64,000 nucleotides of DNA, from contig NZ_LMNG01000030.1 in assembly GCF_001423295.1 (NCBI RefSeq), positions 124,358 to 188,357 of the forward strand, in the 5' to 3' direction. The notes under the pieces are model-generated. The model worked only from the letters and a program-made list of their open reading frames with translations. It did not search any database and was not told the origin of the DNA. The number at the start of each line of letters is the position of its first letter. Within the stretch, counting starts at the first letter, position 1. Source of the DNA: Methylobacterium sp. Leaf112. GTDB lineage: Bacteria; Pseudomonadota; Alphaproteobacteria; Rhizobiales; Beijerinckiaceae. Position numbers and translations under genes: made by a program. Positions 1 through 64,000 of the stretch are shown here, in pieces.

Positions 1-1668
1 GTCACGACCTCCGAACCGCAGGATCTGCTGACCCTCGCCCGCGAGGCCGCCGAGGCGGCCAAGGCGCTCGTCGCCGAGGCCACCCGCCGGGTCCGCACCC
101 GCGTGCTCTCGCCCGAGGGCAAGATCTCGGCGGAGAAGATGGAGCTCGAGCAGCACGCCACCCACGGGCTCGCCTGGATCGCCACCTACGCCGAGGGCGT
201 GCGCGAACTCGGTGCCTACGCCGCCCGCCTGACGGAGTCGGGCGAGTTCGGCGAGACAGAGGCGCTCCTCGTCAGGATCGGGCTCGGCGAATACCTCGAC
301 CAGATGTTCTCCGGCATTCCCATGAGCCAGGGCGAAATGGTGCGCCCGACGGGGTCCCTCGGCCTCGGCGCCCGTGAAGTCGCCCAGTTCCGCAACGACG
401 CCGTCGAGGCCCTCATCGCCGACGGCAACACGGCCGAGAACCGTGCGGCGCTCGTCGCCCGCATCCGCGACAACGGCGGCTCGGCCACCATCGGCAAGTC
501 CGGCCTCGACGAGGACATGGAGGCGATCCGCTCCGAGATGCGCCGCTTCGGCCTGGCCGAGGTCGTTCCGCACGCCCACGCGTGGCACAGCGAGAACGCC
601 TACATCCCCATGGAGATCGTGACGAAGATGGCCGAGCTCGGCGTCTTCGGCCTGACCATCCCGGAAGAGTATGGCGGCATGGGCCTGCCCAAGATCTCCA
701 TGTGCGTGGTCTCCGAGGAGCTGTCGCGCGCCTATATCGGCGTCGGCTCCCTCGGAACCCGCTCCGAGATCGCCGCCGAACTCATCCTGTGCGGCGGCAC
801 CGAGGAGCAGAAGCACCGCTTCCTGCCCGGCATCGCGTCCGGCGACACGCTCCCCACCGCCGTGTTCACCGAGCCGAACACCGGCTCGGACCTGGCCTCG
901 CTCCGCACCAAGGCGGTCAAGGACGGCGACGTCTGGAAGATCTCGGGCAACAAGACCTGGATCACCCACCCCGTGCGCGCCGACATCATGACCTGTCTCG
1001 TGCGCACCAAGCCCGAGGAGAAGGGCCACAAGGGCCTGTCGCTCCTCATCGCCGAGAAGCCGCGCGGCACCGACGCCGAGCCTTTCCCCGTCGCGGGCCT
1101 GTCCGGCGGCGAGATCCACGTGCTCGGCTACCGCGGCATGAAGGAGTACGAGCTCGCCTTCGACAATTTCGAGGTGCCGGGCGCCAACCTTCTCGGCGAA
1201 GTCGAGGGCAAGGGCTTCACCCAGCTCATGCAGACCTTCGAGTCGGCCCGCATCCAGACCGCCGCCCGCGCCATCGGTGTGGCGCAGAACGCCCTCGACC
1301 TCGGCCTGCGCTACGCCGAGGACCGGGTGCAGTTCGGCAAGGCCCTGATCAACTTCCCGCGCGTCGCCGACAAGATCGCCATGATGGCGGTGGAGATCAA
1401 CATCGCCCGTCAGCTCACCTACTTCTCGGCCCGCGAGAAGGACGAGGGCAAGCGCTGCGATCTCGAGGCCGGCATGGCCAAGCTGCTGGGCGCCCGCGTC
1501 GCCTGGGCGGCGGCCGACAACGCCCTGCAGATCCACGGCGGCAACGGCTTCGCGCTCGAATACGCGGTCAGCCGCGTGCTCTGCGACGCCCGCATCCTCT
1601 CGATCTTCGAGGGCGCGGCCGAGATCCAGGCCCAGGTCATCGCCCGCCGGCTGCTCGAAGCCGCCTGA
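1..1668 (+). CDS. mcd: Acyl-CoA dehydrogenase, probably (2S)-methylsuccinyl-CoA dehydrogenase, 5'-truncated by the window
   Basis: Flavin-dependent acyl-CoA dehydrogenase. The best guess is the enzyme that oxidises methylsuccinyl-CoA to mesaconyl-CoA in the cytoplasmic ethylmalonyl-CoA pathway. The frame is open from base 1, so the true start lies upstream; 555 residues are visible. The ordinary dehydrogenase fold begins only near base 540, preceded by roughly 180 helical residues. A long N-terminal extension of this kind is known for Mcd. Family motifs include EPNTGSDLASLRTKA (about base 870), NKTWITHP and, near the end, QIHGGNGFALEY and FEGAAEIQ, the region of the catalytic glutamate in this family. 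It is followed by a strong terminator. The family is certain. The substrate is inferred from the extension and from the methylotroph-like gene content. Confidence 0.75.
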   Translation, partial: VTTSEPQDLLTLAREAAEAAKALVAEATRRVRTRVLSPEGKISAEKMELEQHATHGLAWIATYAEGVRELGAYAARLTESGEFGETEALLVRIGLGEYLDQMFSGIPMSQGEMVRPTGSLGLGAREVAQFRNDAVEALIADGNTAENRAALVARIRDNGGSATIGKSGLDEDMEAIRSEMRRFGLAEVVPHAHAWHSENAYIPMEIVTKMAELGVFGLTIPEEYGGMGLPKISMCVVSEELSRAYIGVGSLGTRSEIAAELILCGGTEEQKHRFLPGIASGDTLPTAVFTEPNTGSDLASLRTKAVKDGDVWKISGNKTWITHPVRADIMTCLVRTKPEEKGHKGLSLLIAEKPRGTDAEPFPVAGLSGGEIHVLGYRGMKEYELAFDNFEVPGANLLGEVEGKGFTQLMQTFESARIQTAARAIGVAQNALDLGLRYAEDRVQFGKALINFPRVADKIAMMAVEINIARQLTYFSAREKDEGKRCDLEAGMAKLLGARVAWAAADNALQIHGGNGFALEYAVSRVLCDARILSIFEGAAEIQAQVIARRLLEAA

Positions 1669-1718
1669 TCCCGACACCCGTATCGCTCCGTTCGCGGAGC
1701 GGCACGGTCGAGCCGCCG

Positions 1719-1759
1719 AACGAAGAACGCCGGAGCCCATGGCCCCGGCGTTCTTCGTT
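1719..1759. terminator. Strong hairpin terminator after the acyl-CoA dehydrogenase
   Basis: A perfect 15-bp inverted repeat (1719-1733 and 1745-1759, arm AACGAAGAACGCCGG) encloses an 11-base loop and is followed by TTCGG. It sits between two converging genes and could stop transcription from both sides. Confidence 0.75.
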
Positions 1760-1797
1760 TCGGCTCCGCGAAGGCGCCACTTTTGCCAAGGAAACCG

Positions 1798-1980
1798 CTA
1801 TTTGGTGATCTTCACCGAGACCGGATCGCTCGACGGAAAAGTCTCTTCCAGGGCCTCGTCGAGGCGTTCGCTGAGTTCACCCTGCTGGTTCTCGGGCCGG
1901 CTCTTGTCGGACCCCTTCGGCGCGGGTTGGCCCGTGGTGGAGATCGTGTCGGTCTCCGGTGACTTGGTGTCCTCGGCCAT
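1798..1980 (-). CDS. Small acidic conserved hypothetical protein (60 aa)
   Basis: Sixty residues, hydrophilic and acidic. The disordered-looking N-terminus is rich in T, S, P, D and E. The C-terminal segment LDEALEETFPSSDPVSV resembles a motif seen in small rhizobial and methylobacterial proteins of unknown function. The ATG at 1978-1980 is preceded by GGAGAAA at a good distance. Longer frames running upstream have no comparable start signal. It stands alone, converging on the acyl-CoA dehydrogenase across a shared terminator. No function can be assigned. Confidence 0.65.
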   Translation of the reverse strand: MAEDTKSPETDTISTTGQPAPKGSDKSRPENQQGELSERLDEALEETFPSSDPVSVKITK

Positions 1981-2033
1981 GGCGGCGTTTCTCCGATTCC
2001 CGTGGTCCGCCGCATCGGGCGAACCTCGCTGGA

Positions 2034-3347
2034 TCAACGCGGGTGACCCGCCCCCGTATCCACCGCCGAGCCACGGCGGGGCAGGGCGGCCACGGCGGCA
2101 CTGCCCCGACGTCCGGGCACCGGCGCCCGGGATGCGGCTTCGCGAAGAACGGTCTCGTAGACTTCGCTCACCCGGTCGAGATGGGCGTCGAGGGTAAGGG
2201 GGGCGGCCCAGTAGCGCCCGTGGGCGGCCCGGCTTATCCGCGCGGCGCAGGCGTCGTCCTTCAACCGGACGAGATGGGCGGCCAGGGCCTCGGCATCGCC
2301 GGAGCGGAACCAGAATCCGGTCTCGCCGTCCTCCACCGCCTCGCGACCGGCGCAGGCATCGCTGACGATGACGGGCGCGCCGCAGGCCAGGGCTTCGTAG
2401 ACCGTCAGCGGCTGGCCCTCGTACCAGACGCTCGGGAACACGAGGGCGCGGGCCTCGCGCATCAGGGCGTGCACGGCGGCCTCGTCCTTCCACCCGAGCA
2501 TCCGTGCCTCGGGGTAGCGCGCCGCGAGATCCGCGGCGGCGGGACCGTCGCCGACGAAGACCGGGCGCACCCCGGCGCGGCGCGCGGCTTCGGCGAAGAC
2601 CGGCGCGCCCTTCTCCGTGGAGATGCGCCCGACGAACAGGAAATCCCCCGGCGGTTCGGAACGCGGCGCTGCCTTCGCGACGGCGATCGGGTTGTCGACC
2701 CGATGAAACAGGGTCGTGGCCGGCAGGTGCGGCCGGATCACCGCTTCCTGCAGGGCGCTGATGGTGACGATGTGGGGGAACAGCCGCCGCATCCCGGCGA
2801 CGTGGTCGAGGGCGGCATGACGCACCACCCGCAGGAGCTTGCGGGGATAGCTCCGCGCATCGCAGTTCGTCGTCAGGCAGTCCCGCGACATCGGCGTGCG
2901 GTGGCAGATGCTCTGCGCCGGGTACTCGTAGAAGCCGCCATTGGGGCAGACGAGGAAGAACTCGTGCATGGTGTAGAGTAGCGGCAGGCCGGAGGCCCGC
3001 AGGCTCACCCCGATGGAGGGCGACAGGGCCTTGGCGAAGGCGTGGACGTGGACCACCGTCTCGCGCGGGTCGAGCCCCGCCAGGACCTCGGACAGGCGCT
3101 GCGCGGCCTTTGCGTTCCAGATCGCCTGCACGGCGAACGCGAGCTTGTTACGAGTGGAGGCGATGTCGTCCTGGCCGAGACAGACCACCCGGATGCCGGC
3201 GGCCTCCAGGCGTGGATCGGCCGGACCGACGGCGGCGAACACCGTCACCTCGTGTCCCCGTGCCCGTAGGCCGAGCCCCGCATCGAGGGCCACCTTGGCC
3301 TGCCCGCCATTGATGAAGGCGTGATCGACGACGAGAACGACGTGCAT
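2034..3347 (-). CDS. GT4-family glycosyltransferase
   Basis: Retaining GT-B glycosyltransferase that probably moves a sugar from a nucleotide donor onto a cell-surface polysaccharide or glycolipid. The 437-residue protein opens with MHVVLVVDHAFINGGQAKVA, the usual first Rossmann strand and glycine loop. The C-terminal donor domain has FLFVGRISTEKGAPVFAEA and the EX7E motif in WYEGQPLTVYEALACGAPV. No signal peptide or membrane segment is seen, so it acts on the cytoplasmic side. The start at 3347 is the first methionine that begins the fold; upstream extensions are low-quality sequence. The divergent neighbour at 3457 is a paralogue with the same unusual cysteine-rich central block (HEFFLVCPNGGFYEY here, HDYFMACPNGVYYRF there). 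The acceptor is unknown. Confidence 0.85.
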   Translation of the reverse strand: MHVVLVVDHAFINGGQAKVALDAGLGLRARGHEVTVFAAVGPADPRLEAAGIRVVCLGQDDIASTRNKLAFAVQAIWNAKAAQRLSEVLAGLDPRETVVHVHAFAKALSPSIGVSLRASGLPLLYTMHEFFLVCPNGGFYEYPAQSICHRTPMSRDCLTTNCDARSYPRKLLRVVRHAALDHVAGMRRLFPHIVTISALQEAVIRPHLPATTLFHRVDNPIAVAKAAPRSEPPGDFLFVGRISTEKGAPVFAEAARRAGVRPVFVGDGPAAADLAARYPEARMLGWKDEAAVHALMREARALVFPSVWYEGQPLTVYEALACGAPVIVSDACAGREAVEDGETGFWFRSGDAEALAAHLVRLKDDACAARISRAAHGRYWAAPLTLDAHLDRVSEVYETVLREAASRAPVPGRRGSAAVAALPRRGSAVDTGAGHPR

Positions 3348-3383
3348 GGCGGGCGTTTCCGTCGAAGATGATGCGTCGGCAAC

Positions 3384-3415
3384 GTTTACCGCTCGTGCGT
3401 TGATCTCCGGTAAAC
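3384..3415. promoter_or_regulatory. Inverted repeat between divergent glycosyltransferase genes
   Basis: GTTTACCG (3384-3391) and its exact reverse complement CGGTAAAC (3408-3415) are separated by 16 bases inside the 109-bp gap that must hold both promoters. The arrangement suits a regulator binding two half-sites and controlling both genes. The regulator is not identified. Confidence 0.4.
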
Positions 3416-3456
3416 CGAGGTCCGGGCGTGCTCGCCCCGGGGACTCGGCCGACGCC

Positions 3457-4704
3457 ATGCACATCGCGATCTTGGCCGAATTCGCCGTGGCGAGCGGAGG
3501 CGCCGAGAAGGTGGCGGTGGAATCCGCCCGCGGCCTCGCCGAGGCCGGACACAGCGTCACCTATCTTCAGGCCATCGACGGGCCGGCCGACGCGCTCCTC
3601 GACCATCCGGGCATCACCCGCCTGACCCTGCACAATCGCGACATCTGGGACAGACCGGCGCACCGGGCCGCCGTCTCGGGCATCTGGGACGGGCCGTCGG
3701 CCGCCCGCCTCGGTGCCGCCCTCGACGCCCTGCCGGTGCGGCCGGACCTCGTGCACCTGCACCAATGGACCCGCAGCCTGTCGCCGAGCGTGTTTCCGCC
3801 GCTGTTCGCCCGCGGCGTGCCCGTGGTCGTCACCCTGCACGATTACTTCATGGCCTGCCCGAACGGGGTCTACTACCGGTTCGACCGCGCCGCGCCCTGC
3901 GCGCTCACCCCCCTGTCGACGGGGTGCCTCGCCGCCCCCTGCGACGGCCGGAGCCGCCTGCACAAGCTCGTCCGGGTCGGGCGCAACGCCGTTCTGCGCA
4001 CCGTCCTGCGGGGGCATGCCCTCGACGTGATCCATGTCTGCGACGCCAGCGTCGCGCGGATGGGCCGCCTCCTCGGCCATCTCGACCTGACCCACCACCG
4101 CGTCGACAATCCCGTGCGGGTGGCGCGCACCGAGCCCGCCGATCCGGCGCAGGGCGACGCCATGGTGTATGTCGGCCGCCTCACCCGGGAGAAGGGGGCC
4201 GACCTCGTGGCCGCGGCGGCCGCCCGTGCCGGCCTGCCGGCCATCTTCATCGGCGCCGGCCCCCTGGAAGCCGAACTCGGCGCCCATCCCCACGTCGAGA
4301 TCCTGGGCTGGCGCAGCCCCGAGGCGGTCTGGGAGACGGTGCGGGCCCGGGCCCGGGCCCTCGTGGCGCCGTCGCGCTGGTTCGAGACCGGCCCGCTCAC
4401 GGTCTACGAAGCCCTGGCCCACGGCATTCCGGTGATCGCCTCGGTCCGGGCGGGTGCCGCCGAGCGGATCGTCGACGGCGTCACCGGCTTCACCGTGGAA
4501 CCCGAGATCGAGGCTCTGGCGGGGGCCATGCGGCGCCTGTCCGACGATTCGGCGCTGCGCAGCCTCGGGCGTGCGGCGAGCGAGCGGTACTGGGCGACAC
4601 CGACGACTCCGGCCGCCCACGCGGCGTCGCTCGAAGCCGTCTATGGACGCGTCATCGCGGCAAGGGCCGTGGCGGGACAGCCGGGCAGGGGACGGGCCGC
4701 CTGA
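3457..4704 (+). CDS. GT4-family glycosyltransferase, paralogue of the divergent neighbour
   Basis: A 415-residue GT-B glycosyltransferase starting MHIAILAEFAVASGGAEKVA, with donor-domain motifs MVYVGRLTREKGADLVAAAA and the EX7E element in WFETGPLTVYEALAHGIPV. It shares layout and the conserved CPNG plus cysteine block (residues about 135-175) with the protein encoded divergently at 2034-3347, so the two are an old duplication or partners in one polymer pathway. The ATG at 3457 begins the fold directly; upstream in-frame methionines add sequence unlike the family. No transmembrane region is visible. The sugar donor and acceptor are unknown. Confidence 0.85.
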   Translation: MHIAILAEFAVASGGAEKVAVESARGLAEAGHSVTYLQAIDGPADALLDHPGITRLTLHNRDIWDRPAHRAAVSGIWDGPSAARLGAALDALPVRPDLVHLHQWTRSLSPSVFPPLFARGVPVVVTLHDYFMACPNGVYYRFDRAAPCALTPLSTGCLAAPCDGRSRLHKLVRVGRNAVLRTVLRGHALDVIHVCDASVARMGRLLGHLDLTHHRVDNPVRVARTEPADPAQGDAMVYVGRLTREKGADLVAAAAARAGLPAIFIGAGPLEAELGAHPHVEILGWRSPEAVWETVRARARALVAPSRWFETGPLTVYEALAHGIPVIASVRAGAAERIVDGVTGFTVEPEIEALAGAMRRLSDDSALRSLGRAASERYWATPTTPAAHAASLEAVYGRVIAARAVAGQPGRGRAA

Positions 4705-4765
4705 CGCGCGCCCTACGGTCGGGCGAACGATTTCCGACGGCCGGCATTTTCCTTCCACGACGATC

Positions 4766-4794
4766 TTGACGTCCATGTTGCACTGCAACATAAA
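4766..4794 (+). promoter_or_regulatory. Phasin promoter with palindromic operator (PhaR-like)
   Basis: A TTGACG -35 (4766-4771) and a CATAAA -10 (4789-4794) are separated by exactly 17 bases. Nearly filling that spacer is a perfect palindrome with 8-bp arms, ATGTTGCA-C-TGCAACAT (4775-4791). A repressor there would block RNA polymerase. TGC/GCA dyads in front of phasin genes are the known type of site for the polyhydroxybutyrate-sensing repressor PhaR; assignment to PhaR is inference. Confidence 0.6.
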
Positions 4795-4846
4795 GCCTTC
4801 GCGGCGCGACGTTTTGGAGCGCGCTCCCGCAAGAGAGAGATACGCC

Positions 4847-5209
4847 ATGACCGGCCAGACCTTCGAGATCCCGACCGAGATGCGCGCCTTCGCCGAGAAG
4901 AGCGTCGATCAGGCCCGCAGCGCCGTCGGCAACCTGATCGGAACTGCGATCAAGACCTCCGAGCAGCTTCAGACCCAGTCGAAGACCGTGCAGGAGTCGA
5001 TGCAGACCGCCCTCGCCAAGAGCTTCGACCACGCCCAGGAGAACGCCACCGCGACGTTCGACTTCGCCCAGAAGCTGGTGCGGACCCGCGACCTGCGCGA
5101 GGCCTTCGAGCTGCAGTCCGAGTTCCTGCGCAGCCAGATCGCCAGCCTGCAGAATCAGGCCAAGGATCTCGGCGCCCTCGCGCAGAACACCCTGCGCCCG
5201 TCGGCCTGA
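4847..5209 (+). CDS. Phasin family protein
   Basis: A 120-residue, almost entirely helical, amphipathic protein without cysteine or signal peptide. The start MTGQTFEIPTEMRAFAEKSV and the core FDHAQENATATFDFAQKLVR are typical of phasins, which coat polyhydroxybutyrate granules in the cytoplasm and control their size. The ATG at 4847 follows AAGAGAGA. The gene has its own promoter containing a palindromic operator, and a second phasin-domain gene follows 230 bases downstream. The two probably serve the same granule system. Confidence 0.85.
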   Translation: MTGQTFEIPTEMRAFAEKSVDQARSAVGNLIGTAIKTSEQLQTQSKTVQESMQTALAKSFDHAQENATATFDFAQKLVRTRDLREAFELQSEFLRSQIASLQNQAKDLGALAQNTLRPSA

Positions 5210-5439
5210 TCCGATCCCTACCCCGACGGTGCCGCCCGTATCGGCGCGCCGCGAGACGGTCGGATGAACCAAGCGCCGGAGGTGTGATCCGACCGATTCG
5301 GGCACGGCTCCGGAACGGATCGCTTCATCCCTTCGGCGCATTCCATCGAGGCCCGTCCCCTCCGCCAGCGGCGCGAGGGCGGGATTTCGGCGGAGTGCTC
5401 CGATTCGGGTAGGATGCGTCCGAACGGCTTCGAGGAGAC

Positions 5440-6168
5440 ATGGCCATGGTGAAACGGCGTAAGGGGCCGCCCGCGCGGTCGAGCGCGGTGCGGCGCAATC
5501 CGGAGGAAGCTCAAATGGTCGTGGAACCCCGTCTCCCCGAGCCCGAGATCGCGCTGGAATCTGCGGAGGCGTCCGCCCTCGGCACCGAGGTTCATGTGCC
5601 GTCGGTCCACGACGCCCTCCTGGAGACGGTCTCCGCCGACGCCCTCGAAGCTGCGGCGGGGCAGCCCGTGTCCTCCGGACCGGCCGAGGCCCAGCCGACG
5701 GAAGCGGCCGAGACCGCCGAGACCGCCGACGACGCGACCGAGCCGACGCCCGTCATGCAGCCGCCCGAAGCCCTCGAGGCCGCCCCGGACGCCGTCACCA
5801 TTCCGGACATCGCGCCCGAGCCCGAGACCGCGCTGGCGGTCGCGACGCTCCCCGTCGCGGTGATGGAAACCGCATCGGTCGCGCAGGCCGTGGCCATGGC
5901 CCAACCCGCGCTCCCCCGTCCGACCGAGGCCTCCTTCGACGTGATCGGCGAGATCACGCAGGCGAACGCGACGATCCTGGCGTTCCTGCGGAGCGAGGGC
6001 AGCGCCGCCATGGCGCATTGGCACAGCCTGTCCGGCGCCAGGACGCCGGCCGACGCCATCCGCATCCAGGTCGACGAGATGCAGCGGGCCGCCGATGCGT
6101 CGCTGACCTGCTTCAGCGTCCTGGCCCGCCGGGCCGGCCGTCTCGCAGCGGGGATCGGCCGGGTCTGA
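5440..6168 (+). CDS. Phasin-domain protein with basic N-terminus and long disordered acidic linker
   Basis: A 242-residue protein in three parts. Residues 1-25 are strongly basic (MAMVKRRKGPPARSSAVRR). Residues about 26-165 are a low-complexity linker rich in A, E, P, T and V. From about 165 to the end, starting FDVIGEITQANATILAFL, it is a helical phasin-like domain. Granule proteins with a basic tail that bind DNA and link polymer granules to the nucleoid are known (PhaF and PhaM types), and this one could do the same with its tail at the other end; that is inference. GAGGAG lies just before the ATG at 5440; an alternative ATG lies two codons further on. Confidence 0.7.
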   Translation: MAMVKRRKGPPARSSAVRRNPEEAQMVVEPRLPEPEIALESAEASALGTEVHVPSVHDALLETVSADALEAAAGQPVSSGPAEAQPTEAAETAETADDATEPTPVMQPPEALEAAPDAVTIPDIAPEPETALAVATLPVAVMETASVAQAVAMAQPALPRPTEASFDVIGEITQANATILAFLRSEGSAAMAHWHSLSGARTPADAIRIQVDEMQRAADASLTCFSVLARRAGRLAAGIGRV

Positions 6169-6282
6169 CGGGGCCCCTCGCGCCGAGCCCCCGGCACGTC
6201 TAGATAACCCGAGATCCCCGCCTCGCCCCCCATCGCCCGTTGCCGACGGGGGGCACGCGGTTCGTTATCCCGGGAGTCCTCG

Positions 6283-7791
6283 ATGCCGCGCTCGTATCCC
6301 CTGCTCGTTCCCCTCGTGGCGGCCTGGCTCGCCACCGGGCCGGCCGTCGCGCAGATGGCGCAGACGCCGGACAAGATCGCGCCGGACAAGATCGCGCCGG
6401 ACAGATCCGCGCCCGAGAAGGCGAGCCCGGACAGCGGCGAGAAGACGGTCCCGCAATCCAAGGGGCAGGTGCATCTCTCGTTCGCGCCCGTGGTGAAGCG
6501 GGCCGCGCCCTCCGTGGTCAACGTCTACGCCTCTCATGTCGAGACGCGGGGGGCCAGCCGCAGCGCCATGGACGAGTTCATGCGGCGTTTCTTCGGCGAG
6601 AACGGCGGCGGTCGCGGCCGGGGTGGAGCACCGGGCGAGCGGGCGCAGAAATCGCTCGGATCCGGTGTGATCCTCGACGAATCCGGCCTCGTCATCACCA
6701 ACAACCACGTCATCGAGAACATGAACGAGGTTCGTGTCGCCCTGGCGGACCGGCGCGAGTTCGAGGCGACCATCGTGCTGCGCGACCCGCGCACGGATCT
6801 GGCCGTGGTCAAGATCAAGAGCCCGACGGGCGGCCTCGTGGCGATGCCGTTCGGCGATTCGGAAGCCCTCGAGGTCGGCGACTTCGTCATGGCCATCGGC
6901 AACCCGTTCGGCGTCGGCCAGACGGTGACCCAGGGCATCGTCTCGGCGCTCGCCCGCACCCAGGTCGGCTCGTCGGACTACCAGTTCTTCATCCAGACCG
7001 ACGCGGCGATCAATCCGGGCAATTCCGGCGGAGCGTTGGTCGATCTCAACGGACGGCTGGTGGGCGTCAACACCGCCATCTATTCGCAATCGGGCGGCAG
7101 CCACGGCATCGGCTTCGCCATTCCGGCGAGCATGGTCCGCGCCGTGGTGGAGACCGCCAAGGGCGGGGCCACCTCCGTGCGCCGGCCCTGGCTCGGCGCT
7201 CGGGTGCAGAGCGTGACCCCGGACATCGCCGACAGCATGGGGCTCGACCACCCCACCGGCGTCCTGGTGGCGAGCCTGCAGCCGAAGAGCCCGGCCGAGG
7301 AAGCCGGCCTCAAGCGCGGCGACCTCATCCTCAGCGTCGACGGCAAGACCGTCGACGACCCGGAGGCCTTCGGATACCGTTTCGCCCTGAAGGCGCTCAC
7401 CGGCACCACGAAGTTCGGCATCCTGCGCGGCACCAGCCGGACCAACGTGCTGGTGAAGCTCGGCCCCGCGCCGGAGACCCGGCCGCGCGACACCCTCAAG
7501 GTCCGCACCCGCTCGCCGTTCCTCGGCGCCACCCTGGTCAACACCTCGCCGGCCGTGGCGGAAGAGATCCAGGTCGACCTGCCCGCCGAGGGCGTCGCCG
7601 TGGCGGGGGTGGAGGAGAATTCCATCGCGGCCCGCGCCGGACTTCAGAAGGGCGACATCATCGTCGCCATCAACGGCGCCCCCATCTCGACCACGAAGGA
7701 CCTGGAGCGGATCACCCGCAACAGCCTGAACATGTGGGAGGTCTCGATCAACCGCGGCGGCGAGGTGCTCACCTCGGTGTTCGGGGGATAA
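6283..7791 (+). CDS. degP: Periplasmic Do/HtrA-family serine protease
   Basis: Trypsin-like serine protease and chaperone that degrades misfolded envelope proteins. It has 502 residues. A signal peptide covers about 1-24 (MPRSYPLLVPLVAAWLATGP, then AVAQ). A short proline/lysine/aspartate repeat region follows (APDKI twice, then APDRS). The protease domain carries the triad H142 (TNNHVIEN), D172 (DPRTDLAVV) and S248 (NPGNSGGAL), and two PDZ domains follow, with RRPWLGARVQSV starting the first and LGATLVNTSPAVAEEI the second. The start is supported by GGGAG ten bases upstream. The gene lies 80 bases before rarA in the same direction. DegQ/DegS-like roles are possible; two PDZ domains favour DegP/DegQ. 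Confidence 0.9.
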   Translation: MPRSYPLLVPLVAAWLATGPAVAQMAQTPDKIAPDKIAPDRSAPEKASPDSGEKTVPQSKGQVHLSFAPVVKRAAPSVVNVYASHVETRGASRSAMDEFMRRFFGENGGGRGRGGAPGERAQKSLGSGVILDESGLVITNNHVIENMNEVRVALADRREFEATIVLRDPRTDLAVVKIKSPTGGLVAMPFGDSEALEVGDFVMAIGNPFGVGQTVTQGIVSALARTQVGSSDYQFFIQTDAAINPGNSGGALVDLNGRLVGVNTAIYSQSGGSHGIGFAIPASMVRAVVETAKGGATSVRRPWLGARVQSVTPDIADSMGLDHPTGVLVASLQPKSPAEEAGLKRGDLILSVDGKTVDDPEAFGYRFALKALTGTTKFGILRGTSRTNVLVKLGPAPETRPRDTLKVRTRSPFLGATLVNTSPAVAEEIQVDLPAEGVAVAGVEENSIAARAGLQKGDIIVAINGAPISTTKDLERITRNSLNMWEVSINRGGEVLTSVFGG

Positions 7792-7871
7792 CAGCCGGCG
7801 CGAATCCCGCGGGCGGGGTTCGCGCGGCGTTCCGGGTTGCGAAGCCGGCGCCCCCGCGTCTTGATGCGGCC

Positions 7872-9188
7872 ATGTCCGATCTCTTCGTCTCCGCCGGCCT
7901 CCAGAACGCCGCGCCGCGTCCGCTCGCCGACCGGCTACGCCCCCAGACCCTGGCCGAGGTGGTGGGCCAGGAGCATCTCACGGGGCCGGACGGGGCGCTG
8001 ACGCGGTTGCTCGCGGGCAAGTCGTTCGGCTCCCTGGTGTTCTGGGGGCCGCCCGGCACCGGCAAGACCACCGTGGCGCGCCTGCTCGCCCACGAGACCA
8101 GCCTGCATTTCGAGCAGATCTCGGCGATCTTCTCCGGCATCGCCGACCTCAAGAAGGTGTTCGAGGCGGCGCGTCAGCGGCGGACCCTGGGGCAGGGGAC
8201 CCTGCTGTTCGTCGACGAGATCCATCGGTTCAACCGCTCGCAGCTCGATGCCTTCCTGCCGGTGATGGAGGACGGCACGGTCACCCTCGTCGGCGCCACC
8301 ACCGAGAACCCGTCCTTCGAGCTCAACGCCGCCCTGCTGTCGCGCGCCCGCGTCCTGCTGTTCCGGGCGCTGGACGACGCCGCCATCGCCAAGCTGATGG
8401 TTCGGGCCGAGGCCCTGACCGGCCGGCCGCTGCCGTTGGACGAGGAGGCGCGCGGCGTGCTGGTGCGGATGGCGGACGGCGACGGGCGCGCCTCCCTGAC
8501 CCTGGCGGAGGAGGTCTGGCGCTCGGCCAAAGCCGGTGAGGTCTTCGGCGCCGAGGCGCTGCAGACCATCATCCAGCGCCGGGCGCCGATCTACGACAAG
8601 TCCCAGGAGGGGCACTACAACCTCATCTCAGCCCTGCATAAGACGGTGCGGGGTTCCGACCCGGACGCGGCCCTGTACTACCTCTGCCGGATGCTCGACG
8701 GGGGCGAGGACCGCCTGTTCATCGCGCGCCGTCTCGTCAGGATGGCGGTGGAGGATATCGGGCTCGCCGACCCGCAGGCCCTCGTGGTCGCGACCGCCGC
8801 CAAGGACGCCTTCGATTTCCTGGGCTCCCCGGAGGGTGAACTGGCGCTCGCGCAGGTCACCGTCTACCTCGCCTGCGCGCCCAAATCGAACGCGGTCTAC
8901 AACGCCTACAAGGCCGCGACGCGGGTCGCGAAAGAGCACGGCTCCCTGCCGCCGCCGCGCACCATCCTCAACGGCTCCACGAAGCTGATGCGCAAGATCG
9001 GTTACGGCGAGGGCTACCGCTACGACCACGACGAACCGGACGCGTTCTCGGGCCAGGATTACTGGCCGGAGAAGCTCGGCCGCCAGCACTTCTACGAACC
9101 CACCGACCGGGGCATGGAGAGCCGCTACACCGATCGCCTCGCCCATTGGGAACGCCTGCGGCAGGCGCGGCGCGACGCGGACGGGTGA
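7872..9188 (+). CDS. rarA: Replication-associated recombination protein A (AAA+ ATPase)
   Basis: Clamp-loader-like AAA+ ATPase (RarA/MgsA, the relative of eukaryotic WRNIP1) that acts at stalled replication forks. The 438-residue protein has the family start LADRLRPQTLAEVVGQEHL, Walker A GPPGTGKTT, Walker B LLFVDEIHRFN, sensor GATTENPSFELN, and a C-terminal oligomerisation domain with EGHYNLISALHKTVRGSDPD. MSDLFVSAGLQ at 7872 is the only sensible start, because the open frame further upstream only shadows the protease gene. It probably shares the upstream transcript or uses a promoter in the 80-bp gap. Confidence 0.92.
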   Translation: MSDLFVSAGLQNAAPRPLADRLRPQTLAEVVGQEHLTGPDGALTRLLAGKSFGSLVFWGPPGTGKTTVARLLAHETSLHFEQISAIFSGIADLKKVFEAARQRRTLGQGTLLFVDEIHRFNRSQLDAFLPVMEDGTVTLVGATTENPSFELNAALLSRARVLLFRALDDAAIAKLMVRAEALTGRPLPLDEEARGVLVRMADGDGRASLTLAEEVWRSAKAGEVFGAEALQTIIQRRAPIYDKSQEGHYNLISALHKTVRGSDPDAALYYLCRMLDGGEDRLFIARRLVRMAVEDIGLADPQALVVATAAKDAFDFLGSPEGELALAQVTVYLACAPKSNAVYNAYKAATRVAKEHGSLPPPRTILNGSTKLMRKIGYGEGYRYDHDEPDAFSGQDYWPEKLGRQHFYEPTDRGMESRYTDRLAHWERLRQARRDADG

Positions 9189-9391
9189 CGGTCGAGGAGT
9201 GACGACGGGGCGGCGCGTCGGCGGTTTCGGCGGGGCGCTGGTGGCTGCGATGCGCGTCGTCGCGGCGGCCGCTCCGTTGCGTCGGCGGGGCGTGCCGCGT
9301 CGCCGCGCTGCACAAAATTCCGTGGACCGGAGACGGTCGAGCCTGTAGGGGAGCCGGCCCAGCGCAACCGATCCATCGCCGGAGACCCACC

Positions 9392-10639
9392 ATGGCGGCC
9401 TGCGGCCTCGATTTCGGTACCTCGAACACCACCCTCGGCCTCGTCACCGGGCAGGCGCCCGCCCTGGTGCCCCTGGAAGACCGGCACGTCACGATCCCGA
9501 GCGCGATCTTCTTTCCGCCGGGCCAGACCGCCTTCGTCGGACGCGCCGCCATGATGGAATACGTCGAGGGCACGCCGGGGCGCCTCATGCGCAGCCTCAA
9601 ATCCGTGCTCGGCTCGTCCCTCCTGGAAGAGACCACGCCCGTCGGCCGCGAGCGCATCAAGTTCCGCGACGTCATCGGCCGCTACCTCGCCGCCGTGAAA
9701 AGTCGGGCCGAGACCGCCACCGGCGCCTCCCTCGACACGGTGGTGCACGGCCGCCCGGTCCACTTCGTCGACGGCGACCCGGAGGGCGATGCCCGCGCGG
9801 AGGACGCCCTGCGGGAGATCGCCCGGGGCATCGGCTTCAAGCACGTCTCCTTCCAGTTCGAGCCCATCGCGGCGGCCCTCGACTACGAGCAACAGGTTCG
9901 CGCCGAGGAGATCGCCCTCATCGCCGATATCGGCGGCGGCACCTCGGATTTCTCCATCGTGCGCCTGTCGCCCGAGCGCCACGCCAAGACCGAGCGGGCG
10001 GACGACATCCTGGCCAACGACGGCGTGCGCATCGGCGGCACCGATTTCGACCGGCGCCTCAGCCTCGGCACGGTGATGCCGCTGCTCGGCCTCGGCAGCC
10101 CCATGAGCCGAGGCGACATCAACGTGCCCAACGCCTATTTCCACGACCTCGCCACGTGGTCGAGCATCAACCGGCTCTACAATCCCCGGACCCTGCGGGA
10201 GATCGAGGAGGTGCGCCGCGACGCCCGCCGACCCGAGCTCATCGACCGGCTCTACGCGGTGGTGGAGGCTGAGCGCGGGCATTCGTTGGCCATGGAAGTC
10301 GAGGGCGCCAAGATCGCCACGTCGGATGCGGGCCGCGGCAGCATCGATCTCGACTGGGTCGAGCGCGGGCTCGTCGCCGACATCGACCGCACCGGCCTCG
10401 TCGCCCACACCGACGAACTCGCCCGGCGCATCGCCGAGCGGATCGGCCGCTGCCTCGCCCAGGCCGGACTCACCGCCGACAGGATCGACGCCCTGTTCCT
10501 CACGGGCGGGTCCACCGGGCTGCCGCATGTCCGCGCGGCCCTGACGGCGGCGGTGCCCAACGCCCGGATCGTCGACGGCGACACCTTCGGCTCCGTCGGC
10601 ACGGGTCTCACCATCGAGGCGGCCCGGCGCGCCGCCTGA
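9392..10639 (+). CDS. Hsp70-family protein, YegD-like
   Basis: A 415-residue actin-fold ATPase of the Hsp70 superfamily without the usual substrate-binding tail, as in YegD. ATP-site motifs are LDFGTSNTTLGLV at the start, the phosphate-2 loop ADIGGGTSDFSIV, and the adenosine motif LTGGSTGLPHVR near the end. It is cytoplasmic, with no signal peptide. Cofactor chaperones are not encoded nearby and its client is unknown. The ATG at 9392 follows GGAGACCCACC. The gene has its own 200-bp upstream region. Confidence 0.85.
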   Translation: MAACGLDFGTSNTTLGLVTGQAPALVPLEDRHVTIPSAIFFPPGQTAFVGRAAMMEYVEGTPGRLMRSLKSVLGSSLLEETTPVGRERIKFRDVIGRYLAAVKSRAETATGASLDTVVHGRPVHFVDGDPEGDARAEDALREIARGIGFKHVSFQFEPIAAALDYEQQVRAEEIALIADIGGGTSDFSIVRLSPERHAKTERADDILANDGVRIGGTDFDRRLSLGTVMPLLGLGSPMSRGDINVPNAYFHDLATWSSINRLYNPRTLREIEEVRRDARRPELIDRLYAVVEAERGHSLAMEVEGAKIATSDAGRGSIDLDWVERGLVADIDRTGLVAHTDELARRIAERIGRCLAQAGLTADRIDALFLTGGSTGLPHVRAALTAAVPNARIVDGDTFGSVGTGLTIEAARRAA

Positions 10640-10711
10640 TTTCCTGTTGGTCGGCGGGGCCTTGCGCGGCCTGCGCTATGCCCCGGCGGGTGCCGGTGGT
10701 ACGAGCGGGGC

Positions 10712-12169
10712 ATGACCACACGACCACCTTCACGCGGCGGCGCCGGACGCAAGGGCTCCGGGGCCGGAGCGACCAAGCGACCCGGGCGCGGACCCGGCCC
10801 CGCCGGCAAGAGCTCGTTCGGCACGAAAAGCGCGTTCGGCGGCAAGCGCCCGTTCCGCAACGCCAAGGACCCCGATCGCGAACGCACGGGGCCGCGCACC
10901 AGCGCCCTCGACGCGGCCCAGCGGGCGGCGTCCATGCGCGGCGAGGCCGACAAGCGTGCGCCCTGGCGCCCCGGCGACGCACCCGATCCGCAAGCCGAGC
11001 AGCGCGATCAGCAGGAGCTTCCGAGCCGCATCCGCAGCCCCCGGCCGCAGAAGCCCGAGGCGACCCCTGAGGACGCGCCGCGCCGCGCCCGTGCGCCGCG
11101 CGCCGAGACGGCTGCCCCCGTCGAAGGCCCGACCCGGCGCGAGCAGCGCGCCGCCGCCTCCGCCACCCTGGCGTCGGGGGTCCAGACCCTCGTGGTCGAG
11201 GAGGACGAGGCCGAGATGCGGATCGACCGCTTCCTCACCACGCGGTTTCCGCAGCTGCCCTTCACCCGCGTCCAGAGCATCGTCCGCAAGGGCGAGCTCC
11301 GCGTCGACGGCCGCCGCGCCAAGCCCAACGACCGGCTCCTGCCCGGCATGAGCGTGCGGGTGCCGCCCCTCAAGCTCGATGCCGTGGGCGAGCGGCCGCG
11401 CAGCCCTCAGCGCGACGCCACCGACGCCGACTTCATCCGCTCGCTGATCCTCTACGAGGATGCCGAGATGATGATCCTCAACAAGCCCTTCGGCCTCGCG
11501 GTCCAGGGCGGGTCCGGCACCGTGCGGCACGTCGACGGCCTGCTCGAATCCCTGGCCGGCACGGACGGGCAGAAGCCGCGTCTGGTCCACCGCCTCGACA
11601 AGGACACGGCCGGTTGCCTCATCGTGGCCAAGACCCGGCTCGCCGCCGCGACGCTGGCGAAGAGCTTTCGTTCCCGCTCGGCCCGCAAGGTCTACTGGGC
11701 CCTCACCGCCGGGGTGCCGCGGGTGCCGCAGGGCCGGATCTCGACTTACCTCGCCAAGGAGGAGCCCACCGACGCGGATGCCCGCATGCGGGTGGCCCAG
11801 CACGGCGACGACGGGGCGGCGCACGCGCTGACCTACTACGCCATGGTGGACAACGCGGCCCAGAAGCTCTCATGGCTGTCCCTCAAACCGGTGACGGGGC
11901 GCACGCACCAGTTGCGCGCGCACGCGGCGCATATCGGCCATCCCATCGTGGGCGATCCGAAATACTTCAGCATCGAGAACTGGGAGTTGCCCGGCGGCAT
12001 CCAGAACCGCCTGCACCTGCTCGCGCGCCGCATCGTGATTCCGCATCCACGCACGGGCAAGCCCGTGGACGTGACGGCCCCCCTGCCACCCCACATGGCC
12101 CAGAGCTGGAACCTCCTCGGCTTCGACGCGTCGCGCTACGATCCCATCGTCGAGGCACCCGAGGCCTGA
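10712..12169 (+). CDS. RluA-family 23S rRNA pseudouridine synthase with basic N-terminal extension
   Basis: Converts uridine to pseudouridine in RNA, most likely large-subunit rRNA (RluC/RluD type). It has 485 residues. The first ~150 form a basic, glycine/lysine/arginine/proline-rich tail absent from the E. coli enzymes. An S4 RNA-binding domain covers about 165-225 (MRIDRFLTTRFPQLPFTRVQ). The catalytic domain carries the signature HRLDKDTAGCLIVAK with catalytic D296, and GRTHQLRAHAAHIGHPIVGD towards the end. The tail starts at the first ATG after GAGCGGGG. Its composition suggests unspecific RNA contact. Which uridines it modifies cannot be read from the sequence. Confidence 0.88.
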   Translation: MTTRPPSRGGAGRKGSGAGATKRPGRGPGPAGKSSFGTKSAFGGKRPFRNAKDPDRERTGPRTSALDAAQRAASMRGEADKRAPWRPGDAPDPQAEQRDQQELPSRIRSPRPQKPEATPEDAPRRARAPRAETAAPVEGPTRREQRAAASATLASGVQTLVVEEDEAEMRIDRFLTTRFPQLPFTRVQSIVRKGELRVDGRRAKPNDRLLPGMSVRVPPLKLDAVGERPRSPQRDATDADFIRSLILYEDAEMMILNKPFGLAVQGGSGTVRHVDGLLESLAGTDGQKPRLVHRLDKDTAGCLIVAKTRLAAATLAKSFRSRSARKVYWALTAGVPRVPQGRISTYLAKEEPTDADARMRVAQHGDDGAAHALTYYAMVDNAAQKLSWLSLKPVTGRTHQLRAHAAHIGHPIVGDPKYFSIENWELPGGIQNRLHLLARRIVIPHPRTGKPVDVTAPLPPHMAQSWNLLGFDASRYDPIVEAPEA

Positions 12170-12369
12170 GGCGCGGCCACCGGCATCCGGCCGGGAAGGC
12201 CACCGCGGAGGCGGACAAGGCGACGGTGCCGCACGCGGCGACCTTGGCAATCCGACCGCATGCCTTATCCTCTCGTGCAACCTGAAGGCTCCGCCGCGCC
12301 GCGGCGGGACCTCAACCGCGCCAAGCTGGCCTGCGGGTCGTCTCGCAAGCCGTCTCGAAGGTCACGTCC

Positions 12370-12855
12370 ATGAACCCCGCGACTGTCGCCTGTAGCGCGC
12401 TCCTGTCCCTGTCCCTGCTGACACTCGCGTCCGGCACCCTGGCGCAAACGGCGCCGACGGCTCCGCAGGTGCGACCGGCACCCACGCCCCCGTCCCCCGC
12501 CCAGCAGCGCCCGGCGACCTCCGGCACGACCGGTCCTGGACAGACGAACCCTGGACAAGCGAACCCTGGACAAGCGGGCGCCGGCCAATCCAATCCGAAC
12601 CAGGCCACGGCGCCGCAACCGACGCCCGCTCCACGACAGGCCAATCCCGGCCAGCTCCCGACCCAGGCGGCCCAGGCGCCGGGCGGACGCGCGGCGGGTG
12701 CGGGCCGGCGCGCTCGGGCGTCCTACGCGAGCTGCAACCGGCAGGCCCATGCCCGTGGCCTGCGCGGCGGGGCGCGACGCCGCTTTCTCATCCGGTGCAA
12801 GCTCGGCTACGAACGTCCGCGTCAGCCCCAGTCCGCACCGGCGCGCCAGCCGTGA
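12370..12855 (+). CDS. Secreted proline/glutamine-rich protein with PsiF-like C-terminus
   Basis: A 161-residue exported protein. The signal peptide MNPATVACSALLSLSLLTLA ends near LAQ. A low-complexity P/Q/T/A region (about 27-105) follows, containing NPGQA repeats encoded by a 15-bp tandem duplication (12546-12575). The basic C-terminal part SCNRQAHARGLRGGARRRF plus LIRCKLG has the cysteine spacing and pattern of PsiF repeats, known from a small phosphate-starvation-inducible protein of unknown function. A clean start follows at 12370. The HAD phosphatase gene begins 14 bases after its stop, so the two are probably co-transcribed. Confidence 0.6.
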   Translation: MNPATVACSALLSLSLLTLASGTLAQTAPTAPQVRPAPTPPSPAQQRPATSGTTGPGQTNPGQANPGQAGAGQSNPNQATAPQPTPAPRQANPGQLPTQAAQAPGGRAAGAGRRARASYASCNRQAHARGLRGGARRRFLIRCKLGYERPRQPQSAPARQP

Positions 12856-12868
12856 CGGGCGCCCCCCC

Positions 12869-13528
12869 GTGACGCTCATCGTCTTCGACGTCGATGGCAC
12901 CCTCATCGACAGCCAGCACCTCATCGTGGCGGCGCAGGGCCTCGCCTTCGCCGAGCACGGCCTCGCGGCCCCGAGCCGGGCCGAGTCCCTCTCCGTCGTC
13001 GGCCTGTCCCTGCCTCAGGCGTTCCGGCGCCTCGTCGGCGACGAGGGTCCGGTGGACGGCCTGTCGGAAAGCTACCGGCGTGCCTTCAACCTGCTGCGCC
13101 TCGACCCGAACTACGAGGAGCCGCTGTTCCCCGGTATGGAGGCGCTGCTCCAGCGCCTGCACGCCCGAAGCGACATCCGGCTCGGCATCGCCACCGGCAA
13201 GGCCCGGCGCGGGGTGGACCGGCTCATCGAGACCCATGGCTGGCGGGGCTGGTTCGCCACCACCCAATCTGCCGACGACGCGCCCTCGAAGCCCGACCCG
13301 ACCATGCTGCGCCAGGCCATGGCGGAGGCCGGCGCCACGCCCGAGACCACGGTGATGATCGGCGACACCACCTACGACATGGAGATGGCGGTGAGCGCAG
13401 GCGCCGTCGCCATCGGGGTCGGCTGGGGCTACCATCCGGCCGGTGCCCTGTTCGGCGCCGGTGCCGCGACGGTGGTGGACACTGCGACCGCCCTCGGCGA
13501 GCTGTTTCCCGGCCCCGCCCACCCCTGA
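12869..13528 (+). CDS. HAD-superfamily hydrolase (phosphoglycolate phosphatase-like)
   Basis: A 219-residue cytoplasmic HAD phosphatase, class IA. Motif I is FDVDGTLIDSQ at the very start, motif II lies in IATGKARRG, the lysine in SKPDP, and motif IV is MIGDTTYDMEMA. A GTG start at 12869 is chosen because motif I follows within a few residues as in relatives, and it lies 14 bases after the preceding stop. The likely substrate is a small phosphomonoester such as phosphoglycolate or a sugar phosphate, but this cannot be read from sequence. Confidence 0.8.
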   Translation: MTLIVFDVDGTLIDSQHLIVAAQGLAFAEHGLAAPSRAESLSVVGLSLPQAFRRLVGDEGPVDGLSESYRRAFNLLRLDPNYEEPLFPGMEALLQRLHARSDIRLGIATGKARRGVDRLIETHGWRGWFATTQSADDAPSKPDPTMLRQAMAEAGATPETTVMIGDTTYDMEMAVSAGAVAIGVGWGYHPAGALFGAGAATVVDTATALGELFPGPAHP

Positions 13529-13590
13529 TCCCCGGATCCGGGATGGCGGCGGGTCTCGCGGGCGCCGCGCCGATGCGCTATCCCCGGCCC

Positions 13591-14424
13591 ATGAGCGACG
13601 ATCCCAAATCCGACTGGCTCGGCGGCGCCGACGCCCCGCCCCCGAAGCCCGCTGCCGACCCCACCGCCTCCGCCCGCGGCCCCGGCAAGCCGGCCCTGCC
13701 GAAGCGCTTCTACGCCGCCGCCGGACTCGCCGAGGCCGAGGGCGGCCTGCGCCTGACCCTCGACGGCCGCCCTGCCCACACGCCGGCGCGCAACCCCCTC
13801 GTTCTGCCGAACCGAGGGCTCGCCGAGGCCGTGGCGAGGGAATGGGAGGCGCAGGTCGGGGTGATCGATCCCGCGACCATGCCGCTGACGCGGCTCGCCA
13901 ACACCGCCATCGATGGCGTCGCCCCCCGGCGCGACGCGGTGATCGACGACCTCTCGGCCTATGCGGGCACCGACCTCCTCGCCTACCGGGCCGGTGAGCC
14001 GGATCGCCTCGTGGCCGCGCAATCCGCCGCCTGGGACCCCGTGCTCGACTGGGCCCGCGAGAATCTCGGCGCCCGCTTCATCCTCGGCGAAGGGGTGATG
14101 CACGTCGCCCAACCGGAGGACACCGTCGCGGCCCTGCGCCGGGCCATCGCGGCGACGGACGGGCCGTTCCGGCTTGCGGCCCTCCACACCCTGACGACCC
14201 TCACGGGCTCCCTCGTCCTGGCGCTGGCCGTGCTCGCCGGGCATCTCACGCCGGCCGAGGCCTGGGCCGCCGCCCACGTGGACGAGACCTATCAGGCGAG
14301 CGTCTGGGGCACGGACGCCGAGGCGGCGGCGCGCCACGCCCTGCGCACGGCCGAGTTCGAGGCGGCAGCCCACCTCGCCGCACTGGCGCGCCGAGAGCCG
14401 GAACGTGGTTCGCCGAAGACTTGA
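13591..14424 (+). CDS. ATP12-family F1-ATPase assembly chaperone
   Basis: A 277-residue member of the ATP12 family, which binds the F1 alpha subunit during ATP synthase assembly and occurs in alphaproteobacteria and mitochondria. After a proline/alanine-rich N-terminus it has KRFYAAAGLAEAEGGLRLTL and DGRPAHTPARNPLVLP, then VAREWEAQ, DLLAYRAGEPDRLVAAQ, and a helical C-terminus. MSDDPKSDW at 13591 is chosen because the upstream in-frame residues look like non-coding sequence. It follows the HAD gene by about 60 bases and is possibly co-transcribed. Confidence 0.88.
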   Translation: MSDDPKSDWLGGADAPPPKPAADPTASARGPGKPALPKRFYAAAGLAEAEGGLRLTLDGRPAHTPARNPLVLPNRGLAEAVAREWEAQVGVIDPATMPLTRLANTAIDGVAPRRDAVIDDLSAYAGTDLLAYRAGEPDRLVAAQSAAWDPVLDWARENLGARFILGEGVMHVAQPEDTVAALRRAIAATDGPFRLAALHTLTTLTGSLVLALAVLAGHLTPAEAWAAAHVDETYQASVWGTDAEAAARHALRTAEFEAAAHLAALARREPERGSPKT

Positions 14425-14479
14425 AATCCATTTTCGCTGAAAGCGCCGCGTGCTAAGTGCGCTTCAAACCGTAGCCGTT

Positions 14480-14499
14480 GGGCTCTCGCGAGAGAGCCC
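14480..14499 (+). promoter_or_regulatory. Stem-loop in the pccB leader
   Basis: A perfect 8-bp stem GGGCTCTC/GAGAGCCC closed by a GCGA tetraloop, 45 bases before the pccB start codon. There is no T-run, so it is not a terminator for the upstream gene. It may stabilise or regulate the leader RNA. Confidence 0.4.
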
Positions 14500-14544
14500 G
14501 TGGGCGCGGGTCCCGTCATCTCTCCAAGGCAAGGCGTTTTCCGC

Positions 14545-16077
<1,533 letters not shown>

Positions 16078-16150
16078 GGGCAGGGAGCCGAAGTCCCGCT
16101 CACCGGGCGCGCAGGCCGGACACGGGCCCATGCTGCGCATGAGGCAGACC

Positions 16151-16191
16151 GAAATCGCCGGCCCGACACCTCCGGGCCGGCGGTTTCGTTT
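16151..16191. terminator. pccB terminator
   Basis: A 15-bp stem, GAAATCGCCGGCCCG (16151-16165) with CGGGCCGGCGGTTTC (16173-16187), paired with one T-G wobble and a 7-base loop, followed by GTTTTC. It separates pccB from the convergent gene at 16202. Confidence 0.75.
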
Positions 16192-16201
16192 TCGAGATCC
16201 A

Positions 16202-16804
16202 TCAGCCGTGGCCGTCGGTTCGGCTGGTCGCGAGGATTGGCCGATCCGCCACGAGGCGCCGTTTCAGACGGATCAATGCCTCCCGCTGCAACTCGCTCGG
16301 CGCCGAATGCGCGGAGGCGACCGATCTCACGAGTTCGACGAACTGCAGCCGCTCGGCCTCCGTCAGGTGGGCCTTCAACAGCGGCACCAGGGGATCGGCG
16401 ATTTGCGAGAACGGGTGGCGTGGCTGCGTGTAGGTCCAGGCCCGCTCGAACATCTGGGAGATCCGCTCGATCTCCAGGGGCGTCTCCATCACTTCGAGGA
16501 TGCGCGTCTTCTCCGCGGCGGTGATCGGACTGCCGGTGCGCACGATCTGGATCAGCAGGATCACGGCGGCCAGCCTGACGTCGTTGACGCGCTGGAGGGG
16601 TGATCCGAAGAAATCGGTGAAGGCGCTTCGCGCGCGGCGCTGCAGCCCCTTCGTGTCCCGGTCGACCTCGCGGAGTTGCGAGACGGTGCCGTGCACCCGC
16701 AAGACCCAGAACACGACGCCCGCCACGATGGCCAAGGCAAGGAGGAGGATCGGCAAACTACATGCTCCGCGAACGATGAATCGGGTCGAACACGAGCGCA
16801 ACAC
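16202..16804 (-). CDS. Membrane-anchored TerB-like protein
   Basis: Up to 200 residues. There is one N-terminal membrane segment (LPILLLALAIVAGVVFWVL) followed by a helical domain with the pattern of TerB-like folds (ITAAEKTRILEVMETPLEI, later LTEAERLQFVELVRSVASAH). TerB-like domains are linked to metal binding and membrane stress, but their biochemical role is unsettled. The frame begins with GTG at 16804 and has weak start signals; a TTG immediately before the membrane segment is an alternative, giving a protein about 16 residues shorter. The gene converges on pccB. Confidence 0.6.
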   Translation of the reverse strand: MLRSCSTRFIVRGACSLPILLLALAIVAGVVFWVLRVHGTVSQLREVDRDTKGLQRRARSAFTDFFGSPLQRVNDVRLAAVILLIQIVRTGSPITAAEKTRILEVMETPLEIERISQMFERAWTYTQPRHPFSQIADPLVPLLKAHLTEAERLQFVELVRSVASAHSAPSELQREALIRLKRRLVADRPILATSRTDGHG

Positions 16805-16973
16805 AGACCGAGGCGATGGTCAAATCCCCGTGATCGGGAAACGACTTATCCACGATGTGAGCGTCTGTTGAAGATACCCGTATTCAAGGTAGTGCAGAGG
16901 ATTTCTCAGTTTCTGTGCTGTGGTTTTCGAAAGTCGTGCCATGATCGCACCCCGGACGATCGAGGAGACCATC

Positions 16974-17102
16974 ATGGCGACCGAAAACAAACGCGGCAGT
17001 CGCGAAGCGAAGAAGCCGAAAAAGCCCGTGGTCAAGACCATCGCGGCGGCGGCCTCGACCAAGGATATGGTCAGCGCGGCGGTGAAGAACGCCAAGAAAT
17101 AA
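16974..17102 (+). CDS. Small lysine-rich protein (42 aa)
   Basis: Forty-two residues starting MATENKRGSREAKKPKKPVV and ending KNAKK, very basic in its first half. The ATG at 16974 has a near-perfect GAGGAG seven bases upstream; an in-frame ATG at 16920 lacks this signal. A short basic protein like this may bind nucleic acid, but no function is known to me. It lies between two genes on the other strand and converges on the metallophosphoesterase with only 15 bases between stops. Confidence 0.6.
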   Translation: MATENKRGSREAKKPKKPVVKTIAAAASTKDMVSAAVKNAKK

Positions 17103-17117
17103 CAGTCCGGCGAACCG

Positions 17118-18080
17118 TCAGCCGTGCCGGAGCGCGTCTTCCTGCACGGCGTGGCCGGGCGTGACGATGCCGGGTCCTGCCGCACCACCGAGTTCGAGCA
17201 GGACGATCTCGGGCGGAACGCCGAAGCGCACCGGGACCCGGCTGACGCCGAAGCCGCCCGAGACGATCATGTGCCGATTCTTCAGCACCACGTGCCCGTA
17301 GGCGAAGTCGTTGCCTTTTCGCGATGGAATCACGGGTGAGTAGCCGAACAGGCGGATCTGACCCCCATGGGTGTGGCCCGCGAGGGTGAGGGAGACGCGG
17401 TCGGGCACATCGAGAAATACGTCGGGCTCGTGCACCATGAGGAGCACCGGGGCCGGATCGGTGATCTGCGCGAGGGTGCCGGGCAGGTCGTCGCGGCCCT
17501 CGTAATTGCCGACCTTCACGAACGGCTCCTGGTCGCCGAGGCCCGCGATCCAGAACGGGTGCCCGTCCTTCTCCAAGCGAAGCACGGTGTTCTCCATCAC
17601 CGGGATGCCGCGCGCCTCCAGCACGCGCTGCGCCTCGGTGACGTCGCTTCTGCCCGCCTGCGTGTCGGCGTCATCCCACCAGTCGTGATTGCCCAGGATG
17701 GCGTGGACGCCGAGGGGTGCGCGCAGGCCCTCGACCACCCGGGCGAACTCCATCAGCGGCACCTTGCGGAAGGTGACGGTCGGACTCGCCGGATAGTCGC
17801 CCAGCATCAGGATCAGGTCCGGCTTCAGCGCGTTGGTCGCATCGACGATCTCGGCGATGCGGTCGAGGGGCATGAACGGCTCGCCGACGTGAAAATCCGC
17901 TAGGACCGCGACCCGCAGGCGCAAGCCCGGCGTCCAGCGTGGAAGCACCGGGCTGTACCGGGTCACGACGAGGCGGAAGCGCGGCTCGATGACGAAGGCA
18001 TAGGCCCCGGTGGATAGGCCGAGAACGCCCGCCGCGCCGAGGCCGCCCAGCACTTGCCTGCGACTCGGCAGGATCAACAT
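17118..18080 (-). CDS. Metallophosphoesterase with Tat-type signal
   Basis: A 320-residue calcineurin-like phosphoesterase, YaeI type, exported through the Tat route: the N-terminus MLILPSRRQVLGGLGAAGVL has the twin-arginine motif and a hydrophobic stretch. Metal-ligand motifs appear in order: ADFHVGEP, GDYP, GNHDWWDDA, and GHTHGGQIRLFG. Related proteins hydrolyse phosphodiesters or lipid-linked phosphates outside the cytoplasm; the substrate here is unknown. The start at 18080 is chosen because it begins the Tat signal, while longer frames carry unrelated residues. Confidence 0.85.
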   Translation of the reverse strand: MLILPSRRQVLGGLGAAGVLGLSTGAYAFVIEPRFRLVVTRYSPVLPRWTPGLRLRVAVLADFHVGEPFMPLDRIAEIVDATNALKPDLILMLGDYPASPTVTFRKVPLMEFARVVEGLRAPLGVHAILGNHDWWDDADTQAGRSDVTEAQRVLEARGIPVMENTVLRLEKDGHPFWIAGLGDQEPFVKVGNYEGRDDLPGTLAQITDPAPVLLMVHEPDVFLDVPDRVSLTLAGHTHGGQIRLFGYSPVIPSRKGNDFAYGHVVLKNRHMIVSGGFGVSRVPVRFGVPPEIVLLELGGAAGPGIVTPGHAVQEDALRHG

Positions 18081-18197
18081 CGAAAGGGTCCTCGGGTGAC
18101 GGGCCGATCCCGTCTCCCTCGGCGCCAATGGTGACGAATTGACGACGGCGCAGGGCGATTCAGACGGTCCCCGCACCACCGAAGGACCACCCGAGCA

Positions 18198-18440
18198 TCA
18201 GACCTGCGGAGCGTCCTCGTGCTCGAAGCGCGCCGCCATCCGGGCAGCCTTTGCCCGGGTCGCCACCGCCTTGCCCGCCAGAGCCGACACGAGGACCGCG
18301 GCGGCAAGCGCCGGAAGGGCCACGGGCCGGAAGCTCTCCGCGACCCGGCCGGAGGCGGGGGTACGACGGTCGAGTTCGGGGGCGGCGCTCTGGGTCTGAT
18401 CGGGGGCGTACATGAAACGGGTGTCCTGCTTTGCGCTCAT
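18198..18440 (-). CDS. Small single-pass membrane protein (80 aa)
   Basis: Eighty residues. The N-terminus is polar (MSAKQDTRFMYAPDQTQSAA), one transmembrane helix covers about 39-60 (PVALPALAAAVLVSALAGKA), and a basic then acidic tail follows, ending HEDAPQV. The ATG at 18438-18440 marks the change from random-looking to protein-like sequence. The 272 bases upstream (18441-18712) are less G+C-rich than the surroundings and contain TTGC/GCAA repeats, including GCATTGC (18652-18658) and its complement GCAATGC (18672-18678); this could be its control region. No function can be assigned. Confidence 0.55.
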   Translation of the reverse strand: MSAKQDTRFMYAPDQTQSAAPELDRRTPASGRVAESFRPVALPALAAAVLVSALAGKAVATRAKAARMAARFEHEDAPQV

Positions 18441-18712
18441 ACGGCGGCCGCCGGGGTGTCCTGACCCGCCCGGTCGCCCCACGCTCGCGGGCACCTTGCG
18501 GTTCGACCCGGACGCGTGTCGAGCTTCACAGCAACCATAAAGGTGGTCGCAATATGAATGGCGGATTAAGACTACGCGGATGCCCGAAATCACGGCAGCC
18601 TTGTTTCTCGTCACAGACAGCCGAGGCAACAGATCCGTGATCGACGTTGCGGCATTGCAATAACCCGCACCGCAATGCGGTCGTTGCTTGAATACAGCTG
18701 GCGTGTGGCCCG

Positions 18713-20110
18713 TCAGCCACGGGCGTGGGACATGGCTTCGAGCCCTTCCGCGGCGATCCACGCCTGGGTCCGATCGAGGGCACGGGTCAGGCGATCGAAC
18801 AGGGTGTCGATCTCGTCGGGCGCGATGACGAGGGGCGGGCACACGGCGACGCGGTCGCCGGCGAGAAACCGGACGATCAAACCCTCGGCCTGAGCGAACG
18901 CGACGCACCGGGCGGCAACGCCCAGCTTGGGGTCGTACTGCCGCTTCGTCTTCTTATCGGCGACGATTTCGAGACCGCCGATGAGGCCGAGCCCGCGCGC
19001 CTCGCCGACGATGGGGTGATCGGCGAGTGCCGACAGGCGGGCCTGGAAATGCGGCGCCTTGCGGGCGACGCCCTCGATGATCCCGTCGCGGCGGTAGATC
19101 GCAATGGTCTTGAGGGCCACCGCACAGGCGACGGGGTGCCCAGAATAGGTGGTGCCGTGACCGAAGGTGCCGAGCTTGGCGCTCTGCGAGACCATGTGCC
19201 GATAGAGCGGCTCGTCGATGGAGATGCCGCCGAGCGGCATGTAGCCGGAGGTCACCGCCTTGGCGAAGGACAGGCTGTCGGGCCGCATGCCCATGGCCTC
19301 GGACCCGAACCAGGTGCCGAGCCGCCCGAAGCCGCAGATCACCTCGTCGGCGATGAAGCGCACGTCGTGGCGGTCGAGCACCGCCTGGATCTTGGCGTAG
19401 TAGCCCGCCGGCGGCACGATGGCGCCACCGGCCCCCAGCACCGGCTCGGCCACGAACGCCGCCACCGTGTCGGGGCCTTCACGCTGGATGAGGGCCTCGA
19501 GTTCGGCGGCGAGACGCGTGGCGAACGCCTCCTCGGTCTCGCCCGCTTCGCCGTACCGGTAATGGTGCGGGCAGCCCGTGTGGAGGAAGCCCGGCAGGGG
19601 CAGGTCCCAATCGGCATGGTTGGCGGGCAGCCCGGTCATCGAGGCGGTGGCCACCGTGACGCCGTGGTAGCCCTTCACGTGGGAGATGATCTTCTTCTTC
19701 TTCGGCCGGCCGAGCGCGTTGTTGAGGTACCAGGTCAGCTTGACCTGGGTGTCGTTGGCCTCGGAGCCCGACGAAGTGAAGAAGATCTTCGAGGTCGGGA
19801 CCGGCATCAGCTCCTTCAGGGTCTCGGCGAGCTCGATGGCCGGGTCGTGGCTGCGGCCCGAGAACAGGTGCGTGAACGGCAGACGCGACATCTGCTCTTT
19901 CGCCGCCTCCACCAGCTCCTCGTTGGAATAGCCGAGTGCCGTGCACCACAGGCCGGCCATGCCTTCGAGATACGGACGACCGTCGCTGTCGTAGACCCAG
20001 ACGCCATGGCCGCGCTCCAGGACCAACCCCCCGGTCTCGCGGAAGGTCGCGAGGTTGGTGTAGGGGTGGATGAGGGTCTCGACGTCGCGGGCCGCCAGGT
20101 TCGAGAGCAT
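18713..20110 (-). CDS. Class III (omega-type) aminotransferase
   Basis: A 465-residue PLP-dependent aminotransferase of subgroup III, which moves an amino group from an omega-amino acid or amine to an oxo-acid such as pyruvate. Motifs: FFTSSGSEANDTQVKL (phosphate-binding region), KGYHGVTVATASMTGLP, FIADEVICGFGRLG (the aspartate that contacts the PLP nitrogen), and SFAKAVTSGYMPLGG with the Schiff-base lysine. MLSNLAARDVETLIHPYTNL at 20110 is the family-like start. It is divergent from the YkgJ-type gene across 112 bases. The exact substrates are uncertain (beta-alanine, 4-aminobutyrate or putrescine type). Confidence 0.85.
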   Translation of the reverse strand: MLSNLAARDVETLIHPYTNLATFRETGGLVLERGHGVWVYDSDGRPYLEGMAGLWCTALGYSNEELVEAAKEQMSRLPFTHLFSGRSHDPAIELAETLKELMPVPTSKIFFTSSGSEANDTQVKLTWYLNNALGRPKKKKIISHVKGYHGVTVATASMTGLPANHADWDLPLPGFLHTGCPHHYRYGEAGETEEAFATRLAAELEALIQREGPDTVAAFVAEPVLGAGGAIVPPAGYYAKIQAVLDRHDVRFIADEVICGFGRLGTWFGSEAMGMRPDSLSFAKAVTSGYMPLGGISIDEPLYRHMVSQSAKLGTFGHGTTYSGHPVACAVALKTIAIYRRDGIIEGVARKAPHFQARLSALADHPIVGEARGLGLIGGLEIVADKKTKRQYDPKLGVAARCVAFAQAEGLIVRFLAGDRVAVCPPLVIAPDEIDTLFDRLTRALDRTQAWIAAEGLEAMSHARG

Positions 20111-20222
20111 CGGGTGTCCGTTCCATGAAGCGGGCCGCACGGGGCCCTGATCGGAGCGGCCACACTAACGGCCCGATGCCCGGGCATAAACCCGCTCACC
20201 GTCGCACCGGACGCACGCTGTC

Positions 20223-20777
20223 ATGCTCTCGCCCACCACCCTCGACCCCGCGAGCGTCATCGCCACACCCGCCCCCGGGCGGGCCTGCGGCCCCTGCACC
20301 CTGTGCTGCAAGGTCTACGATGTGCCGGCCGTCGAGAGCACCGCCGGGCAATGGTGCCGGCACACTGCTCAAGGCCGCGGCTGCGCCATCCACGCCAGCC
20401 GGCCGGACCATTGCCGGGCCTTCCACTGCCTCTGGATGACGGAGGCCTGGCTCGGCCCCGAATGGAAGCCGGACCGCGCCAAGATGGTGCTCAGCCTCGA
20501 TCCCGTGTCGCGCCACATGAACGTGCAGGTCGATCCCGGCCAGCCCAACGCCTGGCGGCGCGAGCCGTACTATACCCAGCTCAAGCGCTGGGCCGCGTCG
20601 TCCCTGCCGCAGAAGCGCCACGTGCTGGTCCATCTCAACAAGGTCACCACCGTGGTGCTGCCCGACCGCGACGTGAACCTCGGCGTGTTCGAGCCCGGCG
20701 ACCGTATGGTGGCCCGCGAGCGCGTGACGCCCACCGGCATCGTCATCGAGGTCGAGAAAGTTTCCCATGCGGCGTGA
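20223..20777 (+). CDS. YkgJ-type cysteine-cluster protein
   Basis: A 184-residue protein whose N-terminal half carries eight or more cysteines in the YkgJ arrangement: ACGPCTLCCKVYDVP, WCRHTAQGRGCAIHASRP, DHCRAFHCLW. The cluster is thought to bind zinc or an iron-sulfur centre. Proteins with it are often tied to protein modification, but a role is not established. The C-terminal half, from LNKVTTVVLPDRDVN, is beta-rich and unrecognised. Its last 11 bases overlap the start of the following HAD gene, which implies translational coupling. Confidence 0.75.
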   Translation: MLSPTTLDPASVIATPAPGRACGPCTLCCKVYDVPAVESTAGQWCRHTAQGRGCAIHASRPDHCRAFHCLWMTEAWLGPEWKPDRAKMVLSLDPVSRHMNVQVDPGQPNAWRREPYYTQLKRWAASSLPQKRHVLVHLNKVTTVVLPDRDVNLGVFEPGDRMVARERVTPTGIVIEVEKVSHAA

Positions 20778-21513
20778 GCGCGGGGGATTGTGCGGCATCC
20801 TGTTCGACAAGGACGGGACGCTCGTCGATTTCGACCGCACCTGGGGCCCCGCCGCCCACGCGGTGATGGCGACCCTCGCGGGCGGGGACCGCGGCCGCTT
20901 CGAAGATCTGATGCGCGTGAGCCACTACGTCGAGGCCGAGCGGCGCTTCCTGCCGACGTCGCCGCTCCTCGCCGGTGCATCCTCGATCTACGGGCCGCTC
21001 TGGGCGCGAGTGCTCGGCCGTCCCGCCGGACCAGAGCTGTACGCCGAGATGGACCGGCTGTTCCGCGAGGCCGCCCTGCGCTCGCTCCATCCCATCGGCG
21101 CACCGGCGGACCTTCTCGCGCATCTGGCCGGGGGAGGCTACGCGCTCGGCATCGCCACCAACGACGCGGAAGCGTCCGCCCGGGCCCAGTCCGCGGTGCT
21201 GGGTCTGATGCCGCATCTCGGATTCATCGCCGGTTACGATTCCGGGCACGGGGCCAAGCCCGAGCCCGGCATGGTCCTGGCCTTCGCCGCTCATCTCGGG
21301 GTCGACCCGTCCCGCGTCGCGCTGGTGGGCGATACGCCCGCCGACACCCAGGCGGCACGGGCCGCGGGGGCTGTCGCCATCGCGGTGCTCAGCGGACCGG
21401 CGGGGGAGGGCGCCCGCGAGACCATGGCGGCCCTGGCCGATCACGTCATCGGCTCCATCCACGACCTGCCCGCCCTGCTGGCCGAGATCGAAGGCGCGAA
21501 GACTCAAGGCTAG
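20767..21513 (+). CDS. HAD-superfamily phosphatase, translationally coupled
   Basis: A 248-residue HAD hydrolase: motif I FDKDGTLVDFDRTW, motif II near IATNDAEASAR, motif III lysine in HGAKPEPGM, motif IV LVGDTPADTQAAR. It resembles phosphoglycolate phosphatases. Its start lies inside the end of the YkgJ-type gene (11-base overlap), so both come from one mRNA and perhaps act together. Its TAG stop shares CTAG (21510-21513) with the stop of the convergent MarR gene. Confidence 0.82.
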   Translation: MRRERGGLCGILFDKDGTLVDFDRTWGPAAHAVMATLAGGDRGRFEDLMRVSHYVEAERRFLPTSPLLAGASSIYGPLWARVLGRPAGPELYAEMDRLFREAALRSLHPIGAPADLLAHLAGGGYALGIATNDAEASARAQSAVLGLMPHLGFIAGYDSGHGAKPEPGMVLAFAAHLGVDPSRVALVGDTPADTQAARAAGAVAIAVLSGPAGEGARETMAALADHVIGSIHDLPALLAEIEGAKTQG

Positions 21514-22001
21514 CCCCGAGGAGCGGCCGCATCCTCGCGGGCGACATCGCGCCAGCGCAGCACCAGCCGCTCGAACCCGGCGATGTCCTCCGGAGCGAGA
21601 CGGCCGAGGGTCCGGGCGACGTAGGCCTTCTGAGCCGCGATACCGCGGGCGGCGAGATCCGCGCCGGCACGCGTGAGGTGGAGGGCGTGCGAGCGCCGGT
21701 CCCCGGGGATCGCGCGGCGCTCGACCCATCCGGCCTCCACCAGGCGATCGACTAAGCCGGAGACATTCCCCTTCGTGACATAGAGCCGCGCCGCGAGATC
21801 CTGCTGGGTGGCGCCCTCGCGCTCGGTCAGGGTGGACAGCGCATCGAATTGCGGGATCGAGAGGCCCAGCCCACGCAGTTCCGCGCCCATGGCGGCGGTG
21901 ACGCGGCGGTTGAGGCGGATGAACCGGAACCAGACCCGAAGCGGATCCGGGGTCTCGGCCTCCGGCAACGCCGCGGATCGGTCTGGGGCGGTCGCGCTCA
22001 T
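21510..22001 (-). CDS. MarR-family transcriptional regulator
   Basis: A 163-residue winged-helix repressor. It has a dimerisation helix at the N-terminus, then GLSIPQFDALSTLTEREGAT and QQDLAARLYVTKGNVSGLVD (recognition helix), and the wing VERRAIPGDRRSHALHLT. MarR proteins usually respond to phenolic or acyl-CoA ligands and often control adjacent genes; here the neighbours give no clear target. The ATG at 21999-22001 begins the protein-like sequence. The 150-bp divergent gap to the DUF1499 gene may hold the operator, though I see no convincing palindrome. Confidence 0.85.
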   Translation of the reverse strand: MSATAPDRSAALPEAETPDPLRVWFRFIRLNRRVTAAMGAELRGLGLSIPQFDALSTLTEREGATQQDLAARLYVTKGNVSGLVDRLVEAGWVERRAIPGDRRSHALHLTRAGADLAARGIAAQKAYVARTLGRLAPEDIAGFERLVLRWRDVAREDAAAPRG

Positions 22002-22151
22002 GGTCGCCTCGCTATAGCAGAACCGGTGGGCAGCGGAAGCACGGGCGGGTGGCGCACGGTGCCGACGCCCGGTAAAGCTCGGCGGGCCGCCTCGGAGTCT
22101 CCCGCGGCCGCGCGAGGGGCAGCGTGCCCGACAGGGATCGTCGTCAAACCC

Positions 22152-22931
22152 ATGCGTCGTCTGCCCTTCGAGGAGCCCGTCACCCGCGCCGGCCCGCTCG
22201 CCCGCACGGTCGCCGGCCTCGCCCTGTTCGTCAGCCTGTTCGCCCTCGTGCTCGTGCGCGATCCGCGTGCGGAGGCCGGTCCGGCCCTGGCGACCCTCGG
22301 CGCCGGCCTGGTCCTCGCCGTCACCGCCGTGGGGCTCGCGACGTTCGCCTTCGTACGGGTCTGGCGCGAGGGCGCGCGCGGCCTCGGCGCGGCGCTGGCC
22401 GGGCTGTTCGTGGCCTGCCTGATCCTCGCCTATCCGGCCTTCGTGGGCCTGCGGGCCCTGCGCCTGCCCGCACTCACGGATATCTCCACCGATATCGACA
22501 ACCCACCGGCGTTCTCGCGCTCGCGCACCGCCTTCGCGGCTCGGGACGGGCGCTATCCGCCGGACCCCGGACCGGCGGCGCGGGCCAGCCAGCGCGCGGC
22601 CTATCCGCAGGTCGCGCCCTTGACCCTCGACCTCGATGCCGACGTCGCGTTCGAGCTCGCCCGCAAGGCGGCGGTGAACCGGCGCTGGCAGATCGTCGAG
22701 GCGATCCGCCCCGGCGGCCGGATCGGCAACGGCCGGATCGAGGCAGTGTCGCGTGGCCTCCTGCTCAACCTCGCCGACGACGTCACCGTCCGGGTCCATC
22801 CCCGGGCCGACGGTGCCCGGATCGACGTGCGCTCCGCGTCCCGCCTCGGGAGCCACGATTTCGGCGGCAACGCCGACCGCATCCGCGCCTATCTCGACGA
22901 GGTCGCCAACCTCGCCATCGCCGTCAAATAG
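22152..22931 (+). CDS. DUF1499 membrane protein
   Basis: A 259-residue protein with three predicted membrane helices in the first ~110 residues (for example LARTVAGLALFVSLFALVLV and LVLAVTAVGLATFAFVRVW). The C-terminal soluble DUF1499 domain contains LDLDADVAFELARKAAVNRR and RGLLLNLADDVTVRVHP. DUF1499 proteins are widespread in alphaproteobacteria and their function is unknown. MRRLPFEEP at 22152 is chosen because the sequence upstream is not protein-like. The stop is three bases from that of the convergent MBL gene. Confidence 0.75.
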   Translation: MRRLPFEEPVTRAGPLARTVAGLALFVSLFALVLVRDPRAEAGPALATLGAGLVLAVTAVGLATFAFVRVWREGARGLGAALAGLFVACLILAYPAFVGLRALRLPALTDISTDIDNPPAFSRSRTAFAARDGRYPPDPGPAARASQRAAYPQVAPLTLDLDADVAFELARKAAVNRRWQIVEAIRPGGRIGNGRIEAVSRGLLLNLADDVTVRVHPRADGARIDVRSASRLGSHDFGGNADRIRAYLDEVANLAIAVK

Positions 22932-22934
22932 GCG

Positions 22935-23852
22935 TCAGGCGGGGGCGTAGCGCCCCTCCAGGCGCGGTGGCCCCTCGGTGACGACGAGGCCGCGCTCCAC
23001 CAGATCCTCCAGATGGGCGAAGACCGAGAGGGCGGCGGCGCCCCGGAGGGCTGGATTCAGCCCCTGGTAGATCGCCCCAACGATGGCGCGGATATCGCGG
23101 TCGCCGGCCTCGATCCGCCCACGGATCGTCGTCTCGCGCTGCCGGCGATGGGCGCTGAGCCCGCGGACGAACCGGCGCGGGTCCCGAACCGGACCGCCAT
23201 GTCCCGGCCAGTACACGGTCTCTGTCCGCTCGCGGAGCTTGTCGAGGGAGGCCATGTAGGCCCGCATGGAGCCGTCCGGCGGCGCCACGATGCTCGTCGA
23301 CCACGCCATGACGTGATCGCCCGAGAACAGGGCGGATTCTTGCGGCAGCGCGAAGGCGAGGTGGTTCATGGTGTGGCCCGGGGTCTCCACCGCCTCCAGG
23401 GTCCAGCCATCCCCCGTCAGGGTATCGCCCTCGCGCATGAGGCGATCCGGGACATGGTCGCGGTCCGCACTCGCGTCCAGGTGCGGGAACTCGCCCTCGG
23501 CCAGATCGCGCGCCGCCCGGTGCGGTCCGCAGCCGACGATGGGCGCCCCCGTGCGGGCCTGGAGCAGGCGCGCTGCCGGCGAATGGTCGCGATGGGTGTG
23601 GGTGACCACGATGGCCTCGACCCGCTCGCCGGGGATCGAGGCCAGGAGCGCGTCGATGTTCGCCGCATCCTCCGGGCCGGGGTCGATGACCGCGACGGCA
23701 CCGCTGCCGACGATGTAGGTGCAGGTGCCGCTCGCCGTGAACGGGCTCGCGTTGGAGCAGACGCGGCGCCGGATCAGCGCCGACAGCCGCTGCGTCTCGC
23801 CACTCGTGGGAGCGCCCGAGTCGAAGACCGGATCGTCGCGCGTTTCGCTCAT
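22935..23852 (-). CDS. MBL-fold metallohydrolase (LACTB2-like)
   Basis: A 305-residue metallo-beta-lactamase-fold hydrolase. The zinc-binding motif is THTHRDHSPAA, followed by ETPGHTMNHLAF, LFSGDHVMAW and YWPGHGGPVRDP; a winged-helix-like C-terminal part starts near IRAIVGAIYQGLNPALRG. This arrangement is that of LACTB2-type enzymes, of which the human one is an endoribonuclease; a bacterial thioesterase or lactonase role is also possible. The ATG at 23852 has GGAGACC upstream; an ATG at 23879 is the alternative start. It is divergent from mntH. Confidence 0.82.
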   Translation of the reverse strand: MSETRDDPVFDSGAPTSGETQRLSALIRRRVCSNASPFTASGTCTYIVGSGAVAVIDPGPEDAANIDALLASIPGERVEAIVVTHTHRDHSPAARLLQARTGAPIVGCGPHRAARDLAEGEFPHLDASADRDHVPDRLMREGDTLTGDGWTLEAVETPGHTMNHLAFALPQESALFSGDHVMAWSTSIVAPPDGSMRAYMASLDKLRERTETVYWPGHGGPVRDPRRFVRGLSAHRRQRETTIRGRIEAGDRDIRAIVGAIYQGLNPALRGAAALSVFAHLEDLVERGLVVTEGPPRLEGRYAPA

Positions 23853-23943
23853 GCGGTCTCCGGGGAGGTCCATGGACATGCCCGCCCCTACGCGATCCCC
23901 GGGCGCGCGACAACGCCACGGGAATGAAGCCTTTTATTTTCAT

Positions 23944-23959
23944 TATAGCCAATGCTATA
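23944..23959 (+). promoter_or_regulatory. MntR-like operator in front of mntH
   Basis: TATAGC-CAAT-GCTATA, an exact palindrome with 6-bp arms, in an A+T-rich stretch. Its core ATAGC-N4-GCTAT is the same as the core of the manganese repressor box of E. coli mntH as I recall it. The site overlaps the farthest upstream in-frame ATG (23952), which argues that translation starts further downstream. Confidence 0.6.
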
Positions 23960-24017
23960 TCGCGAGAAGGCAAGCTGGGCGCGGAGCCGCGCCGTCACCG
24001 AGGGACCGTACGGAGCG

Positions 24018-25358
24018 ATGGGTTATCAGGACGGCACGTGGCGCTTCCACCGCGACACGCAGGAGCAGCCGAGCCTCGGCGCCATGAACGGCAGCGTTCC
24101 GGTGCTCGCCACCGGGACGTGGCTGCGCCGGCTCCTGGCCTTCATCGGGCCGGGGTACATGATCTCGGTCGGCTACATGGACCCGGGCAACTGGGCCACC
24201 GACATCGCCGGGGGGGCCCAGTTCGGCTACACCCTGCTCTCCGTCATCCTGCTCTCGAACCTCATGGCCATCGTGCTGCAGGCGCTGGCCGCGCGGCTCG
24301 GCATCGCCACGGGCCGCGACCTCGCCCAGGCCTGCCGCGACCACTATTCGCGTCCCGTCGGCCTCGTCCTGTGGCTCGCCTGCGAGGCGGCGATCATCGC
24401 CTGCGACCTCGCCGAGGTGATCGGCACCGCCATCGCCCTCAAGCTCCTGTTCGGCATTCCCCTCGTGCTGGGGGCGACCATCACGGCGCTGGACGTGTTC
24501 CTGATCCTGCTGCTGATGCGGCGCGGTTTTCGCGCCCTCGAAGCGTTCGTCATCGCGCTGCTCGGCGTGATCTTCGTCTGCTTCGGCGTGCAGATCGCCC
24601 TGGCGAGCCCACCCCTGCAGGCGGTGCTCGGCGGCTTCCTGCCGACGCCCGAGATCGTGACGAACCCGGCGGCCCTCTACATCGCCATCGGCATCATCGG
24701 CGCCACGGTGATGCCGCATAACCTCTACCTGCACTCCTCCATCGTACAGACCCGCGCCTACCCGCGCACCGACGAGGGCAAGCGCGCGGCCTTCCGCTTC
24801 GCCTTCACGGATTCCACCATCGCGCTGATGCTGGCGCTGTTCGTCAATGCGGCGATCCTCATCCTGGCGGCCTCGGTCTTTCACGCCAACGGGCGGACCG
24901 ACGTGCAGGAGATCGAACAGGCCTACGAACTGCTGTCGCCGCTCCTCGGGGCCGGCATCGCCTCGACCCTGTTCGCCGTGGCGCTCCTCGCCTCGGGGCT
25001 GAATTCCACCGTGACCGCGACGCTCGCCGGCCAGATCGTCATGGAAGGCTTCCTGCGGTTGCGCATCCCCGATTGGGCGCGCCGGCTCATCACCCGGGGC
25101 ATCGCCATCGTGCCGGTGATCGTCGTCACGGCGCTCTACGGCGAACAGGGCACCGCCCGCCTCCTCGTCCTGAGCCAAGTGGTGCTGTCGATGCAGTTGC
25201 CGTTCGCCGTGATCCCCCTGGTCCGCTTCGTCTCCGATCGGAGCAAGATGGGCGCCCTGGTGATTCCCGGGTGGCTGAAGGTCCTGTCCTGGGCCATCGC
25301 CGGGCTGATCGTCGTCCTCAACGTCAAGCTCCTGATCGACACCGTCATGGGCGCCTGA
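24018..25358 (+). CDS. mntH: NRAMP-family manganese/divalent metal transporter
   Basis: Proton-coupled uptake of Mn(II), and possibly Fe(II), across the inner membrane. It has 446 residues and about 11 membrane helices. The two signature metal-site sequences are present: [13 protein letters not shown] in helix 1 and MPHNLYLHS in helix 6. The start at 24018 (GGAG close by, GAGGGA further up) is preferred over the ATG at 23952, which lies inside the MntR-like palindrome; an ATG at 24084 is another candidate. The operator suggests repression when manganese is plentiful. It is divergent from the MBL hydrolase. Confidence 0.9.
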
Positions 25359-25507
25359 TCCGGCGGCGCGTCGCCCGAAAGGGTCGCGGGCCGCCTCTTT
25401 CCGAACCAGCGCACGACGGAAACGGATCCGGGGCACACCCGGGCGCCGCCGGACAAACACACCTCGAAAACATAGCCGTGGCTTACTCTTCCAGCAGAGG
25501 CTTCACC

Positions 25508-26917
25508 ATGTCCGGTCCACCCCGCGCCTGGCGGGCGGCATTCGTCTCCTTGATGATCTCCGCAACCCCGCCGCTCGCCCTGGCGCAGGCTCCCGGGGAG
25601 ATCCCCGAACGGCCGCCGCAATCGGCCGCCGCCGAGCCGCAGGGTGATTTCCCGGTCTCGATCCGGTCGTCGCTCGGCCCGTGGGGCGATCCCGGCGGCC
25701 TTCGCGCCGCCTGGGCCGCACGCGGCGTGAATCTGACCCTGCTGTCGACCGACGAAGTGCTGGGGAATCCCCATGGCGGCGTGCGCACCGGCCCGATCTA
25801 CGCGGGCAAGGTCGAGGCCATCCTCAGGCTCGACCTCGAGCGCCTCGCGGGCCTCGACGGCGTGAGCGCTTTTGCCAACGCCTTCCGGATTCACGACACC
25901 GGCGGCCTGCGCGACCGAAGTTTTCAACGGCTCATCACGGTCAGCAACATCGAAGCGTATCCCACCACCCGCCTGTCGGAACTCTGGCTCGAACGGCGGT
26001 GGGACTCGGGGCTCGGCCTGCGAATCGGGCAGCTCGCCGCCGACGGGGAGTTCTTCGCCTCCGAGACGGGCAAGCCGTTTCTCAGCAACGACTGGCCGAC
26101 GATCACCGGCGCCAACCTTCCGAGCGGCGGACCGGCCTATCCCCTGGCCACCCCCGGCATCCGCCTGCGCTACGAAGCCGGCGCGGACCTCTCGGCTCTG
26201 GTGGCGGTGTTCAACGGCGATCCCGGCGACCAGCGCGTGGTCAACCGGTACGGAACGAACTTTCGCGTCGGCGACCCGCCCCTGGTGATGGCCGAGATCC
26301 AGATGCGGCGGAACCAGGAGACGGAGACACCTGCGCTCGCGGGAACCCTGAAACTCGGGGGATACCGGCATTTCGGCCGGTTCGACGATCTGCGCTTCGG
26401 CGCGGACGGCCTACGCCTCGCGGATCGATCCAGCCTCGGGACGGCGCGGCGCCTGCGCGGGACCAGCGGGATCTACGCCGTCGTCGATCAGCAACTCTAC
26501 CGCCCGGACGGGGGCGGTCCATCGAGCGGTGTGTCGGTCTACGCCCGCGTCTCGGCGAGCCCCTCGGACCGCAACCCGATCGACCTGTGGGCGGATGGCG
26601 GTGTCGTCGTCGCCGGCTTGATCCCGGGGCGGCCGGACGATCTGTTCGGCGCCAGCGTGATCTACGCCCGGATCAGTGAGGCTGCGCGCGGCTTCGACCG
26701 CGACCGTGTCGACCTGCAGGCGAGTGGGGAGCCGATCCGCACGGCGGAAGCGACCTTCGAACTGTCGTATCAGGCCCAGATCAGACCCGGCTGGACCGTG
26801 CAGCCGGATCTTCAGTACATATTCAATCCCGGGGGCGGACTCGCGGACCCCGAGCGCCGGAACACACGGATCAAGGGTGGTTTCGTCTTCGGGATGCGTT
26901 CGACCCTGGTCTACTGA
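25508..26917 (+). CDS. OprB-type carbohydrate porin
   Basis: Outer-membrane beta-barrel of the OprB family, which lets sugars and other small solutes into the periplasm. It has 469 residues. A signal peptide runs through about 27 (SLMISATPPLALAQ), then a proline-rich linker, then many alternating strands: VSAFANAFRIHDTGGL, LSELWLERRWDSGLGLRIGQ, FFASETGKPFLSNDWPTI. The barrel ends with a strand finishing in RSTLVY, close to the aromatic C-terminus that outer-membrane assembly recognises. The ATG at 25508 is preceded by AGAGG. No sugar genes are nearby. Confidence 0.82.
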   Translation: MSGPPRAWRAAFVSLMISATPPLALAQAPGEIPERPPQSAAAEPQGDFPVSIRSSLGPWGDPGGLRAAWAARGVNLTLLSTDEVLGNPHGGVRTGPIYAGKVEAILRLDLERLAGLDGVSAFANAFRIHDTGGLRDRSFQRLITVSNIEAYPTTRLSELWLERRWDSGLGLRIGQLAADGEFFASETGKPFLSNDWPTITGANLPSGGPAYPLATPGIRLRYEAGADLSALVAVFNGDPGDQRVVNRYGTNFRVGDPPLVMAEIQMRRNQETETPALAGTLKLGGYRHFGRFDDLRFGADGLRLADRSSLGTARRLRGTSGIYAVVDQQLYRPDGGGPSSGVSVYARVSASPSDRNPIDLWADGGVVVAGLIPGRPDDLFGASVIYARISEAARGFDRDRVDLQASGEPIRTAEATFELSYQAQIRPGWTVQPDLQYIFNPGGGLADPERRNTRIKGGFVFGMRSTLVY

Positions 26918-26942
26918 CCGGACGCGTAGAGGATGGAGGCGA

Positions 26943-27104
26943 TCACGACCGCCGACGCGTGGCGCGAACGCGCACGGGTACGAGCTGCGGCGCGGGGGCC
27001 GACCCTTCCACCAGGGCGCCGAGTCCCCGGGACACGGCTTCGCCAACCGAACCCGCTGCCTTCACGAGGCGCCGCACGATCGATCCGACGAACGATGTAC
27101 TCAT
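26943..27104 (-). CDS. Small basic protein under an EcfG-type promoter (53 aa)
   Basis: Fifty-three residues: an amphipathic helix (MSTSFVGSIVRRLVKAAGSV) followed by a proline-rich basic tail ending RATRRRS. GGAG lies six bases before the ATG at 27104. A sequence fitting the EcfG promoter (27135-27160, minus strand) is placed so that the transcript would start about 25 bases before the ATG. This placement is the main support for it being a real gene. It may be a stress protein, but no family was recognised. Confidence 0.55.
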   Translation of the reverse strand: MSTSFVGSIVRRLVKAAGSVGEAVSRGLGALVEGSAPAPQLVPVRVRATRRRS

Positions 27105-27134
27105 GACGGGCTCCTTGATCAGCGACGGGTACCG

Positions 27135-27160
27135 AACGCGACCGGCGACGGGCCGGTTCC
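27135..27160 (-). promoter_or_regulatory. EcfG-type promoter of the 53-aa gene
   Basis: On the minus strand GGAAC (27160-27156), 17 bases, CGTT (27138-27135). The consensus for alphaproteobacterial EcfG sigma factors is GGAAC-N16/17-CGTT. It points at the gene starting at 27104. Confidence 0.65.
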
Positions 27161-27392
27161 GATGGCGGTTGAGAGACAGATAAGGAGCGATGTCGTGCCT
27201 GCGCAGGACCGGAGGTCGATCCGTCGCACCATCACGCCGCTGCGCCCTCAGCTGCCCCCTGGGCCGTGAGCTTGACGGTAAATCTGGCACGCCGAGCACC
27301 GGTCCGGCAAGGCGGCACACGGCCGTTGAGGTTTGAAACGAGCCGTGCGCGAAAATCCTTCGCGGTCGCTGTGAATCCGACCGGACGACGCC

Positions 27393-27417
27393 GGAACCGG
27401 GGCGAAAACTTGGCGTT
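27393..27417 (+). promoter_or_regulatory. EcfG-type promoter of the DUF1328 gene
   Basis: GGAAC (27393-27397), exactly 16 bases, CGTT (27414-27417); a full consensus match. Transcription would begin about 50 bases before the start codon at 27477. Confidence 0.75.
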
Positions 27418-27476
27418 ATTGCTGCAATGAGGTCGCAGCCTGACGCTGCGCCAAATCTTTCGAAGGATAGAGTCAG

Positions 27477-27653
27477 ATGCTCGGTTGGGCCGTAACATTC
27501 CTCGTCGTCGCCCTCGTGGCAGCTCTGCTCGGTTTCGGCGGTATTGCCGGCACCGCCATGGAAGCCGCGAAGCTCGTGTTCTTCGTCGCCATCGTTCTGT
27601 TCGCCATCTCCGCCGTCATCGGCCTGATGCGCGGACGTTCCCCGACCCTCTGA
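27477..27653 (+). CDS. DUF1328 (YtjA-type) small membrane protein
   Basis: Fifty-eight residues, almost entirely two membrane helices ([20 protein letters not shown] and [20 protein letters not shown]) around [10 protein letters not shown], the hallmark of DUF1328 proteins. These tiny inner-membrane proteins often belong to stress regulons, but their action is unknown. A consensus EcfG promoter lies 60 bases upstream. It converges on nepR; the gap contains a 9-bp stem-loop (27680-27701, CGGGTGGGC/GCCCACCCG) that may end both transcripts. Confidence 0.85.
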
Positions 27654-27779
27654 CGGGCGTCGGTTCGCACGGCACCGGCCGGGTGGGCATCGGCCCACCC
27701 GAAGCGATCAATGAGGGCCGCCGGCGCATCGCCGTGCGGCTCTCGTCGATTCGGATGGTACGGGCGCCGGATCGGCGCC

Positions 27780-27998
27780 TCAGGATGTCGCTTCGTCCGG
27801 CGGGGACGCTTCGAGCTGGGCAATGAGATCGCGGAAGCGGTCGGGTACCGGTTGCTGCACGACCGTATCGTACATGGCCCGAAGGTGCAGACCGATGCGC
27901 TTCTGGGTGTGGTCGCTGAGGCCACGGCCACGGGTGTCCTCGTCGGCACGCACGGTACGATCCCCAGGGGCGGGATCGCCCTTGTCGTGTGTGTTCAT
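27780..27998 (-). CDS. nepR: Anti-sigma factor NepR
   Basis: A 72-residue anti-sigma factor of the alphaproteobacterial general stress response. It holds EcfG inactive until phosphorylated PhyR takes it away. After a disordered, charged N-terminus comes the conserved helix pair LSDHTQKRIGLHLRAMYDTV, then VPDRFRDLIAQLE, which makes the contacts with both the sigma factor and PhyR. The ATG at 27998 has AAGGGGA upstream; an in-frame ATG at 28058 lacks this signal. It is divergent from phyR with its own EcfG-type promoter, giving feedback. No ecfG gene is next to it, although in many relatives nepR and ecfG are adjacent. Confidence 0.93.
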   Translation of the reverse strand: MNTHDKGDPAPGDRTVRADEDTRGRGLSDHTQKRIGLHLRAMYDTVVQQPVPDRFRDLIAQLEASPPDEATS

Positions 27999-28077
27999 GC
28001 GTCGATTCCCCTTGATGCCGGACACCGGCATCGCCGCGATTGTTTTGCGGCTTGACATAGGTCATGGCTGCAGCTGC

Positions 28078-28102
28078 AACGCCGATGCGATCAGTCGGTT
28101 CC
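28078..28102 (-). promoter_or_regulatory. EcfG-type promoter of nepR
   Basis: Minus strand GGAAC (28102-28098), 16 bases, CGTT (28081-28078); a full consensus match. It lies back to back with the phyR promoter, with only eight bases between the two -35 elements. Confidence 0.75.
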
Positions 28103-28110
28103 CGTCAGGC

Positions 28111-28135
28111 GGAACGGAGCTCTCCAATCCGCGTT
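28111..28135 (+). promoter_or_regulatory. EcfG-type promoter of phyR
   Basis: GGAAC (28111-28115), 16 bases, CGTT (28132-28135); a full consensus match. Transcription would start about 45-50 bases before the phyR ATG. Confidence 0.8.
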
Positions 28136-28189
28136 GTGGCGGAAGCGGCCAAGGCACGTGGCCAAGAACGGCAAAGCCAAGGGGATAGT

Positions 28190-28993
28190 ATGTCGACAGC
28201 CCAACTCGTGGTGCAGCACCTGCCGTATCTGCGCCGCTACGCTCGGGCGCTCACGGGTAGTCAGGTCGCCGGAGACGCTTACGTCGCCGCCACCCTCGAG
28301 ACCCTCGTGAACGAGCCCGAGACGCTCGGCCGCAGTGCCAACGTCAAGGCCGATCTCTTTCGCGTGTTCACGCGCATCTGGAATTCCCTGTCGGTGAACG
28401 GCCAGAGCGAGCAGGTGCAGCACGACCTGCCGGCCGAAGTCCGGCTCGGCCAGATTACGCCCCTGCCGCGCCAGGCCTTCCTTCTCTCGTGCCTCGAAGG
28501 GTTCTCGGAGGAAGACGCTGCAATCATCCTCGACGTCGACGTCAGCCAGGTTCGCGACCTCGTCGACGAGGCCGGCCGTGAACTCGCGGCCGACATGGCG
28601 ACCGAGATCCTCATCATCGAGGACGAGCCGCTCATCGCCATGGACCTCGAAGCCCTGGTGGAAGGGCTCGGCCACAACGTCATCGGCGTGGCCCGCACCC
28701 GCACGGAGGCGATCAAGATCGCGTCCGAGGGGACCCGCCCCGGACTCATCCTGGCGGACATTCAGCTCGCCGATGGAAGCTCGGGCCTCGATGCTGTCAA
28801 CGACCTCTTGAAGACCTTCGAGGTGCCGGTGATCTTCATCACCGCCTACCCCGAGCGCTTCCTCACCGGCGAGCGTCCGGAGCCGGCCTTCCTCATCGCC
28901 AAGCCGTTCCAGCCCGCGAACGTCTCCGCGGTGATCAGCCAGGCGCTGTTCTTCCAGCAGAGCGCACGCCGCCGCGAGGTCAAGTCGGCCTGA
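28190..28993 (+). CDS. phyR: General stress response regulator PhyR
   Basis: Response regulator and sigma-factor mimic. When phosphorylated its sigma-like domain binds NepR and frees EcfG. It has 267 residues. An EcfG-like domain without DNA-binding ability covers about 1-130 (LPYLRRYARALTGSQVAGDA, then LPRQAFLLSCLEGFSEEDAA), and a receiver domain covers about 138-260 with the acidic pocket IEDEP, the phospho-acceptor D190 in LILADIQLADGSSG, and the conserved T and K in FITAYP and IAKPF. PhyR was first described in Methylobacterium extorquens. AAGGGG precedes the ATG at 28190. It has a consensus EcfG promoter and a terminator directly after the gene. The cognate kinase is not in the window. 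Confidence 0.95.
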   Translation: MSTAQLVVQHLPYLRRYARALTGSQVAGDAYVAATLETLVNEPETLGRSANVKADLFRVFTRIWNSLSVNGQSEQVQHDLPAEVRLGQITPLPRQAFLLSCLEGFSEEDAAIILDVDVSQVRDLVDEAGRELAADMATEILIIEDEPLIAMDLEALVEGLGHNVIGVARTRTEAIKIASEGTRPGLILADIQLADGSSGLDAVNDLLKTFEVPVIFITAYPERFLTGERPEPAFLIAKPFQPANVSAVISQALFFQQSARRREVKSA

Positions 28994-29031
28994 ACGCCCC
29001 TCGACCCCACGATCCTCGGCAACAAACGACG

Positions 29032-29062
29032 AAAGGCCCCGTCACATGCCGGGGCCTTTTTG
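29032..29062 (+). terminator. phyR terminator
   Basis: AAAGGCCCCG (29032-29041) pairs with CGGGGCCTTT (29050-29059) across an 8-base loop, ending in a run of T. It lies 40 bases after the phyR stop. Confidence 0.85.
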
Positions 29063-29100
29063 CTGACCTGTTCGGACCGGGCCCGTGGCGGCTGAAGGAC

Positions 29101-29195
29101 GAAAAAACGGGCCGGAGATCGCTCTCCAGCCCGTCGAAAAGGTTCCGGCCTATGCACAAGGGGATGCGGGGGGAGGACCAGGCGGCCGGGGTGAC
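29101..29195 (-). ncRNA. Predicted EcfG-dependent small RNA with C-rich loop (GsrN-like)
   Basis: No protein-like frame is seen here, but the minus strand has all parts of a small RNA gene. A consensus EcfG promoter (29225-29201) comes first. A 5' stem follows, CCGGCC (29189-29184) with GGCCGG (29150-29145), whose 33-base loop holds the C-tract CCTCCCCCCGCATCCCC (29176-29160). A terminator comes last: stems ACGGGC/GCCCGT (29134-29129 with 29112-29107) and GGAGA/TCTCC, a GCGA loop and a run of T (29107-29102). Expected length is about 90-95 nt. Caulobacter GsrN, controlled by the equivalent sigma factor, likewise uses a C-rich 5' loop to bind mRNAs and ends in a terminator. Homology to GsrN is inference from layout. 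Confidence 0.6.
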
Positions 29196-29200
29196 CAGAC

Positions 29201-29225
29201 AACGATCCGACCTCGCTGTCGTTCC
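29201..29225 (-). promoter_or_regulatory. EcfG-type promoter of the predicted small RNA
   Basis: Minus strand GGAAC (29225-29221), 16 bases, CGTT (29204-29201); a full consensus match pointing into a region with no protein gene. The remaining stretch to the next promoter (29226-29369) shows only two T-runs (29250-29255, 29267-29272) and no gene. Confidence 0.7.
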
Positions 29226-29369
29226 GTCTCCCGGCATGGGCAACTCGAATTTTTTGCGCACAGCGGTTTTTTCGCAACACTTGCAGTTCGGCGGAAGCAG
29301 GATTTCCGTCAAATCGTAACGATCCGTACTTCGAGCTGTACTGGAGATTGCTCAATTCGAAACAGTCGA

Positions 29370-29394
29370 GGAACCCGAGACTGCGAGACGCGTT
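29370..29394 (+). promoter_or_regulatory. EcfG-type promoter of the secreted 126-aa protein
   Basis: GGAAC (29370-29374), 16 bases, CGTT (29391-29394); a full consensus match. The transcript would start about 35 bases before the ATG at 29436. Confidence 0.75.
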
Positions 29395-29435
29395 TGCTCG
29401 ATATCCTGTCAAGCTCCTCATCGGAGATTACGACG

Positions 29436-29816
29436 ATGTTTCGGTCAGGCCTCCTCCTCAGTGTCAGTGCACCGGCTGCGCTCCTGACATTGCTGATCCA
29501 GCCGACCGTCCAGCAGGCTGCCGACCAGAGGGCACTCCGGGCAGCACCATCGACCGTCATTCAGGTCACCTTGTCTGGACCGGACCTTCCCGGGCAGCGC
29601 GTTGCATCGACGGCGATCAGTCCGGTGCGCTTCGCGTCCGTGAGCCGCCCGTCATCCCTCCCGAAGCCCGGTGTACTCGGACAGAGCGGCCGGACCGCGA
29701 GTGAGAAGGATCAGCCGAAGGTTCGCCGCTCGATGCGCGAAGGCTGCGAAGGCGCCATCAGCTCACTGGCCGGACCGGAGGCGCGCCGCATGCTCCCGGG
29801 TCGTTGCATTTCCTGA
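29436..29816 (+). CDS. Putative secreted stress protein (126 aa)
   Basis: A 126-residue protein with a hydrophobic export signal (MFRSGLLLSVSAPAALLTLL), a variable S/P/R-rich middle and a conserved-looking end REGCEGAISSLAGPEARRML followed by PGRCIS, in which two cysteines could form a disulfide. Proteins with a similar cysteine-bracketed C-terminus occur in Methylobacterium and relatives, function unknown. GGAGA stands nine bases before the ATG at 29436, and a consensus EcfG promoter precedes it, placing it in the general stress response. A bidirectional terminator follows about 100 bases after the stop. Confidence 0.6.
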   Translation: MFRSGLLLSVSAPAALLTLLIQPTVQQAADQRALRAAPSTVIQVTLSGPDLPGQRVASTAISPVRFASVSRPSSLPKPGVLGQSGRTASEKDQPKVRRSMREGCEGAISSLAGPEARRMLPGRCIS

Positions 29817-29921
29817 TTTTCGTCGACCGGGAGTCGCTCCAGCACAACCTTCGTCATGGTCGCGCATAGGCCGACATCGCCAAGAACTGGTTCTTGGATG
29901 AGAAGACTCTGAAGGGGCATG

Positions 29922-29956
29922 AAAAAGGCCTCGTCCATTTCGGACGAGGCCTTTTT
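29922..29956. terminator. Bidirectional terminator
   Basis: A perfect 15-bp stem, AAAAAGGCCTCGTCC (29922-29936) with GGACGAGGCCTTTTT (29942-29956), and a 5-base loop. Runs of T on both strands let it serve both the secreted protein gene and the converging KGG gene. A second small stem with a TTCG loop (29972-29991, minus strand) precedes it on the KGG transcript, and CAAGAAC-TG-GTTCTTG lies at 29881-29896. Confidence 0.9.
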
Positions 29957-30002
29957 GTTTCAATTGAGCTTGGAACCCCCGAAGGGGCTCCAATGACCGG
30001 TA

Positions 30003-30194
30003 TCAGTCCTCGCCTGGGCGACCGGTGCCGGTGGACTGACCACCCTTGCGACCGGCGGACGACGCCAGTTCGCGATCTTGGGAGAACGAGCGCTTCTCGG
30101 CCGGCACACTGCGCCCGCCCTTGCTCGCGATCTCCCGTTGCCGCTCCAGATCCATCGAGGCAAAGCCCCGCTTCGAGGTGGAGTTCGATGCCAT
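30003..30194 (-). CDS. KGG-repeat stress-induced protein
   Basis: A 63-residue hydrophilic protein with two KGG motifs (IASKGGRSVPAEKRSFSQD and SSAGRKGGQSTGT), as in the GsiB/YciG group of general-stress proteins. Such proteins are intrinsically disordered and are thought to protect cells during drying or starvation. The ATG at 30194 has GAGGAGG upstream. An EcfG-type promoter ends about 35 bases before the ATG, which fits the family's usual stress control. Confidence 0.88.
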   Translation of the reverse strand: MASNSTSKRGFASMDLERQREIASKGGRSVPAEKRSFSQDRELASSAGRKGGQSTGTGRPGED

Positions 30195-30229
30195 CAGCGC
30201 CTCCTCAGATTTGCTCTCACTGCCAAGAC

Positions 30230-30254
30230 AACCTTCACCAATATCGATGGTTCC
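30230..30254 (-). promoter_or_regulatory. EcfG-type promoter of the KGG gene
   Basis: Minus strand GGAAC (30254-30250), 16 bases, GGTT (30233-30230): one base from the CGTT consensus. It is about 28 bases from the predicted transcript start to the ATG. Confidence 0.65.
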
Positions 30255-30466
30255 TTAGGGAAACCCGGGCTGATCAGCGTAGAGCGGGGCAAGCGTGGCT
30301 ATAAGCATGGGTATAGGAAACGCTCGCGTACAGGGCACTTCGACGGCCTCGGCGCGGCGGCTCTCCCGCCCCGTGGCTTTGCCGGGACTGGACAATCCGT
30401 GTGCGACCCGCATGGATGCGGTATGGAAAACCGTTCGATGCCGCCGCGCGACGCTGGGGTGCACCA

Positions 30467-30910
30467 ATGACCCTCGACACCGAGGTCTCGTCGTTACGGC
30501 AGGTGCCGCTGTTTCGAGGCGTCGAACCGTCGCGCCTGAAGCTCCTCGCCTTCACCAGCGAGCGGGTTCATTTCGAGGCCACCCAAGAGCTGTTCGCGCG
30601 CGGCGATACCGCCGATGCGGCTTATCTGATTCTCGAAGGCGAAGCCGAGGTTTCCATCGAAGGGCCGCAGGGACCGTTTCGGCTGGCGCTCCTCGGCGCC
30701 AACGCCCTCCTCGGCGAAATGGGAATCCTGGCCGACCAGCCTCGCTCGGCCACGGTCGCGGCTCTGACACCCCTGACGGCCCTGCGCATCGACCGCACGG
30801 TCTTCCTCGAGCTCCTCGCTCAGTTCCCGCAGATCGGCATCGCGGTCATGCGTGAACTCGCCCTGCGCCTCGAGCAGACCAACCAGCAATTGGCGCAGAG
30901 CCGGAGCTGA
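30467..30910 (+). CDS. Stand-alone cyclic-nucleotide-binding-domain protein
   Basis: A 147-residue Crp-type effector domain without the helix-turn-helix that normally follows. Motifs: LRQVPLFRGVEPSRLKLLAF, then ARGDTADAAYLILEGEAEVS, then the phosphate-binding cassette LLGEMGILADQPRSATVAAL. It ends after a long helix (MRELALRLEQTNQQLAQSRS). It cannot bind DNA itself and may act through a partner. MTLDTEV at 30467 is taken as start; an ATG at 30401 is possible. The gene converges on the VOC gene with three bases between stops. Confidence 0.78.
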   Translation: MTLDTEVSSLRQVPLFRGVEPSRLKLLAFTSERVHFEATQELFARGDTADAAYLILEGEAEVSIEGPQGPFRLALLGANALLGEMGILADQPRSATVAALTPLTALRIDRTVFLELLAQFPQIGIAVMRELALRLEQTNQQLAQSRS

Positions 30911-30913
30911 CGT

Positions 30914-31354
30914 TCACTCCGGGTAGGTGATGAACTCCATCAGCGATCCGTCCGGATCCCGGAAATAGACGCTGAGGCCCCGACCGGCCGCACCGTCGCG
31001 TTCCACGGGCCCGCGCTCGACCGGCACGCCGTGCGTCGCGAGATGCGCCATGGCCCCCTCGATGGGGCCGGACCAGCGAAAGCACAGGTCGCTGTTGCCG
31101 GGCATCACAGGCTTCTCGGCAAGCGGCGTCGCCTCGATGCCCGGACCATGGACATTGAGCTGCACCCCGCCGAAGCGATAGGCGGCGCCGACGGGGCGCT
31201 CCACGATCTCGGCCCCGAGCACGTCGCGGTAGAAGGCCGTCGAACGTGCCCAATCGGAGACGTGGATCACGCAATGATCGAGATGGATCGCCGGGGCGAG
31301 GTTGTCGAGGACGTCGCCTGCGTCGGAGACGGGCAGGGTCTGGGTGTCGGCCAT
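30914..31354 (-). CDS. VOC (glyoxalase/dioxygenase-fold) family protein
   Basis: A 146-residue vicinal-oxygen-chelate protein. The first beta-alpha-beta unit is HLDHCVIHVSDWARSTAFYR and the second ends with SVYFRDPDGSLMEFITYPE, the usual metal-ligand glutamate position. It most resembles fosfomycin-resistance/glyoxalase-like enzymes that work on small metabolites with a bound metal; the substrate is unknown. ATG at 31352-31354. Confidence 0.82.
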   Translation of the reverse strand: MADTQTLPVSDAGDVLDNLAPAIHLDHCVIHVSDWARSTAFYRDVLGAEIVERPVGAAYRFGGVQLNVHGPGIEATPLAEKPVMPGNSDLCFRWSGPIEGAMAHLATHGVPVERGPVERDGAAGRGLSVYFRDPDGSLMEFITYPE

Positions 31355-31589
31355 GGGCGGATCCTCGTGTGGCGTTCATGATGCGATCAAGCGCGACGCC
31401 GACGCAACACCGCGGATCGCCTGATCGAGCCGCGGTTGCCTCGCAGGCTCGCCTGAATATGGCGGTGCGGGGGCGACGCTTCCCCACACCTGCGGCGGGA
31501 AAGATACACCCTCGGCGGTCCGGGACGGCTAGTCAGGGGGAAGAATCCTGCAACCCGCCCCCCTCAACCCACACCCCGCGGAGCCAGCC

Positions 31590-32231
31590 ATGTCCACCCG
31601 CCGCCTCATCTTCGGCCTGCTCCTCATCGCCCCCCTGGCGGCCTGCAACGCGCGCGGCCCCGTCAATGTCGCGGCCGACGACGATGCCGCCTGGTACACC
31701 GGCACCATGCCGGACAAGCCGTTCGACGTGCCCATCGTCGACAAGTCGCGCCTCGACCCGAAGTACCGGCGCCAGATCGTGCGCTACACCGGGCCGGAGA
31801 AGCCCGGCACCATCGTGGTCGACATCGACAATCGGCAGATCGCCCTGGTGCAGGAGGACGGCACCGCCGTTCAGTACGGCGTCGGCGTCGGCAAGGCCGG
31901 CTTCTCGTGGAAGGGCGAGGCTCGCATCGCCCGCAAGGGCGTGTGGCCGGATTGGAGCCCGACCACCACCATGGTCTCGCTCAATCCCGATCTGCCGCGC
32001 ACCCGCAAGGGCGGCCTCGACAACCCACTCGGCGCCCGCGCGCTCTACCTCTACCAGGGCAACCGCGACACGCTGTTTCGCATCCACGGCACCAACGAGC
32101 CCTGGAGCATCGGCGAGCAACTGTCGTCCGGCTGCGTGCGGATGCTGAACGAGGACATCGTCGACCTCTACGAGCGCGTCCCCGTCGGCACCCAGGTGCT
32201 GGTGAAGCGCAACGGCAAGTATCGGGTGTAA
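31590..32231 (+). CDS. Lipoprotein L,D-transpeptidase (YkuD family)
   Basis: Makes 3-3 peptidoglycan cross-links or attaches proteins to the cell wall, in the periplasm. The 213-residue protein has a lipoprotein signal (MSTRRLIFGLLLIAPLAAC, lipid on the cysteine). The catalytic motif IHGTNEPWSIGEQLSSGCVR carries the conserved histidine, serine, glycine, the nucleophile cysteine and arginine. The DUF3096 gene begins 18 bases after the stop and is probably co-transcribed. Confidence 0.9.
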   Translation: MSTRRLIFGLLLIAPLAACNARGPVNVAADDDAAWYTGTMPDKPFDVPIVDKSRLDPKYRRQIVRYTGPEKPGTIVVDIDNRQIALVQEDGTAVQYGVGVGKAGFSWKGEARIARKGVWPDWSPTTTMVSLNPDLPRTRKGGLDNPLGARALYLYQGNRDTLFRIHGTNEPWSIGEQLSSGCVRMLNEDIVDLYERVPVGTQVLVKRNGKYRV

Positions 32232-32249
32232 GACGAGGACCGTTCGGCC

Positions 32250-32402
32250 ATGACCATCACCATCGCCCACCTGCAGCCCCTCGTCGCCCTCGGCGCCGGG
32301 GTGCTGATCCTGCTGATCCCCCGGCTGCTGAATTTCATCGTCGCGGCCTACCTCATCCTCGTCGGGCTGATTGGCCTCGGGGTGTTTCGCGCGCTATCGT
32401 GA
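32250..32402 (+). CDS. DUF3096 small membrane protein (50 aa)
   Basis: Fifty residues, mostly two hydrophobic helices (HLQPLVALGAGVLILLIPRL and FIVAAYLILVGLIGLGVF) with the conserved LIPRLLNFIVA turn of DUF3096. Unknown function; inner membrane. It starts 18 bases after the L,D-transpeptidase stop and so is likely in the same transcript. Confidence 0.75.
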   Translation: MTITIAHLQPLVALGAGVLILLIPRLLNFIVAAYLILVGLIGLGVFRALS

Positions 32403-32559
32403 GCCGGCGCGACGGCGGTCGGTGACAGAGGTACAGAACCGTCACGCGGGTCCCCACTCCGCGCGGCGTTCATCTTGCGTTGCAGCATGAGATGGTCCAA
32501 CCCGCCGGGTACGATAGGCGCGCAATTCGCGTTTCATTCCAGCAACCGGACGGGTGACG

Positions 32560-35253
<2,694 letters not shown>

Positions 35254-35272
35254 TCCGGAGGCTCGATCCGAA

Positions 35273-35305
35273 CTCTTCCGGGTGGCTTCACGCCGCCCGG
35301 GAGAG
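35273..35305. terminator. Stem-loop after ppdK
   Basis: A 14-bp stem, CTCTTCCGGGTGGC with GCCGCCCGGGAGAG (two G-T wobbles), and a TTCAC loop, 20 bases after the stop. There is no T-run, so it may protect the mRNA end rather than terminate alone. Confidence 0.5.
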
Positions 35306-35443
35306 TCGCGGCGAAATCCGTTCAACAAATTGTCGAAAACGCGGCGAACCGATTTCGTGCCGGCACGTTCAGTGCTAGTGCCGATCCATTGCGCGAGCAT
35401 TCCAGCTCATTGGGGCGGCTGCCATCGCGTGGGAACGCCGGCC

Positions 35444-35698
35444 ATGATCGAAACGACGCCCACCCCACTCTACCTCAACGAAAATTCCGCCGTCACCCCG
35501 ATCCCGAAGGTGGTCCAGCAGGCCTCCCTCTGGACATTCGGCGGCCTCGCCACCCTAGCGCTGTTCGTGTTCGCCGTCGCCACCCAGAGCGGTGCGGATG
35601 CGGAGCGGATCGCCGAGATGCGGACGGGCGGCGACAGCGCACCCTCCGCCCTGGTCAAGGCATTTGCCGTCGCCCACGGACGCCCCGGCACATTCTGA
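35444..35698 (+). CDS. Small single-pass membrane protein (84 aa)
   Basis: Eighty-four residues. After a polar N-terminus (MIETTPTPLYLNENSAVTPI) comes one membrane helix (WTFGGLATLALFVFAVA) and an acidic-to-mixed tail that probably faces the periplasm. No family recognised. It lies between ppdK and the wall-hydrolase gene, in the same direction, with its own 190-bp upstream region. Confidence 0.55.
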   Translation: MIETTPTPLYLNENSAVTPIPKVVQQASLWTFGGLATLALFVFAVATQSGADAERIAEMRTGGDSAPSALVKAFAVAHGRPGTF

Positions 35699-35811
35699 AC
35701 CAACCGTTGCGGAACGGGCTTAACCGCTCCGCAACCATGCCACGCAAATATGCCTGAACCGGCTGCCGCATAGGGAACCCCTTCGGGTGACCTGATCGGC
35801 CGACCGGAACG

Positions 35812-36846
35812 GTGTTGCGGAACGTGGATCGGTTGGGCGTGGGCACGAAACGGGTACGACGCGATTCGAGCCTGCGCTGGTTCAGTGCCGCCATGGCGCC
35901 CTGGGCCGCCGGCATGGGCTTCCTTGTCTCGTTCACGGCCAGCGCCGGCACCGACGGCACGACCCGCTCCCTCGCGCACGATGTGCGGATCGCCTCGGCC
36001 TTGCCGCACGGGGTCCCCCTCATCGGTGGACGGGTGAGCACCGAGCGGATGCGGGCGGGGCTTCCTGCCGAGCTCGACCGCGGTACCGCTTCGGTTCTGC
36101 ATGCCAACCTCTCCGGCTCGGCCAACGGCGCCCTCCTGCCGGGACCGGCCGTCTGGAATCCGGAGCTCGAACCGGATCTCGGCTTCGTCCCGCCCCCGGC
36201 CGACGGGGAGGAGGCCATCGAGACAAGCGACGGTGCGACGCCCGCGATCCCCCGCGCCGTCGCCCTGTCGTCGACGACCCCGGCCCCGGCCGATGCGACG
36301 CCCATCGAGGTCGCGGCCGCGAACCTCGCCATTCCGGGCGGGCTCGCCATTCCGGGGTTCTCGCCGCGCCGCGACGCCGAGGGGCCGGTCGGCGATAGCG
36401 CCCGCCATCGCTACGCCGACCTCATCGGTCCCGACGCCCTCGATCGCGAACAGCGCTGCCTCGCCGAAGCCGTCTACTTCGAAGCCCGCAGCGAGCCTGA
36501 GGACGGCCAGGCCGCCGTGGCACAGGTGGTGCTGAACCGGGTCAAGAGCGGGCTCTACCCCAGCAACGTCTGCGGTGTGGTCTACCAGAACCGCCACCGC
36601 TACATGGGCTGCCAGTTCTCCTTCGCCTGCGAGGGCAAGTCCCTGCGCATCACCGACGGGCCGTCGTGGCAATCGGCCACCCGCATTGCCAGCGCGGTGA
36701 TCGAGGGACGGACGTACCTCAGCGAGGTCGGCGGGGCGACGCATTACCACGCCGATTACGTGAAACCCGGCTGGTCGCGGCGCCTGCGCAAGATGGACGT
36801 CATCGGGCGGCACATCTTCTACCAGCTCAAGCGCGGGCAGACCTGA
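35812..36846 (+). CDS. SleB-type cell wall hydrolase (Hydrolase_2)
   Basis: A 344-residue envelope protein with a hydrophobic N-terminal segment (MAPWAAGMGFLVSFTASA), a long proline/alanine-rich linker, and a C-terminal SleB-like domain from about 220: EQRCLAEAVYFEARSEPEDG, then AVAQVVLNRVKSGLYPSNVC, ending with THYHADYVKPGW. The glutamate of CLAEAVYFEAR is the expected catalytic residue. Such proteins act as lytic transglycosylases in spore cortex; in Gram-negatives they probably trim peptidoglycan. The frame opens with GTG at 35812; a GTG start this far from a good ribosome site leaves some doubt about the first residues. Confidence 0.8.
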   Translation: MLRNVDRLGVGTKRVRRDSSLRWFSAAMAPWAAGMGFLVSFTASAGTDGTTRSLAHDVRIASALPHGVPLIGGRVSTERMRAGLPAELDRGTASVLHANLSGSANGALLPGPAVWNPELEPDLGFVPPPADGEEAIETSDGATPAIPRAVALSSTTPAPADATPIEVAAANLAIPGGLAIPGFSPRRDAEGPVGDSARHRYADLIGPDALDREQRCLAEAVYFEARSEPEDGQAAVAQVVLNRVKSGLYPSNVCGVVYQNRHRYMGCQFSFACEGKSLRITDGPSWQSATRIASAVIEGRTYLSEVGGATHYHADYVKPGWSRRLRKMDVIGRHIFYQLKRGQT

Positions 36847-36900
36847 AGGCCGGTCGAGCGCAAACCAATGAGCAGACGTGATCCGGTTCCATCGAATTCT

Positions 36901-36940
36901 ACCTAAGTAGGGGAAGATCTAAGTAGTCCTAAGCTTAGGT
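36901..36940. promoter_or_regulatory. A+T-rich upstream region with CTAAG repeats
   Basis: Within the 221-bp gap before the secreted repeat protein, CTAAGTAG occurs twice (36903-36910 and 36919-36926, 16 bases apart), followed by the palindrome CCTAAGCTTAGG (36928-36939) and TTAATTTTACC. The local drop in G+C and the evenly spaced repeats suggest a regulator-bound promoter. Confidence 0.4.
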
Positions 36941-37067
36941 TAATTTTACCCTGAGTCTGAATTCGGCTTGCCCGAGCGGCAACTTGGCTGCCTCTGATAC
37001 GTCGAGATGCGCGCACCACAACGGCGCCATCCCGCCAGTATCCGCGTCACAGCCCGAGGAAGCCCGC

Positions 37068-37655
37068 ATGACCGCGCCGGTCACCCGATTCATCCCGTTT
37101 GCCTCCGCCATCGCCGGCGCCGTTCTGTTCGCAGCCTCCGCCCAGGCGGGCGGCTGTGGCGGTTCCGAATGCTACCGCCACGTCTCGACCCCGCCGGTCT
37201 ACGGCGCCGTGTCCGAGCGCGTCCTCGTGCGCCCGGCCGAGACCGTCTACCGCACGATCCCGCCGATCTACGAGACCGTGTCTGAGCGCGTCGTCGTCAG
37301 CCCGGGCGGCCGTGTCTGGCAGACCCGTCGCGATCCCTACGGCGAGCTCGTTGGTTGCTGGGTCGACGTGCCGCCGCGATACTCTGTGCGCCATCGCCGG
37401 GTGCTGGTCCAGCCGGCCCAATCGATCCCCGAGACGATCCCGGCCGAGTACGCCAGCATCCGCCGCCGCGTCCTCGTGCAGCCGGCCCGCGCCGGATGGG
37501 TCCCGGCCAATTACGGCAACGGCGGCGGCTATCCGGGCGTCTACGGACCCCGCATCGGCTCGATCCCGGATGCCGTCGGCATCGCCGGCGCCAGCTCGGC
37601 GGATATCGGCGTCGGCCTCGGTTTCTCCACGGGCAGCATCTACGACGGGTACTGA
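37068..37655 (+). CDS. Secreted protein with internal SERV/LVRPA repeats
   Basis: A 195-residue exported protein: signal peptide about 1-27 (FASAIAGAVLFAASAQA), a CGGSECYRH cysteine element, then four imperfect repeats built on a VSERVLVRPAETVYRTIPPI unit (VSERVVVSPGG, VRHRRVLVQPA and SIRRRVLVQPA), and a glycine-rich tail. Repeats of this kind occur in several exported proteins of Methylobacterium; they probably form an extended beta structure in the envelope. The role is unknown. ATG at 37068 after a GAGGAAG ribosome site. Confidence 0.65.
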   Translation: MTAPVTRFIPFASAIAGAVLFAASAQAGGCGGSECYRHVSTPPVYGAVSERVLVRPAETVYRTIPPIYETVSERVVVSPGGRVWQTRRDPYGELVGCWVDVPPRYSVRHRRVLVQPAQSIPETIPAEYASIRRRVLVQPARAGWVPANYGNGGGYPGVYGPRIGSIPDAVGIAGASSADIGVGLGFSTGSIYDGY

Positions 37656-37740
37656 GACGCCTGACGCCCCGGCCGAACCGGCCGGGGCGGTTGATTCCGC
37701 CCGGCCATGCCACACCTCCCTGCTGACGCGGGAGGTGCGC

Positions 37741-38727
37741 ATGGACCGGTTCAAGGCGTGGGTGGTCGAGAAGACCGAGACGGGGCAAGCCCTGACGTTC
37801 CGCGATTTCGACGCGGCCGACCTCATGGACGGCGACGTCACCGTCCGGGTCACCCATTCCACCGTGAACTACAAGGACGGACTGGCCATGACCGGGCGCT
37901 CGCCGGTGGTGCGCCGCTTCCCGATGATCCCCGGCATCGACTTCTCCGGTGTGGTCGAGGCATCGGATCACCCGAATTACGCCCCCGGCGATGCGGTGAT
38001 CCTCACGGGCTGGGGCGTTGGTGAGACCCATCTCGGCGCCTATGCGGAGCGGGCGCGGGTGAAGGGCGACTGGCTCGTGCCCCTGCCGGAAGGGCTCGAC
38101 GCAGCCGACGCCATGGCCATCGGCACCGCGGGCTACACGGCGATGCTGTGTCTCATGGCCCTTGAACATCACGGCGCTCGGCCTGGCGACGGTCCCGCCT
38201 TGGTCACCGGCGCATCCGGCGGCGTCGGCTCCGTCGCCGTGGCGCTGCTCGCCCGGGCCGGCTGGCAGGTCATCGCCTCCACGGGCCGGGCCGGCGAGGA
38301 GGATTACCTCCGCGGTCTCGGCGCCACGGAGATCCTCGACCGTGCCGAACTCTCGTCCCCGGGCAAACCACTGGCGAAGGAGCGTTGGGCCGTCGCCGTC
38401 GACGCCGTCGGCTCCGTGACCCTCGCCAACGTGCTCGCCGGGACCAAGGCGGACGGCGCCGTCGCCGCCTGCGGGCTCGCCCAGGGCATGGACCTGCCGA
38501 CCTCCGTGGCACCGTTCATCCTGCGCGGCGTGTCGCTCCTCGGCATCAACAGCGTGACCACGCCGCTGCCGAAACGCCGCGCGGCGTGGGCGCGCCTCGC
38601 CAGCGACCTCGACCGCACGGCCTTGGCCGCGATGACCACGACGGTGCCCCTGGCCGAGGTGGATCGCCTCGCCGAACGGATCCTTTCGGGCGGCGTACGC
38701 GGACGGACGGTGGTGACCGTTCCTTAA
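37741..38727 (+). CDS. acuI: AcuI-type acrylyl-CoA/quinone oxidoreductase
   Basis: A 328-residue NADPH-dependent medium-chain reductase of the YhdH/AcuI group. In Rhodobacter, AcuI reduces acrylyl-CoA to propionyl-CoA, which protects against acrylate toxicity and would feed the propionyl-CoA carboxylase encoded here. The family start FKAWVVEKTETGQALTFRDF, the substrate region HSTVNYKDGLAMTGRSPVVR and the nucleotide loop VTGASGGVGSVAVALLARAG are all present. No zinc ligands are seen. ATG at 37741 after GGGAGGTGC. Confidence 0.85.
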   Translation: MDRFKAWVVEKTETGQALTFRDFDAADLMDGDVTVRVTHSTVNYKDGLAMTGRSPVVRRFPMIPGIDFSGVVEASDHPNYAPGDAVILTGWGVGETHLGAYAERARVKGDWLVPLPEGLDAADAMAIGTAGYTAMLCLMALEHHGARPGDGPALVTGASGGVGSVAVALLARAGWQVIASTGRAGEEDYLRGLGATEILDRAELSSPGKPLAKERWAVAVDAVGSVTLANVLAGTKADGAVAACGLAQGMDLPTSVAPFILRGVSLLGINSVTTPLPKRRAAWARLASDLDRTALAAMTTTVPLAEVDRLAERILSGGVRGRTVVTVP

Positions 38728-38781
38728 ACGGATCGTCGGTCGGGGCGGAACTTAGCCGTACCGAGGCGCATTGCTGGTTTC

Positions 38782-39243
38782 ATGAGCAGTGCATTTGTCA
38801 AAGAGACCGAAGGCGGCGAAGCCTTCGAGGATCTCCCCGATCGCCCCATCTCGGAGCACCCGAACTTCGTCACACCCGAGGGGTTGGCGCAGATCGAGGC
38901 CGAGGTCGCCCGCCTGCGCGATGCGTTCTCGGCCCTGACGCCCGACGCCAAGGCGGACGAGTCCCGCGTGACCCGCGACCTGCATTACTGGACGGCGCGG
39001 CTGGGATCGGCCCAGCTCGTGGAGGTCGAGCCCGGCGACGTGGTGCGGTTCGGCTCCACAGTGACCATCGCCCGCGCGGACGAGAGCCACCAGAGCTTTC
39101 GTATCGTGGGCGAAGACGAGGCGGATCCGACCCAGGGCAGCCTGTCCTACGTTTCGCCCATGGCACGGGCCCTGACCGGCAAGGGCGTCGGCGACACCGT
39201 CGAGGTGAACGGCCAGGAGATCGAGATCATCGAGACCAAGTAG
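38782..39243 (+). CDS. GreA/GreB-family transcription elongation factor
   Basis: A 153-residue protein with an N-terminal coiled coil (TPEGLAQIEAEVARLRDAFS) and the C-terminal FKBP-like domain ending SYVSPMARALTGKGVGDTVE. Such factors rescue backtracked RNA polymerase by stimulating transcript cleavage. It is shorter and more diverged than housekeeping GreA, and so probably a second, specialised copy (Rnk/GreB type). The stop is only nine bases from that of the convergent LysR gene. Confidence 0.8.
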   Translation: MSSAFVKETEGGEAFEDLPDRPISEHPNFVTPEGLAQIEAEVARLRDAFSALTPDAKADESRVTRDLHYWTARLGSAQLVEVEPGDVVRFGSTVTIARADESHQSFRIVGEDEADPTQGSLSYVSPMARALTGKGVGDTVEVNGQEIEIIETK

Positions 39244-39252
39244 GCTCGGAGA

Positions 39253-40134
39253 TCATCGAGGCGGAGCCGTCTTGCCCTCGATTCCGGGGCGCAACGTCAC
39301 GATCTCCTCGGTCATGAAATCCATGAAGGCCCGGACCCGCGCGGCATGGCGCAGGTCCGGATGGGTCAGGAGCCACAGGCCGGCGGACAGCTCCGGCAGG
39401 TGGTCCGACAGCCGCACGAGACCCGGGCGTGCGTCGGCCGACCAGCAGGGCAGGGGGCCGATGCCGATGCCGGCCTCCACCGCCTCGCGCAGGCCCAGCA
39501 CCGTGTTGAGGGTGAGGACCACGCGCTCGGCGGCGGCATGGCTCTCGCGGAACCGTACGAAACGTCCACCCGCCACACCGTCACCCGGCACCACCCACGG
39601 ACATTCCTCCGTCGGTCGCCCGGTGAACTCGGACCGCCCGTAGACGGCCCAGGCGATGGTGGCGAGCCGGCGCCCGACCAGGTTCGCGGCGGGTGCATCG
39701 CTGGCGCGCAGCGCCACGTCCGCGTCGTGGCGCGACAGGTTGAGGGCCTCCTCCGAAACCAGCAGGTGCAGGCGGATGCGCGGGTAGCGCACGGTGAACC
39801 GGGCCAGCACCGGCATCAGCATATCGGCGACGAGACCCGCCGGGGTGGTGATTCGAAGGTCGCCCACGGGACTGCGATCCTGCCCGGCGAGTTCGCGGGT
39901 GAAGCGCGCGACGTCGGCTTCCATCCGCCCGGCAGCCTCCACCATGGCGAGACCGGCGCCCGTCAGTGCGTAGCCGGCGCGGTGACGGTCGAACAGCGTC
40001 GTGTCGAGGGCTGCCTCGATCCCGGCGAGACGACGGAACGCCGTCGAGGGATTGATGCCGAGATGCTCGGCCGCCCGCGCCAGGCCGCCGTGTTCAGCGA
40101 CGCTGCGCACGAGGCGAAAATCGTCCCAGTCCAT
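39253..40134 (-). CDS. LysR-family transcriptional regulator
   Basis: A 293-residue LysR regulator. The winged helix-turn-helix is at the N-terminus ([20 protein letters not shown] plus [20 protein letters not shown]) and the effector-binding domain starts near [20 protein letters not shown]. The ATG at 40134 begins exactly at the family start; the longer frame only adds unrelated residues. It is divergent from wrbA, with a LysR-type dyad between, so it most likely controls wrbA and itself. The inducer is unknown, possibly an oxidised quinone. Confidence 0.88.
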
Positions 40135-40158
40135 TCCGTCGGCTCCGATCGTGCATTC

Positions 40159-40178
40159 CTGCAAAGATCGTTTTGCAG
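40159..40178. promoter_or_regulatory. Dyad operator between lysR-type gene and wrbA
   Basis: CTGCAAA (40159-40165) and TTTGCAG (40172-40178), exact arms separated by six bases. LysR regulators bind dyads with a T-N11-A core, which can be placed here. A further half site TCGCAAA lies at 40191-40197. Confidence 0.55.
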
Positions 40179-40279
40179 AACAGGGCGTTTTCGCAAAGGC
40201 AGTTCCGAGCGATAAGGCGCGGCGAAACGCGTGCCGGCTCCGATGGGCCGACCCGTGCCACACCGTAGGAGACGACCCG

Positions 40280-40879
40280 ATGACCAAGGTTCTGGTGCTG
40301 TACTATTCGTCGTGGGGCCACGTGGAGAAGATGGCCGAGGCCGTCGCCGAGGGCGTTCGCGAGGCCGGGGTCGAGGTCACGATCAAGCGCGTGCCGGAAC
40401 TGGTGCCCGAGGAGGTCGCCCGCCAATCGCACTACAAGCTCGATCAGGCCGCCCCCATCGCGACGGTGGACGAACTCCCGGACTACGACGCCATCATCTT
40501 CGGTACCCCGACCCGCTACGGCAACATGGCCGCGCAGATGAAGCAGTTCATCGATCAGACCGGCGGCCTCTGGGCCAAGGGCGCCCTCGTCGGGAAGGTC
40601 GGCTCGGCCTTCACCTCGACGGCGAGCCAGCATGGCGGACAGGAGACGACACTGACGAGCTTCCACACGGTGCTGCTGCACCACGGCATGGTGGTGGTCG
40701 GCCTGCCCTACGCGTTCCAGGGCCAGATGGGTGTCGACGAGGTGAAGGGCGGCTCGCCCTACGGCGCCACCACCCTGGCGGACGGCGACGGCTCGCGCCA
40801 GCCGAGCGCCACGGATCTGGCCGGTGCCCGCTACCAGGGCCGCCACGTCGCCGGCATCGCCGCGAAACTCGCCGGCTGA
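40280..40879 (+). CDS. wrbA: NAD(P)H:quinone oxidoreductase WrbA
   Basis: Tetrameric FMN enzyme that reduces quinones by two electrons and so prevents redox cycling. It has 199 residues with the flavodoxin-like phosphate loop [40 protein letters not shown], and [22 protein letters not shown] precedes the ATG at 40280. Divergent transcription from a LysR regulator with a dyad between suggests induction by an oxidant or quinone. Confidence 0.93.
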
Positions 40880-40905
40880 CGCGACGCCGGGGATTCCCGC
40901 CCAAG

Positions 40906-40933
40906 AAAAAAGGCTCGGATCGCTCCGAGCCTT
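40906..40933 (-). terminator. Terminator for the threonylcarbamoyl-AMP synthase gene
   Basis: On the minus strand AAGGCTCGGA-GCGA-TCCGAGCCTT (40933-40910) is followed by a run of T (40911-40906). It lies about 95 bases after the gene's stop at 41026. A second pairing, AAGGCCA/TGGCCTT, lies at about 40944-40971. Confidence 0.8.
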
Positions 40934-41025
40934 GAGAGACAAAAGGCCATTTGGGGGCTGAACTGGCCTTCGTTCTAGTCAAACGGACCAAGGCTCCGCA
41001 AAGTTCCACCCCCGTTGAAAAGATT

Positions 41026-42003
41026 TCAGCGTGGAGCCGCGGCACGGCGCAGGCGATCGTTGATCGCCTCGCCGAGTCCCGTCTGCGGGATCGGCGCGAC
41101 GGCGATGGATTCCGTGCCCGAGGCATCGAGACTCCGCAGGGCGGAGAACAGGTTGGCGGCCGCCTCGGCGAGATCGCCGCCCGGGCTGAGGTCGAGGGAG
41201 GCGCGCGCCTCCGTGACTGCGGGCATCCCGCCGAACCGCAGCACGGCCTCGCCGGCCGCCACCGTCGTCGCGTCGAGGCGCACACGGGCACGGGGCGCAT
41301 AGTGCGAGGCGAGGAGGCCGGGCCCGATGGGACGCGCGCTATCGTCCGGAGCCGGGCCGGCGACGGCATAGCCCAAGATGCGTTCGAGGTCGCCCCGCGT
41401 CACCCCGCCCGGCCGGAGCAGGCGTGGGGAACCGTCGAGGCAGGCGACCACCGTCGATTCCACACCCACCGGCGCCGTACCCCCGTCGAGGATCGCGTCG
41501 ATCCGCCCATCGAGGTCGGCACGCACATGCGCGGCACGGGTGGGGCTGACCCGGCCCGAGCGGTTGGCCGACGGCGCCGCCACGGGTCGGCCGACCCGGG
41601 CGAGGAGATCGCGGGCGATGGTGTTGCCCGGCACCCGCAACGCCACGCTCGCCAGGCCGGCACGGGCGAGATCGCAGACGGTGCAGCCCGGGCTGGCCGG
41701 GACCACGAGGGTGAGGGGACCGGGCCAGAACGCGTTCGCGAGGGCCAGGGCGGCGTCATCGAACACCCCCTGCACCTGGGCCGCGGCGAGATCCGCCAGA
41801 TGCGCAATCAGGGGGTTGAAGCGCGGGCGTTCCTTGGCGGCGTAGATCAGGGCCACGGCCGTCGGGTCGGTGGCATCGGCGCCGAGGCCGTAGACGGTCT
41901 CCGTCGGGAAGGCGACGGTGCGTCCGAGCCCCAGCAGCCGTGCCGCCTCCAGGATGCCGGCCTCGTCGGCGGCGAGGCGCAGGCTTGACCGGAGATCGTT
42001 CAT
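41026..42003 (-). CDS. tsaC: L-threonylcarbamoyladenylate synthase, Sua5 type
   Basis: Makes threonylcarbamoyl-AMP from threonine, bicarbonate and ATP, the first step of the universal t6A37 tRNA modification. It has 325 residues: the YrdC-like catalytic domain (about 20-205) with GRTVAFPTETVYGLGADATD, ERPRFNPLIAHL and PVAAPSANRSGRVSPTRAAH, then the C-terminal Sua5 domain containing PGLLASHYAPRARV. The ATG at 42001-42003 fits the usual length. It is divergent from the acyl-CoA dehydrogenase gene over 194 bases. Confidence 0.92.
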   Translation of the reverse strand: MNDLRSSLRLAADEAGILEAARLLGLGRTVAFPTETVYGLGADATDPTAVALIYAAKERPRFNPLIAHLADLAAAQVQGVFDDAALALANAFWPGPLTLVVPASPGCTVCDLARAGLASVALRVPGNTIARDLLARVGRPVAAPSANRSGRVSPTRAAHVRADLDGRIDAILDGGTAPVGVESTVVACLDGSPRLLRPGGVTRGDLERILGYAVAGPAPDDSARPIGPGLLASHYAPRARVRLDATTVAAGEAVLRFGGMPAVTEARASLDLSPGGDLAEAAANLFSALRSLDASGTESIAVAPIPQTGLGEAINDRLRRAAAPR

Positions 42004-42197
42004 ATCTAAACTATCCCTGGAGAGCGGAGCGGCTGGGCCGGGTTAAGCCGTTGCCCCATTGAAGCTTCCCCGCGCAGGGCGATCTCGGAGCCGGCCGGTG
42101 CTCTAGCGTCCGGCCGAGGCTTGCGTCAAACACGGGCGGCGAACGATACGCCAAGCGCATCAAGCGCGACACAAGAAGACGCTCATAGGGAGCTTCC

Positions 42198-43949
42198 ATG
42201 ACCTACCGCGCCCCGGTCTCCGAGATGCTGTTCGCCCTGCGCCACGTCGCCGGGCTGGACGCGACCCTGGGCGAGGCCCTGACGCTTGACGATGTCCGGA
42301 CCATCCTGGACGAGGCGGCCCGCGTCGCCGACGGCGTCATCGCACCCCTGAACCGCGTCGGCGACCGCCACGGCACGCCCCTTACCGACGGCGCCATCAC
42401 CACCGCGCCGGGCTGGCGCGAGGCCTACCGGACCTGGACGGAGGGCGGCTGGAACGGCCTGTCCGCCGATCCGGACCACGGCGGCCAGGGCCTGCCGCTC
42501 CTCCTCAACGCCGCCTGCACGGAGATGTGGAACGCGGCCAGCATCGCGTTCGGCCTGTGCCCGCTGCTCACCGCCGGCGGCATCGAGGCCCTGGCGCAGC
42601 ACGGGTCCGAGGATCTGAAGGCGCGCTATCTCGGCAAGCTCGTCTCGGGGGAGTGGACCGCGACCATGAACCTGACGGAGCCGCAGGCGGGCTCCGATCT
42701 CGCCCTGCTGCGCAGCCGCGCCGAGCCCGTCGGCGATGGCCGCTACCGCATCGTCGGCGCGAAGATCTACATCACCTACGGCGAGCACGATCTCACCGAC
42801 AACATCGTCCACCTCGTGCTCGCCCGGCTCAAGGACGCACCGGCGGGCACCCGCGGCATCTCGCTGTTCCTCGTACCCAAGATCCTGCCCGACGGCAGCC
42901 GCAACGACCTGCGGTGCTCGGGGCTCGAGCACAAGCTCGGCATCCATGGCTCGCCGACCTGCTCCATGGCCTTCGGCGATGCGGGCGGCGCCATCGGCTG
43001 GCTCATCGGCGAGGAGAACCGCGGCCTCGCCTGCATGTTCACGATGATGAACTCGGCCCGGCTCAATGTCGGCCTGCAGGGCGTCGGCATCGCCGAGCGG
43101 GCGACGCAGGCCTCCCTGACCTACGCCCGCGAGCGCCGCCAGGGAAAAGCGCCGGGCGCGCAAGGCCCGAGCGCCATCGTCGCGCATGCCGACGTCCAGC
43201 GCATGCTGCTGACCATGAAGGCCTACACGGCGGCCGCCCGCGGCATCTGCTACCTCACCGCCGCCGCCCTCGACGCGGCAAAGGGACCGGAAGGGCAGGG
43301 CGCCCACGACCGCGCTTCGCTCCTCACCCCCGTCGCCAAGGCGTTCTCCACGGACATCGCCAACGAAGTCACGTCGCTGGGCGTGCAGGTCCATGGCGGC
43401 ATGGGCTTCGTCGAGGAGACGGGGGCGGCCCAGCACATGCGCGACGCCCGCATCCTCGGGATCTACGAGGGCACCAACGGCATTCAGGCCATCGACCTCG
43501 TCAGCCGCAAGCTGCCGCTCCAAGGGGGCGCCACCGTACGTGCGCAGATCGCGTCCCTGCGCCGGGTGGCGGAGGGCCTCCTGAAGGATGCCGACCCGGC
43601 CTACGGCCATCTCGGTGCGCGGTTGCGCGCCGGCATCGAGAGCCTCGACCGGGCCACCAGCTTTCAGCTGGCGGCGCTCGCCTCGAACCGTCCGGAGACG
43701 GCGCTCGCCGGGGCGACGCCGTATCTGCGCCTGTTCGGCCTCGTCCAGGGCGCGGCCTGCCTCGCGCGGGAAGCCCGCGCCGCACGGGCCGCCCTCCAGG
43801 CCGGCGAGACCGATCCAGCCCATGCCGGGCGGATCGCCCTGGCGCGGTTCTTCGCCGAGAACGAGCTGACGGCGGCGAGCGGCCTCGCCGACAGCGTCAT
43901 TGACGGCGGTGGCTTCACCGAGACGGCAGCCCTCGCCCTGGCGGGGTGA
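42198..43949 (+). CDS. Acyl-CoA dehydrogenase with C-terminal domain (DmdC/FadE-like)
   Basis: A 583-residue flavin acyl-CoA dehydrogenase of the larger class that includes 3-methylmercaptopropionyl-CoA dehydrogenase. It has a helical start (MTYRAPVSEMLFALRHVAGL), NLTEPQAGSDLALLRSRAEP, GAKIYITYGEHDLTDNIVHL and the C-terminal MRDARILGIYEGTNGIQAI. Substrate not known; chain type cannot be read from sequence. It is the first of four co-directional genes (hydratase and two dehydrogenases follow) that look like a beta-oxidation-like operon. Confidence 0.88.
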   Translation: MTYRAPVSEMLFALRHVAGLDATLGEALTLDDVRTILDEAARVADGVIAPLNRVGDRHGTPLTDGAITTAPGWREAYRTWTEGGWNGLSADPDHGGQGLPLLLNAACTEMWNAASIAFGLCPLLTAGGIEALAQHGSEDLKARYLGKLVSGEWTATMNLTEPQAGSDLALLRSRAEPVGDGRYRIVGAKIYITYGEHDLTDNIVHLVLARLKDAPAGTRGISLFLVPKILPDGSRNDLRCSGLEHKLGIHGSPTCSMAFGDAGGAIGWLIGEENRGLACMFTMMNSARLNVGLQGVGIAERATQASLTYARERRQGKAPGAQGPSAIVAHADVQRMLLTMKAYTAAARGICYLTAAALDAAKGPEGQGAHDRASLLTPVAKAFSTDIANEVTSLGVQVHGGMGFVEETGAAQHMRDARILGIYEGTNGIQAIDLVSRKLPLQGGATVRAQIASLRRVAEGLLKDADPAYGHLGARLRAGIESLDRATSFQLAALASNRPETALAGATPYLRLFGLVQGAACLAREARAARAALQAGETDPAHAGRIALARFFAENELTAASGLADSVIDGGGFTETAALALAG

Positions 43950-44021
43950 GCGCGGGACGCCCCTCCCGCGGAGGGGAACGGGACCGCGCGCAGGGAACGG
44001 CAAGACAGGCGAGACAGCACC

Positions 44022-44777
44022 ATGACCGAGCACGTCGTCATCGAAGACACAGGCGGCGTCCGCCTCATCCGCCTGGACCGGCCCGATAAGTTCAACGCCC
44101 TGACGAGCGCCATGTACGACACCCTGCGCGAGGCCCTGGCGGAGGCCGACGCGTCGGAGGCCATCGGTGCCGTGGTGTTTTCCGGCTCGCCCGGAGCGTT
44201 CAGCGCCGGCAACGACCTGTCCGACTTCGTCGAGGCCTCGCGGCACCCGTTCGAGGATTCGCCCGCCCTGCACTTCATCCGGCAGCTCGCCCGGACCCGG
44301 ACGCCCATGGTGGCGGCCGTCGACGGGGTGGCGGTCGGCATCGGCGCGACGCTCACCCTGCATTGCGACCTCGTCTACGCCAGCCCGGCGGCGCGCTTCC
44401 GCATGCCGTTCGTGGAACTCGGCCTCGTGCCGGAGGCGGGATCGAGCTACCTGCTGCCGCACCGGATCGGCCTGCAGCGCACCACCGAAATCCTGCTATT
44501 CTCGGAAGCCTACGATGCTGACGAGGCCGTGCGCCTCGGACTCGCCAACGCCGTCGTGCCGGCCGACCGGCTCCTCGACCACGCCATGACCCAGGCCGCC
44601 CGGCTCGCGGCCCTTCCCAAGGGACCGCTGCAGGCGACGCGCACCCTGATTCGGAGGGATCAGGCCGCCCTGGAGGCGGCGGTGGAGACGGAGGCCGTGG
44701 CCTTCGAGGCGCGCCTGCGCTCGCCGGAGGCTCAAGACGCCTTCGCGGCCTTCCTCAACCGGTCGCGCAAGGCGTGA
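44022..44777 (+). CDS. Enoyl-CoA hydratase/isomerase family protein
   Basis: A 251-residue crotonase-fold enzyme. The oxyanion-hole loop is SGSPGAFSAGNDLSDFVEA and the second loop is VDGVAVGIGATLTLHCDLV; the segment PEAGSSYLLPHRIG resembles isomerase/PaaG-type members more than classic hydratases. The stop overlaps the GTG start of the next gene by four bases, so the two are translationally coupled. With the preceding dehydrogenase it would hydrate or shift the double bond of an acyl-CoA. Confidence 0.85.
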   Translation: MTEHVVIEDTGGVRLIRLDRPDKFNALTSAMYDTLREALAEADASEAIGAVVFSGSPGAFSAGNDLSDFVEASRHPFEDSPALHFIRQLARTRTPMVAAVDGVAVGIGATLTLHCDLVYASPAARFRMPFVELGLVPEAGSSYLLPHRIGLQRTTEILLFSEAYDADEAVRLGLANAVVPADRLLDHAMTQAARLAALPKGPLQATRTLIRRDQAALEAAVETEAVAFEARLRSPEAQDAFAAFLNRSRKA

Positions 44778-45622
44778 GCCCGGCGCCCGATCTTCGCGCC
44801 AAGGTCTGCCTCGTCGCCGGGGCGTCGCGGGGCGTCGGGCGCGGCATCGCCCAGGCACTCGGCGAGGCCGGCGCCACGGTGATCGTCACCGGCCGCTCCA
44901 GCGAGACCGGCCCGCGCACGGACGGGCGGCCCGAGACCATCGAGGACACCGCCCGGATCGTGGACGCCACCGGCGGCACCGGCCACCACTACCTCTGCGA
45001 CCACACCAGCGAGCGGGCCGTCGACACCCTGGTCCACTGGGCCTTGCGCCGCTTCGGCCGGATCGATGTGGCCGTCTCCAGCGTCTGGGGCGGGGCCGAG
45101 GGCTATGACGGCGAGCGCTATCCCGACGGGGCCGCCTGGGGCACCCCGTTCTGGCGCCGCTCGGCCGAGCCATTCTCGGAGTTCTTCGGCAGCGGACCCT
45201 ATCCGGCACTGCTGCTCGCCCGCGCGGTGGCGCCCGCCATGGTCGCGGCGAAAGCCGGCCTCGTCGCCTTCGTGTCGTTCGACACTGGGCCCGGCTACCT
45301 CGGCGACGTGTTCTACGATCTGGCCAAGGCGACCACCAACCGCCTCGCCTTCGCCTGCGCGCAGGAACTGGCGCCGCACGGTGTCACGGCCCTCGGCCTG
45401 TCGCCGGGCTTCGTCCGCACCGAACGGGTGATCGATGTCGGGCACGCCGACATGGCCACGGAGAGCCCGCTCTATGCCGGCCGCGCGCTGGCGGCGCTCG
45501 CCGCCGACCCGGACGTCGCAGCACAGGCCGGGCGCATCCTGCATGCGGGCGACCTCGCCGCCCGGTACGGCTTCACCGATGCCGACGGCACGCGCCCGGC
45601 GCGCTTCCACATCGGACCCTGA
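44774..45622 (+). CDS. Short-chain dehydrogenase/reductase
   Basis: A 282-residue SDR. The cofactor loop GASRGVGRGIAQALG, followed by VTGRSSETG, suggests NADP preference. The catalytic set is S in FVSFDTG and Y-x3-K in FYDLAKATTN. GTG start at 44774 overlapping the hydratase TGA, with no other start nearby. It is the third gene of the putative acyl-CoA operon and may oxidise the hydroxyacyl product. Confidence 0.82.
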   Translation: MSPAPDLRAKVCLVAGASRGVGRGIAQALGEAGATVIVTGRSSETGPRTDGRPETIEDTARIVDATGGTGHHYLCDHTSERAVDTLVHWALRRFGRIDVAVSSVWGGAEGYDGERYPDGAAWGTPFWRRSAEPFSEFFGSGPYPALLLARAVAPAMVAAKAGLVAFVSFDTGPGYLGDVFYDLAKATTNRLAFACAQELAPHGVTALGLSPGFVRTERVIDVGHADMATESPLYAGRALAALAADPDVAAQAGRILHAGDLAARYGFTDADGTRPARFHIGP

Positions 45623-45631
45623 GAGGACGCC

Positions 45632-46504
45632 ATGACGGGACCCAGCAGCGGATCACTGAAGGGCAAGACCCTGTTCATCACCGGCGCCTCGCGCGGCATC
45701 GGGCTCGCCATCGGCCTGCGGGCGGCGCGGGACGGCGCCAACGTCGCCATCGCGGCGAAAACCGACGTGGCCCATCCGAAGCTCGACGGCACCGTCCACA
45801 CAGCCGCCGCCGCCATCGAGGCGGCGGGGGGGCGGGCGCTGCCGCTGATCGTGGACGTGCGCGACGAGGACGGCGTCGCCGCCGCCATCGCCACCACGGC
45901 GAACACCTTCGGGGGAATCGACATCGTCGTGAACAACGCCAGCGCCATTTCGCTGACCCGTACGCCCGAGACGGAGATGAAGCGCTTCGACCTCATGCAC
46001 GGGATCAACACGCGCGGGACCTACATGGTGTCCAAGTATGCGATCCCGCACCTCGAAAAGTCCGAGAACCCTCATATCCTGATGCTGTCGCCGCCCCTCG
46101 ACATGGCGGAGAAATGGTTCGCGCCGCACCTCGCCTACACCATGGCGAAGTTCGGCATGTCGCTCTGCGTCCTTGGGTTGGCGGGCGAACTGCGCCGTCA
46201 GGGCATCGCGGTGAACGCCCTGTGGCCGCGCACCACCATCGCGACGGCGGCGGTAAGGAACCTTCTCGGCGGCGAAGCCCTGATGCAGGCGAGCCGCACG
46301 CCCGAGATCATCGCGGACGCGGCCCACGCCCTGTTCGGCCTGCCGGCCCGGGAGACCACAGGGCGCTTTCTCATCGACGACACGTTCCTGGCGGAGCAGG
46401 GTGTCACGGACTTTACAAAATACCGCGTCACACCCGACGTCCCCCTTGCTCCGGACTTCTTCGTACCGGATGCGAGTTCACCGCCTCCCGGGGCCCTCGC
46501 CTGA
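45632..46504 (+). CDS. Short-chain dehydrogenase, HSDL2-like
   Basis: A 290-residue SDR close to hydroxysteroid-dehydrogenase-like 2 proteins, which are peroxisomal or mitochondrial fatty-acid-linked dehydrogenases in animals. Cofactor loop GASRGIGLAIGLRAARDGAN, active site HILMLSPPLDMAEKWFAPHL then AYTMAKFGMS (Y-x3-K). It starts nine bases after the preceding SDR gene. HSDL2 in eukaryotes carries a sterol-carrier domain that is absent here. Confidence 0.85.
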   Translation: MTGPSSGSLKGKTLFITGASRGIGLAIGLRAARDGANVAIAAKTDVAHPKLDGTVHTAAAAIEAAGGRALPLIVDVRDEDGVAAAIATTANTFGGIDIVVNNASAISLTRTPETEMKRFDLMHGINTRGTYMVSKYAIPHLEKSENPHILMLSPPLDMAEKWFAPHLAYTMAKFGMSLCVLGLAGELRRQGIAVNALWPRTTIATAAVRNLLGGEALMQASRTPEIIADAAHALFGLPARETTGRFLIDDTFLAEQGVTDFTKYRVTPDVPLAPDFFVPDASSPPPGALA

Positions 46505-46514
46505 GACGTAACCC

Positions 46515-47519
46515 GTGATCTTCATCCACCAGCCGGTCGCCGGCGCCGGGCAGACCCTGCTCGAGCGCACCTCCCTCGAATTGCAGGACCCGATCCCCGA
46601 CGACACCGTGTGGCTCGACATGATCCGCCCGACCCGGGAGGAGGATCTGAAGGTCGAGGCCTTCATGGGCATCTCGGTGCCGACCCGCGAGGAGATGAAG
46701 GATATCGAGCCCTCCGAACTCCTCTACGTCGAGGACGGGGCGCGCTACATGACCGGCCGGGTGCTGAGCAAGGTCAGCGACGGCGACGAGCCGGGGCTGG
46801 CCGGCATCACCTTCATCCTGCGCGGCAACCGCCTCGTCACCGTGCGCTACGAGGAGCCGCAGGCGTTCCGGATGTACACCCAGCGCGCCGGGCGCTCGAC
46901 GGGCAACGGGCCCTCCGCCATCCCGTCCGGCGAGACCATCCTCGCCGGCCTCATCGAGACGGTGATCGACCGGGCGGCGGACGTGCTCCAGCTCCAGGGC
47001 GAGCGCATCGACCGCCTGTCGGGCAAGATCTTCGAGGAGAAGGCCGACCCGTCCGCCCGCAACACCGCCCTGCAGGACACGCTGCGGGCACTCGGGCGCC
47101 ACGGCGACCTGATCTCGAAACAACGCGAGAGCCTCGTTTCCATGGAGCGCATCCTGCTCTCGCTCTCGGCGACCTACCGCACCGCCAAGGCCCCGCGCGA
47201 GCTGCGCGAGGACGTGCGCTCGACCCTGCGCGATCTCCAGTCCCTCGAGGAGCACGCCACCTTCCTGTCCTCGAAGATCCAGTTCCTCCTCGACGCGACC
47301 CTCGGCCTCGTGAACCTCGAGCAGAACAACATCATCAAGCTGTTCTCGGTGATGGCGGTGGTGTTCATGCCCCCGACCCTCATCGCCTCGATCTACGGCA
47401 TGAACTTCAAGGCAATGCCGGAACTCGACTGGGGTCTCGGCTACCCGATGGCGGTGGTGATGATGGTGGTCGCCGCCGTGCTACCTTACGTGTTCTTCCG
47501 CTGGAAGCGCTGGTTGTAG
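46515..47519 (+). CDS. CorA-type magnesium/divalent metal ion transporter
   Basis: A 334-residue CorA-family channel for Mg(II), Co(II) or Zn(II). A long cytoplasmic funnel is followed by two membrane helices; the selectivity signature YGMNFKAMPEL lies between them and a basic end (RWKRWL) finishes the protein. GTG start at 46515, ten bases after the HSDL2-like stop; the RNA may be shared, although the function is unrelated. E. coli CorA is somewhat shorter in the loop and has MPEL here as well. Confidence 0.88.
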   Translation: MIFIHQPVAGAGQTLLERTSLELQDPIPDDTVWLDMIRPTREEDLKVEAFMGISVPTREEMKDIEPSELLYVEDGARYMTGRVLSKVSDGDEPGLAGITFILRGNRLVTVRYEEPQAFRMYTQRAGRSTGNGPSAIPSGETILAGLIETVIDRAADVLQLQGERIDRLSGKIFEEKADPSARNTALQDTLRALGRHGDLISKQRESLVSMERILLSLSATYRTAKAPRELREDVRSTLRDLQSLEEHATFLSSKIQFLLDATLGLVNLEQNNIIKLFSVMAVVFMPPTLIASIYGMNFKAMPELDWGLGYPMAVVMMVVAAVLPYVFFRWKRWL

Positions 47520-47613
47520 CTGCGTATTCGAACCAACCCGTTAAGGATGTCGCGGCATCATGCCGGCATTCAGCGTGCTCCGGTGGCCGGTCGCACGTTT
47601 TCGGAGCGGGTCG

Positions 47614-49296
47614 ATGTCACTGCAGAAAGTAACTATCCGGGCGAAGCTGATTGCCAGTTTCTCGATCATCACGGCATTCATCCTCGGGATCGGCTGGCTC
47701 GGAGTGACGGGGTTGTCTCGGGTCGATGCTCTACTCACCGATGTTCAGACCAACTGGCTCCCGAGCATCCAGACGAGTGGACGCATCGACACGGCGCTCG
47801 CGCGATACACCACCAGCCTGCTGCGCACCACGCAGACGACCGATGCCGCCGACCGGGCGAAGATCGACGCCGACATGGGCAAACGGCGCGAGCAGATCGC
47901 CGCCCTCGCGAAGGCCTACGAGCGGCTGATCAGTTCCGAGACCGAGCGCGCGCAGTTCGAAACCTTTCGCAAGGAGGTGAACGGCTTTCTCGCCGTCGCC
48001 GACCGGATCGCCGCGGCGGCGCGGAACGGCAGCGACGGCTACAACCTCTACCTGTCCGAAGCGGTCGAGCCGCGTCGGCGGGCCTCGACGGCCCTGGAGA
48101 AGCTCATCGAGATCAACGATGCCGGTGCCCTCAAGGCGCATGAGGAAGGCAACGCCCTCACGGCACAGACGAAGACCATCGCGTTGACGGCCCTCACCCT
48201 CGCGGTTGCCCTCGCCCTCGTTCTCGCGATCCTGATCGTCCGCAGCGTCACCCATGGCATCGACGCCGTGGTTCGGCCGATGACCGGCCTGACGAAGGGC
48301 GACCTCGCGGTGACGATCCCTCACCAGGGCACCGGCACCGAGATCGGCCGCATCGCCGACTCCGTCCAGATCTTCAAGGACGGGCTCATTCGAATGAAAC
48401 GCCTGGAAGACGAAACCGCCCAGGCCCGCGCGGGCGCCGAGGCCCAGCGCCGCCGAGCCATGCAGGAAATGGCCGAGGCGTTCGAGCGCGCCGTCGTCGG
48501 CGTTGTGGCCTCCGTCGGTCGGTCCGCCGCCGACCTGCAGGCGACCGCGCAGGCCATGAGCGGCACCGCCACCGAAACCGCGAGCCAGTCGGTCTCCGTG
48601 GCTGCCGCCGCCGAGGAGGCCGCGTCCAACGTCGAGACGGTCGCGGCGGCCGCCGAGGAACTCGGTTCGTCCGTTCAGGAGATCGGCCGCCAGGTGCAGG
48701 GTTCGGCCGAACTCGCCGGAGCGGCCGTGCGCGAGGCGGGTGCCACCGCCGCCCTGGTTCAGGAACTCAGCGGCGCGACGGCGCGCATCGGCGACGTGGT
48801 CAAGCTCATCGCCGACATCGCCTCGCAGACGAACCTTCTGGCGCTCAACGCCACCATCGAGGCGGCGCGGGCCGGCGAGGCCGGCCGGGGTTTCGCCGTG
48901 GTGGCCACGGAAGTGAAGGAACTCGCGGGCCAGACCGCCCGTGCCACCGGCGAGATCGGCACGCAGATCGCCCGGATCCAGGGCGCCACGGGCGAGAGCG
49001 TGCGGGCCATCGAGGCGATCCGCGGACGCATCGGCGAGATCAGCACGGTCGCGACCTCAATCGCGGCGGCTGTCGAGGAGCAGGGCGCGGCGACCCAGGA
49101 GATCGTGCGCAACGTGGCGCAAGCCGCGACCGGCACCGGCGAGGTCACGGCGAACATCGCGGGCGTAGCGGCCGCCGCCGAGGAGACGGGTGCGGCGGCA
49201 AGCCAGGTGCTGGCCTCCGCGTCCGACCTCTCGCGCCAGTCGGAGCATCTCGGCTCGGAAGTCGAACGCTTCCTTTCCAGCGTGCGCGCGGCCTGA
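47614..49296 (+). CDS. Methyl-accepting chemotaxis protein
   Basis: A 560-residue transmembrane chemoreceptor. TM1 is about 11-33 ([19 protein letters not shown]), then a four-helix-bundle-type ligand domain, TM2 about 190-212 ([19 protein letters not shown]), a HAMP domain ([17 protein letters not shown]) and the cytoplasmic signalling hairpin tip [18 protein letters not shown]. The ATG at 47614 with GGAGCGGG is preferred to the one at 47560. No CheR-binding pentapeptide is seen at the end. The ligand is unknown. Confidence 0.9.
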
Positions 49297-49401
49297 CCGT
49301 GAATCACCGGAGGCGCACCCCGCACCTCCGGTGACCGTGCCCGTCGGTCTCGACCTTCGCCGCCCCTTGCCGAACCGGACTGGATTTCCGATCGTCCCGT
49401 C

Positions 49402-50166
49402 ATGTGTGGACGCTACTTCGCTCTCCAGTCGCCAGAACTCTACCGGCGGTTCTACGGCTATGCCGAGCAACCGAACTTTCCGGCGCGTTACAACATCGCC
49501 CCGACCCAGCCGGTGCCGATCGTGCACGTCGAGAACGGGAGCCGGCATTTCCGGCTCGTGCGCTGGGGCCTGTGGCCGAGCTGGCTCAAGGATCCAAAGG
49601 ACTTTCCCCTCGTCATCAACGCCCGTGTGGAGACGATGACCGAGAAGCCGACCTTTCGCGGGGCCCTGCGCCACCGCCGCTGCGTCTTCCTCGCCGACGG
49701 GTTCTACGAGTGGCGCCGCGAAGGCACGGGCAAGACGGCGACGAGGACGCCGTTCATGATCCGCCGGGCCGACGGGGCGCCGATGGCGCTCGCCGGTCTG
49801 TGGGAGAACTGGCTCGGGGCCGACGGCTCGGAGATCGATACGGCAGCCATCGTCACCACGGGCGCCAACGGGCTCATGGCGGCGGTCCATGACCGCATGC
49901 CGGCGATCCTGTCTCGCGATCAGGTCGAGCCCTGGCTCGACACGCGCGGCGTCGAGCCCGCTTCGGCCGCCGCCCTGTGCCGGCCGTGCCCGGACGACTG
50001 GCTGACCCTCGATCCCGTGAGCCCGCGCGTGAACGACGCCCGCAACGATGGGCCGGACCTCGTCGTGCCGCTGGAGCAGCCGAGCGTTGCACCCGAGGCC
50101 CCCGGCATACCCGCGAAGGATCGGCCGCGCTCCAGCGACGAGGATGCGCAGGGCTCGCTGTTCTGA
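49402..50166 (+). CDS. SOS response-associated peptidase (SRAP; HMCES/YedK)
   Basis: Forms a covalent crosslink with abasic sites in single-stranded DNA and protects them from strand cleavage. The 254-residue protein starts MCGRYF, with Cys2 (the crosslinking residue after removal of Met1), and has RYNIAPTQPVPIV, RWGLWPSWLK, INARVETM, FLADGFYEWRR and the conserved MPAIL. These include the asparagine, glutamate and histidine of the active site. Cytoplasmic. The ATG at 49402 is fixed by the need for Cys2. Confidence 0.92.
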   Translation: MCGRYFALQSPELYRRFYGYAEQPNFPARYNIAPTQPVPIVHVENGSRHFRLVRWGLWPSWLKDPKDFPLVINARVETMTEKPTFRGALRHRRCVFLADGFYEWRREGTGKTATRTPFMIRRADGAPMALAGLWENWLGADGSEIDTAAIVTTGANGLMAAVHDRMPAILSRDQVEPWLDTRGVEPASAAALCRPCPDDWLTLDPVSPRVNDARNDGPDLVVPLEQPSVAPEAPGIPAKDRPRSSDEDAQGSLF

Positions 50167-50310
50167 GATCGGCCGCTCCGAAGGGCGCCGTGATTTCCGA
50201 CGTTGCGTCGGGGGGCCAAAGGCGGCATCGCTCGCAACACTGCGTGCGGGGCCGAGACGGTCCATCGGCCGGTTCGGCCCCGCCCGACCACAGAACGGGG
50301 AGACGAGACC

Positions 50311-50514
50311 ATGACGCCCGAGGACATCGCCGACCTGAACCGGGCACGTGCCAGTCTGGCCCGGCAGCGCAGCGCCCTGTCGAAGCGCATCGGCGCCAGC
50401 GAACTCGCCGCCGCTTCGGCCGCCGAAGACCTGATGCGCATCCTCCTCGCCATCGAGGCGGTCGACCGGGCCCTGACCGATGCGGGACAGCCCTACACCC
50501 CGCCGATGGCCTAA
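50311..50514 (+). CDS. Small helical hypothetical protein (67 aa)
   Basis: Sixty-seven residues, MTPEDIADLNRARASLARQR followed by alanine-rich helices, ending YTPPMA. GGGGAG lies ten bases before the ATG at 50311. It forms a short cluster with the PhnA-like gene 15 bases downstream. No family recognised. Confidence 0.55.
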   Translation: MTPEDIADLNRARASLARQRSALSKRIGASELAAASAAEDLMRILLAIEAVDRALTDAGQPYTPPMA

Positions 50515-50529
50515 CGGCGCGACACGGTC

Positions 50530-50751
50530 ATGGACGAGACCAAGGATTCGAACGGCACCAAGCTCGCAGACGGCGATGCGGTGACCCTGATCAAGGACCT
50601 CAAGGTGAAGGGAACCTCGACGACCCTGAAGCGCGGGACCCTGATCAAGAACATCCGCCTGACCGGCGATCCCGAGGAGATCGAGTGCAACGCCGAGAAG
50701 GTCAAAGGCTTGGTTCTGAAGACACAGTTCCTGAAGAAGGCCTCGTCCTGA
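50530..50751 (+). CDS. PhnA-like domain protein (YjdM C-terminal domain)
   Basis: A 73-residue protein equal to the C-terminal beta-barrel of the PhnA/YjdM family (DSNGTKLADGDAVTLIKDLK, then KTQFLKKASS), lacking the N-terminal zinc ribbon. Despite the old name, the family has no proven role in phosphonate use. The stop codon lies inside the first unit of a 17-bp tandem repeat. Confidence 0.85.
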   Translation: MDETKDSNGTKLADGDAVTLIKDLKVKGTSTTLKRGTLIKNIRLTGDPEEIECNAEKVKGLVLKTQFLKKASS

Positions 50752-50794
50752 GGCGAACCCGGTCCTGAGGCGAACCCGGTCCTGAGGCGAACCC
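50746..50794. repeat. 17-bp tandem repeat over a stop codon
   Basis: TCCTGAGGCGAACCCGG occurs twice exactly (50746-50762, 50763-50779) and then again for 15 bases (50780-50794). The first unit contains the TGA of the PhnA-like gene; the others repeat the stop out of phase. Confidence 0.9.
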
Positions 50795-50846
50795 AGGCGC
50801 GGGCGGCCGTTCCTTCGGACCGGCCGCCCCGGGAGCCTTGGTCTCT

Positions 50847-51104
50847 TCAGTCGCCCGTCACGGCGCTCGGCACGCGGATCGGCGAACGGGTCAGGCTCCG
50901 GATCGGCTTCAGCGGCCGGCCCGACTTCTCGGCGATGACCCGGTCCTGCTCCTCGATGATCTCCCGCGCCGGGGCATCGCCGTCGAGGCCGCCGAGGATT
51001 TCCATGGGGACGCGCCGGTTCGAGGCGCGGGACTCGTCCTCGTAGAGGACATCGAACAGGACGGAGCCACGCTCCTGCGGTTTCGACTTCGTGCGTTTGG
51101 CCAT
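50847..51104 (-). CDS. Conserved hypothetical protein (85 aa)
   Basis: Eighty-five hydrophilic residues starting MAKRTKSKPQERGSVLFDVL, with RRVPMEILGGLDGDAPAREI and a basic proline-containing tail. No membrane segment. A family of unknown function in this bacterial group is likely. The ATG at 51104 is chosen because the frame upstream is not protein-like. Confidence 0.6.
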   Translation of the reverse strand: MAKRTKSKPQERGSVLFDVLYEDESRASNRRVPMEILGGLDGDAPAREIIEEQDRVIAEKSGRPLKPIRSLTRSPIRVPSAVTGD

Positions 51105-51390
51105 GACGGGACGATGCTCGGACGCTGGAACAAAGGGATAGGGCAAAAGCCAACGGCCACGGAGAGGCCCGAGGTGCGCGTACATCCGGCGTCACCCCAA
51201 ACCGTCATCGTGGCCGTCTCCGGTCGAGCGACGTGGGTCGCGACCGGCATGGGCCTTAGATGGGATCGCGACGGGCGGTTGGCAACCCGTTTCGGGGCCG
51301 GCCGTGCCGACTCCCTGCGGGATCTTGGCACGGGCCGTGCCCCTCGGCAGGATCGCGTGAGCGACAGCCGCGGATGCCCAGGGAGCCGGC

Positions 51391-53199
51391 ATGACCGAGA
51401 AACCAAACCTGACGCGCTTTTCCGTCGCGCCCCTCGCCAGCATGACGCGGCAACTCGCGGCCGTGGCCTCGGGGCGGGCCGAGCCGGATCGCGTCCTCAC
51501 CGGGGCTCGCCTGCTCTCCACCTATTCGGACCGCATCCTGCCCGACCGTGAGGTCTGGATCGGCGGCGGCCGCATCGCCGCCGTCATGCCGGCGGGAACC
51601 TATCGGGGCCCGGCCGAGCGTATCGACCTCGGCGGGGGCCTTCTGGCGCCGGGCCTCGTCGATCCGCACCTGCACATCGAGAGCAGTATGGTGACGGCCT
51701 GTGCCTATGCGGAGGCCGCGCTCCTCAACGGCACCACCACCATCGTGTGCGACAGCCACGAGATCGGCAACGTGCTCGATGTGAACGGCGTCGAATGGAT
51801 GCTGGAGGATGCCCGTCAGGCACCGCTCAACATCTATCTCACGGTGCCCAGCACCGTGCCGGCGACCTCACCCGATCTGGAAACCGCCGGCGGCGACCTG
51901 ACGGCGGCCAAGATCGCGGCCCTGTTCGACCAGTGGCCGGAAGCCATCGGCCTCGGGGAGAAGATGGATTTCGTCGCCGTCTGCGAGGGCGATCCGCGCG
52001 CGCACGCCATCATCGCGGCATCGCTGGAGCGTGGTCGTCCGGTCTCCGGACACATCTACGGGCGCGGCTTCGTGTCCGCCTACGCGGCCAGCGGCGTCAC
52101 CGACACCCACGAGGCCATCGACCGGGATATCGCCGACGACCTCCTGGAAGCGGGAATCTGGATCTACCTGCGCGGCGGGCCACCGACGACGCCGTGGCAC
52201 AGCCTGCCGAAAGCCATCGGCACGGTGCTGGATTACGGTGCTTCGGCCAAGCGCGTCTGCGTCTGCACCGACGACCGCGACGCGCAGGACCTGCTCGCCT
52301 TCGGTCTCGACTGGGTGGTGCGCGAGGCCGTGCGCCTCGGCATCCCGAAGGCCCAGGCCTGGGCCATGGGCTCGCTCCACCCGGCGACGCGCTACGGCCT
52401 CGACGGCGAGATCGGCGGGTTCGGCGGCGGACGACGCGCCGATCTCGTCCTCCTCGACGACGATCTCGTGCCGCAATCGACCTGGTATGGCGGGGAATGC
52501 GTGGTGAAGGACCGGTCGATCACCCCGCTCCTCGACGCCGCCCTGTCGCAGCCCTACCGCTACCCGGCCCCGGCCTACGCGACGGTGCACCTGCCCGATC
52601 CGCTGCCGGGCCTGGTTCCGGCGTTGCCGGCGGGTTCGGTGCGGGTCAACGCCATCCGCACCACGCTTCCGGGCATCGAACTCACCCACGAGGTGTTCGA
52701 CCTCACCCCCAGCGCCGACTGGCCGACGACGCTGGCCGCCAACGACCTCACCTTCGTCACGGTGATCGAACGTCACGGCCGCTCCGGCACGGTCGCACAC
52801 GGGCTTCTGCGGGCGTTCGGGCTGAAACGCGGCGCGGTGGCGAGCAGCGTCGGCCACGATTCGCACAACGTGATCGTCGCCGGCCTGAACGAGGCCGACA
52901 TGCGCGTGGCCCTCGACGCCATCGGCACCATCCAGGGTGGGGTCTGCGTCGTGGAGGACGGAGCCGTCGTCGCCCTGGTGCCCCTGCCGGTCGCCGGTCT
53001 CCTCTCCGACAAGCGGGTCACGGCGGTGGCCGGGGAAGTCCGTGTCCTGAAGGACGCCTGGACGCGCGCCGGGTGCACCATTCCCTATATGGGGTTCAAC
53101 CTGATCCCGCTCTCGGTGATTCCCGAGATCCGCATCACCGACAAGGGCCTCGTCCTCGTCCCGGGGATGCGCATCGTGCCCCTGTTCGAGGCCTCCTGA
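51391..53199 (+). CDS. ade: Adenine deaminase
   Basis: Deaminates adenine to hypoxanthine (purine salvage). The 602-residue amidohydrolase has the metal motif [14 protein letters not shown], the further ligands [10 protein letters not shown] and [20 protein letters not shown], and the adenine-deaminase C-terminal domain with [16 protein letters not shown]. Metal dependence on Mn/Fe is known for the E. coli enzyme. The ATG at 51391 is at the usual distance from the catalytic domain, and the following 250 bases (53200-53452) show no gene. Confidence 0.92.
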
Positions 53200-53452
53200 A
53201 CCCGGTGTTATTTTTGCCGGCTCGCGAGGAACTGGCCAACCCTAGCGCGGGTTGTAAGTCAGGGTCTCAACAGCCTCGCTTCCTCCCAAGCCTTTCAAAC
53301 AGCCTGTTCGCCCAAGCGGCGGCGGGCTGCTTCTTCTTGCGCCCTCGCGCGTTGAGAGGTTCCTGTGTCCACGAGCAGCGAAGGGCGCGGGCCGGGGCAT
53401 CGGCGAGCCCCTTCATCGGCAGGCCCACGGCCCGATTCCCCGGAGCGACTCC

Positions 53453-53638
53453 ATGCGTAGCCTACTCACCCTCGTCATCGTCGGCGCCATCGCGTTCATC
53501 CTCGTCGGGATGTACGTGGCGCCCTCGCAACCCGACATGCGAGCCTGGTACCTGCGCAATGCCTGCGAGCATCTCGATAAGCTGAGCCCGAAGATCTGCG
53601 AGCCCATGCGCGAGGCCGACGGGGCGCGACGCATCTGA
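53453..53638 (+). CDS. Small exported or membrane-anchored protein (61 aa)
   Basis: One N-terminal membrane helix (MRSLLTLVIVGAIAFILVGM) and a short soluble tail with two cysteines (RNACEHLDKLSPKICEPMRE) that could form a disulfide outside the cytoplasm. GGAGCG precedes the ATG at 53453. The stop overlaps the presumed start of the next gene. No family recognised. Confidence 0.6.
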   Translation: MRSLLTLVIVGAIAFILVGMYVAPSQPDMRAWYLRNACEHLDKLSPKICEPMREADGARRI

Positions 53639-53931
53639 GCGCCCTCGCACGCGCGCGCGACTGGTGGTTCCGCGACCGACGCACCGGCGCGATCACCGTC
53701 GCCCAATGGCCGAATGCGCCGCTCGTGATGTTCGGCCTCTGCGCTGGAGCGGACTGGGCTTTTGCCCCGGCTGGGCCGGCGGGGACGGTTTTGCGGGGTG
53801 TCGGCCTGGGGGCGCTGGTCGTCTGGGCCGTCGACGAGGTCGCCCGCGGCGTCAATCCCTGGCGGCGCTGCCTCGGGGGCGGCGTGCTGGTCGGCCTCGC
53901 GCTCCGGTGGACCATGGCCGCCATGGCGTGA
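53635..53931 (+). CDS. Membrane protein with presumed CTG start (98 aa)
   Basis: The frame from 53581 to the stop reads like a protein from about LARARDWWFRDRRTGAITVA through two membrane helices (PLVMFGLCAGADWAFAPAG and GVGLGALVVWAVDEVARG, plus a third hydrophobic run LGGGVLVGLALRW). It has no ATG or GTG before 53722. A CTG at 53635 overlaps the TGA of the preceding gene (CTGA), which would couple the two. If translation begins at ATG 53725 instead, the charged N-terminus is lost. The charged, aromatic N-terminal sequence favours the longer form. Confidence 0.5.
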   Translation: MSALARARDWWFRDRRTGAITVAQWPNAPLVMFGLCAGADWAFAPAGPAGTVLRGVGLGALVVWAVDEVARGVNPWRRCLGGGVLVGLALRWTMAAMA

Positions 53932-53948
53932 GGCCGCCCATGGCGTGA
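53916..53948. repeat. 16/17-bp tandem repeat over a stop codon
   Basis: GGCCGCCATGGCGTGA (53916-53931, ending in the stop) is followed directly by GGCCGCCCATGGCGTGA (53932-53948), which has one extra C. Confidence 0.85.
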
Positions 53949-54041
53949 CAGCGCCTCGTCCGTCACGCCGTGTTTGACCGCTTGCGGTGCGGCGCCAGTG
54001 GCCTATCATCGGGCATCGTCACGCGGAACGAGGCAATACGG

Positions 54042-54140
54042 ATGGCTTTCTTCATCGGAATCGCCTGCCCCTGGCTCGTGGTGGCCTTCCTCGATCTCAT
54101 GGCGCTGAACCGCAGCCGGGAGTTGGCCGCCGCCGAATAG
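54042..54140 (+). CDS. Very small membrane protein (32 aa)
   Basis: Thirty-two residues: one hydrophobic helix (MAFFIGIACPWLVVAFLDLM) and a short polar end. A plausible but unproven gene: the codon pattern and the transition to non-coding sequence after the TAG support it, but the ribosome site is weak. No family known. Confidence 0.35.
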   Translation: MAFFIGIACPWLVVAFLDLMALNRSRELAAAE

Positions 54141-54252
54141 CGGCCTTCCGTACGAGGCCGCTGCGTCCCCAACAGGCGTTGCCCTCGCGCGAGCCTGCGT
54201 CTACCTCCCCGGTCTCCGATAGGGATCGTCGGGTGGCGGACGGGATGGCGCG

Positions 54253-55383
54253 ATGATGTCCAGACATGCAGCCGGCCAGGAGCACACGCGCCGCGCGGGC
54301 GAATACGGTGCCGTACGTGTCTGGCTCTACGTGCTCGCGGCTCTCGTGGTCGGCATGGTGGCCGTGGGTGGGGCCACGCGCCTCACCGGCTCCGGGCTAT
54401 CCATCACCGAATGGCGTCCGGTCACGGGCGCCGTCCCGCCGCTTTCGGCCGAGGCCTGGACGGCGGAGTTCGACAAGTACAAGGGCACTCCGCAATACCG
54501 CATCCTTAACCAGGGGATGGGCCTATCCGATTTCAAGACGATCTATGCCTGGGAATGGGGCCACCGGTTCCTCGGACGCTTCGTCGGCCTCGCATTCTTC
54601 CTGCCCCTGCTGTGGTTCTGGTGGCGTGGGCTCCTGAGCCGGCGCCTCGGGCTCGGACTCCTCGGCCTCGGCCTCCTCGGCGGCCTCCAGGGCGCCATCG
54701 GCTGGATCATGGTCGCGTCCGGCCTCGAGCCTGGCATGACGGCGGTCGCCCCGCTGAAACTCGCCCTGCATCTCACCACCGCGAGCCTCATCCTCGCCGG
54801 TCTCGTCTGGCTCGCCGCCGGCCTGCGCGCCGCCCCCTCCGCGCCGGTGCCGGCCAGGCTCAACCGCACGGCCGTGGCCGTGATGGCCCTGGTGTTGGCG
54901 CAGATCTTCCTCGGCGGCCTCGTCGCCGGATCGAAGGCAGGCCTCGTCTACAACACCTGGCCGGGGATGGACGGTGCCTTCGCGCCGCCCCTGGCCGAGT
55001 TGTTCGCCGTCCGGCCCTGGATCGAGAATTTCGTCGACAACCATGGCCTGGTGCAACTCGACCACCGCCTGATCGCCTATGTCCTCCTTGCCGTGGCAAT
55101 TCTCCATGCCGTCGACGCGCGGCGGACCCTGCCGGGCAGCGGCACGGCACGGCGCGCCACCGGCGTGGCCGTCCTCGTCCTGGCGCAAGCCGCCCTCGGG
55201 ATCACGACCCTGCTTCTCGCGGTTCCGCTCTGGGCCGGGCTGAGCCATCAGGTCTTCGCCATGGCGGTGCTGACGATGGCGACGGTCCATGCCCGCCTGA
55301 GCCCCGGTGTGACGGCTCGGCCGATGCGCCCCGAAGCGGCACCGGCCTTCGGCTTCGAGGCCTTGACCAACCGCGCGACCTGA
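54253..55383 (+). CDS. ctaA: Heme A synthase (COX15/CtaA)
   Basis: Oxidises the C8 methyl of heme O to the formyl group of heme A for aa3-type cytochrome oxidase, in the inner membrane. The 376-residue protein has eight membrane helices and the paired heme histidines in EWGHRFLGRFVGLA, LHLTTASLILAG, LDHRLIAYVLLAV and LSHQVFAMAVLTM. The long first periplasmic loop TRLTGSGLSITEWRPVTGAV is the alphaproteobacterial type. It is apparently a lone gene. Confidence 0.93.
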   Translation: MMSRHAAGQEHTRRAGEYGAVRVWLYVLAALVVGMVAVGGATRLTGSGLSITEWRPVTGAVPPLSAEAWTAEFDKYKGTPQYRILNQGMGLSDFKTIYAWEWGHRFLGRFVGLAFFLPLLWFWWRGLLSRRLGLGLLGLGLLGGLQGAIGWIMVASGLEPGMTAVAPLKLALHLTTASLILAGLVWLAAGLRAAPSAPVPARLNRTAVAVMALVLAQIFLGGLVAGSKAGLVYNTWPGMDGAFAPPLAELFAVRPWIENFVDNHGLVQLDHRLIAYVLLAVAILHAVDARRTLPGSGTARRATGVAVLVLAQAALGITTLLLAVPLWAGLSHQVFAMAVLTMATVHARLSPGVTARPMRPEAAPAFGFEALTNRAT

Positions 55384-55624
55384 TTCCGCCGAACGGAATT
55401 CGCGCGCGCGGGACGGATTCCAATCCACCGCCTTCTCGCGCTCCGTGTCGACGCGCACGCGGCTTGGAAGAAGGCGCTTCCCTCGGCCGCCAGGGTACAC
55501 CATCGTTCGGAAGCCGCGGATTATTGCGATGCAGCGAACCCGATCGATGCACGCGCGTTACGCCTCCGGCGACGCTCGGCATTTCGCGTTCTCTCCGCGC
55601 CCAACGAACGAGGACCACGACTGC

Positions 55625-55825
55625 ATGACGCTTGGTAAGCCTTTGGTAGAGCCCATTTCGAGCACCGAAACCGTGAAGATCGAGCCCCGGTCTTCGGGAA
55701 GACCTGTCCGGCGTCACACACGCGATCGCCAGACGCGCCGCATCGTCTTCGGCCTCACGGGTGTGCTGGGAATCGCTTGGGCCGTTGTGATCGCGAGCCG
55801 CTACTCCGGACTGCTTCCGGGGTAG
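55625..55825 (+). CDS. Small single-pass membrane protein (66 aa)
   Basis: Sixty-six residues: a polar, basic N-terminal half (MTLGKPLVEPISSTETVKIE then RPVRRHTRDRQTRR) and one C-terminal helix (IVFGLTGVLGIAWAVVIA) ending SRYSGLLPG. GAGGA lies about ten bases before the ATG at 55625; an in-frame ATG at 55529 would give a longer protein. Unknown function. Confidence 0.5.
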   Translation: MTLGKPLVEPISSTETVKIEPRSSGRPVRRHTRDRQTRRIVFGLTGVLGIAWAVVIASRYSGLLPG

Positions 55826-55983
55826 GCCAAGCCACACCCGGGCAGGCGCGAATCCGTGTCACACGCTGCCGGAAGCGTGCCGGCACGAAGCTATTCCTGT
55901 GTACAGCACGAACTCGGTAGTTCTCGCCGGGAACGCTCCGGCACGGCCGAGCGTAGCTTTCGTATGACCGATCGGAGTCAGCG

Positions 55984-56664
55984 ATGTTCCTGGCAGAGGA
56001 TGGACGCCCCGCGGGGCTGAACTGGAACTACACCCCGCGCGAGCTTCTCGCCGACGGGATCGTCCACTTCCTCGGCGTGGCCCTCGGCCTCGCCGGGGCC
56101 ATCGCGATCGTGATCTTCGCGGCCCTGACGCCGCTCCCGGCCATCGATCAGGCGGCGGTCGCTGTCTACGGCGCCGCCCTCGTCTCGATGCTCGGCGTTT
56201 CGGCGACCTACAACATGTGGCCGGTGGGCCGCCGGAAGTGGCTCCTGCGCCGTGCCGATCACGCGCTGATCTATCTTATGATCGCCGGTACCTATACGCC
56301 GCTGGTCGCCCTAGTCGGCACCGGCGCCATCGCCTGGGGCCTACTCGCCACCGTGTGGCTGGTGGCCGGCATCGGCATCACCCTCAAGCTGACGCTGCCG
56401 GGACGCTTCGACCGGGCCGCCATCGGGCTCTACCTGCTTCTCGGCTGGAGCGGACTGGCGGCCTACGATTCGGTGATCGCGCGGCTCGAGCCCACCGCCC
56501 TGTGGCTGCTTGCCATCGGCGGACTGCTCTACTCCTTCGGCGTGGTGTTCCACGTCTGGCGCAGCCTGCCGTACCAGAATGCCATCTGGCACGCCTTCGT
56601 GCTGGCCGCCACGGCCTGTCACTACGGCACGGTGCTCACCACCGTGGTCCAGGCCGGGGCCTGA
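55984..56664 (+). CDS. Hemolysin III / PAQR family membrane protein
   Basis: A 226-residue inner-membrane protein with seven helices and the motif set of the hemolysin-III group: ELLADGIVHFLGVALGLAGA, RADHALIYLMIAGTYTPLV and WHAFVLAATACHYGTVL. The histidines and aspartate are the presumed zinc site. Despite the name, haemolytic activity is not general. A near-EcfG promoter (GGAAC 55930-55934, 17 bases, CGTA) lies just upstream, one base short of consensus. Confidence 0.85.
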   Translation: MFLAEDGRPAGLNWNYTPRELLADGIVHFLGVALGLAGAIAIVIFAALTPLPAIDQAAVAVYGAALVSMLGVSATYNMWPVGRRKWLLRRADHALIYLMIAGTYTPLVALVGTGAIAWGLLATVWLVAGIGITLKLTLPGRFDRAAIGLYLLLGWSGLAAYDSVIARLEPTALWLLAIGGLLYSFGVVFHVWRSLPYQNAIWHAFVLAATACHYGTVLTTVVQAGA

Positions 56665-56696
56665 ACCCTTTGGACGTTGTGTCCGTTTCGCCTCCG

Positions 56697-57584
56697 TTAC
56701 TTGCCGGCGCAGAGGCCCCGTCCGGATAGGGAATGGTGGTCGCGCGGGTCGCAGTCGGTGGCCAGGAACGAGGCCCATTCGGCCGTCGATCCGTAGAAGG
56801 CATTGCGGTCGACGTCGCCGCGCACGCCCGGTACCCGGCCGGTGGAAGTGAACTGCCACAGCATCCACTTGCGCTTGGCGAAGCGCTGCTCGGGCTCGGC
56901 CGCGGTGGAGCGGACCCAGTGGGGGTAATCCGGCAGCTCGTCCTCGAGTACGTCCTTGTGGAACGTGATGTCCGTGTAGATGATCGGGCGCTTGCCGGTG
57001 TAGCGCTCCATCTCGTCGAGCATGTAGCGGATCATTCCCAGCGCCTGGGCCTTCGGCAGCTTCTTCGGGCAAAGCTGCGAATGGCCGTTCCACTCCACGT
57101 CGAGAACCGGGGGGAGGGCGGTTGGATCCTGCGGGACGTTCTTCTTGAACCACTCGATCTGGTCCTGGGCCGAGCGGCACCAGAACACGAAATGATAGGC
57201 CCCACGCGGAACGCCGGCCCGGGCCGCACCGTCCCAATTCGCGCGGAACCGCTCGTCGACGTGGTCGCCGCCCTCCGTCGCCTTGATGAAGGCGAACTGT
57301 GTGCCGGCCGCCCGCACCGACGTCCAGTCGATGGGGCCCTGCCACTTCGAAATGTCGATGCCCTGGATCGGATGCTGCTTGGCGCGCGCGACGCCGGGAT
57401 GGGGCTTCACGTCGCCCTTGGTCGGATAGAAGTCCGTCGCCGTGCCGGAGCATGCGGCGAGGCCCGCGAGAAGGGCGATTCCGGCGATCCGGCTCGCCCA
57501 GCCACCGAGGCGCGTTTCACCACGGCGGGTACGGCGGACGGTCGGGGCAGTCCTGTTCGTCAGCGACATCAATGCCCGGCCCAT
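56697..57584 (-). CDS. GH25 lysozyme-like lipoprotein
   Basis: N-acetylmuramidase of glycoside hydrolase family 25. The 295-residue protein has a lipoprotein signal (GIALLAGLAAC) and the catalytic residues in GIDISKWQGPIDWTSVR and PVLDVEWNGHSQLC, then YTDITFHKDVLE. It would cut peptidoglycan from the outer-membrane or periplasmic side. The ATG at 57584 has GGAAAG upstream; a TTG at 57605 and an ATG at 57569 are alternatives. Confidence 0.88.
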   Translation of the reverse strand: MGRALMSLTNRTAPTVRRTRRGETRLGGWASRIAGIALLAGLAACSGTATDFYPTKGDVKPHPGVARAKQHPIQGIDISKWQGPIDWTSVRAAGTQFAFIKATEGGDHVDERFRANWDGAARAGVPRGAYHFVFWCRSAQDQIEWFKKNVPQDPTALPPVLDVEWNGHSQLCPKKLPKAQALGMIRYMLDEMERYTGKRPIIYTDITFHKDVLEDELPDYPHWVRSTAAEPEQRFAKRKWMLWQFTSTGRVPGVRGDVDRNAFYGSTAEWASFLATDCDPRDHHSLSGRGLCAGK

Positions 57585-57770
57585 TACTTTCCACGCACGC
57601 AACAACGGGTAAGGGATGCCCGTGCGCGGTTAACAGAGCTTTGACGGCAATGCGGCGGTTTTCGGGAAGTCGTGACCGGTCAGCCACATACGCCGCAGGT
57701 TCCACGGCTGGCCACAGGCCGGAAGACACCTAAGTCCCGCTCGAAACGCAGCATTTGCAGAGGAGGCCGG

Positions 57771-58223
57771 ATGCGTAAGACTTTGTTCACCATCGGCTAC
57801 GAAGGCCTCGATCCCGAGCGCTTCACCCTGGCCCTCACGGATGCCGGGGTCGGGACACTCGCCGATGTCCGCGCCGTGGCGAACTCGCGCAAACGCGGGT
57901 TTTCCAAGGGCGCCCTGAAAGCCGGCCTCGAAGCGGCCGGTCTATCCTACAATCACGCCCGGACCCTTGGGACCCCGAAAGCCGGTCGGCAGGCCGCGCG
58001 AGCGGACGACCCCGCGCTCATGCGCCAGATCTACTGTGAGGAGGTCCTCGACACCGCGGATGGCGGCCTCGCCCTCGACGCCCTGTGCGACCTTGCCGCC
58101 CGAAGTCCGACCTGCCTGATGTGCTTCGAGCGCGACCCCGCCCGCTGCCACCGCAGGGTCTTGGCCGAGCGCATGGAGGCGCGCGGCTTCGTCACCGTCG
58201 ATCTCTACGGGGTGGACGTCTAG
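57771..58223 (+). CDS. DUF488 protein
   Basis: A 150-residue DUF488 protein: MRKTLFTIGYEGLDPERFTL, LADVRAVANSRKRGFSKGAL, and the C-terminal LMCFERDPARCHRRVLAERM with conserved cysteines. Structures of relatives suggest a nucleic-acid or nucleotide-related enzyme but no reaction is proven. AGGAGG precedes the ATG at 57771. It converges on the small DUF3606 gene. Confidence 0.85.
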   Translation: MRKTLFTIGYEGLDPERFTLALTDAGVGTLADVRAVANSRKRGFSKGALKAGLEAAGLSYNHARTLGTPKAGRQAARADDPALMRQIYCEEVLDTADGGLALDALCDLAARSPTCLMCFERDPARCHRRVLAERMEARGFVTVDLYGVDV

Positions 58224-58231
58224 GAATGCCG

Positions 58232-58438
58232 TCAGACGATGCCGCCGCCATCCTGCGCCGGCCAGGACTTGCCGAGATGGGCCGCGACGGCGCCCGGATC
58301 CTCGCCCACCGTAGCAACGGCGTCCTCGACGGCTTCCACTGGGACCTCGAAGTAGCGCGCCCAATAGGCCCGCGTCCAAGGCTCGGTGACGTTCACCGAT
58401 CTCGGGGCATGTGGATCGGGCTTCAGGTTCTCGTTCAT
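58232..58438 (-). CDS. DUF3606 small protein (68 aa)
   Basis: Sixty-eight residues of the DUF3606 family: VTEPWTRAYWARYFEVPVEA then VEDAVATVGEDPGAVAAHLG. The family is common in bacteria that use the PhyR system. A near-EcfG promoter lies upstream on the minus strand (CGAAC 58505-58501, 17 bases, CGTT 58483-58480), one base off consensus. Unknown function; stress-linked by inference. Confidence 0.8.
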   Translation of the reverse strand: MNENLKPDPHAPRSVNVTEPWTRAYWARYFEVPVEAVEDAVATVGEDPGAVAAHLGKSWPAQDGGGIV

Positions 58439-58524
58439 GGGGCGTCCACGGTCGGGGGGCTTGAGACAAGCACCGGATCAACGCGACCCGGTGGGCCGCG
58501 GTTCGGTGGCGTCCGGAATGCCGC

Positions 58525-58689
58525 TCACGCTTCCTTGCCGTCCTGCACCGCCGCATCGTATCCGGCCGTCCATTGCGCGTGCGCCTCGGTGCCCTCCGCA
58601 TAGGGGCAATCCTGGCGACGCAAACCTTTGCGCGGCGCATGGAAGCCGAGGGTATAATGGTCGAGGTTGTCGTCTGGCATCTGGGTCAT
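58525..58689 (-). CDS. Ribosome-modulation-factor-like small protein (54 aa)
   Basis: Fifty-four residues: HYTLGFHAPRKGLRRQDCPY then EGTEAHAQWTAGYDAAVQDG. The order G-x6-G, CPY, W-x2-G-x3-A matches RMF and its CrpP relatives; RMF binds 70S ribosomes and drives 100S dimer formation in stationary phase. Charge and length are also as in RMF. The first ATG is at 58689, with a second ATG three codons on (58680). A near-EcfG promoter (GGAGC 58721-58717, 16 bases, CGTT 58700-58697) directly precedes it. The RMF link is inference from pattern. Confidence 0.6.
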   Translation of the reverse strand: MTQMPDDNLDHYTLGFHAPRKGLRRQDCPYAEGTEAHAQWTAGYDAAVQDGKEA

Positions 58690-58808
58690 GTGCGGTAACG
58701 TCGAACTCGCGCGCGAGCTCCCGAAGAGCCGTCGCCCGTTCCGGCGACGCGGCGTCGGGTAGGGGAGATGCCCCAACCGCCGCGTTCGGCGTGCGCCAAC
58801 CGGATCGC

Positions 58809-58991
58809 CTATCGCTTCTTGCCCAGCTCCGCGGCGATGTCCTTGACCATGCGGCCGGCCTTCCGATGCGCGGTGGTGAGCTGATCCTGCGTGACGCCCC
58901 ATCGTTTCATCCAGAACTCGACGGCCTTGCGCTCCGACAGATCGAGCCGGTCCTTGTCGATGAAGCCTCGCTTGTCCTTCAACCCGGCCAT
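58809..58991 (-). CDS. DUF3606 small protein (60 aa)
   Basis: Sixty basic residues, MAGLKDKRGFIDKDRLDLSE then KAVEFWMKRWGVTQDQLTTA, a clear DUF3606 member different from the copy at 58232. GGAGGAAC precedes the ATG at 58991. It is the first of three small minus-strand genes (DUF3606, RMF-like, DUF3606). Confidence 0.82.
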   Translation of the reverse strand: MAGLKDKRGFIDKDRLDLSERKAVEFWMKRWGVTQDQLTTAHRKAGRMVKDIAAELGKKR

Positions 58992-59355
58992 GTCCGTTCC
59001 TCCAAACCAAAGGCGCGCCGCTCGCAGGCCCGCATGCGAAAGTTTCTCGGGGGGCTCGGAGGCCGGCCGGGCCGTGCGGTCGTGAAGGTCCAGGGTTACC
59101 GCCAGCCGCGCCGAACCCGGAGCGGTGGCGATTCCACTCCGCTCCGACAGACGCCAGCACATCCGGCTCCGAATGAATCGGACCTCGGACAACCCACCGA
59201 TTTAGCAAAGCCACGCGGGAGAATGTATAATCTTCGCGCTCGTCACCGAGCGAAGGAACATCGCCGACCGTTGCGGCGGACCTGTTCCCAGAGCCGAGGT
59301 CGGCGGATAAATCCTCGCCACACCTCGGAAGTCTCAAGCACCAACATCGTTATGT
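58992..59355. other. 364-bp intergenic region with stem-loops
   Basis: No protein-like frame. It holds the DUF3606 upstream region, a two-part stem (CCGAGGT 59294-59300 with ACCTCGG 59322-59328) and the GCACCAACAT/ATGTTGGTGC inverted repeat (59338-59361) that overlaps the 3' end of the tRNA. The rest shows nothing I can identify. Confidence 0.6.
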
Positions 59356-59440
59356 TGGTGCGGCCAAGAGGACTCGAACCTCCACCCCTTGCAGGACTAG
59401 CACCTCAAGCTAGCGCGTCTACCAATTCCGCCATGGCCGC
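59356..59440 (-). tRNA. tRNA-Leu (anticodon GAG)
   Basis: An 85-nt leucine tRNA with encoded CCA (59358-59356). Acceptor stem GCGGCCA/TGGCCGC, a D-loop with GGCGGAATTGGTAGACGCG, anticodon stem CTAGC/GCTAG with loop TTGAGGT (anticodon GAG), a long variable arm as in leucine tRNAs, and T-loop GGTTCGAGTCC. It reads CUC and CUU codons. Confidence 0.96.
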
Positions 59441-59540
59441 ATCGTCGTCACCATCGTCTCGAAGCCGGCCCGGTCGGGCGAGGCGTCCGTTTCGTCTGGC
59501 GCGGCGCAGCAACTAGCAGATGGATCTGGAGCCGACAAGC

Positions 59541-59576
59541 GGGTTTGCAGGAAATCGCGGGTTTGCAGGAAATCGC
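59541..59576. repeat. 18-bp tandem repeat downstream of the FliN-like gene
   Basis: GGGTTTGCAGGAAATCGC occurs twice without gap (59541-59558, 59559-59576), ending four bases from the stop of the FliN-like gene. Confidence 0.9.
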
Positions 59577-59580
59577 GGCT

Positions 59581-59883
59581 TCAGAGGAAATCGACGCCGT
59601 CGAGGACCGGAACAGCGCCTTCGCCGATGGTGACCCCGGGCAGGCGCACCACCTCCGCCTTGCGGATCAGCTCGGTGACCTCGACGGAGATGCGGTTTCC
59701 CGTCACCACGATCTGGCCCCGCGCGATCGGATGGTCGTTGGCCAGAATCTCCACCATATCGCTCTCCGTGGCTTCGAGTTCGATGACGGCGCCGCGCCCC
59801 ATGCGCAGCAGGATGTGCAAGGGCATGTGCCGGCGCCCGAGAACCACCTTGAGGTCGACCTTGAGATCTTCGAGAACCGCCAC
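59581..59883 (-). CDS. FliM/FliN-family (SpoA domain) protein
   Basis: A 100-residue C-ring domain protein: [57 protein letters not shown]. FliN forms the lower flagellar rotor ring and helps switch rotation. No flagellar genes are nearby, so this is either a separately placed fliN or a second copy. A GTG at 59883 with AAGGAA upstream gives a family-sized protein; an in-frame start at 59922 adds residues without support. Confidence 0.78.
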
Positions 59884-59943
59884 GCGACCCGTTCCTTCAC
59901 CCTGGGGAGCGCGCACCCGCACCGGCCCCGGAACCGACTGTCC

Positions 59944-60699
59944 ATGCGCGATGGTGAAGCCTTGGTAAACGAATCGCTAATCGCCCCACGGCTCGGCGTC
60001 CGAACCGGGGATTTCTTCGCCCGCGCCGGTTCGCCGCCCGTAGAATGGCGGATCAGCGACGTGCCGGTCCCCTACGAGGAGGCCGTCGTCTACATGGAAG
60101 CGAGGGCCGCCGAGATCGCGGCGGGGCAGGCCCGGGAATGCGTATGGCTGCTGGAGCATCCGCCGCTCTACACGGCCGGCACCTCGGCGCGGGCGGCCGA
60201 CCTCGTCGATCCAGAGCGTTTTCCCGTTCACCGGACCGGCCGGGGCGGGCAATACACCTATCACGGTCCCGGCCAGCGGGTGGCCTACGTGATGCTCGAC
60301 CTCAACCGCCGGCGCACGGACCTGCGTGCCTACGTGGCCGCCCTGGAGGCGTGGGTGATCGCAACCCTTGAGGCCTTCAACGTCCGGGGCGAGCGACGCG
60401 AGGACCGCGTCGGCGTCTGGGTGCGCCGCCCCGAGAAGGGGCAGGTCGACGGCGAGGGAGTCGAGGACAAGATCGCCGCCATCGGCATCCGGGTTCGGCG
60501 TTGGGTGAGCTTCCACGGCATCAGCCTCAACGTGGAGCCGGATCTCGCGCACTTCACCGGCATCGTGCCCTGCGGCATCACCGGCCACGGCGTCACCAGC
60601 CTCGTCGATCTCGGCCATCTCGTGACCCTGCCGGAGGTGGACATGCAGCTGCGCGCAGCGTTCGAGGCGATCTTCGGGGAGACGGCGACACCGGATTAG
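59944..60699 (+). CDS. lipB: Octanoyltransferase LipB
   Basis: Moves octanoate from acyl-carrier protein to lipoyl domains, the first step of lipoate synthesis. It has 251 residues with [20 protein letters not shown] (substrate tunnel), the lysine in [20 protein letters not shown] and the catalytic cysteine in [13 protein letters not shown]. The stop TAG shares TTAG (60696-60699) with the stop of the convergent CDF gene. ATG at 59944; the start residue is not certain. Confidence 0.93.
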
Positions 60700-61583
60700 A
60701 CCACCGGCACCCCACGCCCCTTGGCCTGCTCGCCCGGCTCCACATGGATCACCACGACGGCGCCCTCGACGGCGCCCTCGATGGCCGCTTCAAGGCGGTC
60801 GCAGATCTCGTGGGAATCCCGCACCGTCATCTCGCCCGGCACCACGAGGTGGAAGTCGATGAAGGTGGCCTGCCCGGCGTGGCGAGTCCGGACGTCGTGC
60901 GCTTCCAGGGCGCCCTCTCCGTGGAGCGAGATGAGTTCGCGGATCTTCGTCACCATCTCGGGCGGGGCGGCACGATCGAGGAGGCCACTCACCGAGTCGC
61001 GCACCATGGTCCAGCCGGACCACAGGATGTTGAGGGCGACCAGACCGGCGATGATGGGATCGAGAACCGCCGCTCCCGTGAGGAGTACGAGGCCGAGACC
61101 CACGAGTACCCCCAGGGAGGTCACCACGTCGGCCATGACGTGGCGGGCATCGGCCACCAGGGCCGGCGAGCGCCAGGCCTTGGCGCGGCCCAGGAGATAG
61201 ACCGCCCACACCCCGTTGATCGCCGTCGCGACGCCGTTCACCGCCAGACCGAGGACCGGCGCGTCGAGGGGCTTCGGATCGAGGATGCCGTGGAACGCCT
61301 CGCGCAGGATCAGCATCGCCGCCGCGATGATGAGCGCGCCCTCGATGACGGCGGAGAAGTACTCGGCCTTGTGGTGGCCGTAGGGGTGATCGTCGTCGGC
61401 CGGGCGTGCGGCCACCCGCAGGGCGACGAAGGCGAAGGCCGCCGCCACCACGTTGATGATGCTCTCGAGGGCATCGGAGTAGAGCGCGAGGCTGCCCGTG
61501 AGGGCGAAGGCCGCGAACTTGACGCCGGTGACGAGGGTGCCGATGGCGGCGCTCGCCAGGGCGGCCTTCTGAGTGCGGTCCAT
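60696..61583 (-). CDS. Cation diffusion facilitator (CDF) metal efflux protein
   Basis: A 295-residue inner-membrane exporter for Zn(II), Fe(II) or Mn(II). Six helices, including [20 protein letters not shown] (helix 2, metal site), the cytoplasmic [19 protein letters not shown], helix 5 [19 protein letters not shown] (H-x3-D), and a C-terminal metal-binding domain (THAGQATF and [20 protein letters not shown]). The ATG at 61583 starts the family sequence; upstream residues are not conserved-looking. Metal specificity cannot be read reliably. Confidence 0.88.
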
Positions 61584-61721
61584 CACGGCATTCCAGGGTC
61601 GGGGTCGGGGTCCGATCGAACCCGCCCTTACGCGCCCGCACGCCCCCAAGGCCACGGCAAAGGTTGAACCCGCCACTGAACGATTGAGGCTCGGCTATAA
61701 CCGCTGCCCTACCCCCTGCCG

Positions 61722-62003
61722 TCAGGTGGCCGGTTCGTCGCCGTCGCGCATGGCCTCAGGAATCCGGCCCCGGGCGGCCTCCCGATCGGCGCTCCGGGCC
61801 GCCTGGGCGCGCGCCCGCTCGGCCTTTCTGGCGTAGCCCCGCGCGATCCAACGCCACCGGGTGGAGGCCGCGAGGGCGTCGAGGCGGACCGCTTCGCGCT
61901 CCCAATAGGTGAGCAGCTGCGAATCCAGGGTCGCGCGCCGGGGCGACGACACGGCGGACGGCTTCGCCCTGGGAGGCTTGGTGTTCGAAGCGGACGGGGG
62001 CAT
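61722..62003 (-). CDS. Basic helical hypothetical protein (93 aa)
   Basis: Ninety-three residues, MPPSASNTKPPRAKPSAVSS followed by a basic helix (LLTYWEREAVRLDALAASTR, then WIARGYARKAERARAQAAR). GGGAAG precedes the ATG at 62003. No family recognised; it may bind nucleic acid or membrane. Another small gene follows on the same strand. Confidence 0.5.
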   Translation of the reverse strand: MPPSASNTKPPRAKPSAVSSPRRATLDSQLLTYWEREAVRLDALAASTRWRWIARGYARKAERARAQAARSADREAARGRIPEAMRDGDEPAT

Positions 62004-62049
62004 GGCGCGGCTTCCCGGAATGGAGAAGGGGTTGGGAGCGGACCCGTGC

Positions 62050-62301
62050 TCAGGCGGGCGGCGGGCTCTGCGGCTCCGGCGCTTCCTCGACGAGCAGCGC
62101 ATCGGGGTCGTCGCGGAATCCCGCATCGCCCGCATCGGCCACGGGCGAACCCGGCGTGCCGAACGGACGACTCGGATAGGCCGCCGTGAACTTGTCCCGT
62201 GCCGCCTGCGGATCGTCCGCCTTGAGGGTGATGCTCGGGCTGTCGGGCAGGGGCCAGCGCGGATCGGCGGGATCGCGGGGTCTCAACGCATACCAAGTCA
62301 T
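62050..62301 (-). CDS. Hypothetical protein (83 aa)
   Basis: Eighty-three residues, MTWYALRPRDPADPRWPLPD then a mixed region (AARDKFTAAYPSRPFGTPGS) and an acidic proline-rich end. The tryptophan-rich start looks like a real folded domain. The ATG at 62301 fits; the longer in-frame start has no support. Unknown function. Confidence 0.55.
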   Translation of the reverse strand: MTWYALRPRDPADPRWPLPDSPSITLKADDPQAARDKFTAAYPSRPFGTPGSPVADAGDAGFRDDPDALLVEEAPEPQSPPPA

Positions 62302-62463
62302 TCGGAAGCTCGCTCTGCCTTCTCGCACGGCATCCGTACGGGTGAAGCATGAACCGGAGCGGTGCGCCCGAGTTCCCACGTTCCCGGGCTCCCGAGTCCC
62401 CGCTCATCGATCCGAGAGTCGCGCCCATTGATCCGACCCGTCAAACCGTGCTGTTGGCGCGGC

Positions 62464-63549
62464 ATGCGCGTCGATCTCTTCAATTTCGAGTTGCCCGAGG
62501 CGGCCATCGCCCTGCGGCCCCCGACCCCCCGCGATGCCGGCCGTCTCCTCGTGGTCCAGCCGGGCGAGCCCTTCGAAGACCGGGCCGTGCGCGACCTGCC
62601 CGGCCTCCTGCGGCCGGGCGACGCCCTGGTGTTCAACGACACACGGGTCATCCCGGCCCGGCTCACCGGCATCCGTCATCGTCCCGGCTCCCCCGGCCTG
62701 CGCATGGAGGCGATGCTGCACCTGCGCGCCGGCCTGGACACCTGGCGCGCCTTCGCCCGACCGGCGAAGCGCCTCGCGCCGGGGGATCGCGTCGTATTCG
62801 GCCGCCACGGGACGAGCGAGCCCTGCGACCTCGGTAGCCTCGACGCGACCATTCAGGAGAAGGGCGAGGCCGGCGAGATCACCCTGCGGTTCGACCTCTC
62901 GGGTCCGGCCCTCGAAGCCGCCATCGCCGCCACCGGCAGCCTGCCGCTGCCGCCCTACATCGCCGGAAAGCGCCCGACGGATGCCCAGGACGCCACGGAT
63001 TACCAGACCGTCTATGCCGCTCGGCCCGGGGCCGTGGCGGCTCCCACCGCCGGCCTGCATTTCTCGGAATCACTCCTCGCCGATCTCGATGCCGCCGGTC
63101 TCCACCGCCACCGCGTGACCCTGCATGTGGGAGCCGGCACCTTCCTCCCGGTGAAGGCCGACGACACGCAGGATCACCGCATGCATGCGGAGATCGGCAG
63201 CCTCACGGCGGAGACGGCCGATGCCCTCAACCGGACCCGCGCGGCGGGCGGGCGCATCGTGGCGGTGGGCACCACCGCCCTTCGCCTCCTCGAGAGTGCC
63301 GCCGACGCGCAGGGGCGGCTGCACCCGTTCTCGGGTCCGACGGAGATCTTCATCACGCCCGGGACGCCGATCCACGCCGTCGACGCCCTCATGACCAACT
63401 TCCACCTGCCGCGCTCGACCCTGTTCATGCTGGTCTCGGCCTTTTCGGGCCTGGAGACCATGCGGGCCGCCTACGCGCACGCGATCGAGCACGGATACCG
63501 GTTCTACTCCTACGGGGATTCGAGCCTGCTGTTTCCGGCGGGGCGGTAG
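62464..63549 (+). CDS. queA: tRNA preQ1(34) S-adenosylmethionine ribosyltransferase-isomerase
   Basis: Adds the cyclopentane ring of queuosine to preQ1 in tRNA with the ribose of SAM. It has 361 residues: [67 protein letters not shown], and the C-terminal [20 protein letters not shown]. The tgt gene begins 60 bases downstream; both belong to queuosine synthesis and are likely one transcript. Confidence 0.95.
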
Positions 63550-63608
63550 GGGAGGCCGGCGCACCGTCCCGCCTGCCCACCCGGTCGATCCGGTGCTAAG
63601 GAGCGCCG

Positions 63609-64000
63609 ATGTCCGAACCAGCCACGTCCCCCCTTCCGAGCACGTCCCCCCTTCCGAGCGCGTTCACCTTCCGGGTGGATGCCACCGACGGACCCGCGCG
63701 CACCGGCGCGATCAGCATGCCGCGCGGCACCATTCGGACGCCCGCCTTCATGCCCGTCGGCACGGCCGCCACCGTCAAGGCGATGTATCCGGGTCAGGTG
63801 CGGGAGTTGGGCGCCGACGTGGTGCTCGGTAACACCTACCACCTGATGCTGCGGCCCGGCCCCGAGCGCATGGCGCGGCTCGGCGGCCTGCACCGGTTCA
63901 TGAACTGGCCACAGCCGATCCTCACGGATTCCGGCGGCTTCCAGGTGATGTCGCTCTCGGCCCTGCGCAAGCTCGACGAGCAGGGCGTCACCTTCCGCTC
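63609..64000 (+). CDS. tgt: tRNA-guanine transglycosylase Tgt, cut by the window end
   Basis: Replaces guanine 34 with preQ1 in tRNA. 130 residues are visible, starting [20 protein letters not shown]; the family core begins at [20 protein letters not shown], and the visible part includes [31 protein letters not shown] and the active-site aspartate in [13 protein letters not shown]. The short N-terminal region contains an 18-bp in-frame tandem duplication (TSPLPS twice). The gene continues beyond the window. Confidence 0.95.
63623..63658. repeat. 18-bp in-frame duplication in tgt
   Basis: CACGTCCCCCCTTCCGAG occurs twice (63623-63640, 63641-63658), adding one TSPLPS unit to the extreme N-terminus of Tgt, where it can be tolerated. 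Confidence 0.9.

Follow-up and report, generated by a model that had tools for sequence, protein, structure and literature searches.

A small RNA gene with an EcfG-type promoter beside phyR in Methylobacterium, and its predicted feedback on the translation of phyR and nepR

The window, by which we mean the whole 64,000-nucleotide stretch of Methylobacterium sp. Leaf112 DNA analysed here, contains nine EcfG-type promoter sites. Six of them fall within 27393-30254, where they precede the genes for a DUF1328 protein, nepR, phyR, a small RNA (sRNA), a small protein and a KGG stress protein. This region is the core general-stress locus; an earlier sequence-only reading placed an RNA gene here, between phyR and other general-stress genes. 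The six ecfG-like genes of the same genome are all on other contigs. The features that the argument needs are these:

27780-27998, minus strand: nepR, anti-sigma factor NepR (Pfam PF18557); its likely true start is an internal ATG
28006-28014, minus strand: predicted target site in the nepR ribosome-binding site, CAAGGGGAA
28078-28102, minus strand: EcfG-type promoter upstream of nepR
28111-28135, plus strand: EcfG-type promoter upstream of phyR
28178-28186, plus strand: predicted target site in the phyR ribosome-binding site, CAAGGGGAT
28190-28993, plus strand: phyR, with sigma-like and receiver domains (Pfam PF22029, PF22233, PF00072)
29225-29201, minus strand: EcfG-type promoter of the sRNA, GGAACGACAGCGAGGTCGGATCGTT (GGAAC-N17-GTT)
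29194-29102, minus strand: predicted sRNA, ~93 nt, its start site inferred from promoter spacing
29184-29189, minus strand: left arm of the 5' stem, CCGGCC, with compensatory changes in relatives
29168-29182, minus strand: loop 1, CCUGGUCCUCCCCCC, anti-Shine-Dalgarno-like; CUGGUCCUCCCC in most aligned relatives
29154-29167, minus strand: small hairpin with loop 2, GCAU-CCCCUU-GUGC, of which AUCCCCUUG is complementary to the phyR ribosome-binding site
29145-29150, minus strand: right arm of the 5' stem, GGCCGG, with compensatory changes in relatives
29135-29106, minus strand: intrinsic terminator, a 13-pair stem followed by a T-run to 29102
29436-29816, plus strand: small protein of 126 aa, with an EcfG-type promoter at 29370-29394
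30003-30194: KGG stress protein gene, with an EcfG-type promoter ahead of it

The longest nepR reading frame begins at 28058. We set the start instead at the internal ATG at 27998, which a ribosome-binding site precedes and which suits the EcfG promoter better than the earlier ATG does; nepR probably starts there. The small protein at 29436-29816 has no Pfam match, and tblastn finds matches to it at the loci of many relatives.

The sequence-only reading made several claims about the sRNA that can be checked directly, and they hold. It placed a minus-strand RNA gene of about 90-95 nt, without a protein, in a 442-bp gap after phyR; phyR does end at 28993, the next plausible gene begins at 29436, the gap is 442 bp, and the predicted transcript comes to ~93 nt. 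The promoter sequence that it called a consensus EcfG promoter is present at 29225-29201 on the minus strand, the C-rich loop of its 5' stem is found as CCTCCCCCCGCATCCCC at 29176-29160, and its terminator (29134-29102) corresponds to the 13-pair stem and the T-run listed above. The three plus-strand heptamers that it named, GGCCCGT (29080-29086), ACGGGCC (29107-29113) and AGCCCGT (29128-29134), are all in place. phyR is oriented towards the sRNA gene, and a separate hairpin (29032-29059) lies between the two. A 95-nt RNA from the locus folds at -40.6 kcal/mol (z -3.5), and none of 200 shuffles folds equally low.

Mechanical open reading frames do cross the sRNA stretch, of 191 and 110 aa on the minus strand and, on the plus strand, one from 29085 and one of 55 aa. 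Pfam has no match to any of the four, the one from 29085 being represented by its first 117 aa only. The C-tract is 4, 5 or 6 long across relatives, differing by one or two bases, so any reading frame would be broken and the stretch is not coding; the stem also carries the compensatory changes described below. We are nearly certain that the minus strand beside phyR carries a small-RNA gene. The best reading of the sequence is that this sRNA is a free-standing gene of the alphaproteobacterial general stress response (GSR), which EcfG would drive from the RNA's own promoter. We found no description of this particular RNA in the open literature searched, passages of PMC6520949 and PMC8103513 included.

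The promoter recurs at the sRNA far beyond chance, because GGAAC-N16-18-GTT is present at near-fixed spacing in 45/45 distinct loci of the genus, where it ends 20, 21 or 24 nt before the core GGTCC. The neighbourhood recurs as well: phyR lies less than 1 kb away on the opposite strand in 109 of the 113 distinct main-copy sRNA loci, and nepR is within the fetched stretch in 103 of them. At L107, L125, L158 and L209 the sRNA is present and phyR was not found in the fetched stretch, which for L107, L125 and L209 spans 8-10 kb.

The structure can be refined using relatives. Inside the 5' stem CCGGCC/GGCCGG lie loop 1 and a small hairpin (GCAU/GUGC) that carries a second C-tract in its loop. In the alignment of relatives loop 1 contains CCUCC and loop 2 contains CCCCUU, most rows reading GUCCUCCCC and UUCCCCUU, and loop 1 is conserved about as well as loop 2. 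The loop 2 consensus is AUUCCCCUUG, and the window has the version AUCCCCUUG. In an alignment of 33 distinct rows, diverged copies included, which was fitted to the covariance model, stem 1 changes on both sides at 4 of its 6 pairs and 0/500 shuffles reach its covariation score. In a 21-row MAFFT alignment, which was not so fitted, stem 1 is invariant and the terminator changes on both sides at 4 of 7 pairs. Neither alignment has a both-side change in the small hairpin that presents loop 2. A T5 run is present in the examined stretch at 38 of the 45 distinct genus loci, and ensemble prediction for the RNA leaves loop 2 87% unpaired.

A BLAST search of 199 family genomes with the stretch gave matches in 38 at E 0.01. 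Twenty-one of the loci, the window's included, share a nearly invariant core, CUGGUCCUCCCCGCAUUCCCCUUGUGCAU; the other matches are short and at E 1e-4 or weaker. We built a model (R1) from the 20 relatives' loci with the window excluded and the structure supplied by hand. Its hit in the window, at 29194-29138, scores 65.5 bits (E 1.9e-14); the second-best match there is at E 0.035. This test is not fully independent because the 20 loci were found with the window as query. Among 397 family genomes 106 match the model at E 0.1. They include 45 genomes of the window's genus, itself counted, at E 2.1e-10 or better, and the genus is absent from the 20 genomes listed among the 291 without a match. 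Outside the genus the clear matches are in g32 and g36 (Microvirga), with weaker ones (E 4e-9 to 3e-8) in g20, to which we give the name Salinarimonas from one of its three members. A scan of a species-genome collection for promoter plus core returned 70 stretches, of which 69 read as the sRNA and belong to Methylobacterium, Methylorubrum, Microvirga, Salinarimonas, or metagenome-assembled genomes of Beijerinckiaceae/Methylobacteriaceae; the remaining one (L160) is a chance match at a start codon. The scan pattern demands UUCCCC, so the window's own variant is missed by it. The sequence-only reading had asked, as a test of its proposal, whether relatives keep the promoter, the C-tract and the stem; with 45/45 promoters, covariation and the genera just named the proposal came through this test.

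Beyond these genera the signal thins out. The order (397 genomes) gave weak matches in 11 genomes outside the family (E 4e-4 to 0.09), and the class (385 genomes) gave four (E 0.014 to 0.027). We dropped the weak matches outside the family together with the weak BLAST loci L030-L038: their fetched stretches contain neither phyR nor nepR, and no EcfG-type promoter lies within 110 nt before the stretch centre, a measure that says little for L032, which is off-centre. No family of Rfam release 15 matches the window or five relatives' loci at the gathering threshold; BjrC68, which reaches 25.4 bits against a threshold of 39, falls on the terminator half of the sRNA and was rejected. The genus g41 has a shorter form of the RNA, opposite in strand to phyR and downstream of it (L283, L284 and L326; model R2, E 0.0035 to 0.007). 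It has the same stem, a terminator, an EcfG-type promoter in 3/4, and no loop 2; the fourth g41 stretch, L323, has no phyR within it.

There are also nine diverged extra copies of the sRNA (L090-L093, L094, L095, L097-L099). Four have a promoter of the form GGAAC...GTT, three have GGAAC...ATT, and L091 and L095 have none. Their neighbours, judged by eye, include KGG remnants, nepR/ecfG-like genes, a response regulator and a small heat-shock-like gene. Most keep loop 2 (L093 and L095 do not), and loop 1 is altered.

What is new here is the complementarity of loop 2 to the ribosome-binding sites of phyR and nepR. In the window the phyR start is preceded by CAAGGGGAT-AGT-ATG, in which CAAGGGGAT is the nine-base complement of loop 2 AUCCCCUUG. 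In genera with the RNA, 68 of 70 distinct phyR start regions have AGGGGA in the 30 nt ahead of the gene, the exceptions being L015 and L199, as against 2/56 elsewhere in the family (2/53 in other genera and 0/3 in g41). The 70 regions are what is left of 71 rows after a false phyR match (L090/L151) was removed. The comparison set was drawn from 56 of 65 eligible genomes plus four g41 stretches, and three of those 60 were dropped for having no phyR. With the looser pattern, AAGGGG or AGGGGA, the counts are 69/71 (the false row included), 6/53 and 0/3 for g41. Before nepR the looser pattern occurs in 87 of 97 distinct regions from genera with the RNA (AGGGGA itself in 68) versus none of 22 from others, the start in both sets being chosen alike as the ATG with the best ribosome-binding site. 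Earlier nepR counts from another start codon (AGGGGA in 4/61) are superseded, since we now think that start wrong. AGGGGA is absent from all 267 start regions of kgg, duf1328, crp, the glyoxalase, ldt, the small protein and ppdk.

Pairing energies point in the same direction. Loop 2 against the phyR start has a median of -17.1 kcal/mol over the 70 regions, compared with -10.4 in genera without the RNA, and in a run on 40 of the 70 regions no shuffled loop 2 out of 100 was equally low. The phyR and nepR sites are predicted to be 55% and 57% unpaired. In the window's own genome the pattern AAGGGGA-N3-8-ATG is found at 25 places, phyR and the internal nepR start among them, against 14 for the control pattern. 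We believe the targets of loop 2 are probably the ribosome-binding sites of phyR and nepR. The loop and the predicted phyR site occur together in Methylobacteriaceae and Salinarimonas, and outside Salinarimonas the nepR site joins them. Two other places in the own genome (L350 and L355) have AAGGGGA before genes that by eye resemble those for 5-aminolevulinate synthase and ribosomal protein L1; these genes may be further targets of loop 2.

It is important to realize what weighs on the other side. Nested co-folding gives -12.5 kcal/mol for the window RNA and the phyR start, with 27/200 shuffles as low, and -7.7 kcal/mol for the RNA and nepR, with 85/200 as low; for three control genes 21, 99 and 40 of 200 shuffles are as low. 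By this method, which cannot bring a hairpin loop into contact with a leader, co-folding of the whole RNA does not clearly separate phyR or nepR from the controls and lends the predicted targets no support. The target sites were noticed after the neighbouring leaders had been inspected and were not predicted in advance. AAGGGGA is itself a usable Shine-Dalgarno sequence, so conservation of the site could serve translation alone. The genera with the RNA and the site are related, so the species counts are not independent, and one or two events may account for the association. The stricter pattern CAAGGGGAT-N3-7-ATG has a single occurrence in the genome, at phyR, and its uniqueness adds little because the control pattern also occurs once. 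There are exceptions in each direction: L015 and L199 keep loop 2 and lack the phyR site, Salinarimonas has the phyR site and lacks the nepR site (3 loci), and in other genera L304 and L331 have AGGGGA with no RNA detected.

The obvious system for comparison is GsrN of Caulobacter crescentus, and here the sequence-only reading is supported. The likeness of the sRNA to GsrN holds as an analogy, in the EcfG-type promoter, the locus, the C-rich 5' loop and the terminator. Homology in sequence was not found in the class-wide search given below, and we file the sRNA as GsrN-like and not as a proven GsrN homologue. According to the text of PMC5869019, GsrN is driven by SigT/EcfG, has a C-rich 5' loop and its own terminator, and its predicted homologues typically lie near ecfG, nepR and phyR. 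Model R2 finds nothing below E 0.01 outside the genus in 385 class genomes, a sample that may not include GsrN-bearing genomes. The same text assigns putative homologues in Rhizobiaceae, Rhodopseudomonas and Bradyrhizobium by an EcfG-type promoter and proximity to the GSR locus, some of them with transcriptome data (PMC5869019). Compared by description, the Rhizobiaceae candidates resemble the sRNA here in that a small hairpin and a 5'-end stem flank the loop; that loop is C-rich in the text and G-rich in the legend to Fig. 9 (PMC5869019). A word search of its main text finds neither Methylobacter- nor Rhizobiales. The Methylobacterium sRNA differs from GsrN in having two C-rich loops, one of them matching the phyR and nepR ribosome-binding sites. 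Its probable targets may also be others: no feedback of GsrN on GSR transcription was found in Caulobacter (PMC5869019), whereas the Methylobacterium sites precede phyR and nepR. The nepR-sigT mRNA co-eluted with GsrN in Caulobacter (PMC5869019).

The alternative that survives best is that this is a GsrN-like EcfG sRNA acting through loop 1 on downstream stress mRNAs, for example a catalase leader, and that the AAGGGGA ahead of phyR and nepR is a preferred ribosome-binding site and no target. GsrN acts in this manner on katG, which it activates, and feedback on GSR transcription was tested for it and not found in the experiments described (PMC5869019). The near-equal conservation of the two loops and the failure of co-folding to single out phyR or nepR strongly also fit. 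However, the sites of neighbouring genes are different (GGAGG before kgg in 36/36), and in the regions examined genera without loop 2 rarely have the phyR site and never the nepR site. The complement of loop 1, GGGGAGGACC, is not enriched in the genome, where it matches at 11 places, the RNA locus among them, and the control pattern at 15, and no loop 1 targets emerged from this exact-complement search. We consider this alternative unlikely.

It could instead be argued that the sRNA is a general anti-Shine-Dalgarno RNA, reducing the translation of many mRNAs whose ribosome-binding sites are rich in G, in the manner of the alpha-r14/cuckoo RNAs. The CCUCC of loop 1 and the CCCCUU of loop 2 would suit such a role, and the alpha-r14 RNAs are described as having CCUCCUCCC in their loops and as silencing by pairing at the translation start, NfeR1 acting so on ntrB (PMC10746234, PMC3927594). 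But alpha-r14 has three hairpins each with CCUCCUCCC in the description there, whereas the sRNA here has one stem, two different loops and an EcfG-type promoter. We rejected membership in that family since the motif is absent from the loops, and no Rfam family matches at threshold. The 25 places with AAGGGGA near an ATG, against 14 for the control, are also not the many genes that this idea calls for, and we find it improbable.

Slightly less probable again is the identification of this sRNA with the small RNA proposed to raise EcfG3 post-transcriptionally in M. extorquens by way of the ecfG leader. One clade of ecfG paralogues does have a G-rich leader, GUAGAGGGGCGGACA, but the match there is by eye about 4+4 pairs around a mismatch, in that one clade, and the leader makes a thin case. 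Duplex energies for the ecfG leaders were set aside as having no background comparison. At L229 an ecfG-like gene has, by eye, a NepR-like stretch upstream of it in another frame, as if nepR and ecfG overlapped, which bears on the nepR-ecfG fusion proposed in the text of PMC4814048. Finally, that the stretch holds no RNA gene but encodes a small protein, or is a DNA element belonging to the phyR locus, is hardly credible, for although mechanical reading frames span it on both strands, they have no Pfam match, the C-tract differs by one or two bases between species, the stem changes are compensatory and the promoter spacing is nearly fixed.

We therefore return to feedback on phyR and nepR translation by an EcfG-driven sRNA, a reading suggested by the sequences compared here to which we give a probability of roughly 0.6. 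Stress would free EcfG, and phyR, nepR and the sRNA, all behind EcfG-type promoters, would be transcribed together. As the conserved structure shows, the 5' stem presents the two C-rich loops and the intrinsic terminator ends the RNA. Loop 2 (AUUCCCCUUG; in the window AUCCCCUUG) would pair with AAGGGGA shortly before the start codons of phyR and nepR, and by covering their ribosome-binding sites it would presumably lower the translation of PhyR and NepR. Once EcfG has been released, the sRNA might thus limit further synthesis of both proteins and help to reset the switch. Loop 1 (CUGGUCCUCCCC, with CCUCC) probably acts on other mRNAs with G-rich leaders.

The general stress response of the Alphaproteobacteria is known as a protein partner switch. 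If the ribosome-binding sites of phyR and nepR were occupied by the RNA, translation of both core regulators should be blocked, and the switch would be limited or reset. In our opinion there is a little better than an even chance that a single sRNA loop binds at the ribosome-binding site of the anti-anti-sigma gene phyR as well as at that of the anti-sigma gene nepR, forming a post-transcriptional feedback arm of the switch. If so, the switch would gain a layer of feedback through a conserved RNA that it makes itself and that targets two of its core genes, and the diverged Microvirga copies would extend this arm to secondary stress loci. It becomes testable whether an RNA underlies the PhyR-dependent post-transcriptional control in M. 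extorquens that the text of PMC4814048 describes. A genus widely used in plant and methanol biology would then have a GsrN-like regulator of its own.
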